64,000 nt of DNA from contig NZ_JACHGN010000002.1 in NCBI RefSeq assembly GCF_014202315.1, forward strand, positions 93,480 through 157,479, read 5' to 3'. The notes beneath the pieces were generated by a model, which saw nothing but the letters and a program-made list of their open reading frames with translations, was not told where the DNA came from and made no database searches. This document shows, piece after piece, positions 1-64,000 of the stretch. The translations under genes and the position numbers were made by a program. This DNA is from Thermocatellispora tengchongensis. Its GTDB lineage: Bacteria; Actinomycetota; Actinomycetes; Streptosporangiales; Streptosporangiaceae. The stretch's first letter is position 1. Each line of letters opens with the position of its first letter.

Positions 1-1
1 C

Positions 2-358
2 GTGTACGGCGACGGCCCCATCGCCCAGGCCCTCCGCACGCTCGGCGAGGCACTGGCGTACGAGGTGACCCTGACCACGGCCCCGAGCGCGCCCATCGCC
101 CCCGACACCATCGCACTGATCGTCGCCTCCCACGGCGTCAACGAGCCCCCCGTCCTCCAGGCGGCGCTCCAGGCCGGCGTCCCCTACATCGGCCTGATCG
201 CCAGCCGCGAGCGCGGCGCCGCCGTGGTGTCCGCACTCGACGGCGGAAGCCGCGTCCACACCCCCGCCGGCCTCGACCTACGCGCCCGCACCCCCGCCGA
301 GATCGCCCTGTCCGTCTACGCCGAGATCATCGCGACCCGGCACACGCCGGCGAGCTGA
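2..358 (+). CDS. XdhC/CoxI family protein, C-terminal part (5' end outside window)
   Basis: The 3' end of an XdhC/CoxI-type gene, running in from outside the window. Family members bind and help sulfurate the molybdenum cofactor before its insertion into xanthine- or CO-dehydrogenase-like hydroxylases. The visible 118 residues form the Rossmann-like C-terminal domain: a YGDGPIAQAL nucleotide-loop motif at the start, then ASHGVNEPPVL and PYIGLIASRERG, which match the family's THDxxLDxxxL and AYIGLLGSRR signatures. In the first signature the usual Thr-His-Asp is Ala-Ser-His. The CoxG-like gene that follows fits a molybdenum hydroxylase cluster whose structural genes would lie upstream. Confidence 0.8.
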   Translation: MYGDGPIAQALRTLGEALAYEVTLTTAPSAPIAPDTIALIVASHGVNEPPVLQAALQAGVPYIGLIASRERGAAVVSALDGGSRVHTPAGLDLRARTPAEIALSVYAEIIATRHTPAS

Positions 359-515
359 CATGCCCTCCATCCTGTCGCGCAGGCTGCCCCATCCGACCGG
401 GTCTCCCCTCCGGGAAGTCGTCCCACTCCACAATCCGGGGCGTGTCCGGCGGGCAGATGTTGCCCTTCTGGGCGTGAGCGGGGATTGTCTAGTCTCTGGG
501 GTCTGGGAGGTGGTC

Positions 516-1298
516 ATGAAGGTCGTCGGAAGCGCCCTGGTCGGGGTCGGCAGGCGGCGGTTGTGGGACGCGCTGCTCGATCCGGACGTGCTCGTGCGCA
601 CGATCCCCGGCTGCGAGCGGCTGGAGGCGCTGGGCGGCGACGCGTACCGGATGACGGTGACGGCCGGGGTGGCCTCCATCAAGGGCGTCTATCAGGGCGA
701 GGTCGCGCTGACCGACATGCGCGAGCCCGAGGCGTTCGTGATGAAGGCCGGCGGCCAGGGCGCGCCGGGCACGGTGGACGCGACCGTGAACATCCGCCTC
801 AGCGACGCCGACGGCGGCGGCACGCGGATCGACTACGACGCCGAGGCCGTGGTCGGCGGCATGATCGGCGGCGTCGGCCAGCGGATGCTCACCTCGGTCG
901 CCAAGCGCACCGCCGACGAGTTCTTCACCGCCCTGGAACGCCACCTCACCGAGGAGCCCGTGACCGAGCCCGCCGCCGTCCAGCCCGCCGCCGTCCAGCC
1001 CGCCGCCGTCCAGCCCGCCGCCGTCCAGCCCGCCGCCGTCCAGCCCGCCGCCGTCCAGCCCGCCGCCGAACCCGCCGCCGTCGAGTCCGCCCCGGTCACG
1101 GAGGGGGCCGCCGCGGCGGAGGTCCCGGCGCGGGAGGCCGGGCAGGTGTACGTACGGCCGGCGCCGGAACGCGCGCCCGCCCCGCGCAGTGCCGTGCCCG
1201 CCTGGACGATGCTCGCCGCCTTCGGCATGGGCGCCGGCGTGGCGCTCGGCAGCGCCACCATCGGCTGGCTCCTCGGCCGCGCCACCCGACGCGCCTGA
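516..1298 (+). CDS. CoxG/SRPBCC family protein with repeat linker and C-terminal membrane anchor
   Basis: Start ATG 516 is chosen because GGGAGG lies 5 bases upstream; an in-frame ATG at 360 has no ribosome site. The first ~150 residues are a CO dehydrogenase subunit G (CoxG)/SRPBCC fold (LLDPDVLVRTIPGCE, then VDATVNIRLSD and GGMIGGVGQRML). Next comes a low-complexity linker with six exact PAAVQ units (969-1058) and degenerate copies, then one hydrophobic segment near residues 230-253 ending in Arg-rich GRATRRA. CoxG proteins help recruit or mature CO-dehydrogenase-like enzymes at the membrane; the C-terminal anchor fits that role. It follows XdhC by 157 bp. Confidence 0.82.
   Translation: MKVVGSALVGVGRRRLWDALLDPDVLVRTIPGCERLEALGGDAYRMTVTAGVASIKGVYQGEVALTDMREPEAFVMKAGGQGAPGTVDATVNIRLSDADGGGTRIDYDAEAVVGGMIGGVGQRMLTSVAKRTADEFFTALERHLTEEPVTEPAAVQPAAVQPAAVQPAAVQPAAVQPAAVQPAAEPAAVESAPVTEGAAAAEVPAREAGQVYVRPAPERAPAPRSAVPAWTMLAAFGMGAGVALGSATIGWLLGRATRRA
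969..1058 (+). repeat. 15-bp x 6 in-frame tandem repeat
   Basis: Six consecutive copies of CCCGCCGCCGTCCAG encode PAAVQ six times in the linker of the CoxG-like protein. Two degenerate units (PAAE, PAAVE) follow. Identity between copies at the nucleotide level suggests recent slippage expansion. Confidence 0.9.
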
Positions 1299-1317
1299 CG
1301 GCGTACGTGTGGCCCTT

Positions 1318-1336
1318 GCCCCGCCACGGGCGGGGC
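1318..1336. terminator. Hairpin between convergent genes
   Basis: GCCCCGCC (1318-1325) and GGCGGGGC (1329-1336) pair perfectly around a 3-nt loop, between the convergent coxG-like and marR genes. No T-tract follows, as is common in actinomycetes, so it would act as a bidirectional hairpin terminator. Inferred from position and structure only. Confidence 0.6.
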
Positions 1337-1343
1337 TGAGGCG

Positions 1344-1799
1344 CTAGATGTCCTCTGCCAGGAGGTCGTTGGCGATGGCGAGGCGCTCCAGGATGCGGGC
1401 GAGTGCGGCCCGGTCGGCCGCGTCCAGTGGCGCGGTCAGCTCCTCGTCGAGGGCCGCGGCGGCGGCCGTGGCGGCGTCGAGCAGGCGGACGCCTTCCTCG
1501 GTCAGGTGCAGGCGCTGGCGGCGGCGGTCGGACGGGTCGCGGACCCGCTCGATCGCGCCGCGCGCTTCGAGCTGGTCGGCGAGCAGGACCACCAGACTCG
1601 GCGCGACCCGCATCACGGCGGCCACCTCCAACTGCGACTCGGCGCCCTTGATGCGCAGCGCGCTGAGCAGGGCGACATGCTTGGGCTTCAGTTCGAGGTC
1701 GGCGAGCCGCTCGGCGTAGCGCGCCTCCTGGCCGGCGCCGAGCACACCGAGCCTGAACGAGACGGTGCCGACCGGCGTGCGCGCGCTTCTCTTCGCCAT
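1344..1799 (-). CDS. MarR family transcriptional regulator
   Basis: Winged-helix regulator of about 151 residues starting MAKRSARTPVG. A longer in-frame reading begins at 1847, but ATG 1799 is preferred because the upstream sequence holds the presumed operator. Seen: helix-turn-helix region (KPKHVALLSALRIKGAESQLEVAAVMRVAPSLVVLLADQLEARG) followed by the wing motif RVRDPSDRRRQRLHLTEEG, which is diagnostic for MarR. It is divergent from a small membrane-protein gene, with a palindrome in the shared region, so autoregulation and control of the neighbour are likely. The ligand is unknown. Confidence 0.88.
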   Translation of the reverse strand: MAKRSARTPVGTVSFRLGVLGAGQEARYAERLADLELKPKHVALLSALRIKGAESQLEVAAVMRVAPSLVVLLADQLEARGAIERVRDPSDRRRQRLHLTEEGVRLLDAATAAAAALDEELTAPLDAADRAALARILERLAIANDLLAEDI

Positions 1800-1818
1800 T
1801 CGCAAGATGGTACCGTCC

Positions 1819-1853
1819 CAGAACGATTCACATATTGAATGGTTCACGTTCTG
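1819..1853. promoter_or_regulatory. Nested palindromic operator for the MarR regulator
   Basis: An inner palindrome ATTCA-CATAT-TGAAT (1826-1840) lies within outer arms CAGAACG (1819-1825) and CGTTCTG (1847-1853). The AT-rich, roughly 15-bp inner dyad is typical of MarR dimer sites. It sits between the divergent marR and membrane-protein starts. Binding is inferred. Confidence 0.65.
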
Positions 1854-1876
1854 ACATCATCGTGCGAGGTCTGAAC

Positions 1877-2251
1877 GTGCTGGTGGCGCTGGGTTCAGCG
1901 GCGTTCGGGGTGCTCGCCATGCTGACCCCTGCCGGCTACCCGGGCGTCGCCGGTGGGGTGACCCACGCCGCCACGTTCTTCGCGGCGATGTACGGCGTGC
2001 GCGCCGCGCTCATCGCCGCAGCGGTGATCTGGCTCGTCGCCACCGGCCGCGGGGTGTTCCCCATGCTGGTGCTCGCCGGCGGCGTCCAGGTCGCGGACAT
2101 CCTGGTCGGTGTCGTGAGCGGCCGGCTCGGCATGGTCCCGGGCGCCACGATCGCCGCGGCCGTCCATTTGGGCTCGGCCTGGCTGCTCGGCCGGCGGGAC
2201 CGCCGCCGGCCTGTTGTGGCGCGGACTTGGCCGACCGGTGAGGGCGGCTAG
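1877..2251 (+). CDS. Small multi-pass membrane protein, unknown function
   Basis: GTG 1877 is preferred (GAGG seven bases upstream); GTG 1862 and TTG 1835 are in frame, but 1835 lies inside the palindromic operator. The ~124-residue product is mostly hydrophobic, with about four membrane segments (VLVALGSAAFGVLAML, FFAAMYGVRAALIAAAVIWLV, GVFPMLVLAGGVQVADILVGV, ATIAAAVHLGSAWLLG) and an Arg-rich tail. I do not recognise a specific family with confidence; DUF4267-type small membrane proteins look similar. It is probably controlled by the divergent MarR protein. Confidence 0.6.
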   Translation: MLVALGSAAFGVLAMLTPAGYPGVAGGVTHAATFFAAMYGVRAALIAAAVIWLVATGRGVFPMLVLAGGVQVADILVGVVSGRLGMVPGATIAAAVHLGSAWLLGRRDRRRPVVARTWPTGEGG

Positions 2252-2320
2252 GCACGTGACGGGGGGCGGGGGTGTTACGTGCCCTCGCGGAAGAGGATCT
2301 CTCGGCGTAACGTGGCGAGT

Positions 2321-3223
2321 ATGCGGGAGGCGCGCGCGGAGGATGCCCGGAACCAGGCCAGGCAGCTCATCCGCGACCTTTTGGGCGAGGAGCGGCCCAC
2401 CGTCGCCACGCTGGCCCGGGAGAGCGAGCGGGCGCTCGGGGCCGAGCGGACGCGCCGGTGTCTCGACCTCGTACGCTGGGCGCCGCTGACGCGGCGCTCG
2501 GCGGAGCTGGCCGCGCTGGCCGGGCTGCTGATCGGCACCCGGGAGCTGGGCACCGGCTGGTGGGAGCGGAGCAGGGGCGGCAAGCTGCCCCCGCCCGACG
2601 AGGTGGTGTGGTCGAGCACGGCCATCGAGCCGTGGGTCGATCTCACCGTGCTGGAGATGCTGGCCGCCTGGATCGCCGACGACTCCGCCGACGCCCGGTG
2701 GGGCGGGGCGGTCGGCTCGGTGGACCTCAACTCCTGGCAGGCGGAGGACCGCGTCAGGCTGCCCGCCGGGGTCAAGCCGGGCGAGCGGCTGGTGGTCTCC
2801 TTCGACGCGGGCGGGCGGCTCGACGCCGTCGTGGTGCGCCGCGCCGACGACGGCCTCGGCTCCAACCTCGACTTCTCCTCCCTGCGCTACTCCCGCCCCG
2901 CCGAGGCCCAGTGGAGCTGGGGGGTCGCGGCCGGGCTCGGGCCGCACCCGCTGGAGGGGGAGGACCCCGACCCGTACGCGGCGCAGGTGGACCGGTCCTC
3001 GGCCGACACGCTGCGCTCCTGGGCGCTGCGCCACGGGGCCACCGTGGAGCAGACCGGCGACCCGTGGCGGCGCAAGGGCGAGGTGGTCGCGGCCATCGAG
3101 CGGGTCGACTGGATGTGGCGCAGCGGCGAGTGGTTCGCCTGGTGGCGGGCGGTGTCCGCGCTGGTGGACGGCGACGGGCCGCAGCTCGCGGCGCGCATGG
3201 ACGACATGGACGCCGCCACGTGA
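2321..3223 (+). CDS. Hypothetical protein, Trp-rich, unknown function
   Basis: About 300 residues from ATG 2321; GTG 2279 is an alternative start with a G-rich region upstream. I do not recognise the family. It is soluble, without signal peptide or membrane segment. The N-terminal third is charged and helical (ARNQARQLIRDLLGEER); the rest is rich in Trp (GTGWWER, RVDWMWRSGEWFAWWRA). It stands alone between the MarR-linked membrane protein and hyuA, 100 bp before hyuA, so shared transcription with hyuA is possible but unsupported. Codon use matches the neighbours. Confidence 0.6.
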   Translation: MREARAEDARNQARQLIRDLLGEERPTVATLARESERALGAERTRRCLDLVRWAPLTRRSAELAALAGLLIGTRELGTGWWERSRGGKLPPPDEVVWSSTAIEPWVDLTVLEMLAAWIADDSADARWGGAVGSVDLNSWQAEDRVRLPAGVKPGERLVVSFDAGGRLDAVVVRRADDGLGSNLDFSSLRYSRPAEAQWSWGVAAGLGPHPLEGEDPDPYAAQVDRSSADTLRSWALRHGATVEQTGDPWRRKGEVVAAIERVDWMWRSGEWFAWWRAVSALVDGDGPQLAARMDDMDAAT

Positions 3224-3323
3224 GCGCCGCCCCCGCCGTGGGCGGAAGGTGACGACGTACCCGCGGGTTGTTCGGCAGCGTGTGCCGATTCGGGCCCAGC
3301 AGGCGGATGGGTAGACACGGGAC

Positions 3324-5345
3324 ATGCGCAGCGTCCGTATCGGTGTCGACACCGGGGGAACGTTCACCGACGTGGTCGTGGTGGACGAGCAGACCGGTGA
3401 GATCGTCACGACCAAGACCCCCTCGACACCCGCCGACCCCGCCGAGGGGTTCCTGGCCGGCATCGGGAAGATCCTGCGTGACCGGGCCGGCGCGGACGTG
3501 GCCGGGATCGTGCACGGGACCACCGTGGCCACCAACCAGCTCCTGGAGGACCGCATCGCCGGGCTGGGCTTCGTGACCACCGAGGGCTTCGAGTTCGTAC
3601 TGGAGATCGCCCGGCAGAGCGTGCCCGACGGCTACGGCAACTCCTACTTCTGGGTCAAACCCCCGCGGATCGTGCCGGTGCACCGGGTCAAGACCGTCGG
3701 CGGGCGGCTGGACCACCTCGGGCGCGAGGTGCGGCCGTTCGACGAGGAGGAGGCGGCGCGGGTCGCGCGCTGGTTCCGCGAGCAGGGCATCGACGCCATC
3801 GGGGTCTGCTTCCTGCACTCCTACGCCAACCCGGAGCACGAGCTGCGCATGCGGGACGTACTGGCCCGGGAGCACCCCGGCGCGGTCGTGTCGATCTCCA
3901 GCGACGTGCTGCGCGAGTACCGCGAGTACGAGCGGTCCGTCACCACCCTGGTCGACGCGGCGGTCAAGCCCACCATGCGCCGCTACATCGCCAACCTCTC
4001 CGCCCGGCTGCGGGCGCCGTTCTCGGTGATGAAGAGCAACGGGGGAGTGCTGTCGGCGGCCGAGGTCGTGCACCAGCCGATCACCACCGTGCTGTCGGGC
4101 CCGGCCGCGGGCGCGCTCGGCGCGGCGCTGATCGCCTCCACGGCCGGGCACCCGAGCGTGATCACCCTGGACGGCGGCGGCACGTCCACCGACGTGGCCG
4201 TGGTGGTGGACGGCGAGCCCTCGCTGACCACGGAGGGCAGCGTGGGCCGCTACCCGTGCAAGATCCCCATGATCGACATCGTCACGGTCGGGGCGGGCGG
4301 CGGCTCGGTGGCGTGGATCTCGCCGGAGGGCACGCTCAAGGTCGGCCCGAGGTCCGCGGGTGCCGACCCCGGCCCGCTCTGCTACGGCAAGGGCGGGACC
4401 GAGGTCACCGTCACCGACGCGCACGTCTTCCTCGGCCGGGTGCCGCCGCACCTGCTCGGCGGCGAGATCCCGCTCGACGTCGAGGCGGCCCGCGCGGGGA
4501 TCGAGGGGCTGGCCGCGAAGCTGGGCCTCACCCCCGAGCGCACCGCGACCGGCATCCTGGAGATCAGCGCGTTCAACCAGTGCAACGCGATCCGCCAGAT
4601 CACCGTCCAGCGCGGCCTGGACGTGCGCGACTTCCCGTTGGTCGCCTTCGGCGGCTCCGGGCCGCTGCTGGCCTGCCGCCTGATCGACATCCTCGGCCTG
4701 CCCTCGGTGCTGGTGCCGCCCGATCCGGGCAACGTCTCGGCGTTCGGCCTGCTCACCGTGGACGTCAAGAACGACTACGTGCGTACGCACGTCACCCGGG
4801 ACCTCGACCTGGCCGCCGCGTCCGCGATCTTCGGCGAGCTGGAGGCCCAGGCCGCCGAGGCGCTGGACCGCGAGGGCTTCACCGACCACGTCTACGCCCG
4901 CAGCGCCGACCTGCGCTACTACGGGCAGGCGTACGAGGTGCGCGTGCCCGCGCCGTCCGGGCCGCTGGACGAGAGCTGGCGCCAGGCCGTCGTGGACGCC
5001 TTCCACGAAGCGCACGAGAAGCTGTACGGCTACGGCTACCGGAACGACCCGCGGCACGGCGTCGAATGGGTCAACCTGCGGGTCTCCGGCATCGGCCCGA
5101 TCACCCGCCCCGTGATCCGCCCCCTGACCGGCCCGGCCGCGCCGGGCGAGCCCGGCACCCGCCCGGTGTGCTTCGAGGACGCCCCGGAGCCGGCCCCGAT
5201 CCACCAGCGCGCCGCCCTCGGGCCGGGAACCGTGGTCGCGGGCCCGGCCGTGATCGAGGAGTACGGCTCCACGCTGCCCGTCCATCCCGGCTTCACCGCC
5301 ACCGTCGACGCCTACGGCAACCTGGAGGTCCGCCGTGCCCGCTGA
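3324..5345 (+). CDS. hyuA: Hydantoinase/oxoprolinase family protein, subunit A
   Basis: A 673-residue HyuA-type ATPase. Members use ATP to activate a substrate carbonyl or amide (N-methylhydantoin, 5-oxoproline, acetone or acetophenone carboxylation) with an HyuB partner. Seen: N-terminal actin-fold phosphate loop GVDTGGTFTD (residues 7-16), a second nucleotide motif ITLDGGGTSTDVA near 280, GAGGGSVAWI, and AFGGSGPLLACRLIDILGL near 447. Length is typical of the short, split form. It overlaps hyuB by 11 bp, showing translational coupling. The exact substrate cannot be read from sequence; no amidohydrolase or racemase gene lies beside it. Confidence 0.9.
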   Translation: MRSVRIGVDTGGTFTDVVVVDEQTGEIVTTKTPSTPADPAEGFLAGIGKILRDRAGADVAGIVHGTTVATNQLLEDRIAGLGFVTTEGFEFVLEIARQSVPDGYGNSYFWVKPPRIVPVHRVKTVGGRLDHLGREVRPFDEEEAARVARWFREQGIDAIGVCFLHSYANPEHELRMRDVLAREHPGAVVSISSDVLREYREYERSVTTLVDAAVKPTMRRYIANLSARLRAPFSVMKSNGGVLSAAEVVHQPITTVLSGPAAGALGAALIASTAGHPSVITLDGGGTSTDVAVVVDGEPSLTTEGSVGRYPCKIPMIDIVTVGAGGGSVAWISPEGTLKVGPRSAGADPGPLCYGKGGTEVTVTDAHVFLGRVPPHLLGGEIPLDVEAARAGIEGLAAKLGLTPERTATGILEISAFNQCNAIRQITVQRGLDVRDFPLVAFGGSGPLLACRLIDILGLPSVLVPPDPGNVSAFGLLTVDVKNDYVRTHVTRDLDLAAASAIFGELEAQAAEALDREGFTDHVYARSADLRYYGQAYEVRVPAPSGPLDESWRQAVVDAFHEAHEKLYGYGYRNDPRHGVEWVNLRVSGIGPITRPVIRPLTGPAAPGEPGTRPVCFEDAPEPAPIHQRAALGPGTVVAGPAVIEEYGSTLPVHPGFTATVDAYGNLEVRRAR

Positions 5346-7158
5346 CCCGGTTCTGATCGAGATCGTGGAGGGCACGCTCGCCTCGGTCGAGAAGGAGGTC
5401 GAGACCGCCATCGCGCGCACCGCCAGGTCGCCGATGATCCGCGACGCGCACGACTTCCGCGCCGGCATCCACGACGTACGGCTGCGCAAGCTGACCGGCC
5501 GCTCCTACTCCGCGCTCGTCCAGCCCGTGGTGCGCGACTTCCCGATCGCCGAGATGAACCCCGGCGACGTGTTCTTCCACAACGACGTCTACCTGTCGGA
5601 GGGCGGCATCGGCCACCTGCCCGACCTGTGCGTCACCGTGCCGGTCTTCCACGGCGGCGAGGTGGTCGCGTTCGTCCAGGCGTTCGGCCACCACGACGAC
5701 ATCGGCGGCGCGGTGCCCGGCTCGATGCCCTCGCACGCCACCAGCGTGTTCGAGGAGGGCCTGATGGTCCCGCCGATCAAGCTGTGGGACCGCGGCGTCC
5801 CCAACCGGGCCGCGCTGACCATCATGACCCGCAACTCGCGCATGCCCGACTCGCTCGCCGGCGACCTCGACGCGGAGTGCTCGGCCTGCCTCATGGGCGC
5901 GCGCCGGCTCGGCGAGCTGTTCGACCGGTACGGCCGCGAGGCCGTCGAGGCGTGCTTCGACGCGATCATCGCCAAGACCACCGAGACGTTCCGCCGCGAG
6001 CTGCTGGCCAAGATCCCCGAGGGGACGTACGTGTGGGAGGACTACGCCGAGCACGACGGCGTGGACGAGCCCCGCCTGCACGCCCAGCGGATCACCCTCA
6101 CCGTGGACCACTCGGCCCCCGAGCCGCTGATCATCGACTTCACCGGCACCTCACCGCAGGCCAAGGGCCCGATCAACCACGCGGGCGACTACGCCGACGG
6201 GGTGTTCCTGAAGAAGTGGCTGGCCCCGATCCTGCGCAACCTGGCCGACACGCCGGAGCGGATGGCCGAGCTGGACGTCAACGAGGGCGTCGTCCCCCTG
6301 ATGAAGATGATCTTCCCGGAGAAGGGGACGCTGCTCACCCCGGTCTTCCCCGCCCCGACCAACGCCCGGACCTTCGTCATCCTGCGCCTGCTCGGCGTGC
6401 TCGCCGGCGTCCTGGCCAAGGCCACCGGCGGGCGCATGCCCGCCGACCAGGAGACGATCCGCTACACCGGCGTGTACGGCACCGGCGAGGACGGCGCGCC
6501 GTACCTGATGCGCGAGGTCCTCGGCGGCGGCTCGGGCGGACGCTGGTACGCCGACGGCGAGGACACCATCCACGTCGTGCCCGACTCACGCAACATCCCG
6601 GTGGAGTTCGCCGAGTCGCGCTGGCCGTTCCGGGTGGAGCGCCTCGGCCTCGCCGTGGACAGCGGCGGCCCGGGGATGTACCGCGGCGGCCTGGGCTACG
6701 ACAAGCACATCCGCATGCTCCGCGACGCCTCCTTCATGTCCATCGCCGACCGCTCCATCCTGTCCTGCTGGGGCGTCAACGGCGGCCGCGCCGGCCGTCC
6801 CTTCCTGGTCACCATCGAGGGCCGCGAGATGGACGGCCTGGTGGACGACTCCCCGGTACGCGCCGGCGAGGTGATCAGGATCAGAACCACGGGCGGCGGC
6901 GGCTGGGGCTGCCCGTACGACCGCGACCCGGACCTCGTCGCGGCGGACGTCCGAGACGGCAAGGTCTCGCGAGAGGGCGCGGAATCGGACTACGGCGTGG
7001 TCCTGGACCCCGACGGCGAGGTGGACAAGCCCGCCACCACCGACCTGCGAACCCGCCTCCGCGCCGCACTCCCCGCCAACGCCCCCTTCTTCGACCGCGG
7101 CCCCGGCTACCCCCGCCTGGCCAACGGCCACCCCCACCCGGACGTGGACCTCATCTGA
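5335..7158 (+). CDS. hyuB: Hydantoinase/oxoprolinase family protein, subunit B
   Basis: A 607-residue HyuB-type subunit starting at a GTG that overlaps the end of hyuA. Seen: N-terminal IEIVEGTLASVEKEVETAI, the characteristic FFHNDVYLSEGGIGHLPD and PGSMPSHATSVFEEG segments, and the C-terminal SGGPGMYRGGLGYDK and TTGGGGWGCPYDRDPDLV motifs common to hydantoinase B and acetophenone carboxylase subunits. It forms a heteromeric enzyme with HyuA, probably in the cytoplasm. The C-terminal Asp/Pro-rich stretch is a usual feature. Substrate is unassigned. Confidence 0.9.
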   Translation: MPADPVLIEIVEGTLASVEKEVETAIARTARSPMIRDAHDFRAGIHDVRLRKLTGRSYSALVQPVVRDFPIAEMNPGDVFFHNDVYLSEGGIGHLPDLCVTVPVFHGGEVVAFVQAFGHHDDIGGAVPGSMPSHATSVFEEGLMVPPIKLWDRGVPNRAALTIMTRNSRMPDSLAGDLDAECSACLMGARRLGELFDRYGREAVEACFDAIIAKTTETFRRELLAKIPEGTYVWEDYAEHDGVDEPRLHAQRITLTVDHSAPEPLIIDFTGTSPQAKGPINHAGDYADGVFLKKWLAPILRNLADTPERMAELDVNEGVVPLMKMIFPEKGTLLTPVFPAPTNARTFVILRLLGVLAGVLAKATGGRMPADQETIRYTGVYGTGEDGAPYLMREVLGGGSGGRWYADGEDTIHVVPDSRNIPVEFAESRWPFRVERLGLAVDSGGPGMYRGGLGYDKHIRMLRDASFMSIADRSILSCWGVNGGRAGRPFLVTIEGREMDGLVDDSPVRAGEVIRIRTTGGGGWGCPYDRDPDLVAADVRDGKVSREGAESDYGVVLDPDGEVDKPATTDLRTRLRAALPANAPFFDRGPGYPRLANGHPHPDVDLI

Positions 7159-7211
7159 CCCATCGTGCACTTCCGTGTGCGGAAAGTGACGAACCTGGCT
7201 ACGATGCACGG

Positions 7212-7795
7212 GTGATCCCCCCTCTGTCGGCGTACGCCGACGAGTCCATGCGCATCCCGGCCAGGCTGTATCTCATGGCCGCGATCTCATGGCCGCGGTC
7301 CTGGTCACCCCCACCCGGGCCGACGGCCATCGCGCGGTGCTGCGCGGCCTGCTCTACCGCCGCCAGCGCCGCCTGCACTGGCGCGACGAGAACGACCGCC
7401 GCCGCGCCCACCTCATCACGGCGCTGGCCGCCCTCCGGCTGAGCGGCGTGGTGGTCGTCGCGTCGGGCCTGGACCCGAAGCGGCAGGAGCGCGCCCGCCG
7501 CAAGTGCATGGAACGCCTGCTGTGGGAACTGGGCGCCCGGGGTGTCGGCGAGGTCGTCTTCGAGTCGCGCGGCCGGGGTCTCGATGAGGACGACCGCCGA
7601 GTGGTGGACGTCATGCGCGTGCAGAACTCGGTGTCTCCGCAGCTCAGGGTGCGCTGGCAGGAGGCGGAGCGGGAGCCGCTGATCTGGATCCCCGACATCG
7701 TGGCCGGGGCGGCGTCGCTGGCTACGGCTGGTCAGGAGCGCTTCTGGAAGGAGCTGGGACCCGAGTTGGCGATCGAGCGCTTCGAGCTGAACTGA
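7212..7795 (+). pseudogene. DUF3800-like protein gene, frameshifted by a 14-bp tandem duplication
   Basis: The frame from GTG 7212 opens with PLSAYADESMR, the AYxDES motif of DUF3800 (an RNase H-like fold with conserved acidic residues), and runs to about 7284. The rest (DENDRRRAHLITALAAL, LDEDDRRVVDVM, WIPDIVAGAASLATA) is in another frame, ending at 7795. The break falls exactly where TCTCATGGCCGCG occurs twice, 14 bp apart (7271-7283, 7285-7297). Deleting one copy joins the frames as ...RLYLMAAVLVTP. An internal ATG at 7289 could still yield 168 residues without the DES motif. Probably inactive unless frameshifted in translation. Confidence 0.75.
7271..7298 (+). repeat. 14-bp tandem duplication causing a frameshift
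   Basis: Two adjacent 14-bp units, tctcatggccgcga and tctcatggccgcgg, differ only in the last base. Fourteen is not a multiple of three, so the duplication shifts the frame of the DUF3800-like gene. Confidence 0.9.
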
Positions 7796-7806
7796 CCGCG
7801 GACAAC

Positions 7807-7972
7807 GCGAAGCCCGGGCTCCCGTCGTCCGGCGGTCCACCCGGGCCCACTTCCACTCCCATCGGCGATGGGCGGCACCCTTAGTGTACCCGTCCCGACA
7901 CGGACTGTCACCTGGCAGCGCGAAGCCCAGGCTTCCGTCGTCCGGCGGTCCACCCGGCTCACTTCCACTCCC
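7807..7972. repeat. Two copies of a ~54-bp direct repeat in a gene-free gap
   Basis: The 7796-8100 gap contains no credible gene. It holds two copies of a 53-54 bp element (7807-7860 and 7920-7972), spaced 113 bp start to start. They share GCGAAGCCC, then CGTCGTCCGGCGGTCCACCC and ACTTCCACTCCC, with a few substitutions and one indel. A short hairpin CCCATC-GGC-GATGGG follows the first copy. No transposase or att-like context is visible. Confidence 0.8.
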
Positions 7973-8100
7973 CCCATCAGGAGGCGGCGGGGAAAGGGTA
8001 CCGCGGTGGGGGTGTTGAGGGCGGGGAGATATCGTCGGGGGCAGTCGTGCGGTTCGGGGGCCGGTGGGCTAAGCTCGGCGACCATCACTGGAGGTTGATC

Positions 8101-9258
8101 TTGCAGGGACCCCTTGGCGACATCGTTGTCCTCGATCTCTCGCGGGCGTTGGCCGGGCCGCATGCCGCCCAGATGCTCGGGGATCTCGGGGCAAAGGTGA
8201 TCAAGGTGGAGCATCCGGCGGGCGGCGACGAGTCGCGCGGGTGGGGGCCGCCGTTCGTGGGGCCGGAGCAGGACATCTCCACCTACTTCCTGTCGGCCAA
8301 CCGCAACAAGCAGTCCGTCGCCGTGGACATGAAGACCGACGAGGGCAAGGCGCTGGTCGAGCGGCTGGTGCGGCAGAGCGACGTGCTGATCGAGAACTTC
8401 AGGAGCGGGGTGCTGGACCGGCTGGGGTTCCCGGTGGAGCGGTTGCGGGAGCTGAACCCGCGGCTGGTGGTGTTGTCGATCACCGGGTTCGGGCACGACG
8501 GGCCCGAGGGCGGGCGGCCGGGGTATGACCAGATCGCGCAGGGCGAGGCGGGGCTGATGAGCCTGACCGGGCCCTCGCCGGACGAGCCGTACCGGGTGGG
8601 GGCCTCGATCGGGGACGTCCTGGCCGGCATGTACGGCGCGTACGGCGTGTTGGCCGCGCTGCACGAGCGGGCGCGTACCGGAAAGGGGGCGGTCGTGCGC
8701 ACGTCGCTGCTGGCCGCGATCACCGGTGTGCACGCCTACCACGGGACCGCCTGGACCGTGGGCGGGCAGGTGCCGCGGGCCAACGGGAACCACCACGCGT
8801 CCATCGCGCCGTACGGTGCCTTCCGGTGCGCCGACGGGATGGTGCAGATCGCCGCGGCGAATGACGCCCTATGGCGAAAAGTCGCCACCCTCCTCGACAT
8901 AGACCCAGATCTCCCGCAATATGCGACCAACCGGGACCGGTTCGCGCACCGCGACGACCTGATCCGGGACATGGAGACCGCGCTCGCCAAGCACGACCGC
9001 GCCCACTGGCTCGCCGAGCTCGACCGGCTCGGCGTGCCCGCCGGCGCCATCCGGAGCATCGACGAGGTGTACGAGTGGGAGCAGACCCGCTCCCAGGGCC
9101 TGGTGGTGGAGGTCGATCACCCCGTGCTCGGCACGATCAGCCTGCCCGGCCCGCCGCTGCGGTTCGACGGCGCGCCGCCCTTCCCGCACACCGCGCCGCC
9201 CGCGCTGGGCCAGCACAATGACGAGGTCCTGGTGTGGCTGGAGGAGCGGGAGCGGTGA
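8101..9258 (+). CDS. Family III CoA-transferase (CaiB/BaiF type)
   Basis: TTG 8101 is chosen because GGAGG lies six bases upstream (8090-8094) and the family N-terminus begins there (GPLGDIVVLDLSRALAGPHAAQMLGDLGA). The 385-residue length suits family III enzymes, which move CoA between carboxylic acids through an aspartyl-CoA thioester. Asp172 in RVGASIGDVLAGM aligns with the catalytic Asp; ANRNKQSVAVDMK and GFGHDGPEGGRPGYD are family motifs. It overlaps the next gene (carboxyltransferase) by 4 bp, so the two probably act on one acyl-CoA route. The acid substrate is unknown. Confidence 0.88.
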   Translation: MQGPLGDIVVLDLSRALAGPHAAQMLGDLGAKVIKVEHPAGGDESRGWGPPFVGPEQDISTYFLSANRNKQSVAVDMKTDEGKALVERLVRQSDVLIENFRSGVLDRLGFPVERLRELNPRLVVLSITGFGHDGPEGGRPGYDQIAQGEAGLMSLTGPSPDEPYRVGASIGDVLAGMYGAYGVLAALHERARTGKGAVVRTSLLAAITGVHAYHGTAWTVGGQVPRANGNHHASIAPYGAFRCADGMVQIAAANDALWRKVATLLDIDPDLPQYATNRDRFAHRDDLIRDMETALAKHDRAHWLAELDRLGVPAGAIRSIDEVYEWEQTRSQGLVVEVDHPVLGTISLPGPPLRFDGAPPFPHTAPPALGQHNDEVLVWLEERER

Positions 9259-10805
9259 CGCCTCCCCCCGCTACCACGCCGGCAGGCCAGGGGGCAGGGG
9301 AGGCGGCGGGCCCCCCGCCCCGGCCCGACGCGCGCACACTCATCGGCATCGTGCTCGACCCCGGCTCCTGGAGGTCCTGGGACGAGCCGCCCGCCGACCC
9401 GGCCGAGCCCGGCTCCCCGTACGCCGACGAGCTGGCCGCAGCGCGCGCCAAGACCGGCTACGACGAGGCCGTCGTCACCGGGGAGGGGCTGCTCGGCGGG
9501 CGCCGGGTCGCGGTGGCCGTGTGCGAGTTCTCCTTCATGGCCGGCTCGATCGGCGTGGCCGCGGCCGACCGCCTCGTACGCGCCGTGGAGCGCGCCACCC
9601 GTGAGCGGCTGCCGCTGCTGGCCGCCCCCGCCTCGGGCGGCACCCGGATGCAGGAGGGCGCGCTCGCGTTCGCCCAGATGATCAAGATCACCGCGGCGGT
9701 CGCGGCGCACAAGGCGGCCGGCCTGCCGTACATCGTCTACCTGCGCCACCCCACCACCGGCGGCGTCCTCGCCTCGTGGGGCTCGCTCGGCCATGTCGTC
9801 GCCGCCGAGCCGGGCGCGCTGATCGGCTTCCTCGGCCCCAGGGTGTTCGAGTCGCTGCACGGCTACCCGTTCCCCGAGGGCGTGCAGGTCGCGGAGAACC
9901 TGTACGCCCACGGCCTGATCGACGCGGTCGTCTCGGCCGCCGAGGCCAGGCAGGCCGCCATACGGGCGTTGTCGGTGCTGTGCGCGCCCACTGAAGGGCT
10001 GGAGCAGGGGCCGGAGCCGGCGGTCCCGGCGCGTCCCGTGGAGGCGTGGGAGGCCATCACCCGCTCCCGCCGGGACGACCGGCCCGGCGTGCGGGCCCTG
10101 CTGAAGCTCGGCGCCACGGACGTGACCCCGCTCAACGGCAGCGGCGCCGGTGAGGCCGACCCGGGCATGCTGCTCGCCCTGGCCCGCTTCGGCGCCGCGC
10201 CCGCCGTCGTGCTGGGCCAGGACCGTACCCGGCAGCGGGCGGTGGCCCCGCTCGGCCCCGGCGGGCTGCGGGTCGCCCGGCGCGGCATGCGCCTGGCCGC
10301 CGACCTGGGCCTGCCCCTGGTCACCGTGATCGACACCGCGGGCGCGGCGCTGTCCAAGGCGGCCGAGGAGGGCGGGCTGGCCGCCGAGATCGCCCGCTCG
10401 CTCGCCGACATGGTCACCCTGGACGCCCCGACCGTCTGCCTGATCCTGGGCGAGGGCGCGGGCGGCGCGGCCCTGGCGCTGCTGCCCGCCGACCGGGTGG
10501 TGGCGGCGCAGCACGGCTGGCTGTCCCCGCTGCCGCCCGAGGGCGCCTCGGCGATCCTGTACCGCAGCGTGGACTTCGCCCCCGAGATCGCCCGCGCCCA
10601 GCGCGTCGGCGCCGCCGACCTGCAGCGCGACGGCATCGTGGACCGGATCGTGCCCGAGCTTCCCGACGCGGCGTACGAGCCGGAGGCGTTCTGCCGCAGG
10701 ATCGCCCGCGCCCTGGAGTACGAGCTGGCCGGGCTGCTCGGCCGGCCCCCCGGCGACCGGCTCGCCGCCCGCACCGCCCGCTACCGGGCCCTCGGCTCGG
10801 CCTGA
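9255..10805 (+). CDS. Fused acyl-CoA carboxyltransferase (AccD-like plus AccA-like halves)
   Basis: GTG 9255 overlaps the CoA-transferase stop (GTGA); about 516 residues. The N-terminal half (~60-230) is AccD-like crotonase fold (EGLLGGRRVAVAVCEFSFMAGSIG, APASGGTRMQEG). The C-terminal half is AccA-like (LPLVTVIDTAGAALSKAAEEGGLAAEIA, CLILGEGAGGAALALLPADRVV, SAILYRS). Such fusions transfer a carboxyl group from carboxybiotin to an acyl-CoA. No biotin carboxylase or biotin carrier gene is nearby, so it must borrow them or act as a decarboxylase-like enzyme. There is no zinc-finger Cys cluster. Its 3' end overlaps the convergent gene by 25 bp. Confidence 0.85.
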   Translation: MTPPPATTPAGQGAGEAAGPPPRPDARTLIGIVLDPGSWRSWDEPPADPAEPGSPYADELAAARAKTGYDEAVVTGEGLLGGRRVAVAVCEFSFMAGSIGVAAADRLVRAVERATRERLPLLAAPASGGTRMQEGALAFAQMIKITAAVAAHKAAGLPYIVYLRHPTTGGVLASWGSLGHVVAAEPGALIGFLGPRVFESLHGYPFPEGVQVAENLYAHGLIDAVVSAAEARQAAIRALSVLCAPTEGLEQGPEPAVPARPVEAWEAITRSRRDDRPGVRALLKLGATDVTPLNGSGAGEADPGMLLALARFGAAPAVVLGQDRTRQRAVAPLGPGGLRVARRGMRLAADLGLPLVTVIDTAGAALSKAAEEGGLAAEIARSLADMVTLDAPTVCLILGEGAGGAALALLPADRVVAAQHGWLSPLPPEGASAILYRSVDFAPEIARAQRVGAADLQRDGIVDRIVPELPDAAYEPEAFCRRIARALEYELAGLLGRPPGDRLAARTARYRALGSA

Positions 10806-11476
10806 ACGGTGTCCACGCGGGCCAGCACCCGGCCGAGCGCGTCGCACACCTCCACCCGCCGCACCCCGGCGTCCGCGGCGTAGGTCACCGTCCACACCGC
10901 CATGGGCGCGCCCGGCGGCCTGTGGAACGTTCCGGCGACGGGCTCGCCCGAGAGCGTGCGGGCCGTCACCAGGGCCGCCTGCCCAGGCGCCGGGCCGTAC
11001 GCGACCACGCTGCCCCCGGACGCCAGACCGCCCGCGGCCCCCGGCGCCGCCGGCACGCACCGGGCGGCCGAGCAGAGCGCGTACCCGCCCCCGCCCTCCC
11101 GCACGAACCACACCCGCAGCGGATCGGCCCGGCCGGGAACGGGCAGCGAGGCCGCCTCGCCCACCGGCGCCCGGCCGGACGCCCCCGGGGCCGCCCCACC
11201 GGTCGTGCCCGTCGCCCCGCCGGTGGTGCCCGGGGCCTTGCCGGCAGTGCCCGGGGACCCGTCCATCCCGCCTGGGGCGATGGCCTGCAGCGCCACGGCC
11301 AGCGCGGCCGCGCCGGTCGCCGCCGCGAGGGGGAGCGTGGTCAGGGCCGCGCGCCGCCTACGGCGCACCGCGCGGGTGCGGGCCTGGAGGTTCGACCAGG
11401 CGTCCGGGCTGATCTCGGAGCTGTCCGCGCGCTCGCTCAGCGCCGCGCGCAGGCGGGCCTCCAGGTCGGGGGTCAC
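10781..11476 (-). CDS. Hypothetical single-pass membrane protein, anti-sigma-like layout
   Basis: A 231-residue protein with a strong AAGGAGGA ribosome site just before GTG 11476. The N-terminal ~45 residues are cytoplasmic and helical (LEARLRAALSERADSSEISPDAW, RTRAVRRRRRAALT). One membrane segment (AAATGAAALAVALQAI, ~52-67) follows, then a Gly/Thr/Ala-rich spacer and a ~130-residue outer domain with two Cys (ALCSAARCVP). This layout resembles actinobacterial sigma-factor-linked membrane proteins, but no sigma factor gene adjoins it. Function is unknown. Its end overlaps the convergent carboxyltransferase gene. Confidence 0.6.
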   Translation of the reverse strand: MTPDLEARLRAALSERADSSEISPDAWSNLQARTRAVRRRRRAALTTLPLAAATGAAALAVALQAIAPGGMDGSPGTAGKAPGTTGGATGTTGGAAPGASGRAPVGEAASLPVPGRADPLRVWFVREGGGGYALCSAARCVPAAPGAAGGLASGGSVVAYGPAPGQAALVTARTLSGEPVAGTFHRPPGAPMAVWTVTYAADAGVRRVEVCDALGRVLARVDTVQAEPRAR

Positions 11477-11633
11477 GGGTCTCCTCCTTCGCGACGCGGC
11501 CGGGCGCCGCCCCGCGCGGGCGCCGGGTGAACGCCGGTCACACTACGGAAGACACCTGGCGGGCCCGCGGGTTGACAGACCGTGCCGGTTCTGGTCTGGA
11601 CTGCGCCGCGTGAGGCTCCTGGGGAGAACGCCG

Positions 11634-12053
11634 CTACGGGCCGGGGCGCTCGGGGGTCAGCGAGACGGGGATGCGCTCGATCCGGATGGAGAAGACCTCC
11701 TCGCGCGGCACCACGACCTCGTACGCGCCGTGATCGACCATCCAGTAGCCCAGCGCCTCGGCCTTCATGCCGTTGTGCCCGGTGTAGGCGATGTGCAGGC
11801 CGTCCTCGTCCTCGTCGAGCACCACGCACGGCTCGCCGCCGAACGCGCCGACCGTGCGCACCATGACCAGCCAGTCGAGGTCGGCGCGGGAGACGACCCG
11901 CCGCCAGTAGCCGGAGGCGGCCTCGAAGCCCTCCTCGGCCTCCTCGCTGAACAGCACCACCTCGTCGGGGTCGCCGCCCAGTGCGGCGGCGTAGGAACGC
12001 TCGCCGAAGTGGGCGACGAAACCCGAGGCGACCACCTCGATCTCGGCGTTCAC
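11634..12053 (-). CDS. Hypothetical acidic protein
   Basis: A 139-residue product from GTG 12053, preceded by AAGGAGA. The N-terminus VNAEIEVVASGFVAHFGERSY leads a soluble, strongly acidic protein (DPDEVVLFSEEAEEGFEAA, VLDEDEDGLHIAYTG) with no signal peptide or membrane segment. I do not recognise the family. It lies 67 bp after another leftward hypothetical gene (12121-12570), and both follow a nitrilase gene, suggesting one leftward transcript with it. Confidence 0.55.
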   Translation of the reverse strand: MNAEIEVVASGFVAHFGERSYAAALGGDPDEVVLFSEEAEEGFEAASGYWRRVVSRADLDWLVMVRTVGAFGGEPCVVLDEDEDGLHIAYTGHNGMKAEALGYWMVDHGAYEVVVPREEVFSIRIERIPVSLTPERPGP

Positions 12054-12120
12054 AACATCTCCTTCGTCGGCGCTGTGAACGCCTGGCGGCCGTGCCCGTC
12101 GGTTCGCCGGCTGTGCGCGC

Positions 12121-12570
12121 TCACGGGCGCTCCCCTCCGTCGGAGGCGGGCCGCCAGGTGAGCCCGTCGTACACGCCGAACAGGCTCTCGCCCTCGGCGG
12201 TGAGGTGGCCGATCCTGGCGCCCGCCGGGATCGGCATCGGCATGGTGTGGAACTGCGGCACGACGTGCTCGCGAGAGGTGGTGAACGCGTTGCCCGCGAA
12301 GGGCGGGTTGTCGCTCCAGTCGCCGCCCATGTGCGGGCCGTACGGCACGACGTAGTGATCGACGTCACGGGCCACCCAGCGCATGATGTACAGCTCGGGC
12401 ACGTCCGCGGTCAGCTCGGAGCCCTCGAAGTGGAGGTCGAGGGCGTAGAAGAGCTGCCGCGGCGTGGTGAGCCTGGCGCAGTCCTGCGCCCGGTAGACGT
12501 AGCCGGAGATGACCGTGCGTTTGCCGGACAGATAGGGCACCAGCAGGCGAGGCGGGATTACCTTCAGCAT
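12121..12570 (-). CDS. Hypothetical protein
   Basis: About 149 residues from ATG 12570 (MLKVIPPRLLVPYLSGKR); GTG 12597 is an in-frame alternative and neither has a clear ribosome site. The body contains ISGYVYRAQDC, ELYIMRWVARDVDHYVVPYG and HTMPMPIPAGARIGHLTAEG. It looks soluble and folded, with aromatic-rich strands, but I do not recognise a family. It sits directly downstream of the leftward nitrilase gene and upstream of another hypothetical on the same strand, so it may belong to that operon. Confidence 0.5.
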   Translation of the reverse strand: MLKVIPPRLLVPYLSGKRTVISGYVYRAQDCARLTTPRQLFYALDLHFEGSELTADVPELYIMRWVARDVDHYVVPYGPHMGGDWSDNPPFAGNAFTTSREHVVPQFHTMPMPIPAGARIGHLTAEGESLFGVYDGLTWRPASDGGERP

Positions 12571-12607
12571 CTGCGTTCTGCGGCCCGGCTCGTTCACGAG
12601 CCCTAGT

Positions 12608-13411
12608 TTACGATCGGGCGACCCCGAGAATGCGATGTTCGAGACAGGGGAGCGTGGCCCTGGCCGCGGCCGTGACCGAGGTGTCCACCTCGCACACGTG
12701 CACCTCACCCGACGAGCCGAGCGTCGCCCGCGCGACGCCCATCGGATCGACCAGCATGCTGCGCCCGATGCCGAAGCCGTCTCTGCTGTCGGGGTCGTGC
12801 GCCTGGCCCACCGCGGCCGTCCACATGGTGTTCTCGATCGCCCGCGCCCGCACCAGCGTCGCCCAGTGGTCCTCCTTCAACGGCCCGGAGCCCCAGGCCG
12901 CGATGACCGCGAACATCTCCGCGCCCAGATCCACCAGCGCCCGCGCCAGCTCCGGGAAGCGCACGTCGTAGCAGGTGATCAGGCCGATCCGCAGCCCGGC
13001 CAGCTCGACGACGACCGGCTCGCCGCCGGGCACCACCAGGTCGGACTCGCGGGCGCCGAAGGAGTCGAACAGGTGGATCTTCCGGTACGCCGCCGCCAGC
13101 GCGCCCCGCTCGTCCAGCGCGACCGCCGTGTTGTAGACCCGCCCGTCGGCGGAGTCGCCCGGCTCGAACACCCCGGCGATGACCGCGACGCCGTGCTCGC
13201 GGGCCGCCGCCGCGAGCCCGCTGACGAACGGCCCGTCGAGAGGCTCGGCCAGGTCGGCGATCCGCTTGCCGAACCTGGTCAGCGTGGACTCGGGGAAGAC
13301 GGCCAGCTCGGCGCCGCGGGCGGCCGCACGCGCGATCTCCGCGCGGGCGAGCTCCAGGTTGACGGCGGGATCGACGGAGACGGGGATCTGGCACAGCGCG
13401 ATGGTCGTCAC
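12608..13411 (-). CDS. Carbon-nitrogen hydrolase (nitrilase superfamily amidase)
   Basis: A 267-residue enzyme with the full Glu-Lys-Cys triad of the nitrilase superfamily: Glu41 in AVFPESTL, Lys111 in YRKIHLFD, and Cys147 in LITCYDVRFPE. The motifs and length match omega-amidase/deaminated glutathione amidase-like members, which hydrolyse small carboxamides in the cytosol. GTG 13411 overlaps the stop of the upstream DUF418 gene (GTGA), so they are co-translated. Substrate is inferred only at the amide level. Confidence 0.88.
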   Translation of the reverse strand: MTTIALCQIPVSVDPAVNLELARAEIARAAARGAELAVFPESTLTRFGKRIADLAEPLDGPFVSGLAAAAREHGVAVIAGVFEPGDSADGRVYNTAVALDERGALAAAYRKIHLFDSFGARESDLVVPGGEPVVVELAGLRIGLITCYDVRFPELARALVDLGAEMFAVIAAWGSGPLKEDHWATLVRARAIENTMWTAAVGQAHDPDSRDGFGIGRSMLVDPMGVARATLGSSGEVHVCEVDTSVTAAARATLPCLEHRILGVARS

Positions 13412-14340
13412 TTCTCCACCCTATTCGGGACCGGAGCGTTCCAGGTGAGACGCCGCCACAGCCATTCGGCCGGGCCATAGTCGAACCGGGACAGCCACCA
13501 CCGCGAGAAGAGGACCTGTACGGCGAGCGTGATCACGCTGAGCACGATGCCCGCGCGCCGCGTCGGGTCGGCGGTCAGCAACGGCAGCGCGGCCAGGATG
13601 ACCGGGGTGCTGGTCAGGTAGTTGGTCAGCGCCATCCGGCCGAGCGGGGCGAGCACGGCCAGCAGCGGGCGGCGCAACCGGGTGCGCAGCAGCAGGAGCA
13701 GGCCGGTGGCGTACGCGAGCGCGTCCAGCAGCCCCGCGACCGGTGGGACGGCCGCGATCCACAACTCGCCCGGATTCAGGCGCATGTAGACGGTGAGCCA
13801 GGTGAGCAGCCCGCCCCCGAGGGCCGAGGCCACGAACACCGGCGGCACCACCTCGCGCGGCGGCCGGTACTGCATCATCGCCATGCCGAGCAGGAACAGC
13901 CCCGGGATCACCCAGTAGCCGCCGCCCTTCCAGCACCCGAACGCCGTCGCCAGCACGCCCAGGATCAGCACCGCGAGCCTGGGCAGGAACGAGGCCGGCA
14001 GCAGCACCACCAGCCCGATCACCGCGTACGGCAGCAGCACCTCGCCGCCCGGGACGAGCAACTGGTGCAGACAGCCGAACCCGGCCAGGATCACCAGCCG
14101 CCAGACCAGCCGGATCCTGTCCGCGGAACGCAGGAACAGCACCAGGCCGATGCCGAACAGAAAGGAGAAGATCGGGTAGAACCGGGCCTGCAGCAGACTC
14201 TCGATCACCCAGTCGACCCCGACGTGCGGCGCGTTGCCCAGCCTGCCCCGGGTGTGCTGCCAGGTGTTGACCACCATGATCCCGCACAGCGCGAGGCCCC
14301 GCACGGCGTCCAGCTCGTGGATGCGCTCCTTCTCGGCCAT
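13408..14340 (-). CDS. DUF418/YeiB-like integral membrane protein
   Basis: A 310-residue polytopic membrane protein starting MAEKERIHELDAVRGLALCGIM, the RGLALxGIxxxN signature of DUF418/YeiB-type proteins related to membrane acyltransferases. Roughly eight hydrophobic segments follow (FYPIFSFLFGIGLVLFL, LLPYAVIGLVVLLPASFL and others). The C-terminal LAPLGRMALTNYLTSTPVIL is the conserved DUF418 region. It is first in a leftward operon with the nitrilase gene (4-bp overlap). The reaction is unknown for most members. Confidence 0.8.
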   Translation of the reverse strand: MAEKERIHELDAVRGLALCGIMVVNTWQHTRGRLGNAPHVGVDWVIESLLQARFYPIFSFLFGIGLVLFLRSADRIRLVWRLVILAGFGCLHQLLVPGGEVLLPYAVIGLVVLLPASFLPRLAVLILGVLATAFGCWKGGGYWVIPGLFLLGMAMMQYRPPREVVPPVFVASALGGGLLTWLTVYMRLNPGELWIAAVPPVAGLLDALAYATGLLLLLRTRLRRPLLAVLAPLGRMALTNYLTSTPVILAALPLLTADPTRRAGIVLSVITLAVQVLFSRWWLSRFDYGPAEWLWRRLTWNAPVPNRVEK

Positions 14341-14464
14341 CACCACGACCAGGGTGACACGGCCGCGAACACGGCGCCGATCGGGACGGGGGCACGGGCG
14401 GCTGGCGCGGGGATCACAAGGACCCAGGCTAATGCCGCGCTCGGCGCTGTGCTCATGGCGCGTG

Positions 14465-14824
14465 CTCGGCATTGGACGGATGTGGTCGCGGAGGGTGCTC
14501 GGCACGGGTGGGCCGTGCCTGCGGCCCGTGCCCGGCATGGGTGGGGTGTGGCGCGTGCTCGGCATTGGACGGGGTGTGGTCGCGGAGGGTGCTCGACACA
14601 GGCGGACTGTGCCTCCGGCCCGTGCCCGGCATGGGTGGCTGTGCCTGCCGCCCGTGCTCGGCATGGGGGGAGTGTGGTGCGTGCTCGGCATGGGCGGGTT
14701 GTGCTTGTGGCGCGTGCCCGGCATGGGTGGGCTGTGCTTGTGGCGCCTGCTCGGGACGGGGGCCGTGCCTGCGGCCCGTGCTCGGCACGGGCGGGGCGTG
14801 CTCATCGCTCGTGCTCGGCACTGG
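14465..14824. repeat. Degenerate minisatellite, about 11 units of 33 or 27 bp
   Basis: The core CTCGGCATGGG (or CCCGGCATGGG, CTCGGCACGGG) recurs at about 14465, 14498, 14531, 14558, 14592, 14625, 14657, 14684, 14717, 14750, 14781 and 14814. Spacings are mostly 33 bp, with two of 27. Flanking words GTGCCTGCGGCCCGTG and GTGCTTGTGGCGC also recur. Units differ from each other, so the array is older than the perfect duplications elsewhere in the window. Confidence 0.8.
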
Positions 14825-15135
14825 CGGCTGGCCCGGACATGACCCGCGCCCAGGCCCATCGCACCCGCTTGGCGTCTGGGCCGACGATCGCTGCCCGGCG
14901 TGACGGGCGCTGAGTTGTGACCCCACGCCCATCCCATGCCTTGCTCCATGCTTCGGGCCGCTGCTTCCTGGATTGGTGGGCTTCCTGGATCGGTGGGCAG
15001 CCGCCGACAGGGCCGGGCTCGGCGAGCGCGGTCATCGCCGGGGCCGGTGGCGAAGCATAGGAAGGCGTCTGGAGTTCTCGCCCGCGCCCCCGGTCCCGGC
15101 CACGCCCGGCGAGGCGCGCCGGGCTGGCCGCACAC

Positions 15136-15230
15136 ACTGGTGGCGGCGGCACCTGGTCGGCCGCCCGCACTGGTGGCGGCGGCACCTGGTCGGCCGCAGG
15201 CACTGGTGGCGGCGGCACCTGGCCGGTGCC
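15136..15230. repeat. 33-bp tandem repeat, 3 copies
   Basis: ACTGGTGGCGGCGGCACCTG followed by GTCGGCCGC starts at 15136, 15169 and 15202, giving an exact 33-bp period; the third copy diverges at its end. The period equals that of the larger array 0.4 kb upstream, although the sequence differs. Confidence 0.85.
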
Positions 15231-15523
15231 CGCGTCGGGGTGCTCCCTGGCCGCCATTGCTCATGAAAGTTTCGGCACAGCCACCGAGAAGTGTCGGAGA
15301 AGCGATGGGTGCGCCGACCAGAGCAGGGGAAGCCCGCCCCGCCTCGGAGTCGAAACGTTTCCGGTGGTGGCGGGGTGGGAAAGGTGATCCGGGGGGCCAT
15401 GGGAGCCCTGACCCCTGCGGGCGCGGGTGTGACGCTGGGGGCGTGGCGGCATCATGGTGACGACGGCTACCCAAGCGCGGCGGCCGGGCCACGGCCGCGC
15501 AACACCCGAGGGCGGTCCGACCC

Positions 15524-16093
15524 ATGCACGACTTGCGCAGCCTCCTCGACTCCGCCGTCGAGCGCGCCCGAGCGCACCCCGGCGTGAGCACCGTGCTCGC
15601 CGCGGTCGTCGCGGTGCTCATGGTGGCGGGGCTGTTCGCCACCATGCACTATGACACGCCCGCGGGCGTTGACGAGGCCGTGGTCGCCGCGGGCACGCCC
15701 GTGCCCAGTCCTACCGTGGGCAGCCCGGCCGCCGGCACCCCGGCCGCGACGGTGGCCCCGAGCCCGGCGCCGGCCCCGAGCGCGTCGCGTACGCGCAGCC
15801 CGAAACCGGCCAAGGCCACCCGGCCCGCGCCCCGGCCGACCTCGCAGGCGCGCCGGGCGGAGGCGCCGCCGGTGCGGCCCGCACCGCCGCCCAAGCCGAC
15901 CCCGACCCCCAAACCGTCCAAGAGCCGCACCAAGGCCCCGCCGAAGAAGACGCCGGCACCCGCGAAGTCGCCCAAGCCCGCGCCGTCGCCCTCGGAGGAG
16001 ACGCCCTCGGAGAACCCGACGCTGGGCCAGCCGCCCGAGGACCCGGGCCCGACGGCCGTGCCCCCGTCGATGCCGCCCACCCCGGCGACCTGA
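15524..16093 (+). CDS. Single-pass membrane protein with long Pro/Lys/Ser-rich tail
   Basis: A 189-residue protein: a short N-terminal helix (MHDLRSLLDSAVERARAHPG), one membrane segment (STVLAAVVAVLMVAGLFATM, ~22-42), then about 140 residues of low-complexity Pro, Ala, Ser and Lys (for example PPPKPTPTPKPSKSRTK). The charge pattern suggests the tail is outside the cell, where such regions span or contact the wall. No catalytic domain is visible and I do not recognise a family. Two LacI-type palindromes lie 160-260 bp upstream. It may be a real wall-spanning protein or a weakly conserved gene. Confidence 0.55.
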   Translation: MHDLRSLLDSAVERARAHPGVSTVLAAVVAVLMVAGLFATMHYDTPAGVDEAVVAAGTPVPSPTVGSPAAGTPAATVAPSPAPAPSASRTRSPKPAKATRPAPRPTSQARRAEAPPVRPAPPPKPTPTPKPSKSRTKAPPKKTPAPAKSPKPAPSPSEETPSENPTLGQPPEDPGPTAVPPSMPPTPAT

Positions 16094-16239
16094 CGAGCGC
16101 GGGTCGAACGAGCCGACGAGCGGCGACCTGACGAGCGCCGGGCCGGGCGAATGGCGACCCGACGGGCGGCGGGTCTCCGTCGTCGGATCACCGTCGGCGC
16201 CCGCCCCGGATCGCCGGCTCTCGCCGATCCGTCCCCCGG

Positions 16240-17277
16240 TCAGCGGCGGCGGGCGGCTCCGTCGTGGGCGGCGGGGCGGAGGGCCGCTGTGCTGTCGCGC
16301 ACGATCAGGTCGGTGGCGAGCTCCACGCGGCGCGTCTCCGGGGGTTCGCCGCGCGACATGGCCATGACCATGCGGGTGGCGAGGGCCGCCATCTCCTGTA
16401 GCGGTTGGCGCACCGTGGTCAGGGGCGGCCAGGCCGAGCGGGCCAGCGGGAGGTCGTCGAAGCCGACCACGCTGAGGTCGTCGGGGATGCGCAGGCCGCG
16501 CTGGCGGGCGGCCTCGAACACCCCGAACGCCTGCAAATCGCTGCCGGCGAAGATCGCGGTCGGCGGGTCGGGCAGGTCGAGCAGGGCGTGGCCCTGGTCG
16601 TGGCCGGAGCCGACGAGGAAGTCGCCGTAGCGGATCAGGTCGGGATCGACCGGCATGCCCGCGGTCTCCAGGGCCGCGCGGTAGCCGTCGATCCTGGCCC
16701 GGCTGCACAGCATGTCGGGCGGGCCGCCGATGACCGCCACGCGGCGGTGGCCGAGTTCCAGCAGGTGACGGGTGGCCGACAGGCCGCCGTTCCAGTTGGT
16801 GGCGCCCACCGAGGCGACGTCGGGGCTCGGCTCGCCCTCGGGATCGACCACCACGAACGGGATCATGCGCGCGCTGAGCTGGCCGTGCTGCACCGGCGAG
16901 AGCCGCGAGCCGACGATCACCACCCCGTCGGTACGCCGTGCGGCGATGCGGTCCAGCAGGTCGCGCCCGGGTCCTGAGTGGGTGTGCATCACCGAGATGA
17001 CCACGCTGGCGTCGGCCTCGCGGGCGGCCGTCTCGCCGCCGCGGATCAGCTCCATCGCCCACGGGCTCTCGATCTCGGCGAAGACCAGGTCGACCAGCCC
17101 GACCGGCCCGTCGCCGTGCCCGCCGCGGCGCTGGTAGCCGTGCTTGTGCAACAGCTTCTCCACCCGCTGGCGGGTCTCGGGCGCGACCTCGGGCCGCCCG
17201 TTGATCACCTTGGAGACCGTGGGCACCGACACCCCGGCCTCCTCCGCGATCAGCGCGATCGTCACTCGTCTCTTCAC
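16240..17277 (-). CDS. LacI family transcriptional repressor (next to GH5 gene)
   Basis: GTG 17277 is preferred, with GAGGGGG just upstream; ATG 17295 is in frame. About 345 residues. The N-terminal helix-turn-helix is RRVTIALIAEEAGVSVPTVSKVINGRPEVAPETRQRV (LacI signature VSxPTVSKVINGR). The sugar-binding domain follows (VGLVDLVFAEIESPWAMELIRGG, TDGVVIVGSRLS, TAIFAGSDLQAFGVFEAARQRG, VVGFDDLPLARSAWPPLTTVRQP). It is divergent from the GH5 hydrolase gene across 266 bp that carry three similar operator-like words, so it very likely represses GH5 in the absence of an oligosaccharide inducer. Confidence 0.9.
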   Translation of the reverse strand: MKRRVTIALIAEEAGVSVPTVSKVINGRPEVAPETRQRVEKLLHKHGYQRRGGHGDGPVGLVDLVFAEIESPWAMELIRGGETAAREADASVVISVMHTHSGPGRDLLDRIAARRTDGVVIVGSRLSPVQHGQLSARMIPFVVVDPEGEPSPDVASVGATNWNGGLSATRHLLELGHRRVAVIGGPPDMLCSRARIDGYRAALETAGMPVDPDLIRYGDFLVGSGHDQGHALLDLPDPPTAIFAGSDLQAFGVFEAARQRGLRIPDDLSVVGFDDLPLARSAWPPLTTVRQPLQEMAALATRMVMAMSRGEPPETRRVELATDLIVRDSTAALRPAAHDGAARRR

Positions 17278-17363
17278 TGGCCACCCCCTCGTCATGGCGA
17301 TGCGAACCGGGGCGGGTTCCTGCCTGCGAGGGCCCTGACCGGCGCTGCCACCGCCGATTCTAA

Positions 17364-17509
17364 CGAAAACTTTCGGCATCTCGCAGCCCGGGGTCGCCAT
17401 GCGGCGCGGGGAAGGCCGAGGCATCTCACCAGGATCTATTGACCGTAACGCCAAGATTACGTACGCTCCGATCCACGAAAACATTCGGTGACAATCCGAA
17501 ACTTTCAGG
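17364..17509. promoter_or_regulatory. Three operator-like palindromes between lacI and GH5
   Basis: CGAAAACTTTCGG (17364-17376), CGAAAACATTCGG (17476-17488) and CCGAAACTTTCAGG (17496-17509) share a CGAAA(AC)TTTCG-type dyad. Two lie within 70 bp of the GH5 start and one nearer lacI. The spacing suits LacI-family dimers acting on both divergent promoters. The matching word at 15264-15276 may be a further site. Binding is inferred. Confidence 0.6.
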
Positions 17510-17543
17510 CCAGGCCGGGTTACGACGCCACGAAGGAGAGTTG

Positions 17544-18935
17544 ATGCTCGACAACCAGGTGGCCCTGCGCGTGTCCGGATCGCGGCTCGTCAACGGCGCC
17601 GGCGAACCGGTACGGCTACGCGGGGTCGGCCTCGGTGGCTGGATGAACATGGAGAACTTCATCACCGGCTACCCGGCCAACGAGACCACCATGCGCGCGG
17701 CCGTGCGCGACGTCCTGGGCGAGGAACGCTACGAGCTGTTCTTCGAGCGGCTGCTGACCTCGTTCTTCGGCGAGGAGGACGCCGACCTGCTGGCCGCCGT
17801 CGGCGCCAACTGCGTGCGCATCCCGGTGAACTACCGCCGCTTCGAGTCCGACGAGCGGCCCATGGAGATCGTCCAGGACGGATTCCGCCACCTCGACCGC
17901 GTGATCGATCTGCTGGCGTCCAGGGGCATCTACTCGGTCATCGACCTGCACGCGCTTCCCGGCTCGCAGAACCAGCACTGGCACTCCGACAACCCCACGC
18001 ACATCGCCGCGCTGTGGCGGCACCGCGGCTTCCAGGACCGCGTGGTCAACCTGTGGGAGGCCATCGCGACCCACTACCGGGACAACCCGTGGGTGGCGGG
18101 CTACAACCCGGTCAACGAGCCGGGCGACGACACCGGCAAGGTGATCGGCCCGTTCTACGACCGGCTGGTCAAGGCGATCCGCGGGGCCGACCCGTCGCAC
18201 GTGCTGTTCCTCGACGGCAACACCTACTCCACCGACTTCTCGGTCTTCCGCGAGCTGTATCCGAACACGGTCTTCGTCTGCCACGACTACGCGCTGGCCG
18301 GCTTCGCGCACGGCGGGCCGTACCCCGGCTACACCCGGGGCGAGTGGTGCGACCGCGCCCAGTTGGAGAGCGAGTTCGAGCGCCGCACCCGCTTCCAGCG
18401 CGAGACCGGCACGCCGCTGTGGGTGGGCGAGTTCGGCCCGGTCTACACCGGCGACCCGGCCGTGGACGCCCAGCGCTACCAGATCCTGACCGACCAGCTT
18501 GAGATCTACGACGAGCACGAGGCGGGCTGGTCGCTGTGGACGTACAAGGACGTGGGCCTTCAGGGCCTGGTGTACGCCGACTCCGACGGCGCGTACCTGC
18601 GCAGGTTCGGCGACTTCATCGCCAAGAAGGGCCGCCTCGGCGCCGACCGGTGGGGCTCCACGATGGAGGAGGCCGCGGACGTGCTCGCCCCGCTGTACGA
18701 CCTGATGGAGCGCGAGTTCCCGAACTGGAACCCCTACCCGTGGGGCGCCCGCTACCAGATCGACGACCTGATCAGGCACGTCCTGATCGCCCAGGCCCTG
18801 GTGCCGGAGTACGCCGAGCTGTTCCGCGGCCTGGGCGATGAGGACCTGATCGCCCTGGCCGACTCCTTCGCGCTGCGCAACTGCGCCCGCCGCGAGCCCC
18901 TGCTCGACCTGCTCACCCGCAACCTGCACGCCTGA
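17544..18935 (+). CDS. Glycoside hydrolase family 5 (cellulase/exo-beta-glucanase-like), no signal peptide
   Basis: ATG 17544 has AAGGAG five bases upstream. 463 residues. A (beta/alpha)8 GH5 fold: RLRGVGLGGWMNMENFI, the acid/base Glu192 in GYNPVNEPGDD, and the nucleophile Glu296 in LWVGEFGPV. CVRIPVNYRRFE, IDLHALPGSQNQHWHSDN and LWTYKDVGLQGLVY support it. There is no signal peptide, so it acts inside the cell, presumably on imported beta-glucan oligosaccharides. The C-terminal ~90 residues extend past the barrel (LIRHVLIAQALVPEYAELF). It is controlled by the divergent LacI protein. Confidence 0.9.
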   Translation: MLDNQVALRVSGSRLVNGAGEPVRLRGVGLGGWMNMENFITGYPANETTMRAAVRDVLGEERYELFFERLLTSFFGEEDADLLAAVGANCVRIPVNYRRFESDERPMEIVQDGFRHLDRVIDLLASRGIYSVIDLHALPGSQNQHWHSDNPTHIAALWRHRGFQDRVVNLWEAIATHYRDNPWVAGYNPVNEPGDDTGKVIGPFYDRLVKAIRGADPSHVLFLDGNTYSTDFSVFRELYPNTVFVCHDYALAGFAHGGPYPGYTRGEWCDRAQLESEFERRTRFQRETGTPLWVGEFGPVYTGDPAVDAQRYQILTDQLEIYDEHEAGWSLWTYKDVGLQGLVYADSDGAYLRRFGDFIAKKGRLGADRWGSTMEEAADVLAPLYDLMEREFPNWNPYPWGARYQIDDLIRHVLIAQALVPEYAELFRGLGDEDLIALADSFALRNCARREPLLDLLTRNLHA

Positions 18936-18964
18936 GCCCCGCCCACACGCGGCCGGTCCCCGAC

Positions 18965-18997
18965 GCCGGCGCGGGCCGCCTGGCCGCCCGCGCCGGC
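18965..18997 (+). terminator. Hairpin after GH5 gene
   Basis: GCCGGCGCGGGC (18965-18976) pairs with GCCCGCGCCGGC (18986-18997) around a 9-nt loop, 30 bp past the GH5 stop. It could serve both the rightward GH5 and the leftward lacI that ends at 19142. Confidence 0.7.
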
Positions 18998-19019
18998 CCG
19001 GCCGTCAGGAACGGCGGGG

Positions 19020-19095
19020 GTGAACCCGCGCTGCGGGGGAGCGGTCTGCGGCCCTGATGCTGAGCAGGTGAACGCGCGCTGCGGGGAGCGGCCTG
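19020..19095. repeat. Two ~28-bp direct repeats in GH5-lacI intergenic region
   Basis: GTGAACCCGCGCTGCGGGG (from 19020) and GTGAACGCGCGCTGCGGGG (from 19068) begin two 28-29 bp imperfect copies, 48 bp apart, each continuing into AGCGGYCTG. They lie after the terminator-like hairpin and before the end of the second lacI gene. No function assigned. Confidence 0.7.
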
Positions 19096-19141
19096 GCGTG
19101 GGCGGCGCCTGCTGTTCGAGGCCGCGTTGGTGCGGCGTGGG

Positions 19142-20143
19142 TCAGGTGGTGCCGCGGATGACCAGGCGGGTGGGCAGGATCGCGGGCGGGTGCGGGGTGG
19201 CGGGCGACGGGGGCAGCATGGCGATCAGGGCCCGCGCCGCGGCGGTGCCGAAGGCGGTCTTGTCCTGGGCGACGGTGGTCAGGCCGGGTGGGACCAGGGC
19301 GGCGAGCTCGATGTCGTCGAAGCCGACCAGCGCGACGTCCTCGGGGACGCGCAGGCCCGCCTCGGCGAGGGCGCGCAGGGCGCCGATCGCCATCTGGTCG
19401 CCGGCGGCGAACACGGCGTCGGGGCGCTCGTCCGGCGCCAGCAGGCGGCGCATGGCGGCGTGGCCGCTGTCGAGGTAGAAGTCGCCCTCGGCCACCAGTT
19501 CCTCGCGGTAGGGGAGGCCCAGGGCGCTCAGCTCCAAGCGGTAGCCCGCCAGGCGGTCGGCACCGGGCCAGGTGCGGCGGGGGCCGGCGATGGTGGCGAT
19601 CCGCCTGCGGCCGCGCGCGTGCAGGTGGGCGACGGCCGCACGGGCGCCGCCCACGTTGTCGGAGGTCACGTACGTCGCCCGGGGGCCGGTCACCGGTCTG
19701 TCGAGGGCCACGCAGGGCAGGCCGGAGGCGGCGAGGTCGGCGAGTGCGGGGTCGGGGGCGCCGGCGTCGATGAACACGATGCCGTCCAGATCGTGCCGTT
19801 TCGCCGCGCGCGCGTAGCCGCCGGCGCCCGGCTCGGCGGCCAGCATGAGCAGGTGGTGTCCGTGGTCGCTGAGCGCGGTCTTCAGGCCGATCAGGATCTC
19901 CTGGAGGAACGGGTGGCGCCAGCCGGGGCCGCGGTGGCCGGTGTCCCAGACCAGGCCGACCATGCGGGACCTGCCGGTGGCGAGTGTGCGGGCGGACTCG
20001 TTGGGCTGGTAGCCCAGCTCGTCCGCCACCCGCAGCACGTGCTCCCTGGTCCGCCTGGTCACCAGGTCGGGGTTGTTGAACACGCGCGAGACGGTCGCCA
20101 CCGAGACCTCGGCGCGGCGGGCCAGTTCGCGGATCGTTGCCAC
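19142..20143 (-). CDS. LacI family transcriptional repressor (next to GH1 gene)
   Basis: 333 residues from GTG 20143. N-terminal helix-turn-helix MATIRELARRAEVSVATVSRVFNNPDLV, then a periplasmic-binding-like effector domain (MVGLVWDTGHRGPGWRHPF, LDGIVFIDAGAPD, GARAAVAHLHARGRRRIATIAG, AVFAAGDQMAIGALRALAEAGLRVPEDVALVGFDD). It is divergent from the beta-glucosidase gene across 66 bp occupied largely by one palindrome, the layout of CebR/BglR-like repressors of beta-glucoside use. The inducer is probably a cello- or gentio-oligosaccharide (inference). Confidence 0.9.
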   Translation of the reverse strand: MATIRELARRAEVSVATVSRVFNNPDLVTRRTREHVLRVADELGYQPNESARTLATGRSRMVGLVWDTGHRGPGWRHPFLQEILIGLKTALSDHGHHLLMLAAEPGAGGYARAAKRHDLDGIVFIDAGAPDPALADLAASGLPCVALDRPVTGPRATYVTSDNVGGARAAVAHLHARGRRRIATIAGPRRTWPGADRLAGYRLELSALGLPYREELVAEGDFYLDSGHAAMRRLLAPDERPDAVFAAGDQMAIGALRALAEAGLRVPEDVALVGFDDIELAALVPPGLTTVAQDKTAFGTAAARALIAMLPPSPATPHPPAILPTRLVIRGTT

Positions 20144-20165
20144 GGGGACACATTAGCCCATATTC

Positions 20166-20193
20166 TGTAACCGCTTTCATGAAACCGGTTACA
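20166..20193. promoter_or_regulatory. 28-bp near-perfect palindromic operator
   Basis: Outer arms TGTAACCG (20166-20173) and CGGTTACA (20186-20193) share an exact centre with the inner palindrome TTTCATGAAA (20175-20184); only the base pair between them breaks symmetry. It ends 16 bp before the GH1 start and begins 22 bp from the lacI start, so it can control both. GAAACCGGTTAC resembles the GxAACCGGTTxC core of LacI-family sites. Confidence 0.8.
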
Positions 20194-20209
20194 AAAGATT
20201 GGTCAAAGG

Positions 20210-21559
20210 ATGAGCCTGTATCCGGCCGGCTTCGTCTGGGGCGTGGCGACCTCGGCGTACCAGATCGAGGGAGCGGTGACCGAGGACGGACGGGGGCCGT
20301 CCATCTGGGACGCGTTCTGCGCCAGGCCCGGCGCCATCGCCGACGGCTCCTCCGGCGAGCCCGCCTGCGACCACTACCACCGCTGGCCCGAGGACCTGGA
20401 CCTGATCGCGGGGCTCGGCGCGGGCGCGTACCGGTTCTCGGTGGCCTGGCCCCGGGTGCTGCCCGAGGGGCGCGGCGCGGTGAACCGGCGCGGGCTGGAC
20501 TTCTACCGGCGGCTCGCCGACGCCCTGCACGAGCGCGGCATCACCCCGTTCGTCACGCTCTACCACTGGGACCTGCCGCAGGCCCTGGAAGAGACCGGCG
20601 GGTGGAGGTCGCGCGACACCGCTCTGTGGTTCGCCGACTACGCGGCCCTGGTGCAGGAGGCGATGGACGGCGCGGTGCCGTACTGGATCACGCTGAACGA
20701 GCCCTACTGCTCCGCCATCGTCGGGTACGCCGAGGGCCGGCACGCGCCCGGCGCCCGCGAGGGGCACGGCGCGCTGGCCGCCGCGCACCACCTGCTGCTC
20801 GGCCACGGGCTGGCCGCCGAGCGGCTGCGCGCGGGCGCGCGCGAGGGGGAGCGGATCGGCGTCACGCTCAACATGTCGCCCACCCTGCCCGGCGGCCCCG
20901 AGCCCGAGGACGCCGCGGCGGCCCGCCGCATGGACCTGATGGTGAACCGGCAGTTCACCGAGCCGCTGCTGGCCGGCAGGTACGCCGAGGACCTGGCGGA
21001 GGTCTACGGCGCGATCAGCGACTTCTCCTTCCAGCACGAGGGCGACCTGAAGGTCATCTCCGCCCCGCTGGACTTCCTGGGCGTCAACTACTACTACCGG
21101 CTGCACGCGGTGGCCGCGCCGTACGCCGAGCCCGACCCGGCCCGGCGCACCGCCTTCGACCTGGGCGCCCGCACGGTCGCGCCGCCGAATCCCCGTACCA
21201 GCGGCCTGGGCTGGGTGGTCGAGCCGCAGGGCCTGTACGACACGCTGACCGGCCTGGCCGCCCGCTACCCCGGGCTGCCGCCCGTCTTCGTCACCGAGAA
21301 CGGCTACGGCGACCACGGCGAGCTGGACGACCGGGGCCGCGTCGCCTACCTGGACGACCACCTGGCCGCGACGAGGCGGGCCATCGCCGACGGCGTGGAC
21401 GTGCGCGGCTACTTCTGCTGGTCGCTGATCGACAACTTCGAGTGGGCCCGCGGGTACGACGCCCGGTTCGGCCTGGTGCACGTCGATTACACGACCCAGG
21501 CGCGCACCCCGAAGGCCAGTTACCGGTGGTTCGCCGAGCACATCCGCGCGTCCTCGTGA
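20210..21559 (+). CDS. Glycoside hydrolase family 1 beta-glucosidase
   Basis: 449 residues, the usual length for cytoplasmic GH1 beta-glucosidases, which split cellobiose and related beta-glucosides to glucose. Seen: N-terminal FVWGVATSAYQIEGAVTEDGRGPSIWDAF signature, acid/base Glu164 in TLNEP, and nucleophile Glu363 in VTENG; WSLIDNFEWARGYDARFGLVHVDY closes the barrel. There is no signal peptide. Repressed by the divergent LacI protein through the 28-bp palindrome. With GH5 and MsiK it suggests intracellular breakdown of imported beta-gluco-oligosaccharides; no permease is beside it. Confidence 0.93.
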   Translation: MSLYPAGFVWGVATSAYQIEGAVTEDGRGPSIWDAFCARPGAIADGSSGEPACDHYHRWPEDLDLIAGLGAGAYRFSVAWPRVLPEGRGAVNRRGLDFYRRLADALHERGITPFVTLYHWDLPQALEETGGWRSRDTALWFADYAALVQEAMDGAVPYWITLNEPYCSAIVGYAEGRHAPGAREGHGALAAAHHLLLGHGLAAERLRAGAREGERIGVTLNMSPTLPGGPEPEDAAAARRMDLMVNRQFTEPLLAGRYAEDLAEVYGAISDFSFQHEGDLKVISAPLDFLGVNYYYRLHAVAAPYAEPDPARRTAFDLGARTVAPPNPRTSGLGWVVEPQGLYDTLTGLAARYPGLPPVFVTENGYGDHGELDDRGRVAYLDDHLAATRRAIADGVDVRGYFCWSLIDNFEWARGYDARFGLVHVDYTTQARTPKASYRWFAEHIRASS

Positions 21560-21607
21560 GTGGGGGTCGTAGGCTGGCTGCCGTGAGTGAGCGGAGCGAG
21601 CGAACCG

Positions 21608-22787
<1,180 letters not shown>

Positions 22788-22798
<11 letters not shown>

Positions 22799-24284
22799 TC
22801 TTGCCGTCCAGCGCGGCCTCCAGCAGCGGCGTCACCCTGCGCGCGAACGCGGCGGCGCTCTCGCAGTCGGCCTCACCGGCGGCGTGGCAGCGCAGCAGCC
22901 GGTGCAGCTCGTCCTGCAGCAGCCGGCTGAACTGGGTGTAGTACGGCGTGGGCGGGCGCGGCCTGGCCGTGCGCAGGGCGGCTTCGAGCACCCCCGCCGG
23001 GGCGATGGCCGACAGGGTCTGCGCCGGGGCCGAGGGCGAGGCGGTGGCCTCCGGCGTGGGCCGGTTCGGGCACGACACCGTGGCCGTGAAGGCCGAGGGC
23101 CGCGCCGGGGCGAAGCCGCCGCAGTGGTACAGCCGGGCCGCGGCCTCGCGGCCGGTGAGCGCGGCCACCAGGTCCTGCGCCTCGGCCGGGTGGTCGGTGG
23201 CCGCCGAGACCGCGAGGTACTGCCCACCGAGGACGCCCGGCCACGGCAGCGGCTCGGCGGCGAACGGCACCCGGTTCTCCCGCTCCTCGCCCGACAGCAC
23301 CTCGTAGGCGTAGGCCCAGTTGCGCATGAACAGGGCGTGGCCCTCGCGGAACTCGGTGAGCGCGTCGTCCTCGGTGTGCCACAGGGTGTGCGGCGGGATC
23401 GCGGCGGGGCCGCCGCCGCTGCCGGGGCGTACGGCCTGGATGAGGGCGTCGAGCCCGGCGCGGCCCTCGGCGGTGTCGATGGTCACCTCGCCTTCCGGAC
23501 CGGCCCACGCGCCACCGTGGGCCCACACGGCCTCCATGGCGTTGACCACGAGCCCTTCGTAGGCGGCGTACTGGCCGGCGAGCCCGGTCCTGGTAGGGGC
23601 GGCGCCGGCGTGGGCGCGTACCTCGGCCATCAGCGCCGCCCAGTCGCGCGGCGCGGCGCGTACGCGGTCGGCGCGGTGGAACAGGAGGGGGACGTCGGTG
23701 TTGAACGGGGCCGCGTACTGCACGCCGTCCCAGGCGCCCGCCCGCCACACCGCCCCGGGCACCTCGGCGACGGCCTCGTGCCGCCACCCGTCCAGCGCCG
23801 CGAGGTGGCCGCCCTGGGCGAACTCGGGGATCCACTGGATGTCCAGGTTGTACACGTCGTAGGCGCCGCCGCCCGACTGCGCGGCGGCCATCATCTCGCC
23901 GCGCTGCTCGTCGGCGACCGGCGAGATCGTGCGGAAGCAGGCGCGGGTGGCCGGGTGGCCGGCGTTCCAGCGGTCCAGGACCTGCTGGCGCACGCCGCCG
24001 GAGACGTCCACGCCGGTGGCGATGGTGAGCACGCAGTTGCCGGGCTCGGGCGCGGCCCCGCCGGTGCAGGCGGCGGCGCACACCAGCACGAGCAGGACGG
24101 CCAGGGCGGCGCGCGCGGCGCGGCCAGCATGGGCGGCATGCGCGGCGCGGGCGGCATGGGCGGCGCGGGCGGCATGGGCGGCGCGGGCGGCATGGGCGGC
24201 GCGGGCGGCATGCGCGGCGCGGGCGGCATGGGCGGCATGGGCTGCACGAGCGGCGCGGGCGGCGCGGGCGGGGCGGGCCGTCAT
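22788..24284 (-). CDS. Solute-binding lipoprotein with repeat-encoded N-region
   Basis: 498 residues from ATG 24284 (GGGGAGG upstream). It is an extracellular solute-binding protein of the sugar type: LTIATGVDVSGG near the N-terminus, YDVYNLDIQWIPEFAQGGHLAAL, QYAAPFNTDVPLLFHRAD, FMRNWAYAYEVL, GGQYLAVSAATDHPAEAQDLVAAL. The lipobox ends at Cys73 (LVLVCAAAC), but the N-region before the hydrophobic core is ~58 residues of AARAAH-type repeats, far longer than normal. The start overlaps the solute-binding/VWA gene by 4 bp. No ABC permease is near, so it may be a receptor rather than a transporter part. Confidence 0.8.
24127..24258 (-). repeat. 18-bp in-frame repeats coding (AARAAH)n
   Basis: GGCGGCATGGGCGGCGCG-type 18-bp units repeat about six times. 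On the minus strand they encode AARAAH units of the signal-peptide N-region, alternating Arg/His on an Ala background. Confidence 0.85.
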
Positions 24285-26419
24285 GGCGTCCTCCCCGTGT
24301 TCCCGGTGCTCCCCGTGCTCCCGGTGTTCCCGGTGCCTCCGGTGGCGCCCGTGGCGCGGTCGGTCCTGATCGTGCTGAGCGCCTCGTCGGGAGGGGTTCC
24401 ATCGACCTGGTAGCAGGTCAGCAGGCCGTCGGTAGCGAGGCCGGCGATGGCCGGCTTGCCGCAGCCGGCGCCGCCGAAGGCGAGCACGACGACCTCGGTG
24501 CCCTCGTGGTCGGCGAGGTCGGCGGCGCTCAGCCCGTCGGGGCGTCCGCCGTCGGTGAGGATCACGAGTACGCGGCGGCCGTCCTTGCCGCGCAGGGCCG
24601 CGATCCCGTCGCGGACGAGCTCGCGCAGGGAGCCGTCGGGGTGCGGCCCCGCGAGGGCGATCGGGTCGAGCAGGGCGAGCAGCCGCGCGCCGTCGTCGCG
24701 GACGAACTCGGGCGGGACCGCCTCGGCGTGCGGGGCGTCCGGGCCGCCGGGGCCGGAGGGAAAGGTCCACAGGCCCGTGGTCAGCCGGCCGCGCATGTGG
24801 GTGACCAGCTCCCGGGCGACGTCGGTGGCGGCGCGCAGCCGGGAGCCGGCGGTGTCGAGCTTGTTGCTCATGGAGCCGGAGACGTCCAGGGCCATCAGGA
24901 CGTGGTCGCCGAACACGGCCGTGCCCGCCTGGGCCAGGGCGGTGTCGATCTCGGGCGGCCACCCCGGGGTGACGGCGGCGTCGCGGGCCAGCCCTTCGGC
25001 GTGGTCCAGGCGGGGCAGGTCGCCGTCGGCGTCGCGGAAGCCGAGGCCGGGCAGGTCGCGGGCCAGGCGGTCGCACAGGCCGGCGAGCAGGCCGCCGAGG
25101 TCGTCGCCCAGTTCGGGACGGTCGGGCCAGGTGACGGGGACGCACTGGTAGCTCAGGGCGTGCCCGCCGGCGGGGTAGAGCGGGTACAGGGGCGGGACGG
25201 TTCCGGGAGCCGGGGCGGGGGCGGGACAGTCGGCGCCGGTCCAGGCGCCGCCGCCCGCTCCGGCGCGGGCCCTGTTGAACTCGTAGAGCTGCTGCTCGGT
25301 GAGGATCATCGCGGGGATGCGGCCGGCGGGCCCGTCGTCGGCGCGCAGGTAGCGGCACATCACGTCGTGGGCGTCCTCGGCCGGGCCGGCGTCCCGGGAG
25401 ACGCGCGCCTCCAGCGTGGCGCGCTCGGGGGCGCGGGCGTCGCCGCCCAGCGTGCCGTACATGCCCGTGGTGGCGAGCAGGCCGGTGTTGGAGGTGCGCG
25501 CGTAGGTGCGTACGACGGAACGGGAACTGCTGACCCCGTTGATCAGCTTGGCCCAGTCGAGCCTGCCGGGCCGGGGGTCGGCGGCCGAGTCGACGGTGGC
25601 CCTGGGCACGGCCAGGACCAGCGGCGAGGTGGCGACGGTGGTGGCCCGGCCGAGGGTGACGGGCTCGGCGCGGCGGACCTGCTCGACCTCGGCGGGGGAG
25701 TCGGCGACCCACAGGACCGGGCGAGGGCCGGGGGCCTCGCCGTTCCAGCCGCCGGCGAAGCGGGCGCGCAACTCCTCGGCCGACTCCGGGGCGGTGACGG
25801 TGACGTGCGCGGTGCGGCAGCCGCGCCAGTCGGCGCTGTCGCGGCCGTACGCCTCGCCGATCAGGCGTACGGCGGGGGCGGTCTCGCTCGACGCGGTGAC
25901 CGGGATCTCGCGGGGGATGGGGCAGGACGCCCAGGGGTTGTGGGTGTAGAGGAGGGCGCCGCCCGCGGCCAGGACGACGGCGGCCGACGCGGCTCCGGCC
26001 CGCCGCGGCGCCCCCTTGAACAGGCCCGCGGCGCCTCCGGCCAGGGCGAGGAAGGCGCGGGCGAGGTGGCCGAGCACGGTGGCCCCCGCGCGGGCGCTCG
26101 CCCGTACGGCCGCGGCGGCTAATCGGGCCGACTTGACGGCGGCGGCGCGCAAGCCGTCGAGCAGGCCGGGCATCCGCCCGAAGACGTTGAACAGCACGCC
26201 GCCGAGGACGGCCAGCCCGGCCATGATCAGGGCACGCAGGGGCAGCTCCTCCAGCGGTGCGGAGGCGACCAGCGCGAACAGGGCGCCGACGGAGATGCCC
26301 GCGACCGTGTCGGTCACGCTCGCGCCGCGGCTCCGCCGCGTCCGACGCCGCCCCGTCGTCTCGCCGCTCGTCTGTTCCGCCGTGCTCCGGCCCGCCGGCG
26401 GGCCCTCGCCTCGTGCCAT
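24281..26419 (-). CDS. Membrane-anchored solute-binding/von Willebrand A domain fusion
   Basis: 712 residues. Layout: Arg-rich cytoplasmic start; two membrane segments (~41-80); an amphipathic Ala/Arg stretch; a third membrane segment (~145-158); a solute-binding-like domain (~170-480: AVRLIGEAYGRDS, PVLWVADSPAEVEQVRR, ATTVATSPLVLAVPR); a VWA domain (~505-690) with intact MIDAS DVSGSMS (Asp512, Ser514, Ser516) and ILTDGGRPDGLS; and a C-terminal tail of TGG/TGN/TGS repeats. It is probably a surface metal-dependent adhesion or ligand-binding receptor working with the co-transcribed lipoprotein. Function is unknown. Confidence 0.82.
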   Translation of the reverse strand: MARGEGPPAGRSTAEQTSGETTGRRRTRRSRGASVTDTVAGISVGALFALVASAPLEELPLRALIMAGLAVLGGVLFNVFGRMPGLLDGLRAAAVKSARLAAAAVRASARAGATVLGHLARAFLALAGGAAGLFKGAPRRAGAASAAVVLAAGGALLYTHNPWASCPIPREIPVTASSETAPAVRLIGEAYGRDSADWRGCRTAHVTVTAPESAEELRARFAGGWNGEAPGPRPVLWVADSPAEVEQVRRAEPVTLGRATTVATSPLVLAVPRATVDSAADPRPGRLDWAKLINGVSSSRSVVRTYARTSNTGLLATTGMYGTLGGDARAPERATLEARVSRDAGPAEDAHDVMCRYLRADDGPAGRIPAMILTEQQLYEFNRARAGAGGGAWTGADCPAPAPAPGTVPPLYPLYPAGGHALSYQCVPVTWPDRPELGDDLGGLLAGLCDRLARDLPGLGFRDADGDLPRLDHAEGLARDAAVTPGWPPEIDTALAQAGTAVFGDHVLMALDVSGSMSNKLDTAGSRLRAATDVARELVTHMRGRLTTGLWTFPSGPGGPDAPHAEAVPPEFVRDDGARLLALLDPIALAGPHPDGSLRELVRDGIAALRGKDGRRVLVILTDGGRPDGLSAADLADHEGTEVVVLAFGGAGCGKPAIAGLATDGLLTCYQVDGTPPDEALSTIRTDRATGATGGTGNTGSTGSTGNTGRTP

Positions 26420-26539
26420 CGCGTCAGTCGCCCCACGTTCGGCCGCCCCGACTGTGGCTCCACCCTATGGCGGACCTGACCGACTTGTCGTGATAACACG
26501 GTGTTCATGAATTCGTGATCCGCGACTTCCCGATCGCGG

Positions 26540-27484
26540 TCACCTCCTGATCGTGACCGGCACCCGCTTGGCGCCGATCGCCGCGCGGATGGCGGCGGCC
26601 AGCTCGACGTACTCGGCGGTCTTGGCGGAGCTGGCCCGGTAGACCAGGCCGATCGTGCGGCCGGGCGCGGGCGGGCGGAAGCGGCGCAGCGCGATGCGCA
26701 CCCTCTTGCCGGTCTCGACCGGGACGGCCGACTCGGGCACCAGGGTCACGCCGAGGCCGCCCGCGACGAGCTGGACCAGCGTGGGCAGGCTGGTGGCGTA
26801 GGTGGTGGAGGCGGCGTGGGCGCCGACCTCGCGGCACACGTCGATGGCCTGCTCGCGCAGGCAGTGGCCCTGGTTGAGCAGCACGATCTCCAGGCCCTTG
26901 AGCACGTCGCGGTCCAGCGGGCCGCGGTCCTCGGCCAGGGGGTGGCCGGCGGGGACGGCCAGCAGGAACTCCTCGTCGTACAGGGGCTCCTCGACCAGGC
27001 CCGCGACCTCGGTGGGCAGGGCGAGCAGCACCATGTCCAGGCGGCCCTCGCGCAGTTCGGCGAGGACGGTCTCGGTCTTGGCCTCGTGCACGGTCAGCGA
27101 GAGCCGGGGGTACTTGCGGGCGAACATCGGCAGCAGCGCGGGCAGCACGTACGGCGCGACGGTGGGGATGACGCCGAGGTGGGCCGGGCCGCTGAACGGC
27201 TCGCGGCTCTGCGCCGCCTCGTTGACCAGGTCGTCGAGCGCGGCGAGCACCCGGGCGGCGTGCACCGCGACGCGGTCACCCTCCGGAGTCAGCAGCACCT
27301 TTCTGGTCGTCCGTTCCAGCAGCCGGGTGCCGAGCACCTCCTCCAGCGCCGAGACCGCGCTCGACAGGGCGGGCTGGCTCATGCGCAGGGTCGCGGCGGC
27401 CTCGCGGAAGTGGAGGTGATCGGCAACCGCCACGAAAGCCCGCAGTTGGGCGACCGTCGGCAGCGGTTCACTGATAACAATCAC
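26540..27484 (-). CDS. oxyR: LysR family hydrogen-peroxide regulator OxyR
   Basis: About 314 residues from GTG 27484; TTG 27517 is an in-frame alternative. N-terminal LysR helix-turn-helix (PTVAQLRAFVAVADHLHFREAAATLRMSQPALSSAVSALE). The effector domain carries the OxyR redox pair Cys-N8-Cys in NQGHCLREQAIDVCRE, equivalent to Cys199/Cys208 of E. coli. It is divergent from ahpC-ahpD, the classic actinobacterial arrangement, and presumably activates those genes after disulfide formation. Confidence 0.92.
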   Translation of the reverse strand: MIVISEPLPTVAQLRAFVAVADHLHFREAAATLRMSQPALSSAVSALEEVLGTRLLERTTRKVLLTPEGDRVAVHAARVLAALDDLVNEAAQSREPFSGPAHLGVIPTVAPYVLPALLPMFARKYPRLSLTVHEAKTETVLAELREGRLDMVLLALPTEVAGLVEEPLYDEEFLLAVPAGHPLAEDRGPLDRDVLKGLEIVLLNQGHCLREQAIDVCREVGAHAASTTYATSLPTLVQLVAGGLGVTLVPESAVPVETGKRVRIALRRFRPPAPGRTIGLVYRASSAKTAEYVELAAAIRAAIGAKRVPVTIRR

Positions 27485-27505
27485 CTCTCGGAATGGTCGG
27501 ACTCC

Positions 27506-27522
27506 TTGATTTCTCAAATCAA
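27506..27522. promoter_or_regulatory. OxyR-type inverted repeat
   Basis: TTGATTT (27506-27512) and AAATCAA (27516-27522) form a perfect dyad with a 3-bp centre in the oxyR-ahpC intergenic region. The region is AT-rich compared with the rest of the window. It fits the T-N11-A rule for LysR sites and lies about 60 bp before ahpC. Confidence 0.65.
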
Positions 27523-27583
27523 TTGTAGGTGCGGCAATCTTGCCGGGACGACAGTGCCGTCATCAGGATAAGGAGATCCGAAC

Positions 27584-28135
27584 TTGCTTACCGTGGGTGA
27601 CCAGTTCCCGTCCTACAACCTCACCGCGTGCGTCTCGCTCGACCCCGACAAGGCGTTCGAGCAGATCGACGAGAAGACCTACCAGGGCAAGTGGCGCGTC
27701 GTGTTCTTCTGGCCGAAGGACTTCACCTTCGTCTGCCCGACCGAGCTGGCCGAGTTCGGGCGGCTGAACGGGGAGTTCGCCGACCGTGACGCGCAGGTGC
27801 TGGGCGCGTCGGTGGACAACGAGTACGTGCACCACGCCTGGCGCAAGAACCACCCCGACCTGCGCGACCTGCCGTACCCGATGCTGAGCGACGTCAAGCG
27901 CGAGCTGTCGGAGGCGTGCGGGGTGCTCGGCAAGGACGGCGTCTCGCAGCGGGCCACCTTCATCGTGGACCCCGACAACGAGATCCAGTTCGTGATGGTG
28001 ACGGCCGGCTCGGTGGGCCGCAACGTCAAGGAGGTGCTGCGGGTGCTGGACGCGCTGCAGTCCGACGAGCTGTGCCCGTGCAACTGGAACAAGGGCGAGG
28101 CCGGCCTCGACGCGAAGGCGCTGCTGGCCGTATGA
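27584..28135 (+). CDS. ahpC: Alkyl hydroperoxide reductase AhpC (2-Cys peroxiredoxin)
   Basis: 183 residues from TTG 27584. Peroxidatic Cys51 lies in FTFVCPTEL; the C-terminal [12 protein letters not shown] gives resolving Cys164 and Cys166, and Cys16 is extra. [19 protein letters not shown] is typical of AhpC. It reduces peroxides and organic hydroperoxides in the cytosol, with AhpD as the reductant protein. ahpD overlaps its stop by 4 bp. Confidence 0.95.
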
Positions 28136-28671
28136 GCATCGACGCGCTGAAGGAGGCCCTGCCCGCCTACGCCAAGGACATCAGGCTGAACCTGGGCTCG
28201 GTGGTGACGACCTCGTCGCTGACCGAGCAGCAGCTCTGGGGCGCCCTGCTGGCCTGCGCCGCGGCCACCCGGTCGCCGCGGGTGATCGCCGAGATCTCCG
28301 CGGAGGCCGCCGGGCGGCTCACCGCCGAGGCGTCCCAGGCGGCCAAGGCCGCCGCCGCCATCATGGCGATGAACAACGTGTACTACCGCTCGGTCCACCT
28401 GATCGGCGATGAGACCTACGCCACCCTCCCGGCCAAGCTGCGGATGACCGTGATCGGCAACCCGGGCGTGGACAAGGTGGACTTCGAGCTGTGGTGCCTC
28501 GCGGTCTCGGCGATCAACGGGTGCGGGCGGTGCCTGGAGTCGCACGAGAAGGTGCTGCGCGAGTCGGGCATGCCGCGCGAGCAGATCCAGGAGGCGCTGC
28601 GGATCGCCGCGACGGTGAACGCGGTCGCGGCCACGCTGGAGGCCGAGGCGGCCCTGACCGCCACCGTCTGA
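28132..28671 (+). CDS. ahpD: Alkylhydroperoxidase AhpD
   Basis: 179 residues. The C-terminal half carries the CxxC peroxidase/adaptor site Cys131-Cys134 with His138 ([12 protein letters not shown]) and upstream Glu119, the AhpD proton-relay set. [20 protein letters not shown] begins the family. It links AhpC to the dihydrolipoyl pool in actinobacteria and has weak peroxidase activity itself. ATGA overlap with ahpC. Confidence 0.95.
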
Positions 28672-28715
28672 TCGACCGGGCCGGACCTCGCCACGCCCGG
28701 CCCCGGGCACGTGAA

Positions 28716-28746
28716 GCGGCCCCGCGCGTACGCCGCGCGGGGCCGC
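28716..28746. terminator. Strong hairpin after ahpD
   Basis: GCGGCCCCGCGCG (28716-28728) and CGCGCGGGGCCGC (28734-28746) pair perfectly over 13 bp with loop TACGC, 45 bp beyond ahpD and between convergent operons. A bidirectional terminator is likely. Confidence 0.8.
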
Positions 28747-28835
28747 TCTCGTCCGTACAGGCCGCTCTCGTCCGTACAGGCGGTTTTCGTTCGTACGGGC
28801 CGCCTTCGTTCGTACGGGCCGCTTACGTCCGTACG
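28741..28835. repeat. 19-bp tandem repeat, 5 copies
   Basis: Five consecutive 19-bp units starting at 28741, 28760, 28779, 28798 and 28817. The first two are identical (GGCCGCTCTCGTCCGTACA); the others vary at 2-4 positions. Each ends CGTNCGTAC. The array follows the ahpD terminator hairpin, overlapping its right arm. Confidence 0.9.
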
Positions 28836-28839
28836 GGCG

Positions 28840-30390
28840 CTACTCCGCGGGAGCGGAGGACGACCGGGCGGAGCGGAGGGGGAGCTCCTTCAGGGCCAGG
28901 GCGGCGAGGGCGCCGAGCAGGGCGACCGGCACGCCGACCAGGAACACCATGTGCAGGGCCCGGGTGAAGGACTCCAGGATCACCTCCAGCAGCGGGGCGG
29001 GCAGGCCGCGGATCGCCTCGGGGGCGCCCAGGTTGGGCGTGCCGCCGCCGCCGACCTGGATGTGCGCGGCCCGCAGGCCGGAGGCCAGCTCGGCGGAGAG
29101 CCGGTTGGTCAGGATGGCGCCGAAGGCGGCCACGCCGACGGCGCCGCCGAGGGAGCGGAAGAACGCCACGCCGGAGGTGGTGGCGGCCATGTCGGCGCGG
29201 GTGACGGCGTTCTGCGCGGCGAGGATGAGGATCTGCATGCAGGCGCCGAGGCCGGCGCCGAGCACGGCCATGTAGACGCCGATGAGCACCAGCGGGCTGT
29301 CCACGTGCAGCGTCGAGAGCAGGTACAGCCCGAGCGCGACCAGGACCATGCCGGCGACCGGGAAGACCTTCCAGCGTCCGGTGCGGGTGACGAACCGGCC
29401 GACCGCGATCGAGGCGACGAGCAGGGCCAGCACCATCGGCAGGGTCATCAGGCCGGAGGTGGTGGGGCTCATGCCCTTGACGATCTGCAGGTACTGCGGC
29501 ATGAACATCAGCGCGCCGAACATGGAGCCGCCGACCAGCAGCGACGCCGCGGAGGTGAGCACGAAGGTGCGGTTGCGGAACAGCCGCGGCGGCAGGATCG
29601 GGTCGGCCGCCCTGCGCTCGGCGAGCACGGCGAGGCCGAACAGCGCCACGCTGAGCGCGCCCAGGCCGTAGGTCCAGCCGGAGTTCCACTCGAACTCCGT
29701 GCCCCCGAAGGACAGCAGCAGCATCAGGGCCGTGGTGCCGCCGGTGATGGTCGTGGCGCCCCACCAGTCCACCCGGGCGTCCCGGCGCACGAAGGGCAGC
29801 TTGAGCACCCGCTGGATGACGAAGAAGGCGACGACGGCGAACGGGATGCTGATCCAGAAGCACCAGCGCCAGGACAGGTTGTCCACGATGAACCCGCCGA
29901 GCAGCGGTCCCGCGACGGTGGAGACCCCGAACACCGCGCCGATGTAGCCGGAGTAGCGCCCGCGCTCGCGCGGCTCGACGACGTCGCCGAGGATGATCTG
30001 CGGCAGCGCCTGGAGGCCGCCGGCGCCGATGCCCTGCAACGCGCGGGCCGCGATGAGCTGGCCCATGTTCTGGGCGAACCCGGCGGCGATGGCGGCGATG
30101 GTGAACACGCCCAGGGCGACCTGGAACATCCGCTTCCTGCCGTACAGGTCGGAGAGCTTGCCCCACAGCGGGGTGGACGCGGTCATGGTCAGCAGCGTGG
30201 CGCTCGCGACCCAGGCGAGCTGGTCCTGCCCGCCCAGTGTGCCCACGATCGTGGGCAGCGCGGTCGCCACGACCGACGTCGAGATCATCGACGTCAGCAT
30301 GGCCAGCATCAGACCGGCCAGGATCTCCAGCACCTGCCTGTGGGTGAAGCGTGGCGCGGCGTCCGTCTTGGCCGGTTGTTCGGTCAGCAA
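28840..30390 (-). CDS. DHA2-type MFS drug efflux transporter (14 membrane segments)
   Basis: 516 residues from TTG 30390 with a G-rich ribosome site. MFS DHA2 motifs: motif A GKLSDLYGRKRMFQ, motif C GVSTVAGPLLGGFIVDNLSWRWCFWISIPF, plus TSVVATALPTIVGTLGG, with about 14 hydrophobic helices. It exports drugs or toxic metabolites by proton antiport. The divergent TetR gene starts 80 bp away and is the likely repressor. Confidence 0.9.
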   Translation of the reverse strand: MLTEQPAKTDAAPRFTHRQVLEILAGLMLAMLTSMISTSVVATALPTIVGTLGGQDQLAWVASATLLTMTASTPLWGKLSDLYGRKRMFQVALGVFTIAAIAAGFAQNMGQLIAARALQGIGAGGLQALPQIILGDVVEPRERGRYSGYIGAVFGVSTVAGPLLGGFIVDNLSWRWCFWISIPFAVVAFFVIQRVLKLPFVRRDARVDWWGATTITGGTTALMLLLSFGGTEFEWNSGWTYGLGALSVALFGLAVLAERRAADPILPPRLFRNRTFVLTSAASLLVGGSMFGALMFMPQYLQIVKGMSPTTSGLMTLPMVLALLVASIAVGRFVTRTGRWKVFPVAGMVLVALGLYLLSTLHVDSPLVLIGVYMAVLGAGLGACMQILILAAQNAVTRADMAATTSGVAFFRSLGGAVGVAAFGAILTNRLSAELASGLRAAHIQVGGGGTPNLGAPEAIRGLPAPLLEVILESFTRALHMVFLVGVPVALLGALAALALKELPLRSARSSSAPAE

Positions 30391-30469
30391 GGAACCCCCC
30401 TAATACCTGTACGATGCACATAAAAGTAGTAGACGCGTGTTTACCCGTCAAATCTGGGAGGATGGGGAG

Positions 30470-31042
30470 GTGGACGAGGTACGGGTGCGCGACAAGGAGG
30501 GCACCCGCAAGCGCATACTCGACGCCGCCCGGCGGCTGTTCGCCGAGCTGGGCTACGAGCACGTCACCATGCGGCTCATCGCCGCCGAGGCCGGCGCCAA
30601 CATCGCCCTGATCAACCGCTACTTCGGCGCCAAGCGCGAGCTGTTCGCCGAGGTCCTGGCCCAGCAGGGCCGCTTCCCCGGGGTGCTCGACGTGCGCGAC
30701 GAGGCCGACCTGCCGCGCGCCCTGGCCGAGTACGTCGCCGACCGGCTCGCCTCCGACACCGGCAGCCCCGTCGTGGCCACGCTCAGCCGCTCGTCCTCCA
30801 GCCCCGAGATCCACGAGCTGATCCGCGATCGGGTCGACTCCGCGATCCTCGGCCCTCTCCAGGACCGGATCACCGGCCCCGACGCCCGCCTGCGCGCCGG
30901 CCTGGCCACCGCCCTGATCATGGGCACCGGCACGCTGCGGCAGCTCTTCGGCGCCGACGCCGTACGCGACTACGACCGCGAGGCCGTGGTCGATCGCCTG
31001 ACCGCCGTCTTCACCGCTTGCCTGACCGCCCCAACCAGGTGA
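30470..31042 (+). CDS. TetR family transcriptional regulator
   Basis: About 190 residues. GTG 30470 is preferred (GGGAGGATGGGGAG just upstream); GTG 30437 is in frame. N-terminal helix-turn-helix: TRKRILDAARRLFAELGYEHVTMRLIAAEAGANIALINRYFGAKRELFAEV. The C-terminal TetR_C-like domain (VSTLSR-type SPVVATLSRSSSSPEIHELI) resembles regulators of efflux pumps. Divergent from the MFS exporter, hence its probable repressor, released by the pump's substrate. Confidence 0.88.
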   Translation: MDEVRVRDKEGTRKRILDAARRLFAELGYEHVTMRLIAAEAGANIALINRYFGAKRELFAEVLAQQGRFPGVLDVRDEADLPRALAEYVADRLASDTGSPVVATLSRSSSSPEIHELIRDRVDSAILGPLQDRITGPDARLRAGLATALIMGTGTLRQLFGADAVRDYDREAVVDRLTAVFTACLTAPTR

Positions 31043-31171
31043 TCGGGCCACCCGGACCAGCCCGGCCTCACCTCGCCGCCACGCCCGGAGCACACGGCCT
31101 GCCGGAAAAGCCGCCGTCTATGGGCGCATGTTGCCAATGAACCCGGCCCCGCACCTGGTTAGCTTGCCGCT

Positions 31172-32077
31172 GTGGGAGAACGGCTCGTGATCGCGCTCGG
31201 CGGCAACGCCATGACCGCGCCCGACGGCAGCGCCTCGCCGCAGGACCAGCGCGCGGCCGTCGAGGCGGCGATGAAGCACGTCGGCTCCCTCGCCGCCGCC
31301 GGCCATCAGGTGATGCTCACCCACGGCAACGGCCCGCAGGTGGGCAACCTGCTGCTGAAGAACCAGATCGCCGCCGACGTGGTGCCGCCGGTCCCGCTCG
31401 ACTGGTGCGGCGCCCAGACCCAGGGCACGATCGGCACGCTGATCCTCAACGCGCTCACCCACCCCGCCGCGGTCGTCGTCACCCGCACCCTCGTGGACGC
31501 CGCCGACCCCGCCTTCGAGGACCCGGTCAAGCCCATCGGCCGCTACTTCACCGAACAGGAGGCCCGCCGCCTGGAACGCCTCGGCCAGACCTGGCGCCGC
31601 TTCGAGCGTGGCTGGCGGCGCGTCGTGGCCTCGCCCGAGCCGCGCGAGATCCTGGACGCCCCGGCCGCCGCCGCCCTGCTGGACCGCGGGTACGTCGTGG
31701 TGGCCGCGGGAGGCGGGGGAGTGCCGGTGGTGCGCGGCACCGACGGGCGCCTGCGCGGGGTCGAGGCCGTGGTGGACAAGGACCTGGCCGCGGCGCTGCT
31801 CGCCCGCTCCATCGGCGCGAGCGCCCTGGTCATCGCCACCGACGTGCCCTGCGCCGTCGCCGGCTACGGCACCCCCGCCGCCCGCCCGATCCGCGAGACC
31901 ACCGCCGCCGAGCTGCGCCTCCTGCACGCGGCCGGCCACTTCGCGCGTGGCAGCATGGGCCCCAAGGTCGAGGCCGCGCTCCGCTTCGTCGAGCACGGCG
32001 GCGCCCGCGCCGTGATCTGCTCCCTGGACGACCTGGGCGCGGCGATCACCGGCACTGCCGGGACGGTGGTCCGATAA
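31172..32077 (+). CDS. arcC: Carbamate kinase
   Basis: 301 residues from GTG 31172. Amino-acid kinase fold: VIALGGNAMTAPDG at the N-terminus, LTHGNGPQVGNLLLKNQ, VPLDWCGAQTQGTIG, VVAAGGGGVPVV, GVEAVVDKDLAAALLA and SMGPKVEAALRFVEHGG. It interconverts carbamoyl phosphate plus ADP and carbamate plus ATP. No arginine deiminase or ornithine carbamoyltransferase is nearby; it precedes a cyclic-amide hydrolase instead, suggesting a role in pyrimidine- or triazine-derived nitrogen use. Confidence 0.92.
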   Translation: MGERLVIALGGNAMTAPDGSASPQDQRAAVEAAMKHVGSLAAAGHQVMLTHGNGPQVGNLLLKNQIAADVVPPVPLDWCGAQTQGTIGTLILNALTHPAAVVVTRTLVDAADPAFEDPVKPIGRYFTEQEARRLERLGQTWRRFERGWRRVVASPEPREILDAPAAAALLDRGYVVVAAGGGGVPVVRGTDGRLRGVEAVVDKDLAAALLARSIGASALVIATDVPCAVAGYGTPAARPIRETTAAELRLLHAAGHFARGSMGPKVEAALRFVEHGGARAVICSLDDLGAAITGTAGTVVR

Positions 32078-32142
32078 AAGGCGGTCCGATAGAAGACGGT
32101 CCGATAGAAGACGGTCCGATAGAAGGCGATCCGATAAAGGCC
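32068..32142 (+). repeat. 15-bp tandem repeat (5 copies) starting at the arcC stop
   Basis: Units begin at 32068, 32083, 32098, 32113 and 32128, each GGTCCGATAGAAGAC or a variant (last unit GATCCGATAAAGGCC). The first unit carries the TAA stop of the carbamate kinase gene. Because the unit is 15 bp, every copy presents an in-frame TAA or TAG. Confidence 0.9.
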
Positions 32143-32182
32143 CGACACCGACCATGACGACATGCTGAGCAGAGGGATGGAA

Positions 32183-33289
32183 ATGCCGGATCCGATCGAG
32201 GTACGCAAGGTTCCCATCGAGAGCGTGACCGACGCGTCCGGGCTCGCCCGGCTGATCGACGACGGAGTGATCGAGGCCGACCGGGTGCTCGCCGTCATCG
32301 GCAAGACCGAGGGCAACGGCGGCGTGAACGACTACACCCGCATCCTCGCCGACCGGGCGTTCCGCGAGGTGCTGATCGCCAAGGGCACCCGCACCCCCGA
32401 GGAGGTCGCGCAGATCCCGCTGGTGTGGTCGGGCGGCACCGACGGCGTGCTCAGCCCGCACGCGACCATCTTCGCCACCGTGGACCCGGCCACCGCCCCG
32501 CGTACCGAGGAGCCCCGCATCTCGGTGGGCGTGGCCATGAGCGAGGTCATCCTGCCGGAGGACATCGGCAGGCCCGCCATGGTGGAGAAGGTCGCCGCGG
32601 GAGTGCGCGAGGCCATGAAGATCGCCGGCATCGACGACCCCGCCGACGTCCACTACGTGCAGACCAAGACCCCGCTGCTCACGCTGGCCACCATCAACGA
32701 CGCCAAATCGCGCGGCCAGGACGTGGTCACCGAGGACACCGGCCCCTCCATGGACATCTCCAACTCCACCACCGCCCTCGGCATCGCCGTCGCCCTGGGC
32801 GAGATCGAGATGCCCAGGGCCGACCAGATCCACCGCGACCTGTCCCTGTACTCCTCGGTCGCCTCCTGCTCCAGCGGGGTCGAGCTGGACCGGGCGCAGA
32901 TCGTGGTGGTCGGCAACGTACGCGGCATCGGCGGGCGCTACCGCATCGGCCACAGCGTGATGAAGGACGCCCTGGACGCCGACGGCATCTGGGAGGCGAT
33001 CCGCTCCAGCGGCATCGACCTGCCCGAGCGCCCCCACCCCAGCGACCTGCGCGGACGCCTGGTCAACGTGTTCATGAAGTGCGAGGCCGACCCGACGGGC
33101 CGCGTACGCGGGCGGCGCAACATCATGCTCGACGACAGCGACGTCCACTGGCACCGCCAGATCAAGGCCACCGTCGGCGGCGTGGCCGCCAGCGTGACCG
33201 GCGACCCGGCCGTCTTCGTCTCCGTGGCCGCCGTCCACCAGGGCCCCTCCGGCGGCGGCCCCGTAGCCGCCATCGCCGACCTAGGCTGA
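32183..33289 (+). CDS. Ring-opening amidohydrolase: cyanuric acid hydrolase/barbiturase
   Basis: 368 residues from ATG 32183 (AGAGGG upstream; ATG 32162 also in frame). The AtzD/TrzD/barbiturase family has three repeated domains, each giving a Ser-Lys pair: Lys41 and SGG at 83-85; Lys162 and Ser225 in [12 protein letters not shown]; Lys328 and [14 protein letters not shown] near 347-360. [22 protein letters not shown] is the typical start. It opens cyanuric acid (to carboxybiuret) or barbiturate (to ureidomalonate); the sequence alone does not separate these. It follows arcC by 105 bp and is probably co-transcribed. Confidence 0.9.
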
Positions 33290-33325
33290 TCGCCGCCTGA
33301 CGTCAGCCTGACGCAGTCTGACCCA

Positions 33326-33358
33326 GGCCGGGCGCAGCCTGACGACCTGCGCCCGGCC
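33326..33358 (+). terminator. Hairpin after cyclic-amide hydrolase gene
   Basis: GGCCGGGCGCAG (33326-33337) pairs with CTGCGCCCGGCC (33347-33358) around a 9-nt loop, 37 bp after the stop. A rho-independent-like terminator without a T-run. Confidence 0.75.
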
Positions 33359-33383
33359 CCGCCCGCACGACCGACTACGCTGC

Positions 33384-33947
33384 ATGAGCGTGGTGAGCAT
33401 TCCCCGGCCCCTGGTGCCCGACGACGACGGCAGCGCCGACGCCTCCGTGTCGGCCGCCCTGGCCGCCTTCTCCGCAGGCACGGCGGACGCCGTGCAGGTG
33501 CTCACCGCGCTCAGCACCGCCCGGGTGCTCGTGCCGGTCGTCGCGCTGCTCACCGAGTCCGAGGTGGGCGCGCACGGCATCCGGCAGGAGAAGGAGAGCG
33601 AGATGGCCCTCCCCAAGCTGATCGGCGAGGACGGCCGCGAGGCGGTGCTCGCCTTCACCGGCACCGACTCCCTCACCCGCTGGCGCCCCGACGCCCGCCC
33701 CATCCAGGCCACCGGCCCCCAGGTCTGCCGCGCCGCCGTCCAGGAACAGGCCGCCGCCGTGGTCGTGGACGTCGCGGGTCCCGTCCCCTTCGTCATAGAA
33801 GGCACCCTCCTCCAGGCCCTGGCCGCCATGGACGGCCCCCCGGAGACCCTGGCCGCCCGCCTGTCCGGCACCGGCGTGACCGTCGCCCGCCTGGCCCCCA
33901 CCCCTCCTCCCCGCCGCCGTTTCCCCTGGCTCCGCCGCCCCCGCTGA
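33384..33947 (+). CDS. SseB family protein
   Basis: 187 residues. The core ALSTARVLVPVVALL, KESEMALPKLIGEDGREAVLAFTGTDSLTRWRPDARPI and VVVDVAGPVPFVIEGTLLQAL match SseB-like (PF07179) proteins common in actinomycetes, whose biochemical role is unclear. No signal peptide. The C-terminus ends in a basic PPPRRRFPWLRRPR tail. Monocistronic, between the hydrolase terminator and a ~400-bp gap. Confidence 0.82.
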   Translation: MSVVSIPRPLVPDDDGSADASVSAALAAFSAGTADAVQVLTALSTARVLVPVVALLTESEVGAHGIRQEKESEMALPKLIGEDGREAVLAFTGTDSLTRWRPDARPIQATGPQVCRAAVQEQAAAVVVDVAGPVPFVIEGTLLQALAAMDGPPETLAARLSGTGVTVARLAPTPPPRRRFPWLRRPR

Positions 33948-34343
33948 CCCTCCAGGGGACGGGCGCGCCCACTTCCCCAAGGCTCCGGCCCTCGCGCCGC
34001 ACCCTTTGTGCGGGGACGGGGCATGGCGTGTGACCGCCGCCGCTCGGCGCCTCCGCTGCTCGTGCTGCCCCTCAGGACTCGTGCTGCCCCTCAGGAGTGG
34101 ACGGAACGTGGCGGGTGGTCGCCGCTTCCCCCTTGGCTTGACACGCGGCGTCCTGACGTGGGGGGCGTACGCCGTATCCGGCGCGCTGAGGGCTGGGCGG
34201 GACGGCGGGTGAGTAGGGGGTTACTCATGTCCGTGTGCCGGAGGGCGGCGTATCACTGGAGGACCGGCGAGAAGGGGGCCTGTCACGACCGCCCGTGCCG
34301 GGCGGTGTCGTGCTCACTGAAGGACTCACTGAAGGAGATCACG
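33948..34343 (+). other. Gap with two small tandem duplications and a hairpin upstream of CAP gene
   Basis: No gene is supported. Contents: a perfect 19-bp tandem duplication CTCGTGCTGCCCCTCAGGA (34059-34077, 34078-34096), a hairpin ACCGCCCG-TGC-CGGGCGGT (34288-34306), and a 12-bp tandem duplication CTCACTGAAGGA (34313-34324, 34325-34336) that doubles the ribosome-binding site of the next gene. This is presumably its promoter and 5' leader. Confidence 0.7.
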
Positions 34344-34964
34344 GTGAAGCGCACCAATCGTTTTCTCGAAGTCGCCGCGGTCGCCGGCGTCCTCGTCCTG
34401 GGCGTTTCGGGCCTGGGGGCTACGGCGAGCGCGGCGGTGAGTGCCGCGCCCGGATGCGATGTCGCGGCGGCCTACTACGACACGGCTCCGAACAGCGGCA
34501 ACATCGCCATGGTGAGCAATGCGGTGCACTGCCTCATCGACGCCGAGCGGGCCGCGGCCGGGCTTCCCCCGCTGACCCGGGTGAGCTCGCTGGACGCCGC
34601 GGCGTCCGGGCACGCCGCTGCCGCGGCGAGCCTGAAGTGGTGGAGCCCGGGAGCGGATTCGCACACCAACCCGCAGACCGGTTCGACGCCGTGGAGCCGC
34701 ATCACGGGCGCGGGCTACTGCCCGAACCCGGTGTCGTGGGCCTACGCCGAGACGACGTACACCGGGTGGGGCGGCTCGGGGACGCCGAGGGCCGCCGTTC
34801 ACTGGTGGGTGCACGTCAGCACGTACGGGCATCGCCAGATCGTCCTGAGCCCGACGCTGACCCAGCTCGGCGTGGGCGTCGCGGCCGGAGCGGCGGACCC
34901 GGCCGGGGCGGGCGGGAGCGGCGGAGGCACCTACGTGGTCGACTTCGGGCGTTGCCAGCAGTAG
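34344..34964 (+). CDS. Secreted CAP-domain protein
   Basis: 206 residues from GTG 34344 with GAAGGAG upstream. Signal peptide: KRTNRFLEV then hydrophobic VAGVLVLGVSGLGATASAA. The mature part is a CAP/SCP-like domain: CLIDAERAAAGLPPLTRVSSLDAAASGHAAAAA, SHTNPQTGSTPWSRITGAGY, and AVHWWVHVSTYGHRQIVLSPTLTQLGVGVA (LW-SxxHRxxxLxP-like end). Bacterial CAP proteins are secreted with uncertain roles (wall binding, lipid binding). Four Cys suggest disulfides. Monocistronic. Confidence 0.85.
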   Translation: MKRTNRFLEVAAVAGVLVLGVSGLGATASAAVSAAPGCDVAAAYYDTAPNSGNIAMVSNAVHCLIDAERAAAGLPPLTRVSSLDAAASGHAAAAASLKWWSPGADSHTNPQTGSTPWSRITGAGYCPNPVSWAYAETTYTGWGGSGTPRAAVHWWVHVSTYGHRQIVLSPTLTQLGVGVAAGAADPAGAGGSGGGTYVVDFGRCQQ

Positions 34965-35085
34965 CCGGTGGCGGCTATCGCCGCGCAGTGACCGGCGTTG
35001 GCAGGCGTCGGCCCTCCCCGCCCCGGGGCATGCCGGCTTCGGCATACCGCTGTGGGGCGGGGGAGGGCGGCGTAGGGTCGGGGGC

Positions 35086-35751
35086 GTGGTGGGGTGGGCG
35101 GTGGGGCTGGCGGTCGTGGTGGGGGTCGCGGCGGGGCGGTTGCAGCGGGAGTGCGTGGTCGCCGAGCGGTGGCGGGAGGCCGGGGTCGCGGGGCTGGGCG
35201 GGGCCGGAGGGCTGGGGTGGGGGCGGTTCTCGGCGGTCACGGTCCTCGGGCTCCTCGCCGTGGGGGTGGCGCTCGGCGGGCGGCCCGGGGAGGTCGTGGC
35301 GGCCGGGTGGCTGGTCGTGGTGGGGGTGCCGCTCGTGCTGATCGACGTGGGGCTGCTGCGGCTGCCCGATCCGCTGACCGGGCTGGCGTACGTGGGCGTG
35401 CTGGCGGCGCTGGGGGGCGCCGCCGTCGCGGCCGGGCGGTACGACGCGCTGGGGCGGGCGGCGCTGGCCGGGGTGGCGCTGGCGGGGTTCTATCTTGTGA
35501 TGTTCGTCATCAGCCCGGCGGGCGTCGGGCTGGGGGACGTGAAGCTGGCGGGCGCGCTGGGCACGGCCCTGGGCTGGTACGGGTGGGGGCAGGTCGCCGC
35601 GGGCACGTTCGCGGCGTACGCGCTGGCGGCCGCGTACGGGCTGGGGCTGATGGCGCTGCGCGGCGCGGGACGCAAGACGGAGCTGCCGTTCGGGCCGTTC
35701 ATGCTGCTCGGGGCGCTGGCGGTGATCTGCCACGCGGGCGCGGGCGGGTGA
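35086..35751 (+). CDS. A24 family prepilin peptidase-like membrane protein
   Basis: 221 residues from GTG 35086, about six membrane segments. The two aspartyl protease sites are present: VLIDVGLLRLPDPLT (first Asp) and VGLGDVKLAG (GxGD motif). It lacks the N-terminal Cys-rich methyltransferase domain, as usual for short actinobacterial forms. No pilin or secretion genes are nearby; in many actinomycetes this gene simply precedes aroC, as here (42-bp gap). Confidence 0.85.
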   Translation: MVGWAVGLAVVVGVAAGRLQRECVVAERWREAGVAGLGGAGGLGWGRFSAVTVLGLLAVGVALGGRPGEVVAAGWLVVVGVPLVLIDVGLLRLPDPLTGLAYVGVLAALGGAAVAAGRYDALGRAALAGVALAGFYLVMFVISPAGVGLGDVKLAGALGTALGWYGWGQVAAGTFAAYALAAAYGLGLMALRGAGRKTELPFGPFMLLGALAVICHAGAGG

Positions 35752-35793
35752 GCCGTGGCGGCGCCGCGCGAGTGACATGGAACAATTGATTTC

Positions 35794-36999
35794 ATGTTGC
35801 GCTGGTTGACCGCAGGGGAGTCACACGGCCCCGAACTCGTCGCGATCCTGGAAGGCCTGCCCGCCGGGGTGGAGGTGACCACCGCCGACATCGCCGAGGC
35901 GCTGCGGCGGCGCCGGCTCGGCTATGGCCGGGGCGCGCGGATGAAGTTCGAGCAGGACGTGGTGACCATCGTCGGAGGGGTGCGCCACGGCCGCACGCTG
36001 GGCAGCCCCGTCGCCGTGCGCGTCGCCAACAGCGAGTGGCCCAAGTGGGAGACCGTCATGGCGGCCGACCCCGTCGATCCCGAGGTGCTGGAGGGGCAGG
36101 CGCGCAACGCGCCGCTCTCGCGCCCGCGTCCGGGGCACGCCGACCTGTCCGGCATGCAGAAGTACGGCTTCGACGACGCCCGCCCGGTGCTCGACCGGGC
36201 CAGCGCGCGCGAGACCGCCGCCCGGGTGGCGCTCGGCCGGGTCGCGACCGCGTTCCTGAAGCAGGCGCTGGGTGTGGACATCGTCAGCCACGTGGTGTCG
36301 ATCGGCCGGGCCCAGGCCCCCGAGGGCGTCATCCCCGGTCCGGGCGACCTGGCCGCGGTCGATGAGGACCCGGTGCGCTGCTACGACCCCGACGCCAGCG
36401 CCGCGATGGTCAACGAGATCGAGACCGCCCGCAAGGAGGGCGACACGCTCGGCGGCGTCGTCGAGGTGGTGGCCTACGGCCTGCCGCCGGGCCTGGGCAG
36501 CTACGTGCACTGGGACCGGCGCCTCGACTCCCGCCTGGCGGGCGCGCTGATGGGCATCCAGGCGATCAAGGGCGTCGAGGTCGGCGACGGCTTCGAGACC
36601 GCCCGGCGCCGCGGCTCCCACGCCCACGACGAGATCGTCGGTGAGCCGGGCGGCGTGCGCCGGGTCACCAACCGCGCCGGCGGCATCGAGGGCGGCATGA
36701 CCAACGGCGAGCCGCTGCGGGTGCGCGCGGCCATGAAGCCGATCTCCACCGTGCCGCGCGCGCTGTCCACGGTGGACGTCCGCACCGGCGAGCCCGCCAA
36801 GGCCATCAACCAGCGCTCCGACGTGTGCTCCGTCCCGGCGGCCGGCGTCGTCGCCGAGGCGATGGTCGCGCTGGTGCTCGCCGACGCCGCGGTGGAGAAG
36901 TTCGGCGGCGACTCCGTCGAGGAGGTCGCGCGCAACCTGAGCGGCTATCTTTCCTCCATGCTCAAGCCACCACACCCGCAGTCGGCGGTGACCACATGA
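35794..36999 (+). CDS. aroC: Chorismate synthase
   Basis: 401 residues. FMN-dependent conversion of EPSP to chorismate, the last shikimate step. Signatures: [60 protein letters not shown] and [22 protein letters not shown]. First of an aroC-aroK-aroB-aroQ run; its stop overlaps aroK by 4 bp. Confidence 0.97.
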
Positions 37000-37496
37000 T
37001 CCACGCCGTGCTCATCGGGCCGCCCGGCGCGGGCAAGTCCACCGTCGGCCGCCTGCTCGCCGACCGGCTCGGGGTCGGCTACCGCGACACCGACGACGAC
37101 GTGGAGGCCGTCGCGGGCAAGCCCGTCGGCGACATCTTCGTCGAGGACGGCGAGGAGCGCTTCCGCGAACTGGAGGCCGAGGCGGTGCGCCGGGCGCTGG
37201 CGAGCCACGACGGCGTGCTGTCGCTGGGCGGCGGCGCCGTGCTGAAGGAGGAGACCCGGCGCCTGCTCGGCGGCCACCCGGTGGTGTACCTGGAGGTGAG
37301 CCTGGCCCAGGCGGTGCAGCGGGTCGGCCTGGCCTCGGCCCGGCCGCTGCTGGTGCTCAACCCGCGCAGCAGGTTGAAGAAGCTGCTCGACGAGCGCCGC
37401 CCGGTCTACGAGGCGCTGGCCAAGCTGACCGTCAAGACCGACGACCGCGAGCCCGACGACATCGCCGAGGAGATCGCGGGGGTGTTCGGCCGGTGA
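36996..37496 (+). CDS. aroK: Shikimate kinase
   Basis: 166 residues with P-loop [10 protein letters not shown] (residues 7-16), [12 protein letters not shown], and the substrate-binding LSLGGGAVL and [13 protein letters not shown] lid region. Phosphorylates shikimate with ATP. ATGA overlap with aroC and GTGA overlap with aroB show tight translational coupling. Confidence 0.96.
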
Positions 37497-38569
37497 CCGT
37501 CACCCGCATCCCGGTCAAGGGCGAGCGGCCGTACGACGTCGTGGTCGGCACCGGCGTGCTCGGCGAGCTGCCGTCGCTGCTCGGCGAGGGCGTGCGCACG
37601 GTCGCGGTGGTGCACCCCGAGAGCCTGCCCGAGATCGCCCGCCCCGTGTGCGGCCCCGTCGAGCGGGCCGGGTTCCAGGTCGTCGCGCTGCCGGTGCCCG
37701 ACGGCGAGCGCGCCAAGACCGCCGAGGTCGCGGCGGGCCTGTGGTCGCAGTTCGGCCGCCACGGCATGACCAGGTCCGACGCCGTGGTGGGCGTCGGCGG
37801 CGGCGCCACCACCGACCTGGCCGGGTTCGTGGCCGCCACATGGCTGCGCGGCGTCAAGGTGGTGCAGGTCCCGACCACGCTGCTGGCCATGGTCGACGCG
37901 GCGGTGGGCGGCAAGACCGGCATCAACACCCCCGAGGGCAAGAACCTCGTCGGGTCCTTCCACCCGCCGGCGGGCGTGCTGTGCGACCTGGCCACGCTGG
38001 TCTCGGTGCCGCGCGACGACTACGTCGGCGGGCTGGCCGAGGTGATCAAGGGCGGGTTCATCGCCGACCCGGCGATCCTGACCCTGATCGAGGACGACCC
38101 GCAGGGCGCGCGCACCCCCGAGGGCCGGCACACCCGCGAGCTGATCGAGCGCAAGATCCAGGTCAAGGCCGACGTCGTGGGGGCCGACCTGCGCGAGTCG
38201 GGGCTGCGCGAGATCCTCAACTACGGCCACACGCTGGGCCACGCGATCGAGCGGGTGGAGGACTACACGATCCGCCACGGCGAGGCGGTCGCGATCGGCA
38301 TGGTGTTCGCCGCGGAGCTGTCGCGGCTGTCGGGCCGGATCGGCGCCGACCTCGTGGATCGTACGCGGTCGATCCTGACCTCGGTCGGGCTGCCCACGGC
38401 GTACCGGGCGGAGGCGTGGCCGGCGCTGCGCGACCACATGCGGCTGGACAAGAAGAACCGCGGCGCCAGGCAGCGGTTCGTGGTGCTCGACGGCCTGGCC
38501 GAGGTGGGCAGGCTGGAGGACCCGCCGGAGGAGCTGCTGGAGGCCGCGTACGCGGAGGTGTCCAGGTGA
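37493..38569 (+). CDS. aroB: 3-dehydroquinate synthase
   Basis: 358 residues from GTG 37493. NAD- and metal-dependent cyclisation of DAHP to dehydroquinate. Motifs: VVGVGGGATTDLAGFVAATWLRGV, PTTLLAMVDAAVGGKTGIN, GGLAEVIKGGFI, and LNYGHTLGHAIE with metal-binding His. Third gene of the aro operon. Confidence 0.97.
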   Translation: MTVTRIPVKGERPYDVVVGTGVLGELPSLLGEGVRTVAVVHPESLPEIARPVCGPVERAGFQVVALPVPDGERAKTAEVAAGLWSQFGRHGMTRSDAVVGVGGGATTDLAGFVAATWLRGVKVVQVPTTLLAMVDAAVGGKTGINTPEGKNLVGSFHPPAGVLCDLATLVSVPRDDYVGGLAEVIKGGFIADPAILTLIEDDPQGARTPEGRHTRELIERKIQVKADVVGADLRESGLREILNYGHTLGHAIERVEDYTIRHGEAVAIGMVFAAELSRLSGRIGADLVDRTRSILTSVGLPTAYRAEAWPALRDHMRLDKKNRGARQRFVVLDGLAEVGRLEDPPEELLEAAYAEVSR

Positions 38570-38609
38570 TGATCGAGGCAGTGGCGGCGCGGCTGGAAGG
38601 GCGGCGGGC

Positions 38610-39053
38610 GTGAGGCAGGTGTACGTACTCAACGGGCCCAACCTGGGGCGGCTCGGCACCCGCGAGCCCGACGTCTACGGGGCCGAGACCTTCGCCGACC
38701 TGGCGGCGCTGTGCCGCGACGCCGGCCGCGAGCTGGGCCTGTCGGTGGACGTGCGGCAGACCGACGACGAGGCCGAGCTGATCGGCTGGCTGCACGAGGC
38801 CGCCGACGGCAAGATCCCGGTGGTGCTCAACCCGGCGGCGTTCACCCACTACTCCTACGCCGTGCGCGACGCCATCGCCATGCGCACCGCCCCGCTGGTC
38901 GAGGTGCACATCTCCAACCCGGCCGCGCGCGAGGAGTTCCGGCACACCTCCGTGGTCGCGGCGGTCGCGACGGGCACGATCGCCGGCTTCGGCCTGCACT
39001 CGTACGTGCTGGCGCTCCAGGCCATCGCGTCCCTGGAGGTCGCGGGGGCGTGA
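38610..39053 (+). CDS. aroQ: Type II 3-dehydroquinate dehydratase
   Basis: 147 residues from GTG 38610. QVYVLNGPNLGRLGTREPDVYG, VDVRQTDDEAELIGWLHEA, LNPAAFTHYSYAVRDAI and VEVHISNPAAREEFRHTS are the type II signatures (catalytic Tyr in the first, His in the last). Removes water from dehydroquinate. A 40-bp gap separates it from aroB; GTGA overlaps the next gene. Confidence 0.96.
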   Translation: MRQVYVLNGPNLGRLGTREPDVYGAETFADLAALCRDAGRELGLSVDVRQTDDEAELIGWLHEAADGKIPVVLNPAAFTHYSYAVRDAIAMRTAPLVEVHISNPAAREEFRHTSVVAAVATGTIAGFGLHSYVLALQAIASLEVAGA

Positions 39054-39829
39054 GCGCCACCTCCAACGGGCGTGCCCGCGCCTCCTTCGTCGCGGTCGGC
39101 GACAGCTTCACCGAGGGCCTGAACGACCCCGGCCCCGACGGCGGGTTCCGGGGCTGGGCCGACCGCGTGGCGGAGCGCCTGGCCCTGGACGAGCCCGGCT
39201 TCCGCTACGCCAACCTGGCGGTGCGCGGCAAGCTGCTGGAGCAGGTCGTCACCGACCAGGTGCCCGTGGCCGTGGCGATGCGGCCCGACCTGGTCAGCTT
39301 CTGCGCCGGCGCCAACGACCTGCTGCGGCCGGGCGCCGACCCCGACCGGATGGCCAAGACCTTCGCCCGCGCCGTGCGCGAGCTGCGCGCCACGGGCGCC
39401 GAGGTGCTGCTGTTCACCGGCGTCGATCCGCGTGACACGCCGATCATGCGCCGCGCCCGCGGCCGGTTCGCGATCTTCTACCTGCACGTGCGCAGTATCG
39501 CCGACCTGTACGGCTGCCGCCTGGTGGACCTGTGGTCCATGCAGGGCCTGCGCGACTGGCGGGCCTGGAGCGAGGACCGGCTGCACATGAACGAGGAGGG
39601 CCACCGGCTCGTGGCGGCCCGGGTGCTGGACGTGCTCGGCGTGCCCGGCGGCGGCTCCTGGCGCAAGGAGTGGCCGCCGCGCCCGGTGGTCGCGCCCCGG
39701 GACCGGCGCGCCGAGGACGCCCGGTGGATGCGCGAGCACCTGCTGCCGTGGGTGGGCCGCCGGATCAGGGGCACCTCCTCCGGCGACACGATCACGCCCA
39801 AGCGGCCGGAGCTGGCGCCGTACGAGTGA
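39050..39829 (+). CDS. SGNH/GDSL-type hydrolase, no signal peptide
   Basis: 259 residues. Block I FVAVGDSFTEGLND with nucleophile Ser19, ANLAVRGKLL (block II Gly), CAGANDLLRP (block III Asn), and block V EDRLHMNEEGHRLVA with catalytic Asp and His. An esterase or lipase-like enzyme, cytoplasmic by sequence. GTG 39050 overlaps the aroQ stop. Its place at the end of the aro operon is not an established functional link. The C-terminal 60 residues are basic. Confidence 0.9.
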   Translation: MSATSNGRARASFVAVGDSFTEGLNDPGPDGGFRGWADRVAERLALDEPGFRYANLAVRGKLLEQVVTDQVPVAVAMRPDLVSFCAGANDLLRPGADPDRMAKTFARAVRELRATGAEVLLFTGVDPRDTPIMRRARGRFAIFYLHVRSIADLYGCRLVDLWSMQGLRDWRAWSEDRLHMNEEGHRLVAARVLDVLGVPGGGSWRKEWPPRPVVAPRDRRAEDARWMREHLLPWVGRRIRGTSSGDTITPKRPELAPYE

Positions 39830-39845
39830 TCCGGCGACCTGTGCG

Positions 39846-39884
39846 GGTGATCAGCCGGGGTGATCGGCCGGGGTGATCAGCCTC
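39846..39884. repeat. 13-bp tandem repeat, 3 copies, at convergent gene ends
   Basis: GGTGATCAGCCGG, GGTGATCGGCCGG and GGTGATCAGCCTC follow one another between the SGNH hydrolase and the dinG-like gene, running into the last codons of the latter. Confidence 0.85.
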
Positions 39885-41955
39885 CGGCGGCGGTGAGGCG
39901 CTTCAGGGCGGCGCGGACCATGCCGGGGTCGGTCGTGGTCCAGAACGGCGGGAGCGAGGCGCGCAGGAACCCGGCGTAGCGGGCGGTGGCCAGGCGCGGG
40001 TCGAGCACCGCGACCACGCCCTTGTCGGTCTGCGCGCGCAGCAGCCGGCCCGCGCCCTGGGCGAGCAGCAGCGCGGCGTGGGTGGCCGCCACGGCCATGA
40101 ACCCGTTGCCGCCCTTGGCCATCACGTGCCGCTGCCGGGCCGAGGCGAGCGGGTCGTCGGGGCGCGGGAAGGGGATGCGGTCGATGATCACCAGGCGCAG
40201 CGACGGGCCGGGCACGTCCACGCCCTGCCACAGCGACAGGGTGCCGAACAGGCAGGTGGGCTCGTCCTCGGCGAACTGCTTGACGAGCAGCATCGTGGAG
40301 TCGTCGCCCTGGCACAGCAGCGGCACGTCCAGGCGGTCGCGCAGGGCCTCGGTGGCCGCCTTGGCGGCGCGCATGGAGGAGAACAGCCCGAGGGTGCGCC
40401 CGCCCGCCGCCTCGATCAGCTCGGCGATCTCGTCGAGGTAGGCGTCCTGGAGGCCGTCGCGGCCGGGCGGGGGCAGGTGCTTGGCGACGTACAGGATGCC
40501 GCTGCGGGGATGGTCGAACGGCGAGCCGACGTCCAGGCCGGTCCACTCGGACGCGTCGTCCGACCCGCTCCGGCCCAGGCCCCACTGCGCGGCCAGGCCG
40601 TCGAAGGTGCCGCCGAGCGCCAGCGTGGCCGAGGTGAGCACCACGGTCCGGTTGCCGAACAGCTTCTCGCGCAGCATGCCCGCGACCGTCAGCGGGGCGA
40701 TGCGCAGCGTCGGCGGGAACCTGCCGCCGCCCTCGTCCAGCCACACCACCTCGGCGCGGTCCACCTCCTCGGCGTGCCCGTACGCGTCGAGCATCCGCTG
40801 GGCGGTGTCGTGCACCTCGTCCAGCGCGGTGAAGGCGGCCTTGCGGGCGCCCGCGGCCTCGGCGTCGTCCTTGCCGGTGCCGCGCGGGCCGAGGGCGGTG
40901 ATGCACGCGCGGGCGGCGTCGCGTACCAGGGCGAGGGTCTGGCCCAGCACCGGGGGCAGGTCGTCCACGCGCCCCGGGGGCGCGGCGGCGAGCAGGGCCT
41001 TGAGGTCCTCGGCGGCCTCCTGCAGCCGGTCGGCGACCTGCTGCTCGATGAGCCGGCCCACCCGGCGCACGGCCAGGCTGACCGTGGCCTCGGACAGCTC
41101 GCCGGTGACCACGGAGGTGACCCGGTCCACCAGCTCGTGCGCCTCGTCCACGACGACCACGTCGTGCTCGGGCAGCAGCTCGAAGTCCTCCATCGTGTCG
41201 ATGGCGAGCAGGGAGTGGTTGGTCACCACGATGTCGGCCTCGCCGGCCCGCGCGCGGGCCAGCTCGGCGAAGCACTCGGCGCCGCTCGGGCACTTCTGCG
41301 CGCCCAGGCACTCTCTGGCGCTGACCGAGAACTGCCGCCAGGCGTTGTCGTTGACCCCCGGCACCAGCTCGTCGCGGTCGCCGGTCTCGGTTTCCTCGGC
41401 CCACTCCTGGATGCGCTGCACCATGCGCCCGGTCGCGCTGACCTCGCGCGGGTCGAAGAGCTGGTCCTGCTCCTCCTCCGGCCACGACGCGGTCATCTTG
41501 TAGCGGCACAGGTAGTTCCTGCGGCCCTTGAGAATCGCGAACGTCGGCGGGTGGGGCAGCTCGGGGGCCAGCGCCTCCGCCAGGCGGGGCAGGTCGCGGT
41601 CCACGAGCTGGCGCTGCAGCGCGATCGTGGCGGTGGAGACCACCACGGCCGAGCCCGACAGCATCGCGTGCCGGATCGAGGGCACCAGGTACGCCAGCGA
41701 CTTGCCGGTGCCCGTGCCGGCCTGCACGGCGACGTGCTCCTCGCGGTCGATCGCGTCCTGGACGGCCCGCGCCATCCGCACCTGGCCGGGCCGCTCGCTG
41801 CCGCCCAGCGCGTTCACGGCGGCGCCGAGCAGCTTCTCCACAGGAGGCAGGAGCTCGGCGCCCTTCGCCTTCCTCGCGCGGGGGGAACGCTCGCGTCCGG
41901 TGGACGGGGCGGCGGTGCGGCTGGGGTCGATGGTGGCGTCCGGCACGGCAGTCAA
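39877..41955 (-). CDS. DinG/Rad3-type ATP-dependent DNA helicase
   Basis: 692 residues. Superfamily 2 XPD/DinG-like helicase: Walker A AGTGTGKS (79-86), DEAH box (270-273), four cysteines for an Fe-S cluster (Cys150, 216, 222, 228), SATLALGG, and the C-terminal QGVDVPGPSLRLVIIDRIPFPRPDDP and AQGAGRLLRAQTDKGVVAVLDPR motifs. It unwinds DNA 5'-3' in repair. Monocistronic, convergent with the SGNH gene. Confidence 0.92.
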   Translation of the reverse strand: MTAVPDATIDPSRTAAPSTGRERSPRARKAKGAELLPPVEKLLGAAVNALGGSERPGQVRMARAVQDAIDREEHVAVQAGTGTGKSLAYLVPSIRHAMLSGSAVVVSTATIALQRQLVDRDLPRLAEALAPELPHPPTFAILKGRRNYLCRYKMTASWPEEEQDQLFDPREVSATGRMVQRIQEWAEETETGDRDELVPGVNDNAWRQFSVSARECLGAQKCPSGAECFAELARARAGEADIVVTNHSLLAIDTMEDFELLPEHDVVVVDEAHELVDRVTSVVTGELSEATVSLAVRRVGRLIEQQVADRLQEAAEDLKALLAAAPPGRVDDLPPVLGQTLALVRDAARACITALGPRGTGKDDAEAAGARKAAFTALDEVHDTAQRMLDAYGHAEEVDRAEVVWLDEGGGRFPPTLRIAPLTVAGMLREKLFGNRTVVLTSATLALGGTFDGLAAQWGLGRSGSDDASEWTGLDVGSPFDHPRSGILYVAKHLPPPGRDGLQDAYLDEIAELIEAAGGRTLGLFSSMRAAKAATEALRDRLDVPLLCQGDDSTMLLVKQFAEDEPTCLFGTLSLWQGVDVPGPSLRLVIIDRIPFPRPDDPLASARQRHVMAKGGNGFMAVAATHAALLLAQGAGRLLRAQTDKGVVAVLDPRLATARYAGFLRASLPPFWTTTDPGMVRAALKRLTAAGG

Positions 41956-42237
41956 CGCTACCCGCTCGGACGGACAGTCGCGCCGATACGCGCCCCCCGC
42001 GCCCCGGCGGGGGGTGTCCGGACGGTGTCCGGGCAGTGACCGGCTGGACGCATCCCGGCATTCCCGGAGCCGGACGGGACGCCGCGTGGCAGACTGGCAC
42101 CAGCCCGAGCGGCTCTCCCCGATGATCGAAGACGATCTGCCATCGGTGATGGGTGGGGGTCAGAGATAGGGACGAAAGGGCTGGTTCGGTAGGGTTCTCC
42201 GGGGTCGAGTGGACGAATAAAGGCTGGTAACTGCACT

Positions 42238-43503
42238 ATGTCTGCCATGTCGGAAGTTGTCCCATTGCCGTCGTTCGGTGAGGTGTTCTTCGATTCCCGA
42301 GGTCAGGACCGGGTCCTCCGGGTCACCTGGCACGAGGGGACCTTGGTGCTGAGCCTGTGGCGCGGCGAGATGTGCACCGCCAGCTTCCGCATGCCGCTGG
42401 AGGACGTCGGACGCCTGCTCGACACGCTCGACGACGGCTACGCCGAGGCCGGGGGCGACGAGCTCGTCCAGTCGGGCCAGCACGTCGTCTACCCGCAGGC
42501 CGACGGCGGCCAGCCCGCCGACTACCAGCCGGCCGCCGACTACCAGCAGCCCGCGGCCGACTACCAGGGCGACTACCCCGAGACCGGCCACTACGCCCGC
42601 CCGCCGCAGCGCGACTACCAGGGCGACTACCCGCCGGGCGACTACGCGGCCGACTACCAGGCCCAGGACTACCAGGGCGCCGACTACCAGAACACCGACT
42701 ACCAGAACACCGACTACCAGGGCGCGCCCGACTACCAGACCGCTTCCGACTACCAGAGTGCGCCCGACTACCAGGGCGGCCCCGAGTACCGGGGCGGCGA
42801 GTACCAGCCCGCCGACTACCAGCCCGCCGACTACCAGCCCGCCGACTACGGTCCGGGCGCCGACTACCACCAGCCCGGCGGCCACTACGGCGAGCCCGAG
42901 CGTCCCCTGCCCCCGCAGGAGGAGCGCCCGGCCGCGGCCCTGGGCCCCAACGACGTCCTCGTCGCCCGGGGCACGCCGCCCACCGACAAGCTCGTGGCGG
43001 GCCACTCCACCGCCCCCGACGCGGCCGTCCCGCGCGAGAACATGATCGTGGGCGACTCCCTCCCGTACGGCCAGCCCCCGCACCAGCCGTCACACCACGG
43101 CACCGACCCCGGCTACCCGATGCCCGCCGGCGACCCGTACGGCCCGCCTCAGGACGCGTACGGCACCTCGCCGTCCGTCCGTCCCCCGGCCGGCCCCCGC
43201 TCCCAGAGCGGCGGCCCGCCCACCGACCCGTACGGCTTCCCGGCCGACGAGGTGGACCAGCACGACCCGTACGCGCAGGGGCGCACCTACGGCAGGCAGG
43301 TGCCCCATCCCGACCCGTACGGCACCCCGTCCTACCCGGACGACCGCCCCGCCTACGGCGACCCGCAGCCGGGCCGCGGCGCCCCCGTGGACCCCGCCGA
43401 CCCGCTCGGCCTAGGCCAGGGCATGTACGCGACCGGCGAGCGCCTGCGCCCCGAGCACGGCCGCCCCGGCCACGACGACCGGGACTCCCGCACCGACTGG
43501 TGA
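42238..43503 (+). CDS. DYQ-repeat, Tyr/Gln/Pro-rich disordered protein
   Basis: 421 residues from ATG 42238 (ATG 42250 alternative). The N-terminal ~80 residues are a small folded domain (VVPLPSFGEVFFDSRGQDRVLRVTWHEG, FRMPLEDVGRLLDTLDDGY). Residues ~92-215 contain 14 DYQ triplets plus DYP, DYA, DYG, EYQ and EYR variants. The rest is Pro/Gly/Asp/Tyr-rich, ending DRDSRTDW. No signal or membrane segment. The composition resembles low-complexity regions that self-associate, but that is inference. The N-terminal domain seems related to short actinomycete hypotheticals; function unknown. Confidence 0.75.
   Translation: MSAMSEVVPLPSFGEVFFDSRGQDRVLRVTWHEGTLVLSLWRGEMCTASFRMPLEDVGRLLDTLDDGYAEAGGDELVQSGQHVVYPQADGGQPADYQPAADYQQPAADYQGDYPETGHYARPPQRDYQGDYPPGDYAADYQAQDYQGADYQNTDYQNTDYQGAPDYQTASDYQSAPDYQGGPEYRGGEYQPADYQPADYQPADYGPGADYHQPGGHYGEPERPLPPQEERPAAALGPNDVLVARGTPPTDKLVAGHSTAPDAAVPRENMIVGDSLPYGQPPHQPSHHGTDPGYPMPAGDPYGPPQDAYGTSPSVRPPAGPRSQSGGPPTDPYGFPADEVDQHDPYAQGRTYGRQVPHPDPYGTPSYPDDRPAYGDPQPGRGAPVDPADPLGLGQGMYATGERLRPEHGRPGHDDRDSRTDW
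42511..42870 (+). repeat. DYQ-coding low-complexity repeat tract
   Basis: GACTACCAG (DYQ codons) recurs 14 times with 6-30 bp between copies, including exact runs such as CCCGCCGACTACCAG three times in a row (15-bp period) and AACACCGACTACCAG twice. Confidence 0.9.
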
Positions 43504-43624
43504 CCCCGGCCCGGGCCCGCGGGCGCCCGCCCGTACGGTGGCCGCGCCCGGGGCGCGCACCGCCGGGCGCGACCTCGCGGGCGATGGCCTTACGCTGGGG
43601 CCGACCGTGGGATTGGGGGGCGGC

Positions 43625-45217
43625 TTGGACACCGTGGCGGCGATACAACTGCTGGCCCTGCCCGCCGGGGCGGTGGCGCTGGCGGCGGTGGCGCGGCGCA
43701 GGGGGTGGCCCGCGCCGCTGCTGCTGGTCGTGGCCGGGTTGCTGGTGTCGTTCGTGCCGGGTGTGCCGGTCTACGCGCTCGACCCCGAGATCGTGCTGCT
43801 GGTGTTCCTGCCGCCGCTGCTGTACTCGGCCGCGCTGGACAGCTCCTACCAGCGACTGCGCGACGTCAAGCGGGCGATCGGGCTGCTGTCGGTGGGGCTG
43901 GTGCTGTTCACGACCGCGGTCGTGGGCCTCGTGGCGCACCTGCTGGTGCCCTCGCTCCCGCTGGCGGCGGCGTTCGCGCTGGGGGCGATCGTCGCGCCGC
44001 CCGACGCGGTGGCCGCGGTGGCGGTGGCGCGGCGGCTGGGGCTGCCCCGCCGGGTGATCACCGTGCTGGTGGGCGAGAGCCTGTTCAACGACGCCACCGC
44101 GCTGACGGCGTACCGGGTGGCCATCGCGGCGGCCACCGGGCACGGCATCACGCTGCTGGGCGGGGTGGGCGAGTTCCTGTACGCCGCCGCGGGCGGGCTG
44201 GTGATCGGGCTGGCCGTGGCCTGGGCGGTGAGCCAGGTCCTGGCCCGGGTGCGCGACGCCCTGGTCGAGAACACGATCATGCTCATGATCCCCTTCGGGT
44301 CCTACCTCGCCGCGGAGGTCGTGCACGCCTCCGGGGTGATCTCGGTGGTGGTCGTCGGCCTGTACGTCGGCAACCGGATGCACCGCACCGGATTCGGCAC
44401 CCGGCTGCTGTCGGACGCCGTGTGGCGGGTGACCGACTTCTTCCTGGAGACCGTGGTCTTCGCGCTGATCGGCCTGCAACTGCACGCGATCGTGATGGGC
44501 GTGCTCGACGACGAGGACCCCTGGACCCTGGCCGGTTACGCGCTGGCCGTGTTCGGCGCGGCCGTCCTCGCCCGGGTGGTGTGGGTGCTGCCGGGCACGT
44601 TCCTGCCCTGGGCGCTGTCGCGCCGGGTGCGGGCCCGGGAGTCGCGCCCGCCGTGGGCGGAGGCCACGATCATCTCCTGGGCCGGGATGCGCGGCGTGGT
44701 GTCGCTGGCGGCGGCGTTCGCGATCCCCGAGGACTTCCCCGGCCGCAACCTGCTGCTGTTCCTCACCTTCGCGGTCGTGATCGGCACGCTGCTGCTCCAG
44801 GGCCTGTCCTTCCCCGCGCTGATCAGGCGGCTGCGGGTGAGCACCGAGCGCGAGGCGTACGCCGACAACCTCGCCGAGGCCGGCGCCCAGCAGGCGGCGG
44901 CCCGCGCCGGGCTGGAGCGCCTGGAGGAGGTGGCGCAGCGCGAGGGCCTGGCCGAGCTGTACCCCGACATCCTGGACCAGTTGCGCGGCAAGAGCGAGCG
45001 CCGCACGCTGAACGCCTGGGAGCGCCTGGGCGGCGGCACCGGGCCCGAGGGCGAGGAGACCCCGGGCGCGGTCTACCGCAGGCTGCGCCGCGAGATGCTC
45101 AGCGCCGAGCGCGAGGTGTTCGTCCGGCTGCGCGACGCGCGCCGTATCGACGACGAGGTGCTGCGGCGGGTCATGCAGGAGCTGGACTTCGAGGAGGCGA
45201 TCCTGGAGCGCCCCTGA
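43625..45217 (+). CDS. Na+/H+ antiporter, CPA1/NhaP type
   Basis: 530 residues from TTG 43625 (GGGGGGC upstream; upstream in-frame GTGs exist). About 12 membrane segments. CPA1 signature LGAIVAPPDAVAAVAVARRLGLP and VGESLFNDATALTAY with the paired-Asp-type transport site; RMHRTGFGTRLLSDAVWR and ISWAGMRGVVSLAAAFAIP follow. The C-terminal ~130 residues are a cytoplasmic, helical, charged domain (EREAYADNLAEAGAQQAAARAGLE). It swaps cytosolic Na+ for H+ for pH and salt balance. Confidence 0.9.
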   Translation: MDTVAAIQLLALPAGAVALAAVARRRGWPAPLLLVVAGLLVSFVPGVPVYALDPEIVLLVFLPPLLYSAALDSSYQRLRDVKRAIGLLSVGLVLFTTAVVGLVAHLLVPSLPLAAAFALGAIVAPPDAVAAVAVARRLGLPRRVITVLVGESLFNDATALTAYRVAIAAATGHGITLLGGVGEFLYAAAGGLVIGLAVAWAVSQVLARVRDALVENTIMLMIPFGSYLAAEVVHASGVISVVVVGLYVGNRMHRTGFGTRLLSDAVWRVTDFFLETVVFALIGLQLHAIVMGVLDDEDPWTLAGYALAVFGAAVLARVVWVLPGTFLPWALSRRVRARESRPPWAEATIISWAGMRGVVSLAAAFAIPEDFPGRNLLLFLTFAVVIGTLLLQGLSFPALIRRLRVSTEREAYADNLAEAGAQQAAARAGLERLEEVAQREGLAELYPDILDQLRGKSERRTLNAWERLGGGTGPEGEETPGAVYRRLRREMLSAEREVFVRLRDARRIDDEVLRRVMQELDFEEAILERP

Positions 45218-45236
45218 GGCCCCGCCCCGACCGCGG

Positions 45237-45497
45237 TCAGGTGCCCAGGGCCTCGTCCACGTAGCACCACGTCCAGTCCTCGCCCGGCTCGAAGGACTGG
45301 ATGACCGGGTGGGAGGTGGCGCGGAAGTGGGCGGTGGCGTGGCGGTTGGGCGAGGAGTCGCAGCAGCCGATGTGGCCGCAGTCGAGGCAGCGGCGCAGGT
45401 GGACCCAGCGGCTCCCCGCGGCCAGGCACTCCTCGCACCCGTTGGGCGTGCGGGCCGGCGGGTCGCCCGCCTTGACGATGTGCTCGCAGATCTCCAT
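45237..45497 (-). CDS. Small UBP-type zinc finger protein
   Basis: 86 residues. Cys/His pattern of the ZnF-UBP domain: CEHI at the start, NGCEECLAAG, RRCLDCGHIGCCDSSPNRHATAHFRATSHPVIQSFEPGEDWTWCYVDE, closely matching the ubiquitin-hydrolase zinc finger (GxCxxS..HaxxHxxxxxHPv). Bacteria with and without proteasomes encode such stand-alone forms; the ligand, if any, is unknown. It is convergent with the antiporter gene, 19 bp away. The upstream 250 bp holds CGTCTCGGTG repeats. Confidence 0.88.
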   Translation of the reverse strand: MEICEHIVKAGDPPARTPNGCEECLAAGSRWVHLRRCLDCGHIGCCDSSPNRHATAHFRATSHPVIQSFEPGEDWTWCYVDEALGT

Positions 45498-45544
45498 GTC
45501 TCCCCCTCACTGGCACGAGGCATCCGTGACACGCCTTCGTGGCA

Positions 45545-45600
45545 CGTCTCGGTGGCATGCCTGAGCGGCGCGTCTCGGTGACGCGTCTCGGTGGCATGCC
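45545..45600. repeat. CGTCTCGGTG direct repeats upstream of zinc-finger gene
   Basis: CGTCTCGGTGGCATGCC occurs at 45545-45561 and 45584-45600, with a third CGTCTCGGTG at 45571-45580. They lie in the leader of the leftward zinc-finger gene. Confidence 0.75.
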
Positions 45601-45747
45601 ATGCCACCTCACGATCGTACTTCTAGAGCAACATTCCAATTTGGTGACCACTCGTGCCCCGCCCTTGATCAGGGTCGGGGTGAGGAGGACTCTGAGCTAC
45701 ATCGGGGAGTGACATAGGCCACATTACCGAGCCCCTGGGAGCCCTCC

Positions 45748-46533
45748 ATGCTGGAGGTCCGCAACCTTGAGGTCGTCTACGACGACGTGATGCTCGTGTT
45801 GCGCGGGGTCAGCCTGCGCGTGCCGGCGGGCTCCATCGTCGCCCTGCTCGGCGCGAACGGCGCCGGCAAGACCACGCTGCTCCGCGCGATCTCCGGCCTG
45901 CTCGGCGTGCACGACGGAGAGGTGACCAAGGGCTCGGTCACGGTGGACGGCGAGCCCGTGCACCACCTGCGCCCGGCCCAGATCGTGCGCCGCGGCGTCA
46001 GCCAGGTCATGGAGGGGCGCCGCATCCTGGGCGAGCTGACCGTCGAGGAGAACCTGAGGGTCGGCGCGCACACCGCCCCCCGCGACCTGGCCGCCAACCT
46101 GGACCGCGTCTACGGCCTGTTCCCGCTGCTGAAGGAGCGGCGCAAGGGGATCGCCGGCTACCTGTCCGGCGGGGAGCAGCAGATGCTCGCCGTCGGCAGG
46201 GCGCTGATGGCCGGGCCCAGGTTCCTGCTGCTGGACGAGCCCAGCCTGGGCCTGGCACCCGCGCTGGTCGGGCAGATCCGCGACCTCGTCGTGGAGATCA
46301 ACGCGCAGGGCACCACGGTCCTGCTCGTGGAGCAGAACGCGACGATGGCGCTGTCCATCGCCGCGCACGGCTACGTGATGGAGACCGGGAAGGTCGTCAT
46401 GGACAAGCCGGCCGCCGACCTGCTGTCGGATGAGGACATCAGGGAGTTCTACCTCGGGCTCGGCGCGGAGGGCGCGGCCAGGTCCTTCCGCGCGGTCAAG
46501 CACTACAGGCGGCGCAAGAGGTGGCTGTCGTGA
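45748..46533 (+). CDS. livF: Liv-type ABC transporter ATP-binding protein (LivF)
   Basis: 261 residues. Walker A LLGANGAGKTTLL, signature YLSGGEQQMLAVGRAL, Walker B RFLLLDEPSLGLAP and switch VEQN: the LivF form of branched-chain amino acid-type importers. First gene of a six-gene operon; the next gene overlaps its stop (GTGA). A basic C-terminal tail (KHYRRRKRWLS) is slightly longer than usual. Confidence 0.93.
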   Translation: MLEVRNLEVVYDDVMLVLRGVSLRVPAGSIVALLGANGAGKTTLLRAISGLLGVHDGEVTKGSVTVDGEPVHHLRPAQIVRRGVSQVMEGRRILGELTVEENLRVGAHTAPRDLAANLDRVYGLFPLLKERRKGIAGYLSGGEQQMLAVGRALMAGPRFLLLDEPSLGLAPALVGQIRDLVVEINAQGTTVLLVEQNATMALSIAAHGYVMETGKVVMDKPAADLLSDEDIREFYLGLGAEGAARSFRAVKHYRRRKRWLS

Positions 46534-47312
46534 CCGGCGACGGCGGGACGCCGGTCCTGGAGGTCGAGGACGTCGGGCTGGCGTTCGCGGGCGTCACGGC
46601 CATCGACGGGGTGTCCTTCGACGTGCGCCCGGCCGAGCTGTTCGCGGTGATCGGGCCCAACGGCGCCGGCAAGACCTCCGTCTTCAACGTGCTGTCGGGC
46701 GTCTACCGGCCCCAGCGCGGGCGGGTGCGCTTCCTCGGCGAGGACATCCTGTCCCGCAGGCCGCACGAGATCGCCGCCATGGGCCTGGCCCGCACGTTCC
46801 AGAACGTCGAGCTGTTCCACAACCTGACCGTGCTGGACAACCTGATGCTCGGCCGCCACCACCACTTCCGCTACGGCGCCCTCGCCGCGCTGGCCTGGCT
46901 CGGCCGGGCCCGGCGGCAGGAGCTCGCCGCCAGGGCGGCGGTGGAGGACATCATCGACTTCCTCGAACTCGCCGCCTGGCGCCGCCACCCCGTCCGCCTG
47001 CTGCCGTACGGCGTGCAGAAGCGGGTGGAGCTGGGCCGGGCGCTGGCCATGGAGCCCCGGCTGCTGCTCCTGGACGAGCCCGTGGCCGGGATGAACCTGG
47101 AGGAGACCGAGGACACCGCCCGCTACGTGCTGGACATCCGCGACGAGCTGGGCATCCCGATCGTGCTGGTCGATCACGACATGGGCCTGGTCATGGACCT
47201 GGCCGACAGGGTGCTGGTGCTGGACTTCGGCCGCCGGGTCGCGCTCGGCACCCCCGCCGAGGTCCAGCGCGACCCCAAGGTCATCGAAGCCTACCTGGGG
47301 GGCTCCTCATGA
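46530..47312 (+). CDS. livG: Liv-type ABC transporter ATP-binding protein (LivG)
   Basis: 260 residues from GTG 46530 (AGAGG upstream; GTG 46521 also in frame). Walker A VIGPNGAGKTSVF, LARTFQNVELFHNLTVLDNLMLGRHHH (LivG Q-loop), PYGVQKRVELGRALA in place of the common LSGGQ, and Walker B LLLLDEPVAGMN, VDHDM. The signature with Pro-Tyr-Gly matches LivG paralogs linked to acyl-CoA ligases. Partner of LivF. Confidence 0.92.
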   Translation: MTGDGGTPVLEVEDVGLAFAGVTAIDGVSFDVRPAELFAVIGPNGAGKTSVFNVLSGVYRPQRGRVRFLGEDILSRRPHEIAAMGLARTFQNVELFHNLTVLDNLMLGRHHHFRYGALAALAWLGRARRQELAARAAVEDIIDFLELAAWRRHPVRLLPYGVQKRVELGRALAMEPRLLLLDEPVAGMNLEETEDTARYVLDIRDELGIPIVLVDHDMGLVMDLADRVLVLDFGRRVALGTPAEVQRDPKVIEAYLGGSS

Positions 47313-49186
47313 GCACGGCCATCAGGACCACCACCACGACCATCGTGACCCGGGTCCGGGACCGGGCCGCCGCCACCCCGGACGGGGTCGCGATGCGGGA
47401 GAAGGAGCTCGGCATCTGGCGCGAGGTGACCTGGGCGGAGTACTGGGAGCAGGTCACGCTGGTCGCCGCCGCGCTGCTCGCGCTCGGGGTCGAGCCGGGC
47501 GACCGGGTGGCGGTGCACATGGAGAACCGGCGCGAGTGGCTGTACTGCGACCTGGGCACCGTGGCCGTGCGCGGGATCACGGTCGGGCTGTACCCGACGA
47601 ACCCGGCGCCGGAGGTGGCGTACCTGCTGGGGCACTCCGGGGCGAAGGTGCTGGTAGCGGAGGACCAGGAGCAGGTGGACAAGGCGCTGGCGGTCGCGGA
47701 CGAGTGCCCGGCGCTGGAGCGCGTCGTCTACGTCGAGCCGCGCGGCGTACGCGGGCGGTACTCCGACCCGCGCCTGATGGCCTGGCCGGACTTCCTCGCG
47801 CTCGGCGCCGAGCACGCGCGGGCACACCCCGAGGCGGTCGCCGAGCGCATGGCCGCCGCCCGGCCGGACGACCCGATGACGCTGATCTACACCTCCGGCA
47901 CCACCGGCCCGCCCAAGGGCGCGATCCTGACCGTGGCCAACATCGAGTACGCCGTCGAGCGGCTGGTCCTGGGCGGCGGGTTCACCTCGCCGCCGCCCTC
48001 CGAGCGCGACCTGTCGCTGTCGTACCTGCCGCTGTGCCACGTCGCCGAGCGGGCCTTCACCGTCTGGTACAACGCGGCGGCCGGGGTTCAGGTGAACTTC
48101 GCCGAGTCCATCGACACCGTGCAGGCCAACCTGCGCGAGGTGCAGCCCACGATCCTGTTCGGGGTGCCGCGCATCTGGGAGAAGGTGCTGGCCTCGGTGG
48201 AGATCCGGGTCGGCTCGGCGACCCCGGCCAAGCGGGCGCTGACCCGCTTCTGGCTGCGCGTGGCCGACCGGATCGGCGACGCGCTGGTCCGCAACCACGG
48301 CAACCACACCCCGCTGACCCGCCTGGTGTACGCCGTCGGCTGGGTGATGTGCTACCGGGCGCTGCGCGAGCGGCTGGGCATGCGCCGCGTCAGGTACGCC
48401 GCCTCCGGCGCGGCCCCGATCGCCCCGGACGTGCTGAAGTTCTTCATGGGCATCGGCGTGCCGATGCACGAGCTGTACGGCATGACCGAGAACACCGCCA
48501 TCGCCACCGGCAACCGCCCCGGGCGCGTGGTGCTCGGCACGGTCGGCGAGCCGCACCCCGGCGTCGAGGTGCGGCTGGACGAGGCCACCGGCGAGATCCT
48601 GACCCGGCACCCGGGCAACTTCGCCGGCTACTGGCGCGACCCGCGCGCCACCGCCGACGTGCTCGACGAGGACGGCTGGCTGCACACCGGGGACGTCGGC
48701 GAGTGGGTGGAGACCCCGCCCCGCCGCCCCGGCGAGGAGCCGATGCGGCACCTGAAGATCACCGACCGGATGAAGGACATCATCATCACGGCCGGCGGCA
48801 AGAACGTCGCGCCGAGCGAGATCGAGAACGCGCTGAAGGCGTCGCCGTACATCAAGGAGGCCGTGGTCGTGGGCGACCGGCGGCCGTACCTCACCGCGCT
48901 GATCGGCATCGAGCAGGACACGGTGGGGGAGTGGGCGCGGCGGCGCGGCCTGCCGTACACGACCTACCGCGACCTGTCGGAGAAACCCGAGGTGCGGGAG
49001 CTGGTGCAGGGCGTGGTGACCGCGGTGAACGCGCGGTTCGCCCGCGTCGAGCAGATCAAGAGGTTCGCGTTCCTGCCCAAGGAGCTCGACCACGAGGACG
49101 GCGAGCTGACCGCCACCCAGAAGGTCAGGCGCGGGGCGATAGCGAACCTCTTCGAGGACCTGGTCGAAGGGATGTACCGCACGTGA
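47309..49186 (+). CDS. Long-chain acyl-CoA synthetase/AMP-dependent ligase inside Liv operon
   Basis: 625 residues. ANL-superfamily adenylating enzyme: P-loop LIYTSGTTGPPKGAI, LSYLPLCHVAERAFT, ASGAAPIAPDVLKFF, ELYGMTENTAIAT, DGWLHTGDVGEW, KITDRMKDIIITAGGKNVAP, and C-terminal ATQKVRRGAI. It forms a CoA thioester from a carboxylic acid and ATP. Encoded between livG and livH with 4-bp overlaps on both sides, so import and CoA activation of an acid are probably coupled. The acid is unknown. Confidence 0.92.
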   Translation: MSTAIRTTTTTIVTRVRDRAAATPDGVAMREKELGIWREVTWAEYWEQVTLVAAALLALGVEPGDRVAVHMENRREWLYCDLGTVAVRGITVGLYPTNPAPEVAYLLGHSGAKVLVAEDQEQVDKALAVADECPALERVVYVEPRGVRGRYSDPRLMAWPDFLALGAEHARAHPEAVAERMAAARPDDPMTLIYTSGTTGPPKGAILTVANIEYAVERLVLGGGFTSPPPSERDLSLSYLPLCHVAERAFTVWYNAAAGVQVNFAESIDTVQANLREVQPTILFGVPRIWEKVLASVEIRVGSATPAKRALTRFWLRVADRIGDALVRNHGNHTPLTRLVYAVGWVMCYRALRERLGMRRVRYAASGAAPIAPDVLKFFMGIGVPMHELYGMTENTAIATGNRPGRVVLGTVGEPHPGVEVRLDEATGEILTRHPGNFAGYWRDPRATADVLDEDGWLHTGDVGEWVETPPRRPGEEPMRHLKITDRMKDIIITAGGKNVAPSEIENALKASPYIKEAVVVGDRRPYLTALIGIEQDTVGEWARRRGLPYTTYRDLSEKPEVRELVQGVVTAVNARFARVEQIKRFAFLPKELDHEDGELTATQKVRRGAIANLFEDLVEGMYRT

Positions 49187-50070
49187 AGGCACTCCTGGAG
49201 TCGCTCATCCGGGGGCTGGGCAACGGGTCGGTGTACGCGCTGCTCGCGCTCGGCTTCGTGATCGTCTACAAGGCGACCAGGGTGATCAGCTTCGCCCAGC
49301 CGTCGTTCATGATCGGCGGCGCGGTCGCGGTCAGCTACCTGGCCGAGGTGACCGGCTTCTACCTGGCGATGGTGCTGGCGGCCCTGCTGGTGGCCGCGGT
49401 CGCGCTGGGCATCGAGCGGGTCGCGATCCGGCCCATGGTCGGCCGCCCGGTCTTCGTGGTGGCGATCATCACGCTGGGCATCGACGTCGTGGTGCGGGTG
49501 GTGGTCAACGGCTTCATCGGCCTGGACGTGCGCCAGGTCGGCGACCCGTGGGGGCTGTCGCTGGTCGAGATCGGCGGGCTGGCCGTGCAGCAGCGCTGGC
49601 TCGCCATGCTGGCCGCCGCCGCGCTGCTGGTCGGCCTGCTGTTCGCGTTCTTCCGCTACACCCGCTACGGGCTGGCGATGCGGGCCGCCGCCCTGGACCA
49701 GGAGACCGCGCTGGCGCAGGGCGTGTCGGTGGGCACGGTGTTCGCGCTGTCGTGGGCGTTCGCGGGCGGGCTGGCCGCCATCGCGGGCACCTTCGTCGGC
49801 ACCGGCCAGGGCGTGGACCAGCTCACCTGGATCATCGCGCTCAAGGCGCTGCCCGCGATCATCGTCGGCGGCCTGGACTCCCTCGGCGGCGCGGTCGCGG
49901 GCGGGCTGATCGTCGGGGTGGTGGAGTCGCTGGTCCAGTCCTACCAGAGCGACCTCGCGCCGTGGCTGGGGCAGAACTTCGCGATCGTCACGCCGTACGT
50001 CGTGATGCTGCTGGTCCTGCTCGTGCGGCCGTACGGGCTGTTCGGCACCCGGGAGGTGGAGCGGGTATGA
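49183..50070 (+). CDS. livH: Liv-type ABC transporter permease (LivH)
   Basis: 295 residues from GTG 49183. About eight membrane helices; LivH start ESLIRGLGNGSVYALLALGFVIVYKATRVISFAQ and the conserved RYTRYGLAMRAAALDQETALAQGVSV and GGLDSLGGAVAGGLIVGVVESL loops. Forms the channel with LivM. 4-bp overlaps with the ligase and livM. Confidence 0.93.
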   Translation: MKALLESLIRGLGNGSVYALLALGFVIVYKATRVISFAQPSFMIGGAVAVSYLAEVTGFYLAMVLAALLVAAVALGIERVAIRPMVGRPVFVVAIITLGIDVVVRVVVNGFIGLDVRQVGDPWGLSLVEIGGLAVQQRWLAMLAAAALLVGLLFAFFRYTRYGLAMRAAALDQETALAQGVSVGTVFALSWAFAGGLAAIAGTFVGTGQGVDQLTWIIALKALPAIIVGGLDSLGGAVAGGLIVGVVESLVQSYQSDLAPWLGQNFAIVTPYVVMLLVLLVRPYGLFGTREVERV

Positions 50071-51248
50071 GCACCGGAGCCCCGCCCGAGACGGCCCGCC
50101 CGGAGGCGGCCGGACGCCCCGCCGCCGCCCGCCGCCGCGCCCGGCGGCCCGGTGGGCGCCCCCTGCTCTACACCTCCTACGCCCAGGACATGGCGCTGCT
50201 GGACACCCGGGCGAAGAAGATCTGGTTCTACGGGATCGTCCTGGCCGCGCTGCTCGCCTCGCAGGTGCTCGTGGACGACATGCTGTCGCTGCTGGCCATG
50301 GCGTACGTCGTGGCCATCGGCGCCATCGGCCTGAACATCGTCACCGGGTACGCCGGGCAGGTCTCGCTCGGCCACGCCTTCTTCCTGGCGATCGGCGCCT
50401 ACACCGGGGCGGCGATCTCCGGCGACCCCGACGGCAGGGTGCTCGGCCTGGGCGTGACCAGCATCCTGGTCTGGCTGCCCGCCGCCGGGCTGGCCGCGGC
50501 GCTGGCGGGGGTGATCGTGGCGCCGCTGGCCACCCGGCTGCGCGGCCTGTACCTCGCGATCGTCACCCTGGGCCTGGTCTTCCTCGGCGAGCACATCTTC
50601 AAGGAGTGGGACCAGCTCACCGGCGGCCCCGGGGTGGGCCGGCCGGCCGCGGTGGTGGAGCTGTTCGGGCTGCGGCTGGACCGGCCGGGGCCGCTGGGCT
50701 CCAAGGAGCAGCAGCTCTACCTGCTGATGCTGGTGCTGCTCGTGGTGTTCGCGGTGGCCGCCCGCAACCTGGCCCGCTCCCGGATCGGGCGCGGCTTCGC
50801 CGCGATCCGCGACCGCGACATCGCCGCCGAGGTGATCGGCGTCCCCCTGACCCGCTACAAGCTGCTCGCCTTCGCGATCTCCTCCTTCTACGCCGGATGC
50901 GCGGGCGCGCTGCTGTACACCGTCACCGGGTTCTTCGACCCGGGCTCGTTCAACCTGCTCATGTCGGTGCAGTTCATCGCGATGGTGCTGATCGGCGGCG
51001 TCGCGACGATCTCCGGCTCGATCGCGGGCGCGCTGTTCATCACGCTGCTGCCGCGCCTGACCCGGGAGCTGCCCGCGCTGGTGCCCGTCATCAGCGCCGA
51101 CACCACCCAGACGCCCAACGTGTTCCAGGTCGAGACCGTGCTGTACGGCCTGCTCATCGTGCTGTTCCTGGTCTTCGAGCCGCGCGGCCTGTTCGGCGTC
51201 TGGATCCGCGTACGCAACTACTGGAAGAGCTGGCCCTTCTCCTACTGA
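50067..51248 (+). CDS. livM: Liv-type ABC transporter permease (LivM)
   Basis: 393 residues. An Arg/Ala-rich ~50-residue cytoplasmic extension precedes about ten helices; LivM motifs IGAIGLNIVTGYAGQVSLGHAFFLAIGAYTGA, RLRGLYLAIVTLGLVFL, RGFAAIRDRDIAAEVIGV and VLIGGVATISGSIAGALFI. The N-terminal extension is longer than in E. coli LivM. 33 bp before livK. Confidence 0.92.
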   Translation: MSTGAPPETARPEAAGRPAAARRRARRPGGRPLLYTSYAQDMALLDTRAKKIWFYGIVLAALLASQVLVDDMLSLLAMAYVVAIGAIGLNIVTGYAGQVSLGHAFFLAIGAYTGAAISGDPDGRVLGLGVTSILVWLPAAGLAAALAGVIVAPLATRLRGLYLAIVTLGLVFLGEHIFKEWDQLTGGPGVGRPAAVVELFGLRLDRPGPLGSKEQQLYLLMLVLLVVFAVAARNLARSRIGRGFAAIRDRDIAAEVIGVPLTRYKLLAFAISSFYAGCAGALLYTVTGFFDPGSFNLLMSVQFIAMVLIGGVATISGSIAGALFITLLPRLTRELPALVPVISADTTQTPNVFQVETVLYGLLIVLFLVFEPRGLFGVWIRVRNYWKSWPFSY

Positions 51249-51281
51249 AGGGCCGGGCCGCCGACTGGAAAGGAATCCGCG

Positions 51282-52580
51282 ATGAAGAGGAGCCACCTCG
51301 CGCTGCTGACCGCACTGCTGGTGGGTGCGGCTCCCCTTCTGTCCGCGTGCGGCGTCATCCGGGGGGACGACGAGGACAGCAGGGGCGCCGTGACGACGGG
51401 CGTCACCCGGGAGCCGTGCCCGCTGGCGGTGGACAAGAACAAGGGCTGCATCTACCTCGGCACGGTCTCCGACCTGACGCAGGGCCCGTTCGCGGCGCAG
51501 GCCGTGCCGATCACCAACGCGCAGAAGGCGTTCTGGCAGCGGGTGAACCGGGCCGGCGGCATCGGCGGCAAGTACGAGGTGGACGTGCAGGCGTACGTGC
51601 GCGACAACAAGTACAACCCCGAGGTGCACAACCAGGTCTATCAGGAGATCAAGAACAACGTGCTCGGGCTGGCCCAGACGCTCGGCTCGCCCACCACCGC
51701 CGCGATCATCAACGACCTCAAGGCCAACAGCGTCGTCGCCGCGCCCGCGTCGTGGACCTCGGGCTGGGAGTTCGAGGACGTCATCGTCGAGACCGGCGCC
51801 AACTACTGCATCGAGTCGATGAACGCGGTGGACTACGCCGTGGAGACCTACAAGCCCAAGTCGGTCATGGCCGTGCACTACGCCGGTGACTACGGCGCCG
51901 ACGCCGCGGCCGGGGCCAAGGTGGCCGCCGAGCGCAACGGGCTGGAGTTCACCGCGGTCGAGACCCCGCAGGGCGCCACCGAGCAGGGCCGGGCCATCAC
52001 CGAGATCACCAAGAACAAGCCGGACCTGGTCATCCTGACCACCGGCCCCGCCGACGCCGCCGCGATCGTCGGTCAGGCCGCCGCGGCGAAGTTCTCGGGC
52101 CGCTTCATCGGCACCGGCCCCACCTGGAACCCCGCCCTGCTGGACAGCCCGGCCGCGCCCGCGCTGAAGGCCCTGTACGAGCAGTCGGCCCCCGGCCGCG
52201 CGTGGGGCGCCGACACCCCCGGGCACCGGGCGATGCGCGAGGCCCTGGGCGATGTGGAGCCCAACGACGGCTACACCTCCGGCTGGGCCTGGTCCTACCC
52301 GCTGAAGGCCGCGCTGGAGAAGATGGTCGCGGGCGGCGACATCAGCAGGAAGGGCCTGCTGGCCGCGGTCAAGTCGCTGACCACCGTGGACTACGAGGGC
52401 ATGCTGCCGCCAGAGGCGGGCAACTACGCGGGCGACCCGAACGCCGCGACCTTCAGGCAGACCGTGATCAACAAGCCCGACGACGCCGCGCCGACCGGCG
52501 TGACCGAGGTCAAGGGCTTCTACACCGGCCCGACCGCCCAGTCCTACACCATGGACGGCCCCTGCTACGAGAAGTTGTGA
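51282..52580 (+). CDS. livK: Liv-type ABC transporter substrate-binding lipoprotein (LivK)
   Basis: 432 residues. Signal with lipobox LLSAC (Cys23). Periplasmic-binding fold type I: IYLGTVSDLTQGPFAAQAVPITNAQKAFWQRVNRAGGIGGKY, SVMAVHYAGDYGADAAAGAKVA, DLVILTTGPADAAAIVGQA. The ligand-pocket pattern is unlike classic leucine binders, and with the operon's ligase it more likely binds an organic acid or amide (inference). Last gene of the operon. Confidence 0.9.
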   Translation: MKRSHLALLTALLVGAAPLLSACGVIRGDDEDSRGAVTTGVTREPCPLAVDKNKGCIYLGTVSDLTQGPFAAQAVPITNAQKAFWQRVNRAGGIGGKYEVDVQAYVRDNKYNPEVHNQVYQEIKNNVLGLAQTLGSPTTAAIINDLKANSVVAAPASWTSGWEFEDVIVETGANYCIESMNAVDYAVETYKPKSVMAVHYAGDYGADAAAGAKVAAERNGLEFTAVETPQGATEQGRAITEITKNKPDLVILTTGPADAAAIVGQAAAAKFSGRFIGTGPTWNPALLDSPAAPALKALYEQSAPGRAWGADTPGHRAMREALGDVEPNDGYTSGWAWSYPLKAALEKMVAGGDISRKGLLAAVKSLTTVDYEGMLPPEAGNYAGDPNAATFRQTVINKPDDAAPTGVTEVKGFYTGPTAQSYTMDGPCYEKL

Positions 52581-52638
52581 CCGCCCGGCTCGGCCGTGGA
52601 TCGCGCGGGAGGGGCCCGGCTTGGGTAGGGTTCCAGGC

Positions 52639-53034
52639 ATGCGACTCCTCCCGCGACTGGCAGTGACGTTGTCCGCCGCCGCCCTTATCGGCGGCCTGAC
52701 CGCGTGCAGCGAGGTTCAGGAGGTCTCCAACACCCTGGACAAGGCCCAGGCGTGTCTGGAGGCCACCAAGGTCGTCGGCGAGGTGAGCAGCAAGTTCGCC
52801 GGCCTGGCGCAGAACCCCGAGGAGCTGGGCAAGGCCCTCGACGAAGGCGCCGCCAAGCTGGAGGAGACCGCGGCCAAGGCCGGCGACACCACCTTGCAGG
52901 AGGCCCTGCAGGGCCTGGCCGACGCCTACCAGAAGCTCGACGTCAGCGACGTCAACAGCGCGATCGACAGCGCCCAGCAGGCCGCCACCGACACCGCCAA
53001 GTACCTCTCCGACATCCAGGCGGCGTGCAGCTAG
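52639..53034 (+). CDS. Small helical lipoprotein, copy 1
   Basis: 131 residues from ATG 52639. Signal peptide with lipobox GGLTAC, then a ~105-residue all-helical domain: EVQEVSNTLDKAQACLEATK, EELGKALDEGAAKLEETAAKAGDTTLQEALQGLADAYQKL, ending in a second Cys (DIQAACS). Two Cys in the mature part may pair. I do not recognise a named family. The next gene is a diverged paralog of the mature domain, so it is a tandem duplication. It follows livK by 58 bp. Confidence 0.8.
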   Translation: MRLLPRLAVTLSAAALIGGLTACSEVQEVSNTLDKAQACLEATKVVGEVSSKFAGLAQNPEELGKALDEGAAKLEETAAKAGDTTLQEALQGLADAYQKLDVSDVNSAIDSAQQAATDTAKYLSDIQAACS

Positions 53035-53284
53035 CGTGCCGTCGCCCGCACCACCCGAGCCCGGCCGCCCTGATCGGCCGGGCCGCGCGGCGCGCCACGT
53101 GATCGCCGTGCCGCCGTCGCCCCCACCTCCGGCCGACCGGCCGGTCCGACCGGCCCGCCCGCATGGTCCGGGCGGGCGTCCGGGACGGCGGGCCGTTGAC
53201 CCGCCCTCCCCGTCGCCTCCGGCCGGTCGGCCGCGCCGGCTGATCGGGCGGGGGGCGGCTCTCGTGCCGGCCCTGGCGGAGAGA

Positions 53285-53671
53285 GTGCGGGGGCGGCTGG
53301 CGGCGGTCGTCGTCGTGCTGGCCGCCGGGGTGGGCGCGGGCGGGTGTGCGGAGGTCGCCGAGGTCAGCGGGGCCGTGGTGCGGGTGCAGGCGTGCCAGGA
53401 CGGCATCGCCGCCGCGACCGCGCTGGCCGAGAGCCTGCCGGGGTTGCGGGCCCGCCCGGCCGAGCTGGCCAAGGCGCTCGACGACACCGCGGTCAGGCTG
53501 GAGGAGGCCGCCGAGCAGGCCGGTGACCGCACGCTGCGCGAGGCCCTGGAAGGGCTGGCCGTCAGCTACCGGGATCTGGAGGCCGAGGAGCCCGAGCGGG
53601 CCGCCGACCGGGCGGCGCGCACCACCGCCAAGTACCTTCAGGTGATCACCGCCTCCTGCGCCGGCCAGTGA
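53285..53671 (+). CDS. Small helical lipoprotein, copy 2 (paralog)
   Basis: About 128 residues from GTG 53285 (GGAG just upstream; GTG 53264 alternative, and an unlikely long Pro/Arg-rich frame extends to 53036). Signal LAAVVVVLAAGVGAGGC with lipobox, then EVAEVSGAVVRVQACQDGIA, AELAKALDDTAVRLEEAAEQAGDRTLREALEGLAVSYRDL and a final ITASC, aligned along its whole length with copy 1. The two conserved Cys are kept. The ~250-bp spacer between the copies is Pro/Arg-coding but not credible as protein. Confidence 0.7.
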   Translation: MRGRLAAVVVVLAAGVGAGGCAEVAEVSGAVVRVQACQDGIAAATALAESLPGLRARPAELAKALDDTAVRLEEAAEQAGDRTLREALEGLAVSYRDLEAEEPERAADRAARTTAKYLQVITASCAGQ

Positions 53672-53781
53672 CCCGGGCGGACGCCGCGATACCCCTGACG
53701 CCACCCCGCTACCCCCGAGACCCCCGATACGCCGCTATCCCGCGTTCTCTAGGGGAAAAGGGGCGGAAATAGCCTGGTCGT

Positions 53782-54141
53782 ATGGGTGACACGGTTCGTA
53801 TGGACGGTGAGGGGAAGGAGCCCGACCCCCGGTTCACGCTGGCCAACGAGCGTACCTTCCTGACCTGGCTGAGCACGTCGCTGGCGCTCAGCGCGGGCGG
53901 GGTGGCCATGGCCGCGGTGTCGTCCGGGGTGTTCCTCGACTGGCTGCGCATCGCGATGGCGGTCGTGCTGGTCGCGCTCGCCGCGGTCGCGGCCGGCATG
54001 GCGTACCCGCGGTGGCGGCGCATCCAGCAGGCGCTGCGCCGCGACGCCCCGCTGCCGCCGCCCCGGCTGGCGGCGGTGTTCGGTTACGGCGTCGCCGCCG
54101 TCGCGGTGCTCGCCCTGATCCTGATCCTCACCGCGATCTGA
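53782..54141 (+). CDS. DUF202/YidH family membrane protein
   Basis: 119 residues. DUF202 signature LANERTFLTWLSTSLALSAGGVAM followed by three membrane helices. Function unknown family-wide. A second, more compact DUF202 protein begins 3 bp after its stop. Confidence 0.85.
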   Translation: MGDTVRMDGEGKEPDPRFTLANERTFLTWLSTSLALSAGGVAMAAVSSGVFLDWLRIAMAVVLVALAAVAAGMAYPRWRRIQQALRRDAPLPPPRLAAVFGYGVAAVAVLALILILTAI

Positions 54142-54144
54142 GCC

Positions 54145-54471
54145 GTGTCGCCGGAACCGTGGGACCCGGGCCTGCAGAGCGAGCGCACCCGGCTGGCCTG
54201 GGTCCGCACCGCGACCGCGCTCGCCGCGGGCGGGCTGGGCGCCGCCGGGCTGGGGGTGCGCTCGGGGGCGAGCCCGCCGGCCGTGGCCGCCTTCGTCGTC
54301 GCCGCCCTGTGCGGCGGCGTGCTGCTGGCGCGTACGCACGCCCGCTTCCTCAAGGTGCAGCGCGCGCTGCACGAGGGGCGCCCGCTGGACGACCGGGCCG
54401 ACGCGCTGGTGGCCTGGCTGGGCACGCTGGCCGTGGTGGCCGGGGCCGCGGTCGTGGTGCTCACCGCCTGA
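54145..54471 (+). CDS. DUF202 family membrane protein
   Basis: 108 residues from GTG 54145. LQSERTRLAWVRTATALAAGGLGAAGLGV is the DUF202 motif (ERTxLAWxRT), followed by two more helices. It probably pairs with the DUF202 protein encoded 3 bp upstream. Confidence 0.85.
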   Translation: MSPEPWDPGLQSERTRLAWVRTATALAAGGLGAAGLGVRSGASPPAVAAFVVAALCGGVLLARTHARFLKVQRALHEGRPLDDRADALVAWLGTLAVVAGAAVVVLTA

Positions 54472-54509
54472 CCACCGTCCAGCGCGTGCGATTCCACGGT
54501 TTTCCGGGT

Positions 54510-55628
54510 TCAGGACGCGGTCTCGCCCAGCGCGATCGTCTCGGCCACCTCGGCGGCGCGTTCGGCCTCCTCGGTGGCGAAGCGCTCGGCGTCGATCTTG
54601 TCGGCGATCTCCTCGTCCTGCCGCATCAGCGCCTCGAGGTTCTGCCCGGCCATCTCCAGCACGCCCATGTCGGCGTACGCGTTCCGCAGCCGCTCGCTCC
54701 ACAGGCCGATGTCCTTCACGCACGGCACGATCCGGCTGAACAGCAGCGAGCGGAACAGCCGCAGGTACTCCGACTCGTCCACCGCCGTCATGGCCTCATC
54801 GACCTCCGCGGGGGACAGGCCCAGGTTCTCCCACTGCTCCCTGCCGCGCAGCCGGTCGCGCATGAGGTAGCAGCCCTCGATCACGAAGTCCTCGCGCTCG
54901 CGCAGCTCGGCCTCGCTGAGCTGCCTGTAGTGGTCGCGCAGCGCCATGCGGCCGAACGCGACGTGCCGCGCCTCGTCCTGCATCACGTACGCGAGGATCT
55001 GCTTGGGCAGCGGCTTGGAGGTGATGTCGCGCAAGACGCCGAAGGCGGCCAGCGCCAGGCCCTCGATCAGCACCTGCATGCCGAGGTAGGGCATGTCCCA
55101 GCGCGAGTCGCTGAGCGTGCTGTCCAGCAGCGACTTCAGGTGCGGGTTGATCGGGTAGGCCAGGCCCACCTTCTCCTGGAGGAACCGGGCGTACGTCTCG
55201 GCGTGCCGCGCCTCGTCCATGGTCTGGGTCGCGGCGTAGAACTTGGCGTCCAGGTCGGGCACCGACTCCACGATCCGGGCCGAGCAGATCATCGCGCCCT
55301 GCTCGCCGTGCAGGAACTGGGAGAACTGCCAGGACGCGGTGTGCCTGCGCACCTCCTTGCGGGTCCGCTCGTCCATCCGGTGCCACAGCGGGGTGTCGTG
55401 GATGGCGAGGAACTGGTCGGGCAGGCCGAGCACGTCGTACGGATCGACCTCGATGTCCCAGTCGATGCGCTTGGTGGAGTCCCACTGCTTGTCCTTGCCC
55501 TTTTGGTACAGGGCCAGCATGCGGTCCCTGCCCTCGTCGTACTCCCAGGTGAAGCGGGCCGATCCGGCCATGTCCACGTCCCACGTGGACAGCTCGGCGG
55601 GGATCGTGTACAGGTCGTGGGTCGTCAT
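54510..55628 (-). CDS. Ferritin-like diiron protein (AurF/CmlI-type oxygenase-like)
   Basis: 372 residues. Four-helix ferritin-like core with ligands Glu109 (HGEQ), Glu139/His142 (MDEARHAE), Glu189 (LIEG) and Glu219/His222 (QDEARHVAF): a full carboxylate-bridged diiron set with two ExxH motifs. Such proteins act as N-oxygenases, desaturases or oxidases. It is divergent from a TetR gene with two near-identical operators in the 98-bp gap, so it is inducible. Substrate is unknown. Confidence 0.85.
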   Translation of the reverse strand: MTTHDLYTIPAELSTWDVDMAGSARFTWEYDEGRDRMLALYQKGKDKQWDSTKRIDWDIEVDPYDVLGLPDQFLAIHDTPLWHRMDERTRKEVRRHTASWQFSQFLHGEQGAMICSARIVESVPDLDAKFYAATQTMDEARHAETYARFLQEKVGLAYPINPHLKSLLDSTLSDSRWDMPYLGMQVLIEGLALAAFGVLRDITSKPLPKQILAYVMQDEARHVAFGRMALRDHYRQLSEAELREREDFVIEGCYLMRDRLRGREQWENLGLSPAEVDEAMTAVDESEYLRLFRSLLFSRIVPCVKDIGLWSERLRNAYADMGVLEMAGQNLEALMRQDEEIADKIDAERFATEEAERAAEVAETIALGETAS

Positions 55629-55650
55629 CGGGGGGGACCTCCATACCTCT

Positions 55651-55698
55651 ACGTACGCTGTACGTCGCCCCCCGAGCGTGGCACGTACGGTGTACGTG
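55651..55698. promoter_or_regulatory. Twin TetR operators
   Basis: ACGTACGCTGTACGT (55651-55665) and CACGTACGGTGTACGTG (55682-55698) are both ACGTAC-N3-GTACGT dyads, spaced 32 bp centre to centre (about three helical turns), between the divergent diiron and tetR genes. Strong candidate sites for the TetR protein on both promoters. Confidence 0.8.
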
Positions 55699-55726
55699 CG
55701 TCAATGCGAGGGGGGAGAATACCGGC

Positions 55727-56374
55727 ATGACCCCGGAGCCGCTGTCCCGGGCGCGGATCGTACGCGCCGCCATCGACCTGATCGAACGCGAGGGCGCCGA
55801 CGCCGTGTCCATGCGCAGGATCGCGGCGGACCTGGGCGTCGGCGCGATGTCGCTGTACAACCACGTGCCCAGCAAGGCCGCCCTGCTCGACGGCGTGGCT
55901 GAGGCGATCCTGTCCGAGATCGAGTTCACCGACGACCCCGACGCCCACTGGACCGACCGGGTCCGGACGCAGGCGCGGGCGTTCCGCCAGATCGCCCACC
56001 ACTACCCGCGCTGCACCATGGTGGTGGTCAGCAGGCAGCTCACCTCTCCCGCCGGCCTGCTGCCGGTCGAGCGGGCCCTGTCCACCCTGCGCGAGGCCGG
56101 GTTCGACGCGCGCGACGCGGTGCGGGTGCTGCGCCTGTTCATCGCATACATCGTCGGCTCGCTGCTGCGCGAGGTCGGCGTCACCCCGACGTTCGCGCCG
56201 GTCGGCAGCATTCTCCCGCGCGTGGCCGACATCGACCCGGCCCTGTTCCCGGTGGTCGCGTCCCTGTACGACACGCTGCGCGACTGCGACGCGGAGGAGG
56301 AGTTCGAGTTCGGGCTGGAGATCCTGGTCCAGGCGATCCAGGCGTTGCCGCGCCGTCCCGGCGCGGCCACCTGA
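55727..56374 (+). CDS. TetR family transcriptional regulator (TetR_C-like)
   Basis: 215 residues. Helix-turn-helix SRARIVRAAIDLIEREGADAVSMRRIAADLGVGAMSLYNHVPSKAALLDGV, then a C-terminal ligand domain with AHHYPRCTMVVVSRQLTSPAGLLP, as in TetR_C_1-type regulators. GGGGAG precedes the start. Probable repressor of the divergent diiron-enzyme gene. Confidence 0.9.
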   Translation: MTPEPLSRARIVRAAIDLIEREGADAVSMRRIAADLGVGAMSLYNHVPSKAALLDGVAEAILSEIEFTDDPDAHWTDRVRTQARAFRQIAHHYPRCTMVVVSRQLTSPAGLLPVERALSTLREAGFDARDAVRVLRLFIAYIVGSLLREVGVTPTFAPVGSILPRVADIDPALFPVVASLYDTLRDCDAEEEFEFGLEILVQAIQALPRRPGAAT

Positions 56375-56411
56375 GGGGTGCGTCATCCGGAAGGCCGTCG
56401 CCCGGGGCCGC

Positions 56412-56446
56412 CCGGGGAGCGCGTCCTTCCCCTGAGCGCTCCCCGG
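56412..56446. terminator. Hairpin between convergent tetR and transglycosylase genes
   Basis: CCGGGGAGCGC (56412-56422) pairs with GCGCTCCCCGG (56436-56446) around a 13-nt loop, about 40 bp from each stop. Bidirectional terminator. Confidence 0.75.
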
Positions 56447-56462
56447 CGCGGGCCCGAGCCTT

Positions 56463-56504
56463 TCTCAGTACCAGTTGTGCGCGTCTCAGTACCAGTTGTG
56501 CGCG
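56463..56504 (-). repeat. 21-bp perfect tandem duplication at a gene's stop
   Basis: TCTCAGTACCAGTTGTGCGC followed by G occurs twice in direct tandem (56463-56483, 56484-56504). The right copy holds the last codons (RAHNWY) and stop of the transglycosylase gene; the left copy repeats them just past the stop. Confidence 0.92.
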
Positions 56505-57001
56505 CGGAAGTGCCCCCACGCGCCGCACGGCGAGCCGTACCTGACCTTGATGTAGTCCAGGCCCCAGCGGATCTGGGTGACGGGGTTGGACCGCCAGTCG
56601 TACCCGGCCCCGGCCATCTTGCCGGCGGGCAGGGCCTGCGGGATGCCGTACGCCCCCGAGGAGTCGTTGACCGCCCGGTGGTTCCAGTTGCTCTCACGCG
56701 TCCACAGGCTGTCCAGGCAGCGGAACTGGCGCATCGTCCACGCCCGCTGCACGACGAAGCTGAGCGCGATCGCCTTGTTCCTGGTCTTGTCGTTCCTCAC
56801 CTTCACCTTCCGCCGCTTGGCGGCGGGGGTCCAGGTGGCTTGGTACACCTCCGGCAGGGGGCCGCCGGAGAGGGCCGGCTCCCAGCGTCCGGCCCGCTCG
56901 GGGCCCGTCCCGGCCAGGGCGACCGCCCCGCCGGCGCCGGTCAGCGCGGTTGCGGTGATCATGGTTGCTATGGAGTGGCGCAGTGCGCGGCAGCCGTCCA
57001 A
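56486..57001 (-). CDS. Secreted lytic transglycosylase-like protein
   Basis: 171 residues from TTG 57001 with AGGAG six bases upstream. Signal peptide (RHSIATMITATALTGAGGAVALA). The C-terminal domain is transglycosylase SLT-like: LDSLWTRESNWNHRAVNDSSGAYGIPQALPAGKM, with catalytic Glu in the ES motif, then NPVTQIRWGLDYIKVRYGSPCGAWGHFRAHNWY, the pattern of actinobacterial SLT/Rpf-like muralytic enzymes. It cleaves peptidoglycan glycan strands. Confidence 0.88.
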   Translation of the reverse strand: MDGCRALRHSIATMITATALTGAGGAVALAGTGPERAGRWEPALSGGPLPEVYQATWTPAAKRRKVKVRNDKTRNKAIALSFVVQRAWTMRQFRCLDSLWTRESNWNHRAVNDSSGAYGIPQALPAGKMAGAGYDWRSNPVTQIRWGLDYIKVRYGSPCGAWGHFRAHNWY

Positions 57002-57384
57002 ATCGCTCCTATTCGTCGGGTCGCGTGCGGATGGCGCCGCCGGTCACCGCGAGGTGCCGGGGCGCGCCGCCGCCCCGCGCGCGTGGCTCGTGCGCGGAGG
57101 GTCCGCGTGGCCCGGACCGGCCCTGTACGCATGAAGCGTCCCGGCCGGGCGCCGCGATCGGTTCCTAAGGCGGATTGAAATACGGCGCCCCGTCTCGGGG
57201 CGTATACCCGCGACACGCGCAGGAAAGGTGTTTGCCCGGGTGGCGGGCATTGCGGACGGCCCCCGGGCGCTCCGTTTGCCGGGAGCGGGCCGGGCATGGC
57301 GCGGCATGGCACGCCGTTTCCCCGCGGCGGAGACTCGCCCGGCGCCGTCACCCGCGGCCCCCGGCCCGCGCGGCCGTCCGGGCG
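57002..57384. other. Gap between transglycosylase and lacI genes
   Basis: 383 bp without a supported gene. It contains the promoter and leader of the transglycosylase gene (leftward) and the region beyond the third lacI gene's stop. One hairpin, CGCCCCG-TCT-CGGGGCG (57186-57202), is clear. I looked for but could not recognise a c-di-AMP (ydaO) riboswitch. Confidence 0.5.
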
Positions 57385-58410
57385 TCAGCTCCGGCGTGTG
57401 GCGCCGCGCTGCCGGCCGGGGCCGCAACTGCCGCGCACGATCAGCTCGGTCGGCATCTTGACCGGCCGGGACCGGCCGCCCCTGCCGCGCCCCGGCGGGG
57501 TGCGCAGCACCAGTTCGGCGGCGCGGTAGCCGATGTCGCGCGCGGGCGGGGCGATCACGGTCAGGGGAGGGGCGCACAGCTCGGCCCAGGGCACGTCGTC
57601 GAACATGATCAGCGACACGTCGCGGGGCACGCGCAGGTCCAGCTCGTGCGCGGCCAGCACCGCGGCCTCGCCGAGCAGGTTGCTCCCGGCGATCACGGCG
57701 GTCAGGTCGGGGCGGTTCTGGAACAGCCCGGACGCCGCCGCGTACGCGGAGTCGCGGGCCGGGCGGCCGAACACGATCAGCTCCTCGTCCACCGGCAGGC
57801 CGAGCGCGGTCAGCGTGTCGCGGAAGGCGGCGGTGCGCTGGCCCTGGCCGTGCCCGCCGAGGTGCGCGATGCGCCGGTGGCCGAGGCCCACGAGGTACTC
57901 CACCGCGGTGCGGATGCCCGAGCGCTCGTCGGCCATCACGGCCGGGATGTCGTCGAAGCCGACCGCGTGCCGCGCGGCGAACACCACGGTCAGCCCGGCG
58001 CGTACGGCGGGGGCCCACGGCTCCGTCGCCCCCGACGGCACCGCCACCACCCGGTCCACGCCCTGCTCCAGCAGCATGCCGATGACCTCCGACTCGCTCT
58101 CGGGGTCGTCGCCGGTCGCGCCCATGATCACCGGCTCGCCGGCCGCGCGGGCGCAGGCGAGCACGCCGTCGGCGACCCGGGCGTAGAAGGGGTCGGTGAT
58201 GTCGGGCACGAGCAGCCCGATGCCGCCGGTGCGCTGCCGGCGCAGGTTGCGCCCCAGGGCGCTGGGCCGGTAGTCGAGCTGCGCCGCGGCGGCCAGCACC
58301 CGTTCGCGGGTCTGCGGGCTGGCCGAGCCGCCCGACAGCACGCGGGAGACCGTGGCGACGCCGACGCCGGCCGCCTCCGCCACGTCCTTGATCGTGGTAC
58401 GCGCCCTCAT
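57385..58410 (-). CDS. LacI family transcriptional repressor (next to msiK)
   Basis: 341 residues from ATG 58410. Helix-turn-helix TTIKDVAEAAGVGVATVSRVLSGG, effector domain (GIGLLVPDITDPFYARVADGV, VDRVVAVPSGATEPW, RIAHLGGHGQGQRTAAFRDTL, AVIAGSNLLGEAAVLAAHEL). Ends in an Arg-rich tail. Divergent from the MsiK ATPase gene, with the palindrome-like GGAAACGATTCC directly before its own start, so autoregulation and sugar-responsive control of msiK are plausible. Confidence 0.9.
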   Translation of the reverse strand: MRARTTIKDVAEAAGVGVATVSRVLSGGSASPQTRERVLAAAAQLDYRPSALGRNLRRQRTGGIGLLVPDITDPFYARVADGVLACARAAGEPVIMGATGDDPESESEVIGMLLEQGVDRVVAVPSGATEPWAPAVRAGLTVVFAARHAVGFDDIPAVMADERSGIRTAVEYLVGLGHRRIAHLGGHGQGQRTAAFRDTLTALGLPVDEELIVFGRPARDSAYAAASGLFQNRPDLTAVIAGSNLLGEAAVLAAHELDLRVPRDVSLIMFDDVPWAELCAPPLTVIAPPARDIGYRAAELVLRTPPGRGRGGRSRPVKMPTELIVRGSCGPGRQRGATRRS

Positions 58411-58529
58411 GGAAACGATTCCATCATGTTTTCCAGCTTGCGGCCACCCGCCGATGCCCGTGCGGACTCGTGACCTACGGGGTCTTGACACGCATGTCTC
58501 GATCGGGTGAGATTCATGAAAACGTATCC
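58411..58529. promoter_or_regulatory. Shared promoter/operator region lacI-msiK
   Basis: GGAAACGATTCC (58411-58422) abuts the lacI start, and GAAAACGTATCC (58518-58529) lies 58 bp before msiK; both fit GAAACG-type LacI half-site dyads. A plausible promoter for msiK is TTGACA (58485-58490), 18 bp, GAGATT (58509-58514), which the second word would block. Confidence 0.5.
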
Positions 58530-58587
58530 ACACCGTGGTGATTTCCGGCAAATAGCGGGCGATCGCCCGCGTGCGCGAAGGACTCTC

Positions 58588-59808
<1,221 letters not shown>

Positions 59809-59819
59809 CGGTCCTGCCC

Positions 59820-59848
59820 GCGGCCGGGCGTGATCCGCGCCCGGCCGC
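59820..59848 (+). terminator. Hairpin after msiK
   Basis: GCGGCCGGGCG (59820-59830) pairs with CGCCCGGCCGC (59838-59848), 7-nt loop, 11 bp after the msiK stop. Intrinsic-like terminator. Confidence 0.8.
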
Positions 59849-59885
59849 CTGGTGAGCCACGCCCGCCCGACGGGCGTACCGGGCG

Positions 59886-59922
59886 AGGCCCTCGCTGTGA
59901 CCCCCTCCCACGGCGAGGGCCT
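59886..59922 (+). terminator. Second hairpin after msiK
   Basis: AGGCCCTCGC (59886-59895) pairs with GCGAGGGCCT (59913-59922), followed by TCCTCTCC. It may be a back-up terminator for msiK or part of the next gene's leader. Confidence 0.55.
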
Positions 59923-60031
59923 TCCTCTCCGCCCACGCCATGCCGGATGCGGGATCTTTGCCGGGAGTTGGACGAAGCCGGGCCGTGCCCTCCTGGGCTG
60001 TCCGCGTTCGCCGTCAATACAGTCTTCGAGC

Positions 60032-61282
60032 GTGGCAGAGAAGATTGTCGTGATCGGCCAGGGGCACGCCGGGCTGCCGCTCGCGGTGCGCGCTGCCGAG
60101 GCCGGCTACCTCGTGGTGGGCGTCGACATCGACGCGCAGCGGGTCGAGCGGCTGCTGGCCGGCCGCTCGTACATCGAGGACGTGACGGACGCGCGGCTCG
60201 CCGCGGTGCTGGGCTGCGGGCGTTACTCCGCCGGCGCCGACATGGCCGAGGCCGCCGACTTCGACATCTGCGTGATCACCGTGCCCGCGCCGCTGCGCGG
60301 CGGCGCGCCCGACCCGAGCGCGGTGGCCGACGCGGCGTACGCGGTGGCGCCCTACCTGCGGCCCGGCGCGACCGTGATCCTGGAGTCGCCCGCCTATCCG
60401 GGCACCACCGACGAGCTGCTGCGCGAGCTGCTGGAGGAGGGCAGCGGGCTGCGCGCGCCCGGCGACTTCCACCTCGGCTACAGCCCGGAGCGGATCGACC
60501 CGGGCAACCCGTGCTGGCGGCTGGAGACCATCCCCAAGATCGTCTCCGGGCTGGACGACGCGGCGCTGGCCAGGGTGGACCGGTTCTACTCCACGCTGGT
60601 CGAGCGCACCGTGCCCGTCTCCACCACCAGGGTCGCCGAGCTGGCCAAGCTGCTGGAGGTCACCTTCAGGCACGTCAACATCGCCCTGGTCAACGAGATG
60701 GCGATGCTCGGCCCCGAGCTGGGCGTTGACGTGCGCGAGGCCATCGAGGCCGCCGCCACCAAGCCGTTCGGGCACATGCGGTTCACGCCGGGGCCCGGCG
60801 TGGGCGGGGAGCGACCCGGTGTGGAGCCGCTGTGGCCGCCGCACCGCGGCGCCGGGCGCGGCTCCCGGCTGACCGAGCTGGCCGACGCCATCAACGCGCA
60901 CATGCCCGAGCACGTCGTCGGGCGGATCACCCGCGGCCTGAACCACCGGCGGCTGCCGCTGCGGGGCAGCCGGGTGCTGGTGCTCGGCCTGGCCTACAAG
61001 CGCAACAGCGGCCACCTGCGCGAGTCGGCGGCGCTGCGGGTCGCGGCGGAGCTGCACGCGCTGGGCGCGCACGTACGCGCCGTGGACCCGCACGTGGACC
61101 AGGAACGGGTGCCGGACTACATCGACCTGGTGCGGCTGACCCAGGAGGAGGTCGCCGGGGCCGACGCCGTGGCCGTGCTGACCGACCACGACTGCTTCGA
61201 CTACACCATGGTCGGACAGCACGCGGCGTACGTCTTCGACGCCCACGACCGCTGCCAGGGACACAACGTCGAGCGGCTGTAG
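60032..61282 (+). CDS. UDP-glucose/GDP-mannose dehydrogenase homologue lacking catalytic Cys
   Basis: 416 residues from GTG 60032. N-terminal NAD fold VVIGQGHAGLPLAVRAAEAGY, FHLGYSPERIDPGNP, FRHVNIALVNEMA and C-terminal VLVLGLAYKRNSGHLRESAALRV are those of the UDP-sugar dehydrogenase family. But the active-site loop reads PGPGVGGERPGVEPLW where the family has GPGVGGHCIPVDP, so the catalytic Cys is replaced by Arg261, and the ENTFR Asn is Val210. It is probably a non-oxidising homologue or pseudoenzyme. No sugar biosynthesis genes adjoin it. Confidence 0.85.
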   Translation: MAEKIVVIGQGHAGLPLAVRAAEAGYLVVGVDIDAQRVERLLAGRSYIEDVTDARLAAVLGCGRYSAGADMAEAADFDICVITVPAPLRGGAPDPSAVADAAYAVAPYLRPGATVILESPAYPGTTDELLRELLEEGSGLRAPGDFHLGYSPERIDPGNPCWRLETIPKIVSGLDDAALARVDRFYSTLVERTVPVSTTRVAELAKLLEVTFRHVNIALVNEMAMLGPELGVDVREAIEAAATKPFGHMRFTPGPGVGGERPGVEPLWPPHRGAGRGSRLTELADAINAHMPEHVVGRITRGLNHRRLPLRGSRVLVLGLAYKRNSGHLRESAALRVAAELHALGAHVRAVDPHVDQERVPDYIDLVRLTQEEVAGADAVAVLTDHDCFDYTMVGQHAAYVFDAHDRCQGHNVERL

Positions 61283-61300
61283 CCGCCCCTGGCGGGGCCG

Positions 61301-62059
61301 TCAGCGGGGGCGGCCCCCGACCCGTACGGACAGGTTGCCCGCCAGGTTGCGCGGCACGAGCCTGCTCGCCACCGCGATGGCCTTATAGCGCAGCGCGGGC
61401 ACGCTGACCCGCTTGCCCAGCGCCAGGTCGCGCATGGCGTCGCGCACCACCCGGTCGGCGTCGAGCCAGAGCCTGCGCGGGATCTGCGAGGAGTCGATCG
61501 CGGCCCGCTCGTGGAACTCGGTATGGGTGAAACCGGGGCACAGCGCCATGACGCGTACCCCGGTCCCGGCCATCTGCGCCGCGGCCGACTCGCTGAAGTT
61601 GAGCACCCATGCCTTGGTGGCGCTGTAGTTGTTGCGCGGGAAGAACGCCGCCACCGACGAGACGTTGATCACCGCGCCGCGCCCGCGCGCGGCCATGCCG
61701 GGCAGCGCGGCGAGCGTCAGGCGCAGCACGGCCTCGCAGTGCACGCGCAGCATGCGCACCTCGTCGGCGGCGGGCACCTCCAGGAACGCGCCCCGATGGC
61801 CGAACCCCGCGTTGTTCACCAGCAGGTCCACACCCTCGCGCAGCCGTTCCTCGACCGCGGCCACCCCCTTGTCCTCGCCCACGTCGGCGGGCAGGACCTC
61901 GGCGGCCACGCCGTAGCGCAGCCGCAGCCGCTCGGCGGCCTGAGCGAGACGGGGCTCGTCGCGGGCGACGAGGACCAGCGAGAAACCGTCGGCGGCCAGC
62001 CTTCGGGCGAAGGCGGCCCCGATGCCGGCGGTGGCGCCGGTGATCAGTGCGGTGGGCAT
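61301..62059 (-). CDS. Short-chain dehydrogenase/reductase
   Basis: 252 residues. Classical SDR: cofactor loop TGATAGIGAAFARRL (8-22), VLVARDEPRL favouring NADP, NNAGFGHRG, INVSSVAAF, and catalytic YSATK. C-terminal PRRLWLDADRVVRDAMRDLALGKRVSVP. Resembles DltE/YqjQ-type SDRs acting on lipids or unknown alcohols. Convergent with the dehydrogenase homologue gene. Confidence 0.9.
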   Translation of the reverse strand: MPTALITGATAGIGAAFARRLAADGFSLVLVARDEPRLAQAAERLRLRYGVAAEVLPADVGEDKGVAAVEERLREGVDLLVNNAGFGHRGAFLEVPAADEVRMLRVHCEAVLRLTLAALPGMAARGRGAVINVSSVAAFFPRNNYSATKAWVLNFSESAAAQMAGTGVRVMALCPGFTHTEFHERAAIDSSQIPRRLWLDADRVVRDAMRDLALGKRVSVPALRYKAIAVASRLVPRNLAGNLSVRVGGRPR

Positions 62060-62076
62060 GGGGGCAGCGTAACGGA

Positions 62077-62460
62077 TCAGTCGCTGAGCACTTCGGCGAT
62101 CACGTCCTCCACCTGCGTGTTGAGCCGGGCTCCGCGCGCCCAGCCGGTGTAGTAGGCCAGGAAGATGACCACCTCGCGGAGCTCGTCTGGGGTGAGCTGG
62201 CCGGTGCGCAGCGCGACGTCGAGCTGCGGGCCGAGTGCGTCGTCCTCGCGCTGGCCGACCAGCAGGCCGATCAGCAGCAGGCGGCGCTCGCGGACGCTGA
62301 GCGCCTCGCGTGACCAGATCTCCGTGAACAGATGCTCGACGGTCCTTCCGAAGAAGTCGCCGGGGCCATCACCGACGTGGTCCCGGCCGTAGACCGACTC
62401 CATGATCTCCAATCCGCGCGCGCGGCGCTCGGGAGCCGTGCCTCTCGCGCTCTCGCTCAT
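62077..62460 (-). CDS. Carboxymuconolactone decarboxylase (CMD) family protein
   Basis: 127 residues. FTEIWSREALSVRERRLLLIGLLVG and QLTPDELREVVIFLAYYTGWARGARLNTQVEDV match the CMD family (AhpD-like fold). It lacks the CxxC of AhpD-type peroxidases, so it resembles gamma-carboxymuconolactone decarboxylases, but no beta-ketoadipate genes lie nearby. Possibly co-transcribed with the SDR gene 17 bp downstream. Confidence 0.85.
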   Translation of the reverse strand: MSESARGTAPERRARGLEIMESVYGRDHVGDGPGDFFGRTVEHLFTEIWSREALSVRERRLLLIGLLVGQREDDALGPQLDVALRTGQLTPDELREVVIFLAYYTGWARGARLNTQVEDVIAEVLSD

Positions 62461-63047
62461 GTGAAACCTCGTGTGGATGGGGGTGAGGAACCTCGTGTGG
62501 TCCGCATGGGAGCTCCGTCCGTGGCCGCTGGTCGAAGGACATCGACGGGAGTGGCGTTCTGACTCCCTTCATCCTTCGCCAGATCCGGCGGCGGCGGGGC
62601 GGGATTCGCGCACCGGGAACCCCCGGCACGTGCCGCCGCAGCGCCGGCGGGCCGTGCGGGACGCACACGGCGTCCGCCTCAAAGATCACATAGCGGGGGT
62701 TGCATCCGCGTTGCCACGCCCGGTCGCCGGCGCGTGACCCTGGCGGGGAGGCGGAATCGGGGGGTCCGAAATCCGGACCTCCGTGCTTATGCTGGTGCGA
62801 TCGGCGGCCGGTGTCCGCGCCCGGCCGCGGCGCGAGCCGGACGCACGGCGGTTTCGCCCGGCGAACGCGGGATGTTGACGCTTCAACAAGCGTGAGCGAC
62901 CCTGGTGAAGACTCTGTAACAAATCAAGCCAAGATCCCGCCAAGATTTGGTCTAGATTTCCAGGATGTGCCTCCCGCTTTGTGGGAGTCATACTCAAAAA
63001 ACGGGCACAACTACCTCGTCAACCCGCAAAGCGGAGGTACAGCCCCA
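62461..63047. other. 587-bp gap, promoter region of divergent genes
   Basis: No gene supported; an open frame continuous with the downstream lipoprotein has no start codon or family match. Seen: dyad GGTCCG-AAATC-CGGACC (62763-62779), GTTGACGCTTCAAC (62874-62887), and an AT-rich stretch 62915-62960 including TCTAGATT, a possible -10. It presumably holds promoters for the leftward CMD gene and rightward lipoprotein gene. Confidence 0.5.
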
Positions 63048-63740
63048 GTGGAACGATCGCGGGCGCGTCTCGCCGTGGCGGTCCTGACCGCTGTCATGGT
63101 GACGGTGGCCCTGTCCGGCTGTGGTGGGTCGCAGTTCACGTACGTGCGCGACGATGACGGCAACACCTACTTCAAGATCCCGTCGAGCTGGCGGAAGGTC
63201 GATCAGCAGGCTCTCGACACCACCGTCTTCGGCGATCAGAGCTCGGCCACCGCCCAGCTTGAGAACCAGCTCTCCTGGACGGTCGCGTACGACGCCCACG
63301 AACGGCCGGAGCCCACCCATCTCCTCGGCGGCGCGGAGGACGAGCCGTTCGTCTTCGCGAAGGTGCAGAAGCTGCTGCCCGAGGAGAGCAACCAGGCGTC
63401 GCTCGACACCCTCCGCAACGCCGTGGGCATCCCGGTGGCGGTCCCCGACGAGACCCGCAAGCAACTGGAGGAGACCCCCGGCATCCCCTTCAAGGGCTTC
63501 GAGCTCCTCGCCGACGAGGTGCTGCCGCAGCGCGACGGCATCCGCGGGGTCCGGGTCATCTACAACTACCGCGTGGGCGGGGGCCCGGTGCAGACCTTCG
63601 ACCAGACCGCCTACCTCGGCCAGGACGGCACCACCGTGCACGTGATGCTCCTGCGCTGCTCGGCCCAGTGCTACAAGAAGCGCGCCGAGGAGTTCGACGT
63701 CATCGCCAAGTCCTTCACGGTGAAGGGGCAGATAGGATGA
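63048..63740 (+). CDS. Lipoprotein, unknown function
   Basis: 230 residues from GTG 63048 with GGAGG ten bases upstream. Lipobox VALSGCGGS; mature domain starts FTYVRDDDGNTYFKIPSSWRKV and includes VQTFDQTAYLGQDGTTVHVMLLRCSAQCYKK and EFDVIAKSFTVKG, a PsbP/Mog1-like beta pattern (inference). Two Cys near the C-terminus may pair. ATGA overlap with the next gene suggests the two act together at the membrane. Confidence 0.75.
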   Translation: MERSRARLAVAVLTAVMVTVALSGCGGSQFTYVRDDDGNTYFKIPSSWRKVDQQALDTTVFGDQSSATAQLENQLSWTVAYDAHERPEPTHLLGGAEDEPFVFAKVQKLLPEESNQASLDTLRNAVGIPVAVPDETRKQLEETPGIPFKGFELLADEVLPQRDGIRGVRVIYNYRVGGGPVQTFDQTAYLGQDGTTVHVMLLRCSAQCYKKRAEEFDVIAKSFTVKGQIG

Positions 63741-64000
63741 TCAGACAAGCCGCCCCGGCGGAGTTCGAAGGACTGCGTGCCCCGGGCACCGGGCCCACCG
63801 ATCCCCATCCGAAGACCCGCAAGCGGATGCCGATGTGGGACCGGATCAAGTTCACGTTGCTGCTGGTCCTCATCTACGCCGTGCTCGTCTGGTACGAGGT
63901 CGTCTCCTACGAGCCGATCATGACGATCCAGGACGCGATGTTCCAGGTGGCGAACAACGCACCCTGGATCTTCGTGCTCCTCGGGCTGGAGATCGTCCGG
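63737..64000 (+). CDS. Membrane protein, N-terminal part (cut by window end)
   Basis: 88 residues visible. A hydrophilic start (AAPAEFEGLRAPGTGPTDPHPKTRKRMPMWDRIK) then membrane segment FTLLLVLIYAVLVWYEVV and a second one beginning PWIFVLLGLEIV. Overlaps the lipoprotein stop by 4 bp, so translation is coupled. The family cannot be named from this fragment. Confidence 0.7.
   Translation, partial: MIRQAAPAEFEGLRAPGTGPTDPHPKTRKRMPMWDRIKFTLLLVLIYAVLVWYEVVSYEPIMTIQDAMFQVANNAPWIFVLLGLEIVR

Follow-up and report, generated by a model that had tools for sequence, protein, structure and literature searches.

At positions 42238–43503 of the stretch of DNA that we analyzed (64,000 nucleotides, hereafter the window), a gene encodes a protein in which a small, nearly frozen N-terminal domain of probably PC4-like fold is followed by a long tail. 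Alignment of close relatives indicates that the Streptosporangiaceae conserve a tyrosine-rich tail, predicted to be disordered, rather than the DYQ triplet that stands out in the protein of the present genome. Whereas folds of this type are known, the way the parts are combined is a new variant. The original prediction, which had been drawn from the letters of this one genome and had described a self-associating DYQ-repeat protein, described the tail correctly but misjudged which part of it is conserved; moreover, the predicted PC4-like fold, the motif islands that are conserved in the tail, and the neighborhood with dinG and fpg had escaped it. Our preferred reading, held tentatively and at rather less than even confidence, is that the protein serves genome maintenance in connection with nucleic acid and has an SSB- or FUS-like architecture, with a tail that associates with itself through tyrosine stickers, a reading in which we infer the nucleic-acid binding, the self-association or condensation, and the partner proteins. 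The features on which the argument rests are the following:

42238–43503, forward strand: the whole gene, 421 amino acids, with an ATG start
42238–42456, forward strand: N-terminal domain, residues 1–73, ββββα, predicted to be PC4/PUR/Whirly-like from the AlphaFold model and structural matches
42514–42864, forward strand: DYQ/tyrosine tract, residues 93–209, with 21 tyrosines and 14 DYQ triplets
39877–41955, reverse strand: DinG/XPD-like helicase gene, the divergent neighbor (Helicase_C_2, E 9.4e-35)
42183–42237, forward strand: leader- or promoter-like conserved block GGTTCGGTAGGGTT...GTCGAGTGGACGAATAAAGGCTGG directly before the start codon, from the alignment

The count of fourteen DYQ triplets given by the original prediction is correct, but they lie within 106 residues (residues 95–198, DNA 42520–42837) instead of about 125. 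When the tract is shuffled residue by residue, such triplets number 0.5 on average and 4 at most in 10,000 shuffles. The regular spacing of tyrosine was borne out as well: the 21 tyrosines of residues 93–209 have a spacing CV of 0.18 compared with 0.84 after shuffling, and none of 10,000 shuffles was as even. The tail of this protein contains 10.1% tyrosine and 12% aspartate and carries a net charge of −35. The proposed division into a compact N-terminal domain and a Pro/Gly/Tyr-rich tail likewise agrees with the full-length AlphaFold model (24 rows), in which order is confined to the N-terminal domain (residues ~12–70, ten-residue blocks up to 91); past residue 80 the ten-residue blocks average a pLDDT of 39–53, with the sole exception of 67 at residues 381–390.

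Identical 15-bp runs do occur in the tract (CCCGCCGACTACCAG, three times), and the longest exact repeat (at 42802 and 42817) extends over 33 bp. Counted in frame, repeated 15-mers amount to 16 extra copies, where the codon usage of the other called genes in the window predicts 5.2 (0.14% of 5,000 simulations reach 16) and that of the tract itself predicts 11.8 (10% of simulations reach 16). From these figures, local tandem duplication in the DYQ tract is likely in this one genome of the genus; the stronger statement that the tract is still expanding is not supported by them.

For comparison, genome contigs were scanned for relatives and the best 80 of 116 were used, so that the set leans toward close ones; their records name Nonomuraea, Microbispora, Sphaerisporangium, Microtetraspora, Planotetraspora, and other genera, all of which we take to belong to the Streptosporangiaceae. 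Alignment of orthologs, suggested earlier as a check on the DYQ spacing, went against it: among these best 80 of 116, DYQ is absent from 64, occurs once in 13, twice in 2, and three times in 1 (L002), and DYQ was consequently dropped as a conserved unit. What is kept is the tyrosine itself, which accounts for 4.5–11.3% of tail residues (median 7.5%) in every one of the 79 complete proteins (from the best 80 of 116, the present one included; the contig-truncated L010 and L038 were omitted from the tail counts). The unit that carries it varies: PQY is the commonest tyrosine tripeptide in 21 proteins, DPY and YGQ in 8 each, DGY in 5, and the others in a few each, adding up to more than 20 different top tripeptides, and in 61 of the 79 proteins one tyrosine tripeptide recurs beyond what 95% of shuffles give. 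Within the 100 residues densest in tyrosine, the spacing is more even than in shuffles (p<0.05) in 51/79, with different units, whereas over the whole tail the spacing is significantly even in just 1/79; as the 79 proteins share kinship, these spacing counts are not independent, and tandem duplication alone can yield local evenness. The densest tyrosine stretch is centered before a conserved DVLVA island in 22 proteins and after it in 56, for which reason the tyrosine arrays probably arose more than once. The net charge of the tail ranges among orthologues from −50 to −8 (median −22).

Such a long, predicted-disordered, and locally tyrosine-spaced region is indeed unusual against its genomic surroundings, in keeping with the rarity originally claimed for it. 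The 79 complete family proteins contain 8–19 tyrosines in their densest 100 residues. A first control on called genes (764 genes) gave a maximum of 4; because the gene caller is crude, finding the family gene in 72/80 loci and missing it in L113, L119, L128, and L129, we repeated the control on open stretches in six frames. Here, 2,644 other stretches of at least 150 amino acids were present in the 80 loci, 1,490 of them with a hydrophobic-poor 100-residue window, and the highest tyrosine count in these windows was 5. This comparison bears on the notion that DYQ multiplied by neutral minisatellite expansion in a tail that has no need for tyrosine, which we consider highly improbable: the array is private to the present genome and its repeats are identical over 15 and 33 bp, and in L057 (446 amino acids) the tail holds seven tandem copies of a tyrosine-free FSQPDA unit, so that non-tyrosine units expand there too, yet tyrosine is enriched in 79/79 tails despite their differing units, and hydrophobic-poor stretches elsewhere in these loci have at most 5 tyrosines per 100 residues.

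The tail also contains islands that are conserved in sequence:

42577–42603, forward strand: island PETGHYARP (family form PGTGQYxRP), with its TG motif in 78/79 complete proteins
42940–42972, forward strand: island LGPNDVLVARG, as xDVLVA(R/G)G in 78/79
43027–43068, forward strand: motif VPRENMIVGDSLPY, PREN-type, in a subset only (20/79)
43390–43416, forward strand: island DPADPLGLG, DPxDPL-type in 68/79, coinciding with the rise in pLDDT to 67 (block 381–390)
43432–43500, forward strand: C-terminal module TGERLRPE...RTDW with tryptophan last, TGER in 78/79 and the final tryptophan in 76/79

The order of the main three islands is identical in 76/79, the remaining 3 are without one of them, and no reordering occurs; the 79 proteins mostly end in R-(D/E/G)-W. 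Conserved islands within a disordered chain are usually binding sites, and these would be candidates for such a role. It is conceivable, though on balance improbable, that the domain binds nucleic acid and the tail is merely a flexible, motif-bearing tether of an SSB-like hub, with tyrosine serving docking or solubility and condensation playing no part. That the islands and the C-terminal tryptophan are better conserved than the tyrosine units agrees with a tether, as does the strongly negative charge of the tail, which disfavors self-association; a tether leaves unexplained why tyrosine, and not other spacer-compatible residues, is kept in 79/79 and is locally even in 51/79. A further idea, that the tyrosines form a phosphorylation or modification array read by a kinase or phosphatase and the tail is a signaling scaffold, strikes us as very unlikely. 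DYQ and EYQ place tyrosine beside acidic residues and thereby resemble a known type of substrate site, tyrosine in acidic context, but the residues flanking tyrosine are unconserved and the top tripeptides differ between orthologues.

We then turned from the tail to the domain that precedes it, which is nearly frozen, with a mean column identity of 94% (30 rows, the window included), and which has a single match in its own genome of 11.65 Mb. In the AlphaFold model of the domain (pLDDT 82), strands at residues 13–18, 24–32, 35–42, and 45–53 are followed by a helix at residues 54–70; the full-length model predicts the same four strands and helix, i.e., the sheet-then-helix order of the PC4-like fold. 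The idea of a PC4/YdbC/Whirly relationship was recorded from this strand pattern ahead of the structural search results. Of the first 25 VIA rows, 20 are PC4/PUR/Whirly-type nucleic-acid binders, corresponding to 10/12 distinct proteins: fly and human PURA, Borrelia PUR, human PC4, a Burkholderia PC4 homologue, MoSub1, SP_0782 (presumably kin of YdbC), YdbC, MRP, and Whirly WHY1. The best match has a Z of 7.4 and an rmsd of 2.7 over 60 residues, a Z in the range that the tool deems common; the Burkholderia PC4 homologue has 6.1 and human PC4 (1pcf) 5.4, and the rest of the 25 rows are the KhtT N-domain (four rows, Z 5.0–5.8) and the uncharacterized EF_3132 (one row). A Foldseek search with the domain ranked MRP1/MRP2 and T5 PC4 at 1–3 and PURA first at rank 9, and returned nothing at E ≤ 0.001. 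Because a best Z of 7.4 is common and no Foldseek match reaches E ≤ 0.001, the PC4-like assignment, which rests on predicted structure, is probable only.

Sequence searches placed the domain in no annotated family: the whole protein has no match in Pfam and NCBIfam at E ≤ 1, and Pfam PC4 (PF02229) matches neither any of 35 domain sequences at E ≤ 1, which leaves the domain outside that family, nor any sequence of this genome at E ≤ 0.001. According to a review on PURA, the PC4-like fold recurs without sequence conservation, and some proteins consist just of PC4-like domains and partly unstructured regions (PMC7990775). Several weak or spurious matches were set aside. The best single-member matches among the 35 domain sequences (0.035 in Pfam, 0.017 in NCBIfam) involve unrelated families and one member each and were ascribed to chance. 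Designed “Pizza” propellers, found with E down to 1.7e-9 in a search of PDB sequences with the domain profile, were rejected because this E sums repeat stretches: the three alignments listed consist of up to seven of them, each with an i-Evalue of at least 24 over 21–31 residues. In PHROGs, weak one- or two-member matches (best 0.0015; one “DNA binding protein” at 0.0051) were likewise disregarded. Phage records gave no match, plasmid records a single one in an 11.85-Mb Nonomuraea record, and a BFVD fold search nothing at E ≤ 0.001, its top rows being mostly small uncharacterized phage proteins.

Conservation on the faces of the sheet was assessed in 48 of 55 diverse rows (rows at least 80% identical to the window were left out, the window itself was kept). 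R25, S39, W41, and C46 do not vary, and R28, D19, P11, and V37 hardly do, with top frequencies of 0.98 for R28, 1.0 for S39 and W41, 0.89 for H32, and 0.87 for R51; moreover, the non-core phase of the sheet is polar yet conserved like the core (mean top frequency 0.74 vs 0.76). From strand alternation we infer that R28, H32, S39, W41, and R51 share the open, non-core face of the predicted sheet. Such a conserved polar open face would suit nucleic-acid binding; the acidity of the domain (net charge −6, in orthologues −4 to −8) would not. Because domain and tail are both strongly acidic, which is atypical for nucleic-acid binders, binding and condensation are both to be doubted to that extent.

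The genomic context provides a further line of evidence. Among the best 80 of 116 relatives, the DinG/XPD-like helicase gene lies upstream on the opposite strand in 80/80 loci, and downstream, on the same strand, a gene with a Na_H_Exchanger match is found in 72/80. Of the 8 loci without the exchanger, 3 run into contig ends, and L021, L030, L047, L064, and L079 offer enough sequence and keep the gene and dinG. It is quite unlikely, in our view, that the domain is instead a protein–protein module, for example a KhtT-N-like subunit of the downstream Na+/H+ exchanger, with a tail that senses or scaffolds at the membrane. The KhtT N-domain, which belongs to an antiporter subunit, does appear among the structural matches and the exchanger gene is a frequent neighbor; PC4/PUR-type matches outrank KhtT, however, the five loci just named do without the exchanger, and the commonest neighbor found outside the family is fpg. 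This neighbor, which like the divergent helicase gene counts in favor of the preferred reading, encodes formamidopyrimidine-DNA glycosylase, and Pfam matches place it divergently to the domain gene in 20/34 non-family genomes. This is a raw count: the 20 genomes represent four GTDB families, yet 13 come from one, and the 34 were examined out of 39 with a match (G207, G214, G520, G605, and G771 were left out). The distance of fpg from the domain is <500 bp in 14 and 0.8–1.8 kb in 6, two of these with a called gene between; no fpg match was found near the domain in 14/34, some of which are on short contigs. Among distant loci of the own family, the divergent dinG is kept in L111, L113, and L130 and lies 5.7 kb away in L112, while the tailed L116–L119, L125, L128, and L129 have neither dinG nor fpg within the 8–13.5 kb examined. 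A metallophosphoesterase gene lies near L114, L115, L117–L119, and L127, with a YccF-type gene in three of these six.

Profile searches, which covered the own phylum, detected the domain in 100/150 genomes of the own GTDB family, in at least 43/296 genomes of the class, and, with a broader profile, in at least 9/396 genomes of the phylum; the latter two tallies are lower bounds, as 19 and 14 first-look candidates per genome were scored, respectively. The original prediction had held that orthologs with the domain and no tyrosine-repeat region would speak against it. Such proteins exist in 15/15 non-family genomes, where 2–21 residues follow the domain, and do not occur among the 79 complete close orthologues; in a set of 20 genomes with the domain, no more than 124 residues were counted from where the domain match begins. 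Among the distant own-family loci that were examined, 11 carry tails of 163–660 residues with 2.8–13.1% tyrosine, including further arrays (NGYAEG in L116, GYNGQA in L125, DQY in L130), and the spacing in the densest window is significantly even in 4 of them (L113, L116, L125, and L130), whereas L114, L115, and L127 are short with 20–73 residues after the domain. Because non-family homologues are tailless and the distant own-family loci are mostly tailed, the tyrosine tail appears to have been gained within the own GTDB family. A search of the available literature returned no paper on the domain family. A more far-reaching version of this history is, in our judgment, doubtful: a PC4-like domain ancestrally linked to fpg and base excision repair would have gained in the Streptosporangiaceae a tyrosine tail that forms repair condensates, an architecture FUS-like by independent evolution, in which tyrosine number and spacing are selected while the unit turns over.

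In the preferred genome-maintenance reading, residues 1–73 would act as a PC4/PUR/Whirly-type ββββα domain on single-stranded or distorted nucleic acid, which would be held by the open β-sheet with the conserved Arg28, Ser39, Trp41, and Arg51. The tail would behave as a disordered sticker-and-spacer chain, whose tyrosines provide weak multivalent self-association, and the islands PGTGQY, DVLVARG, DPxDPL, and TGERLRPE together with the C-terminal tryptophan could dock partner proteins in a manner comparable to the SSB linker and C-tip. The tail might thereby concentrate partners, possibly the adjacent DinG-like helicase, at the sites bound by the domain. Against this reading stand the acidity, the middling fold scores, and the tailed relatives without repair neighbors.

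Three known systems invite comparison. Proteins of the PC4-like fold bind nucleic acid, for the most part as dimers. With PC4-like proteins (PC4/Sub1, PUR-alpha, bacterial PUR, Whirly, YdbC, and MRP1/2) the protein shares the predicted ββββα order, the combination of a folded domain with an unstructured region, a conserved open sheet face, and helicase or repair neighbors in many genomes; it differs in its acidic domain, its very long tyrosine-rich C-terminal tail, and the missing Pfam PC4 match. The tip of SSB is acidic and has phenylalanine last. Bacterial SSB resembles the present protein in that a folded core is followed by a long linker that is disordered and by a conserved C-terminus whose last residue is aromatic, and also in its helicase/repair context, whereas the domain here is predicted to be ββββα instead of an OB barrel, the linker is tyrosine-rich and acidic, and the end is mostly R-(D/E/G)-W. 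As described in two studies, the assembly of core, disordered linker, and C-terminal peptide in bacterial SSB can condense (PMC10906006, PMC11947617); according to one of them, SSB does not condense without the linker, and its droplets enrich partners such as RecQ (PMC10906006). The FET family (FUS, EWS, TAF15) offers a Tyr/Gln/Gly-rich disordered region with spaced tyrosines on a putative nucleic-acid-binding domain, to which the tyrosine content and low pLDDT of the present tail correspond. FET low-complexity domains are rich in Tyr, Gln, and Gly and have few charged residues; the tail here, in contrast, is rich in Asp and Pro and far from poor in charges, with its net −35 and 12% Asp. The present protein is, moreover, bacterial, and it differs in its fold, in how its parts are arranged, and in its motif islands; the comparison implies no shared ancestry. 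The 79 complete bacterial proteins form a natural comparative set, in which a near-frozen domain is joined to a tail that keeps tyrosine and swaps its repeat unit. Whether selection acts on how many stickers there are and how they are spaced, rather than on sequence, can be tested directly with this set. Should the domain bind DNA, genome maintenance in actinobacteria would gain a PC4-like, non-OB player, and the FUS-type architecture would have a bacterial parallel.

Close relatives share a conserved block of ~35 bp directly upstream of the start codon, which suggests that the gene is real and regulated; GAGTGGACGR is found 30–32 bp before the ATG in 77/80 orthologues (best 80 of 116). Related blocks were recognized by eye before the gene in L111, L112, and L130. 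A regulon of this block was considered and discarded, the own genome holding one exact copy and two places at 3 mismatches, and a weak terminator-like site that the scan placed inside the coding start was disregarded. The scan found no sigma-70-like promoter at the gene, and Rfam gave nothing at gathering score in the window.

The window contains several other repeats. A 15-bp tandem repeat of 8.5 copies at 967–1091 lies within the called gene 360–1295 and encodes a repetitive stretch. A diverged minisatellite with a 33-bp unit in ~12 copies occupies 14446–14827, outside called genes, and a second 33-bp array lies at 15126–15226. Between the called genes 31172–32074 and 32162–33286, the 15-bp unit GGTCCGATAGAAGAC is present in 4.6 copies (32068–32136). 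At 28740–28838, outside called genes and beside the gene 28843–30390 on the reverse strand, the 19-bp unit GGGCCGCTTTCGTCCGTAC recurs in 5.2 copies and is possibly an operator array.
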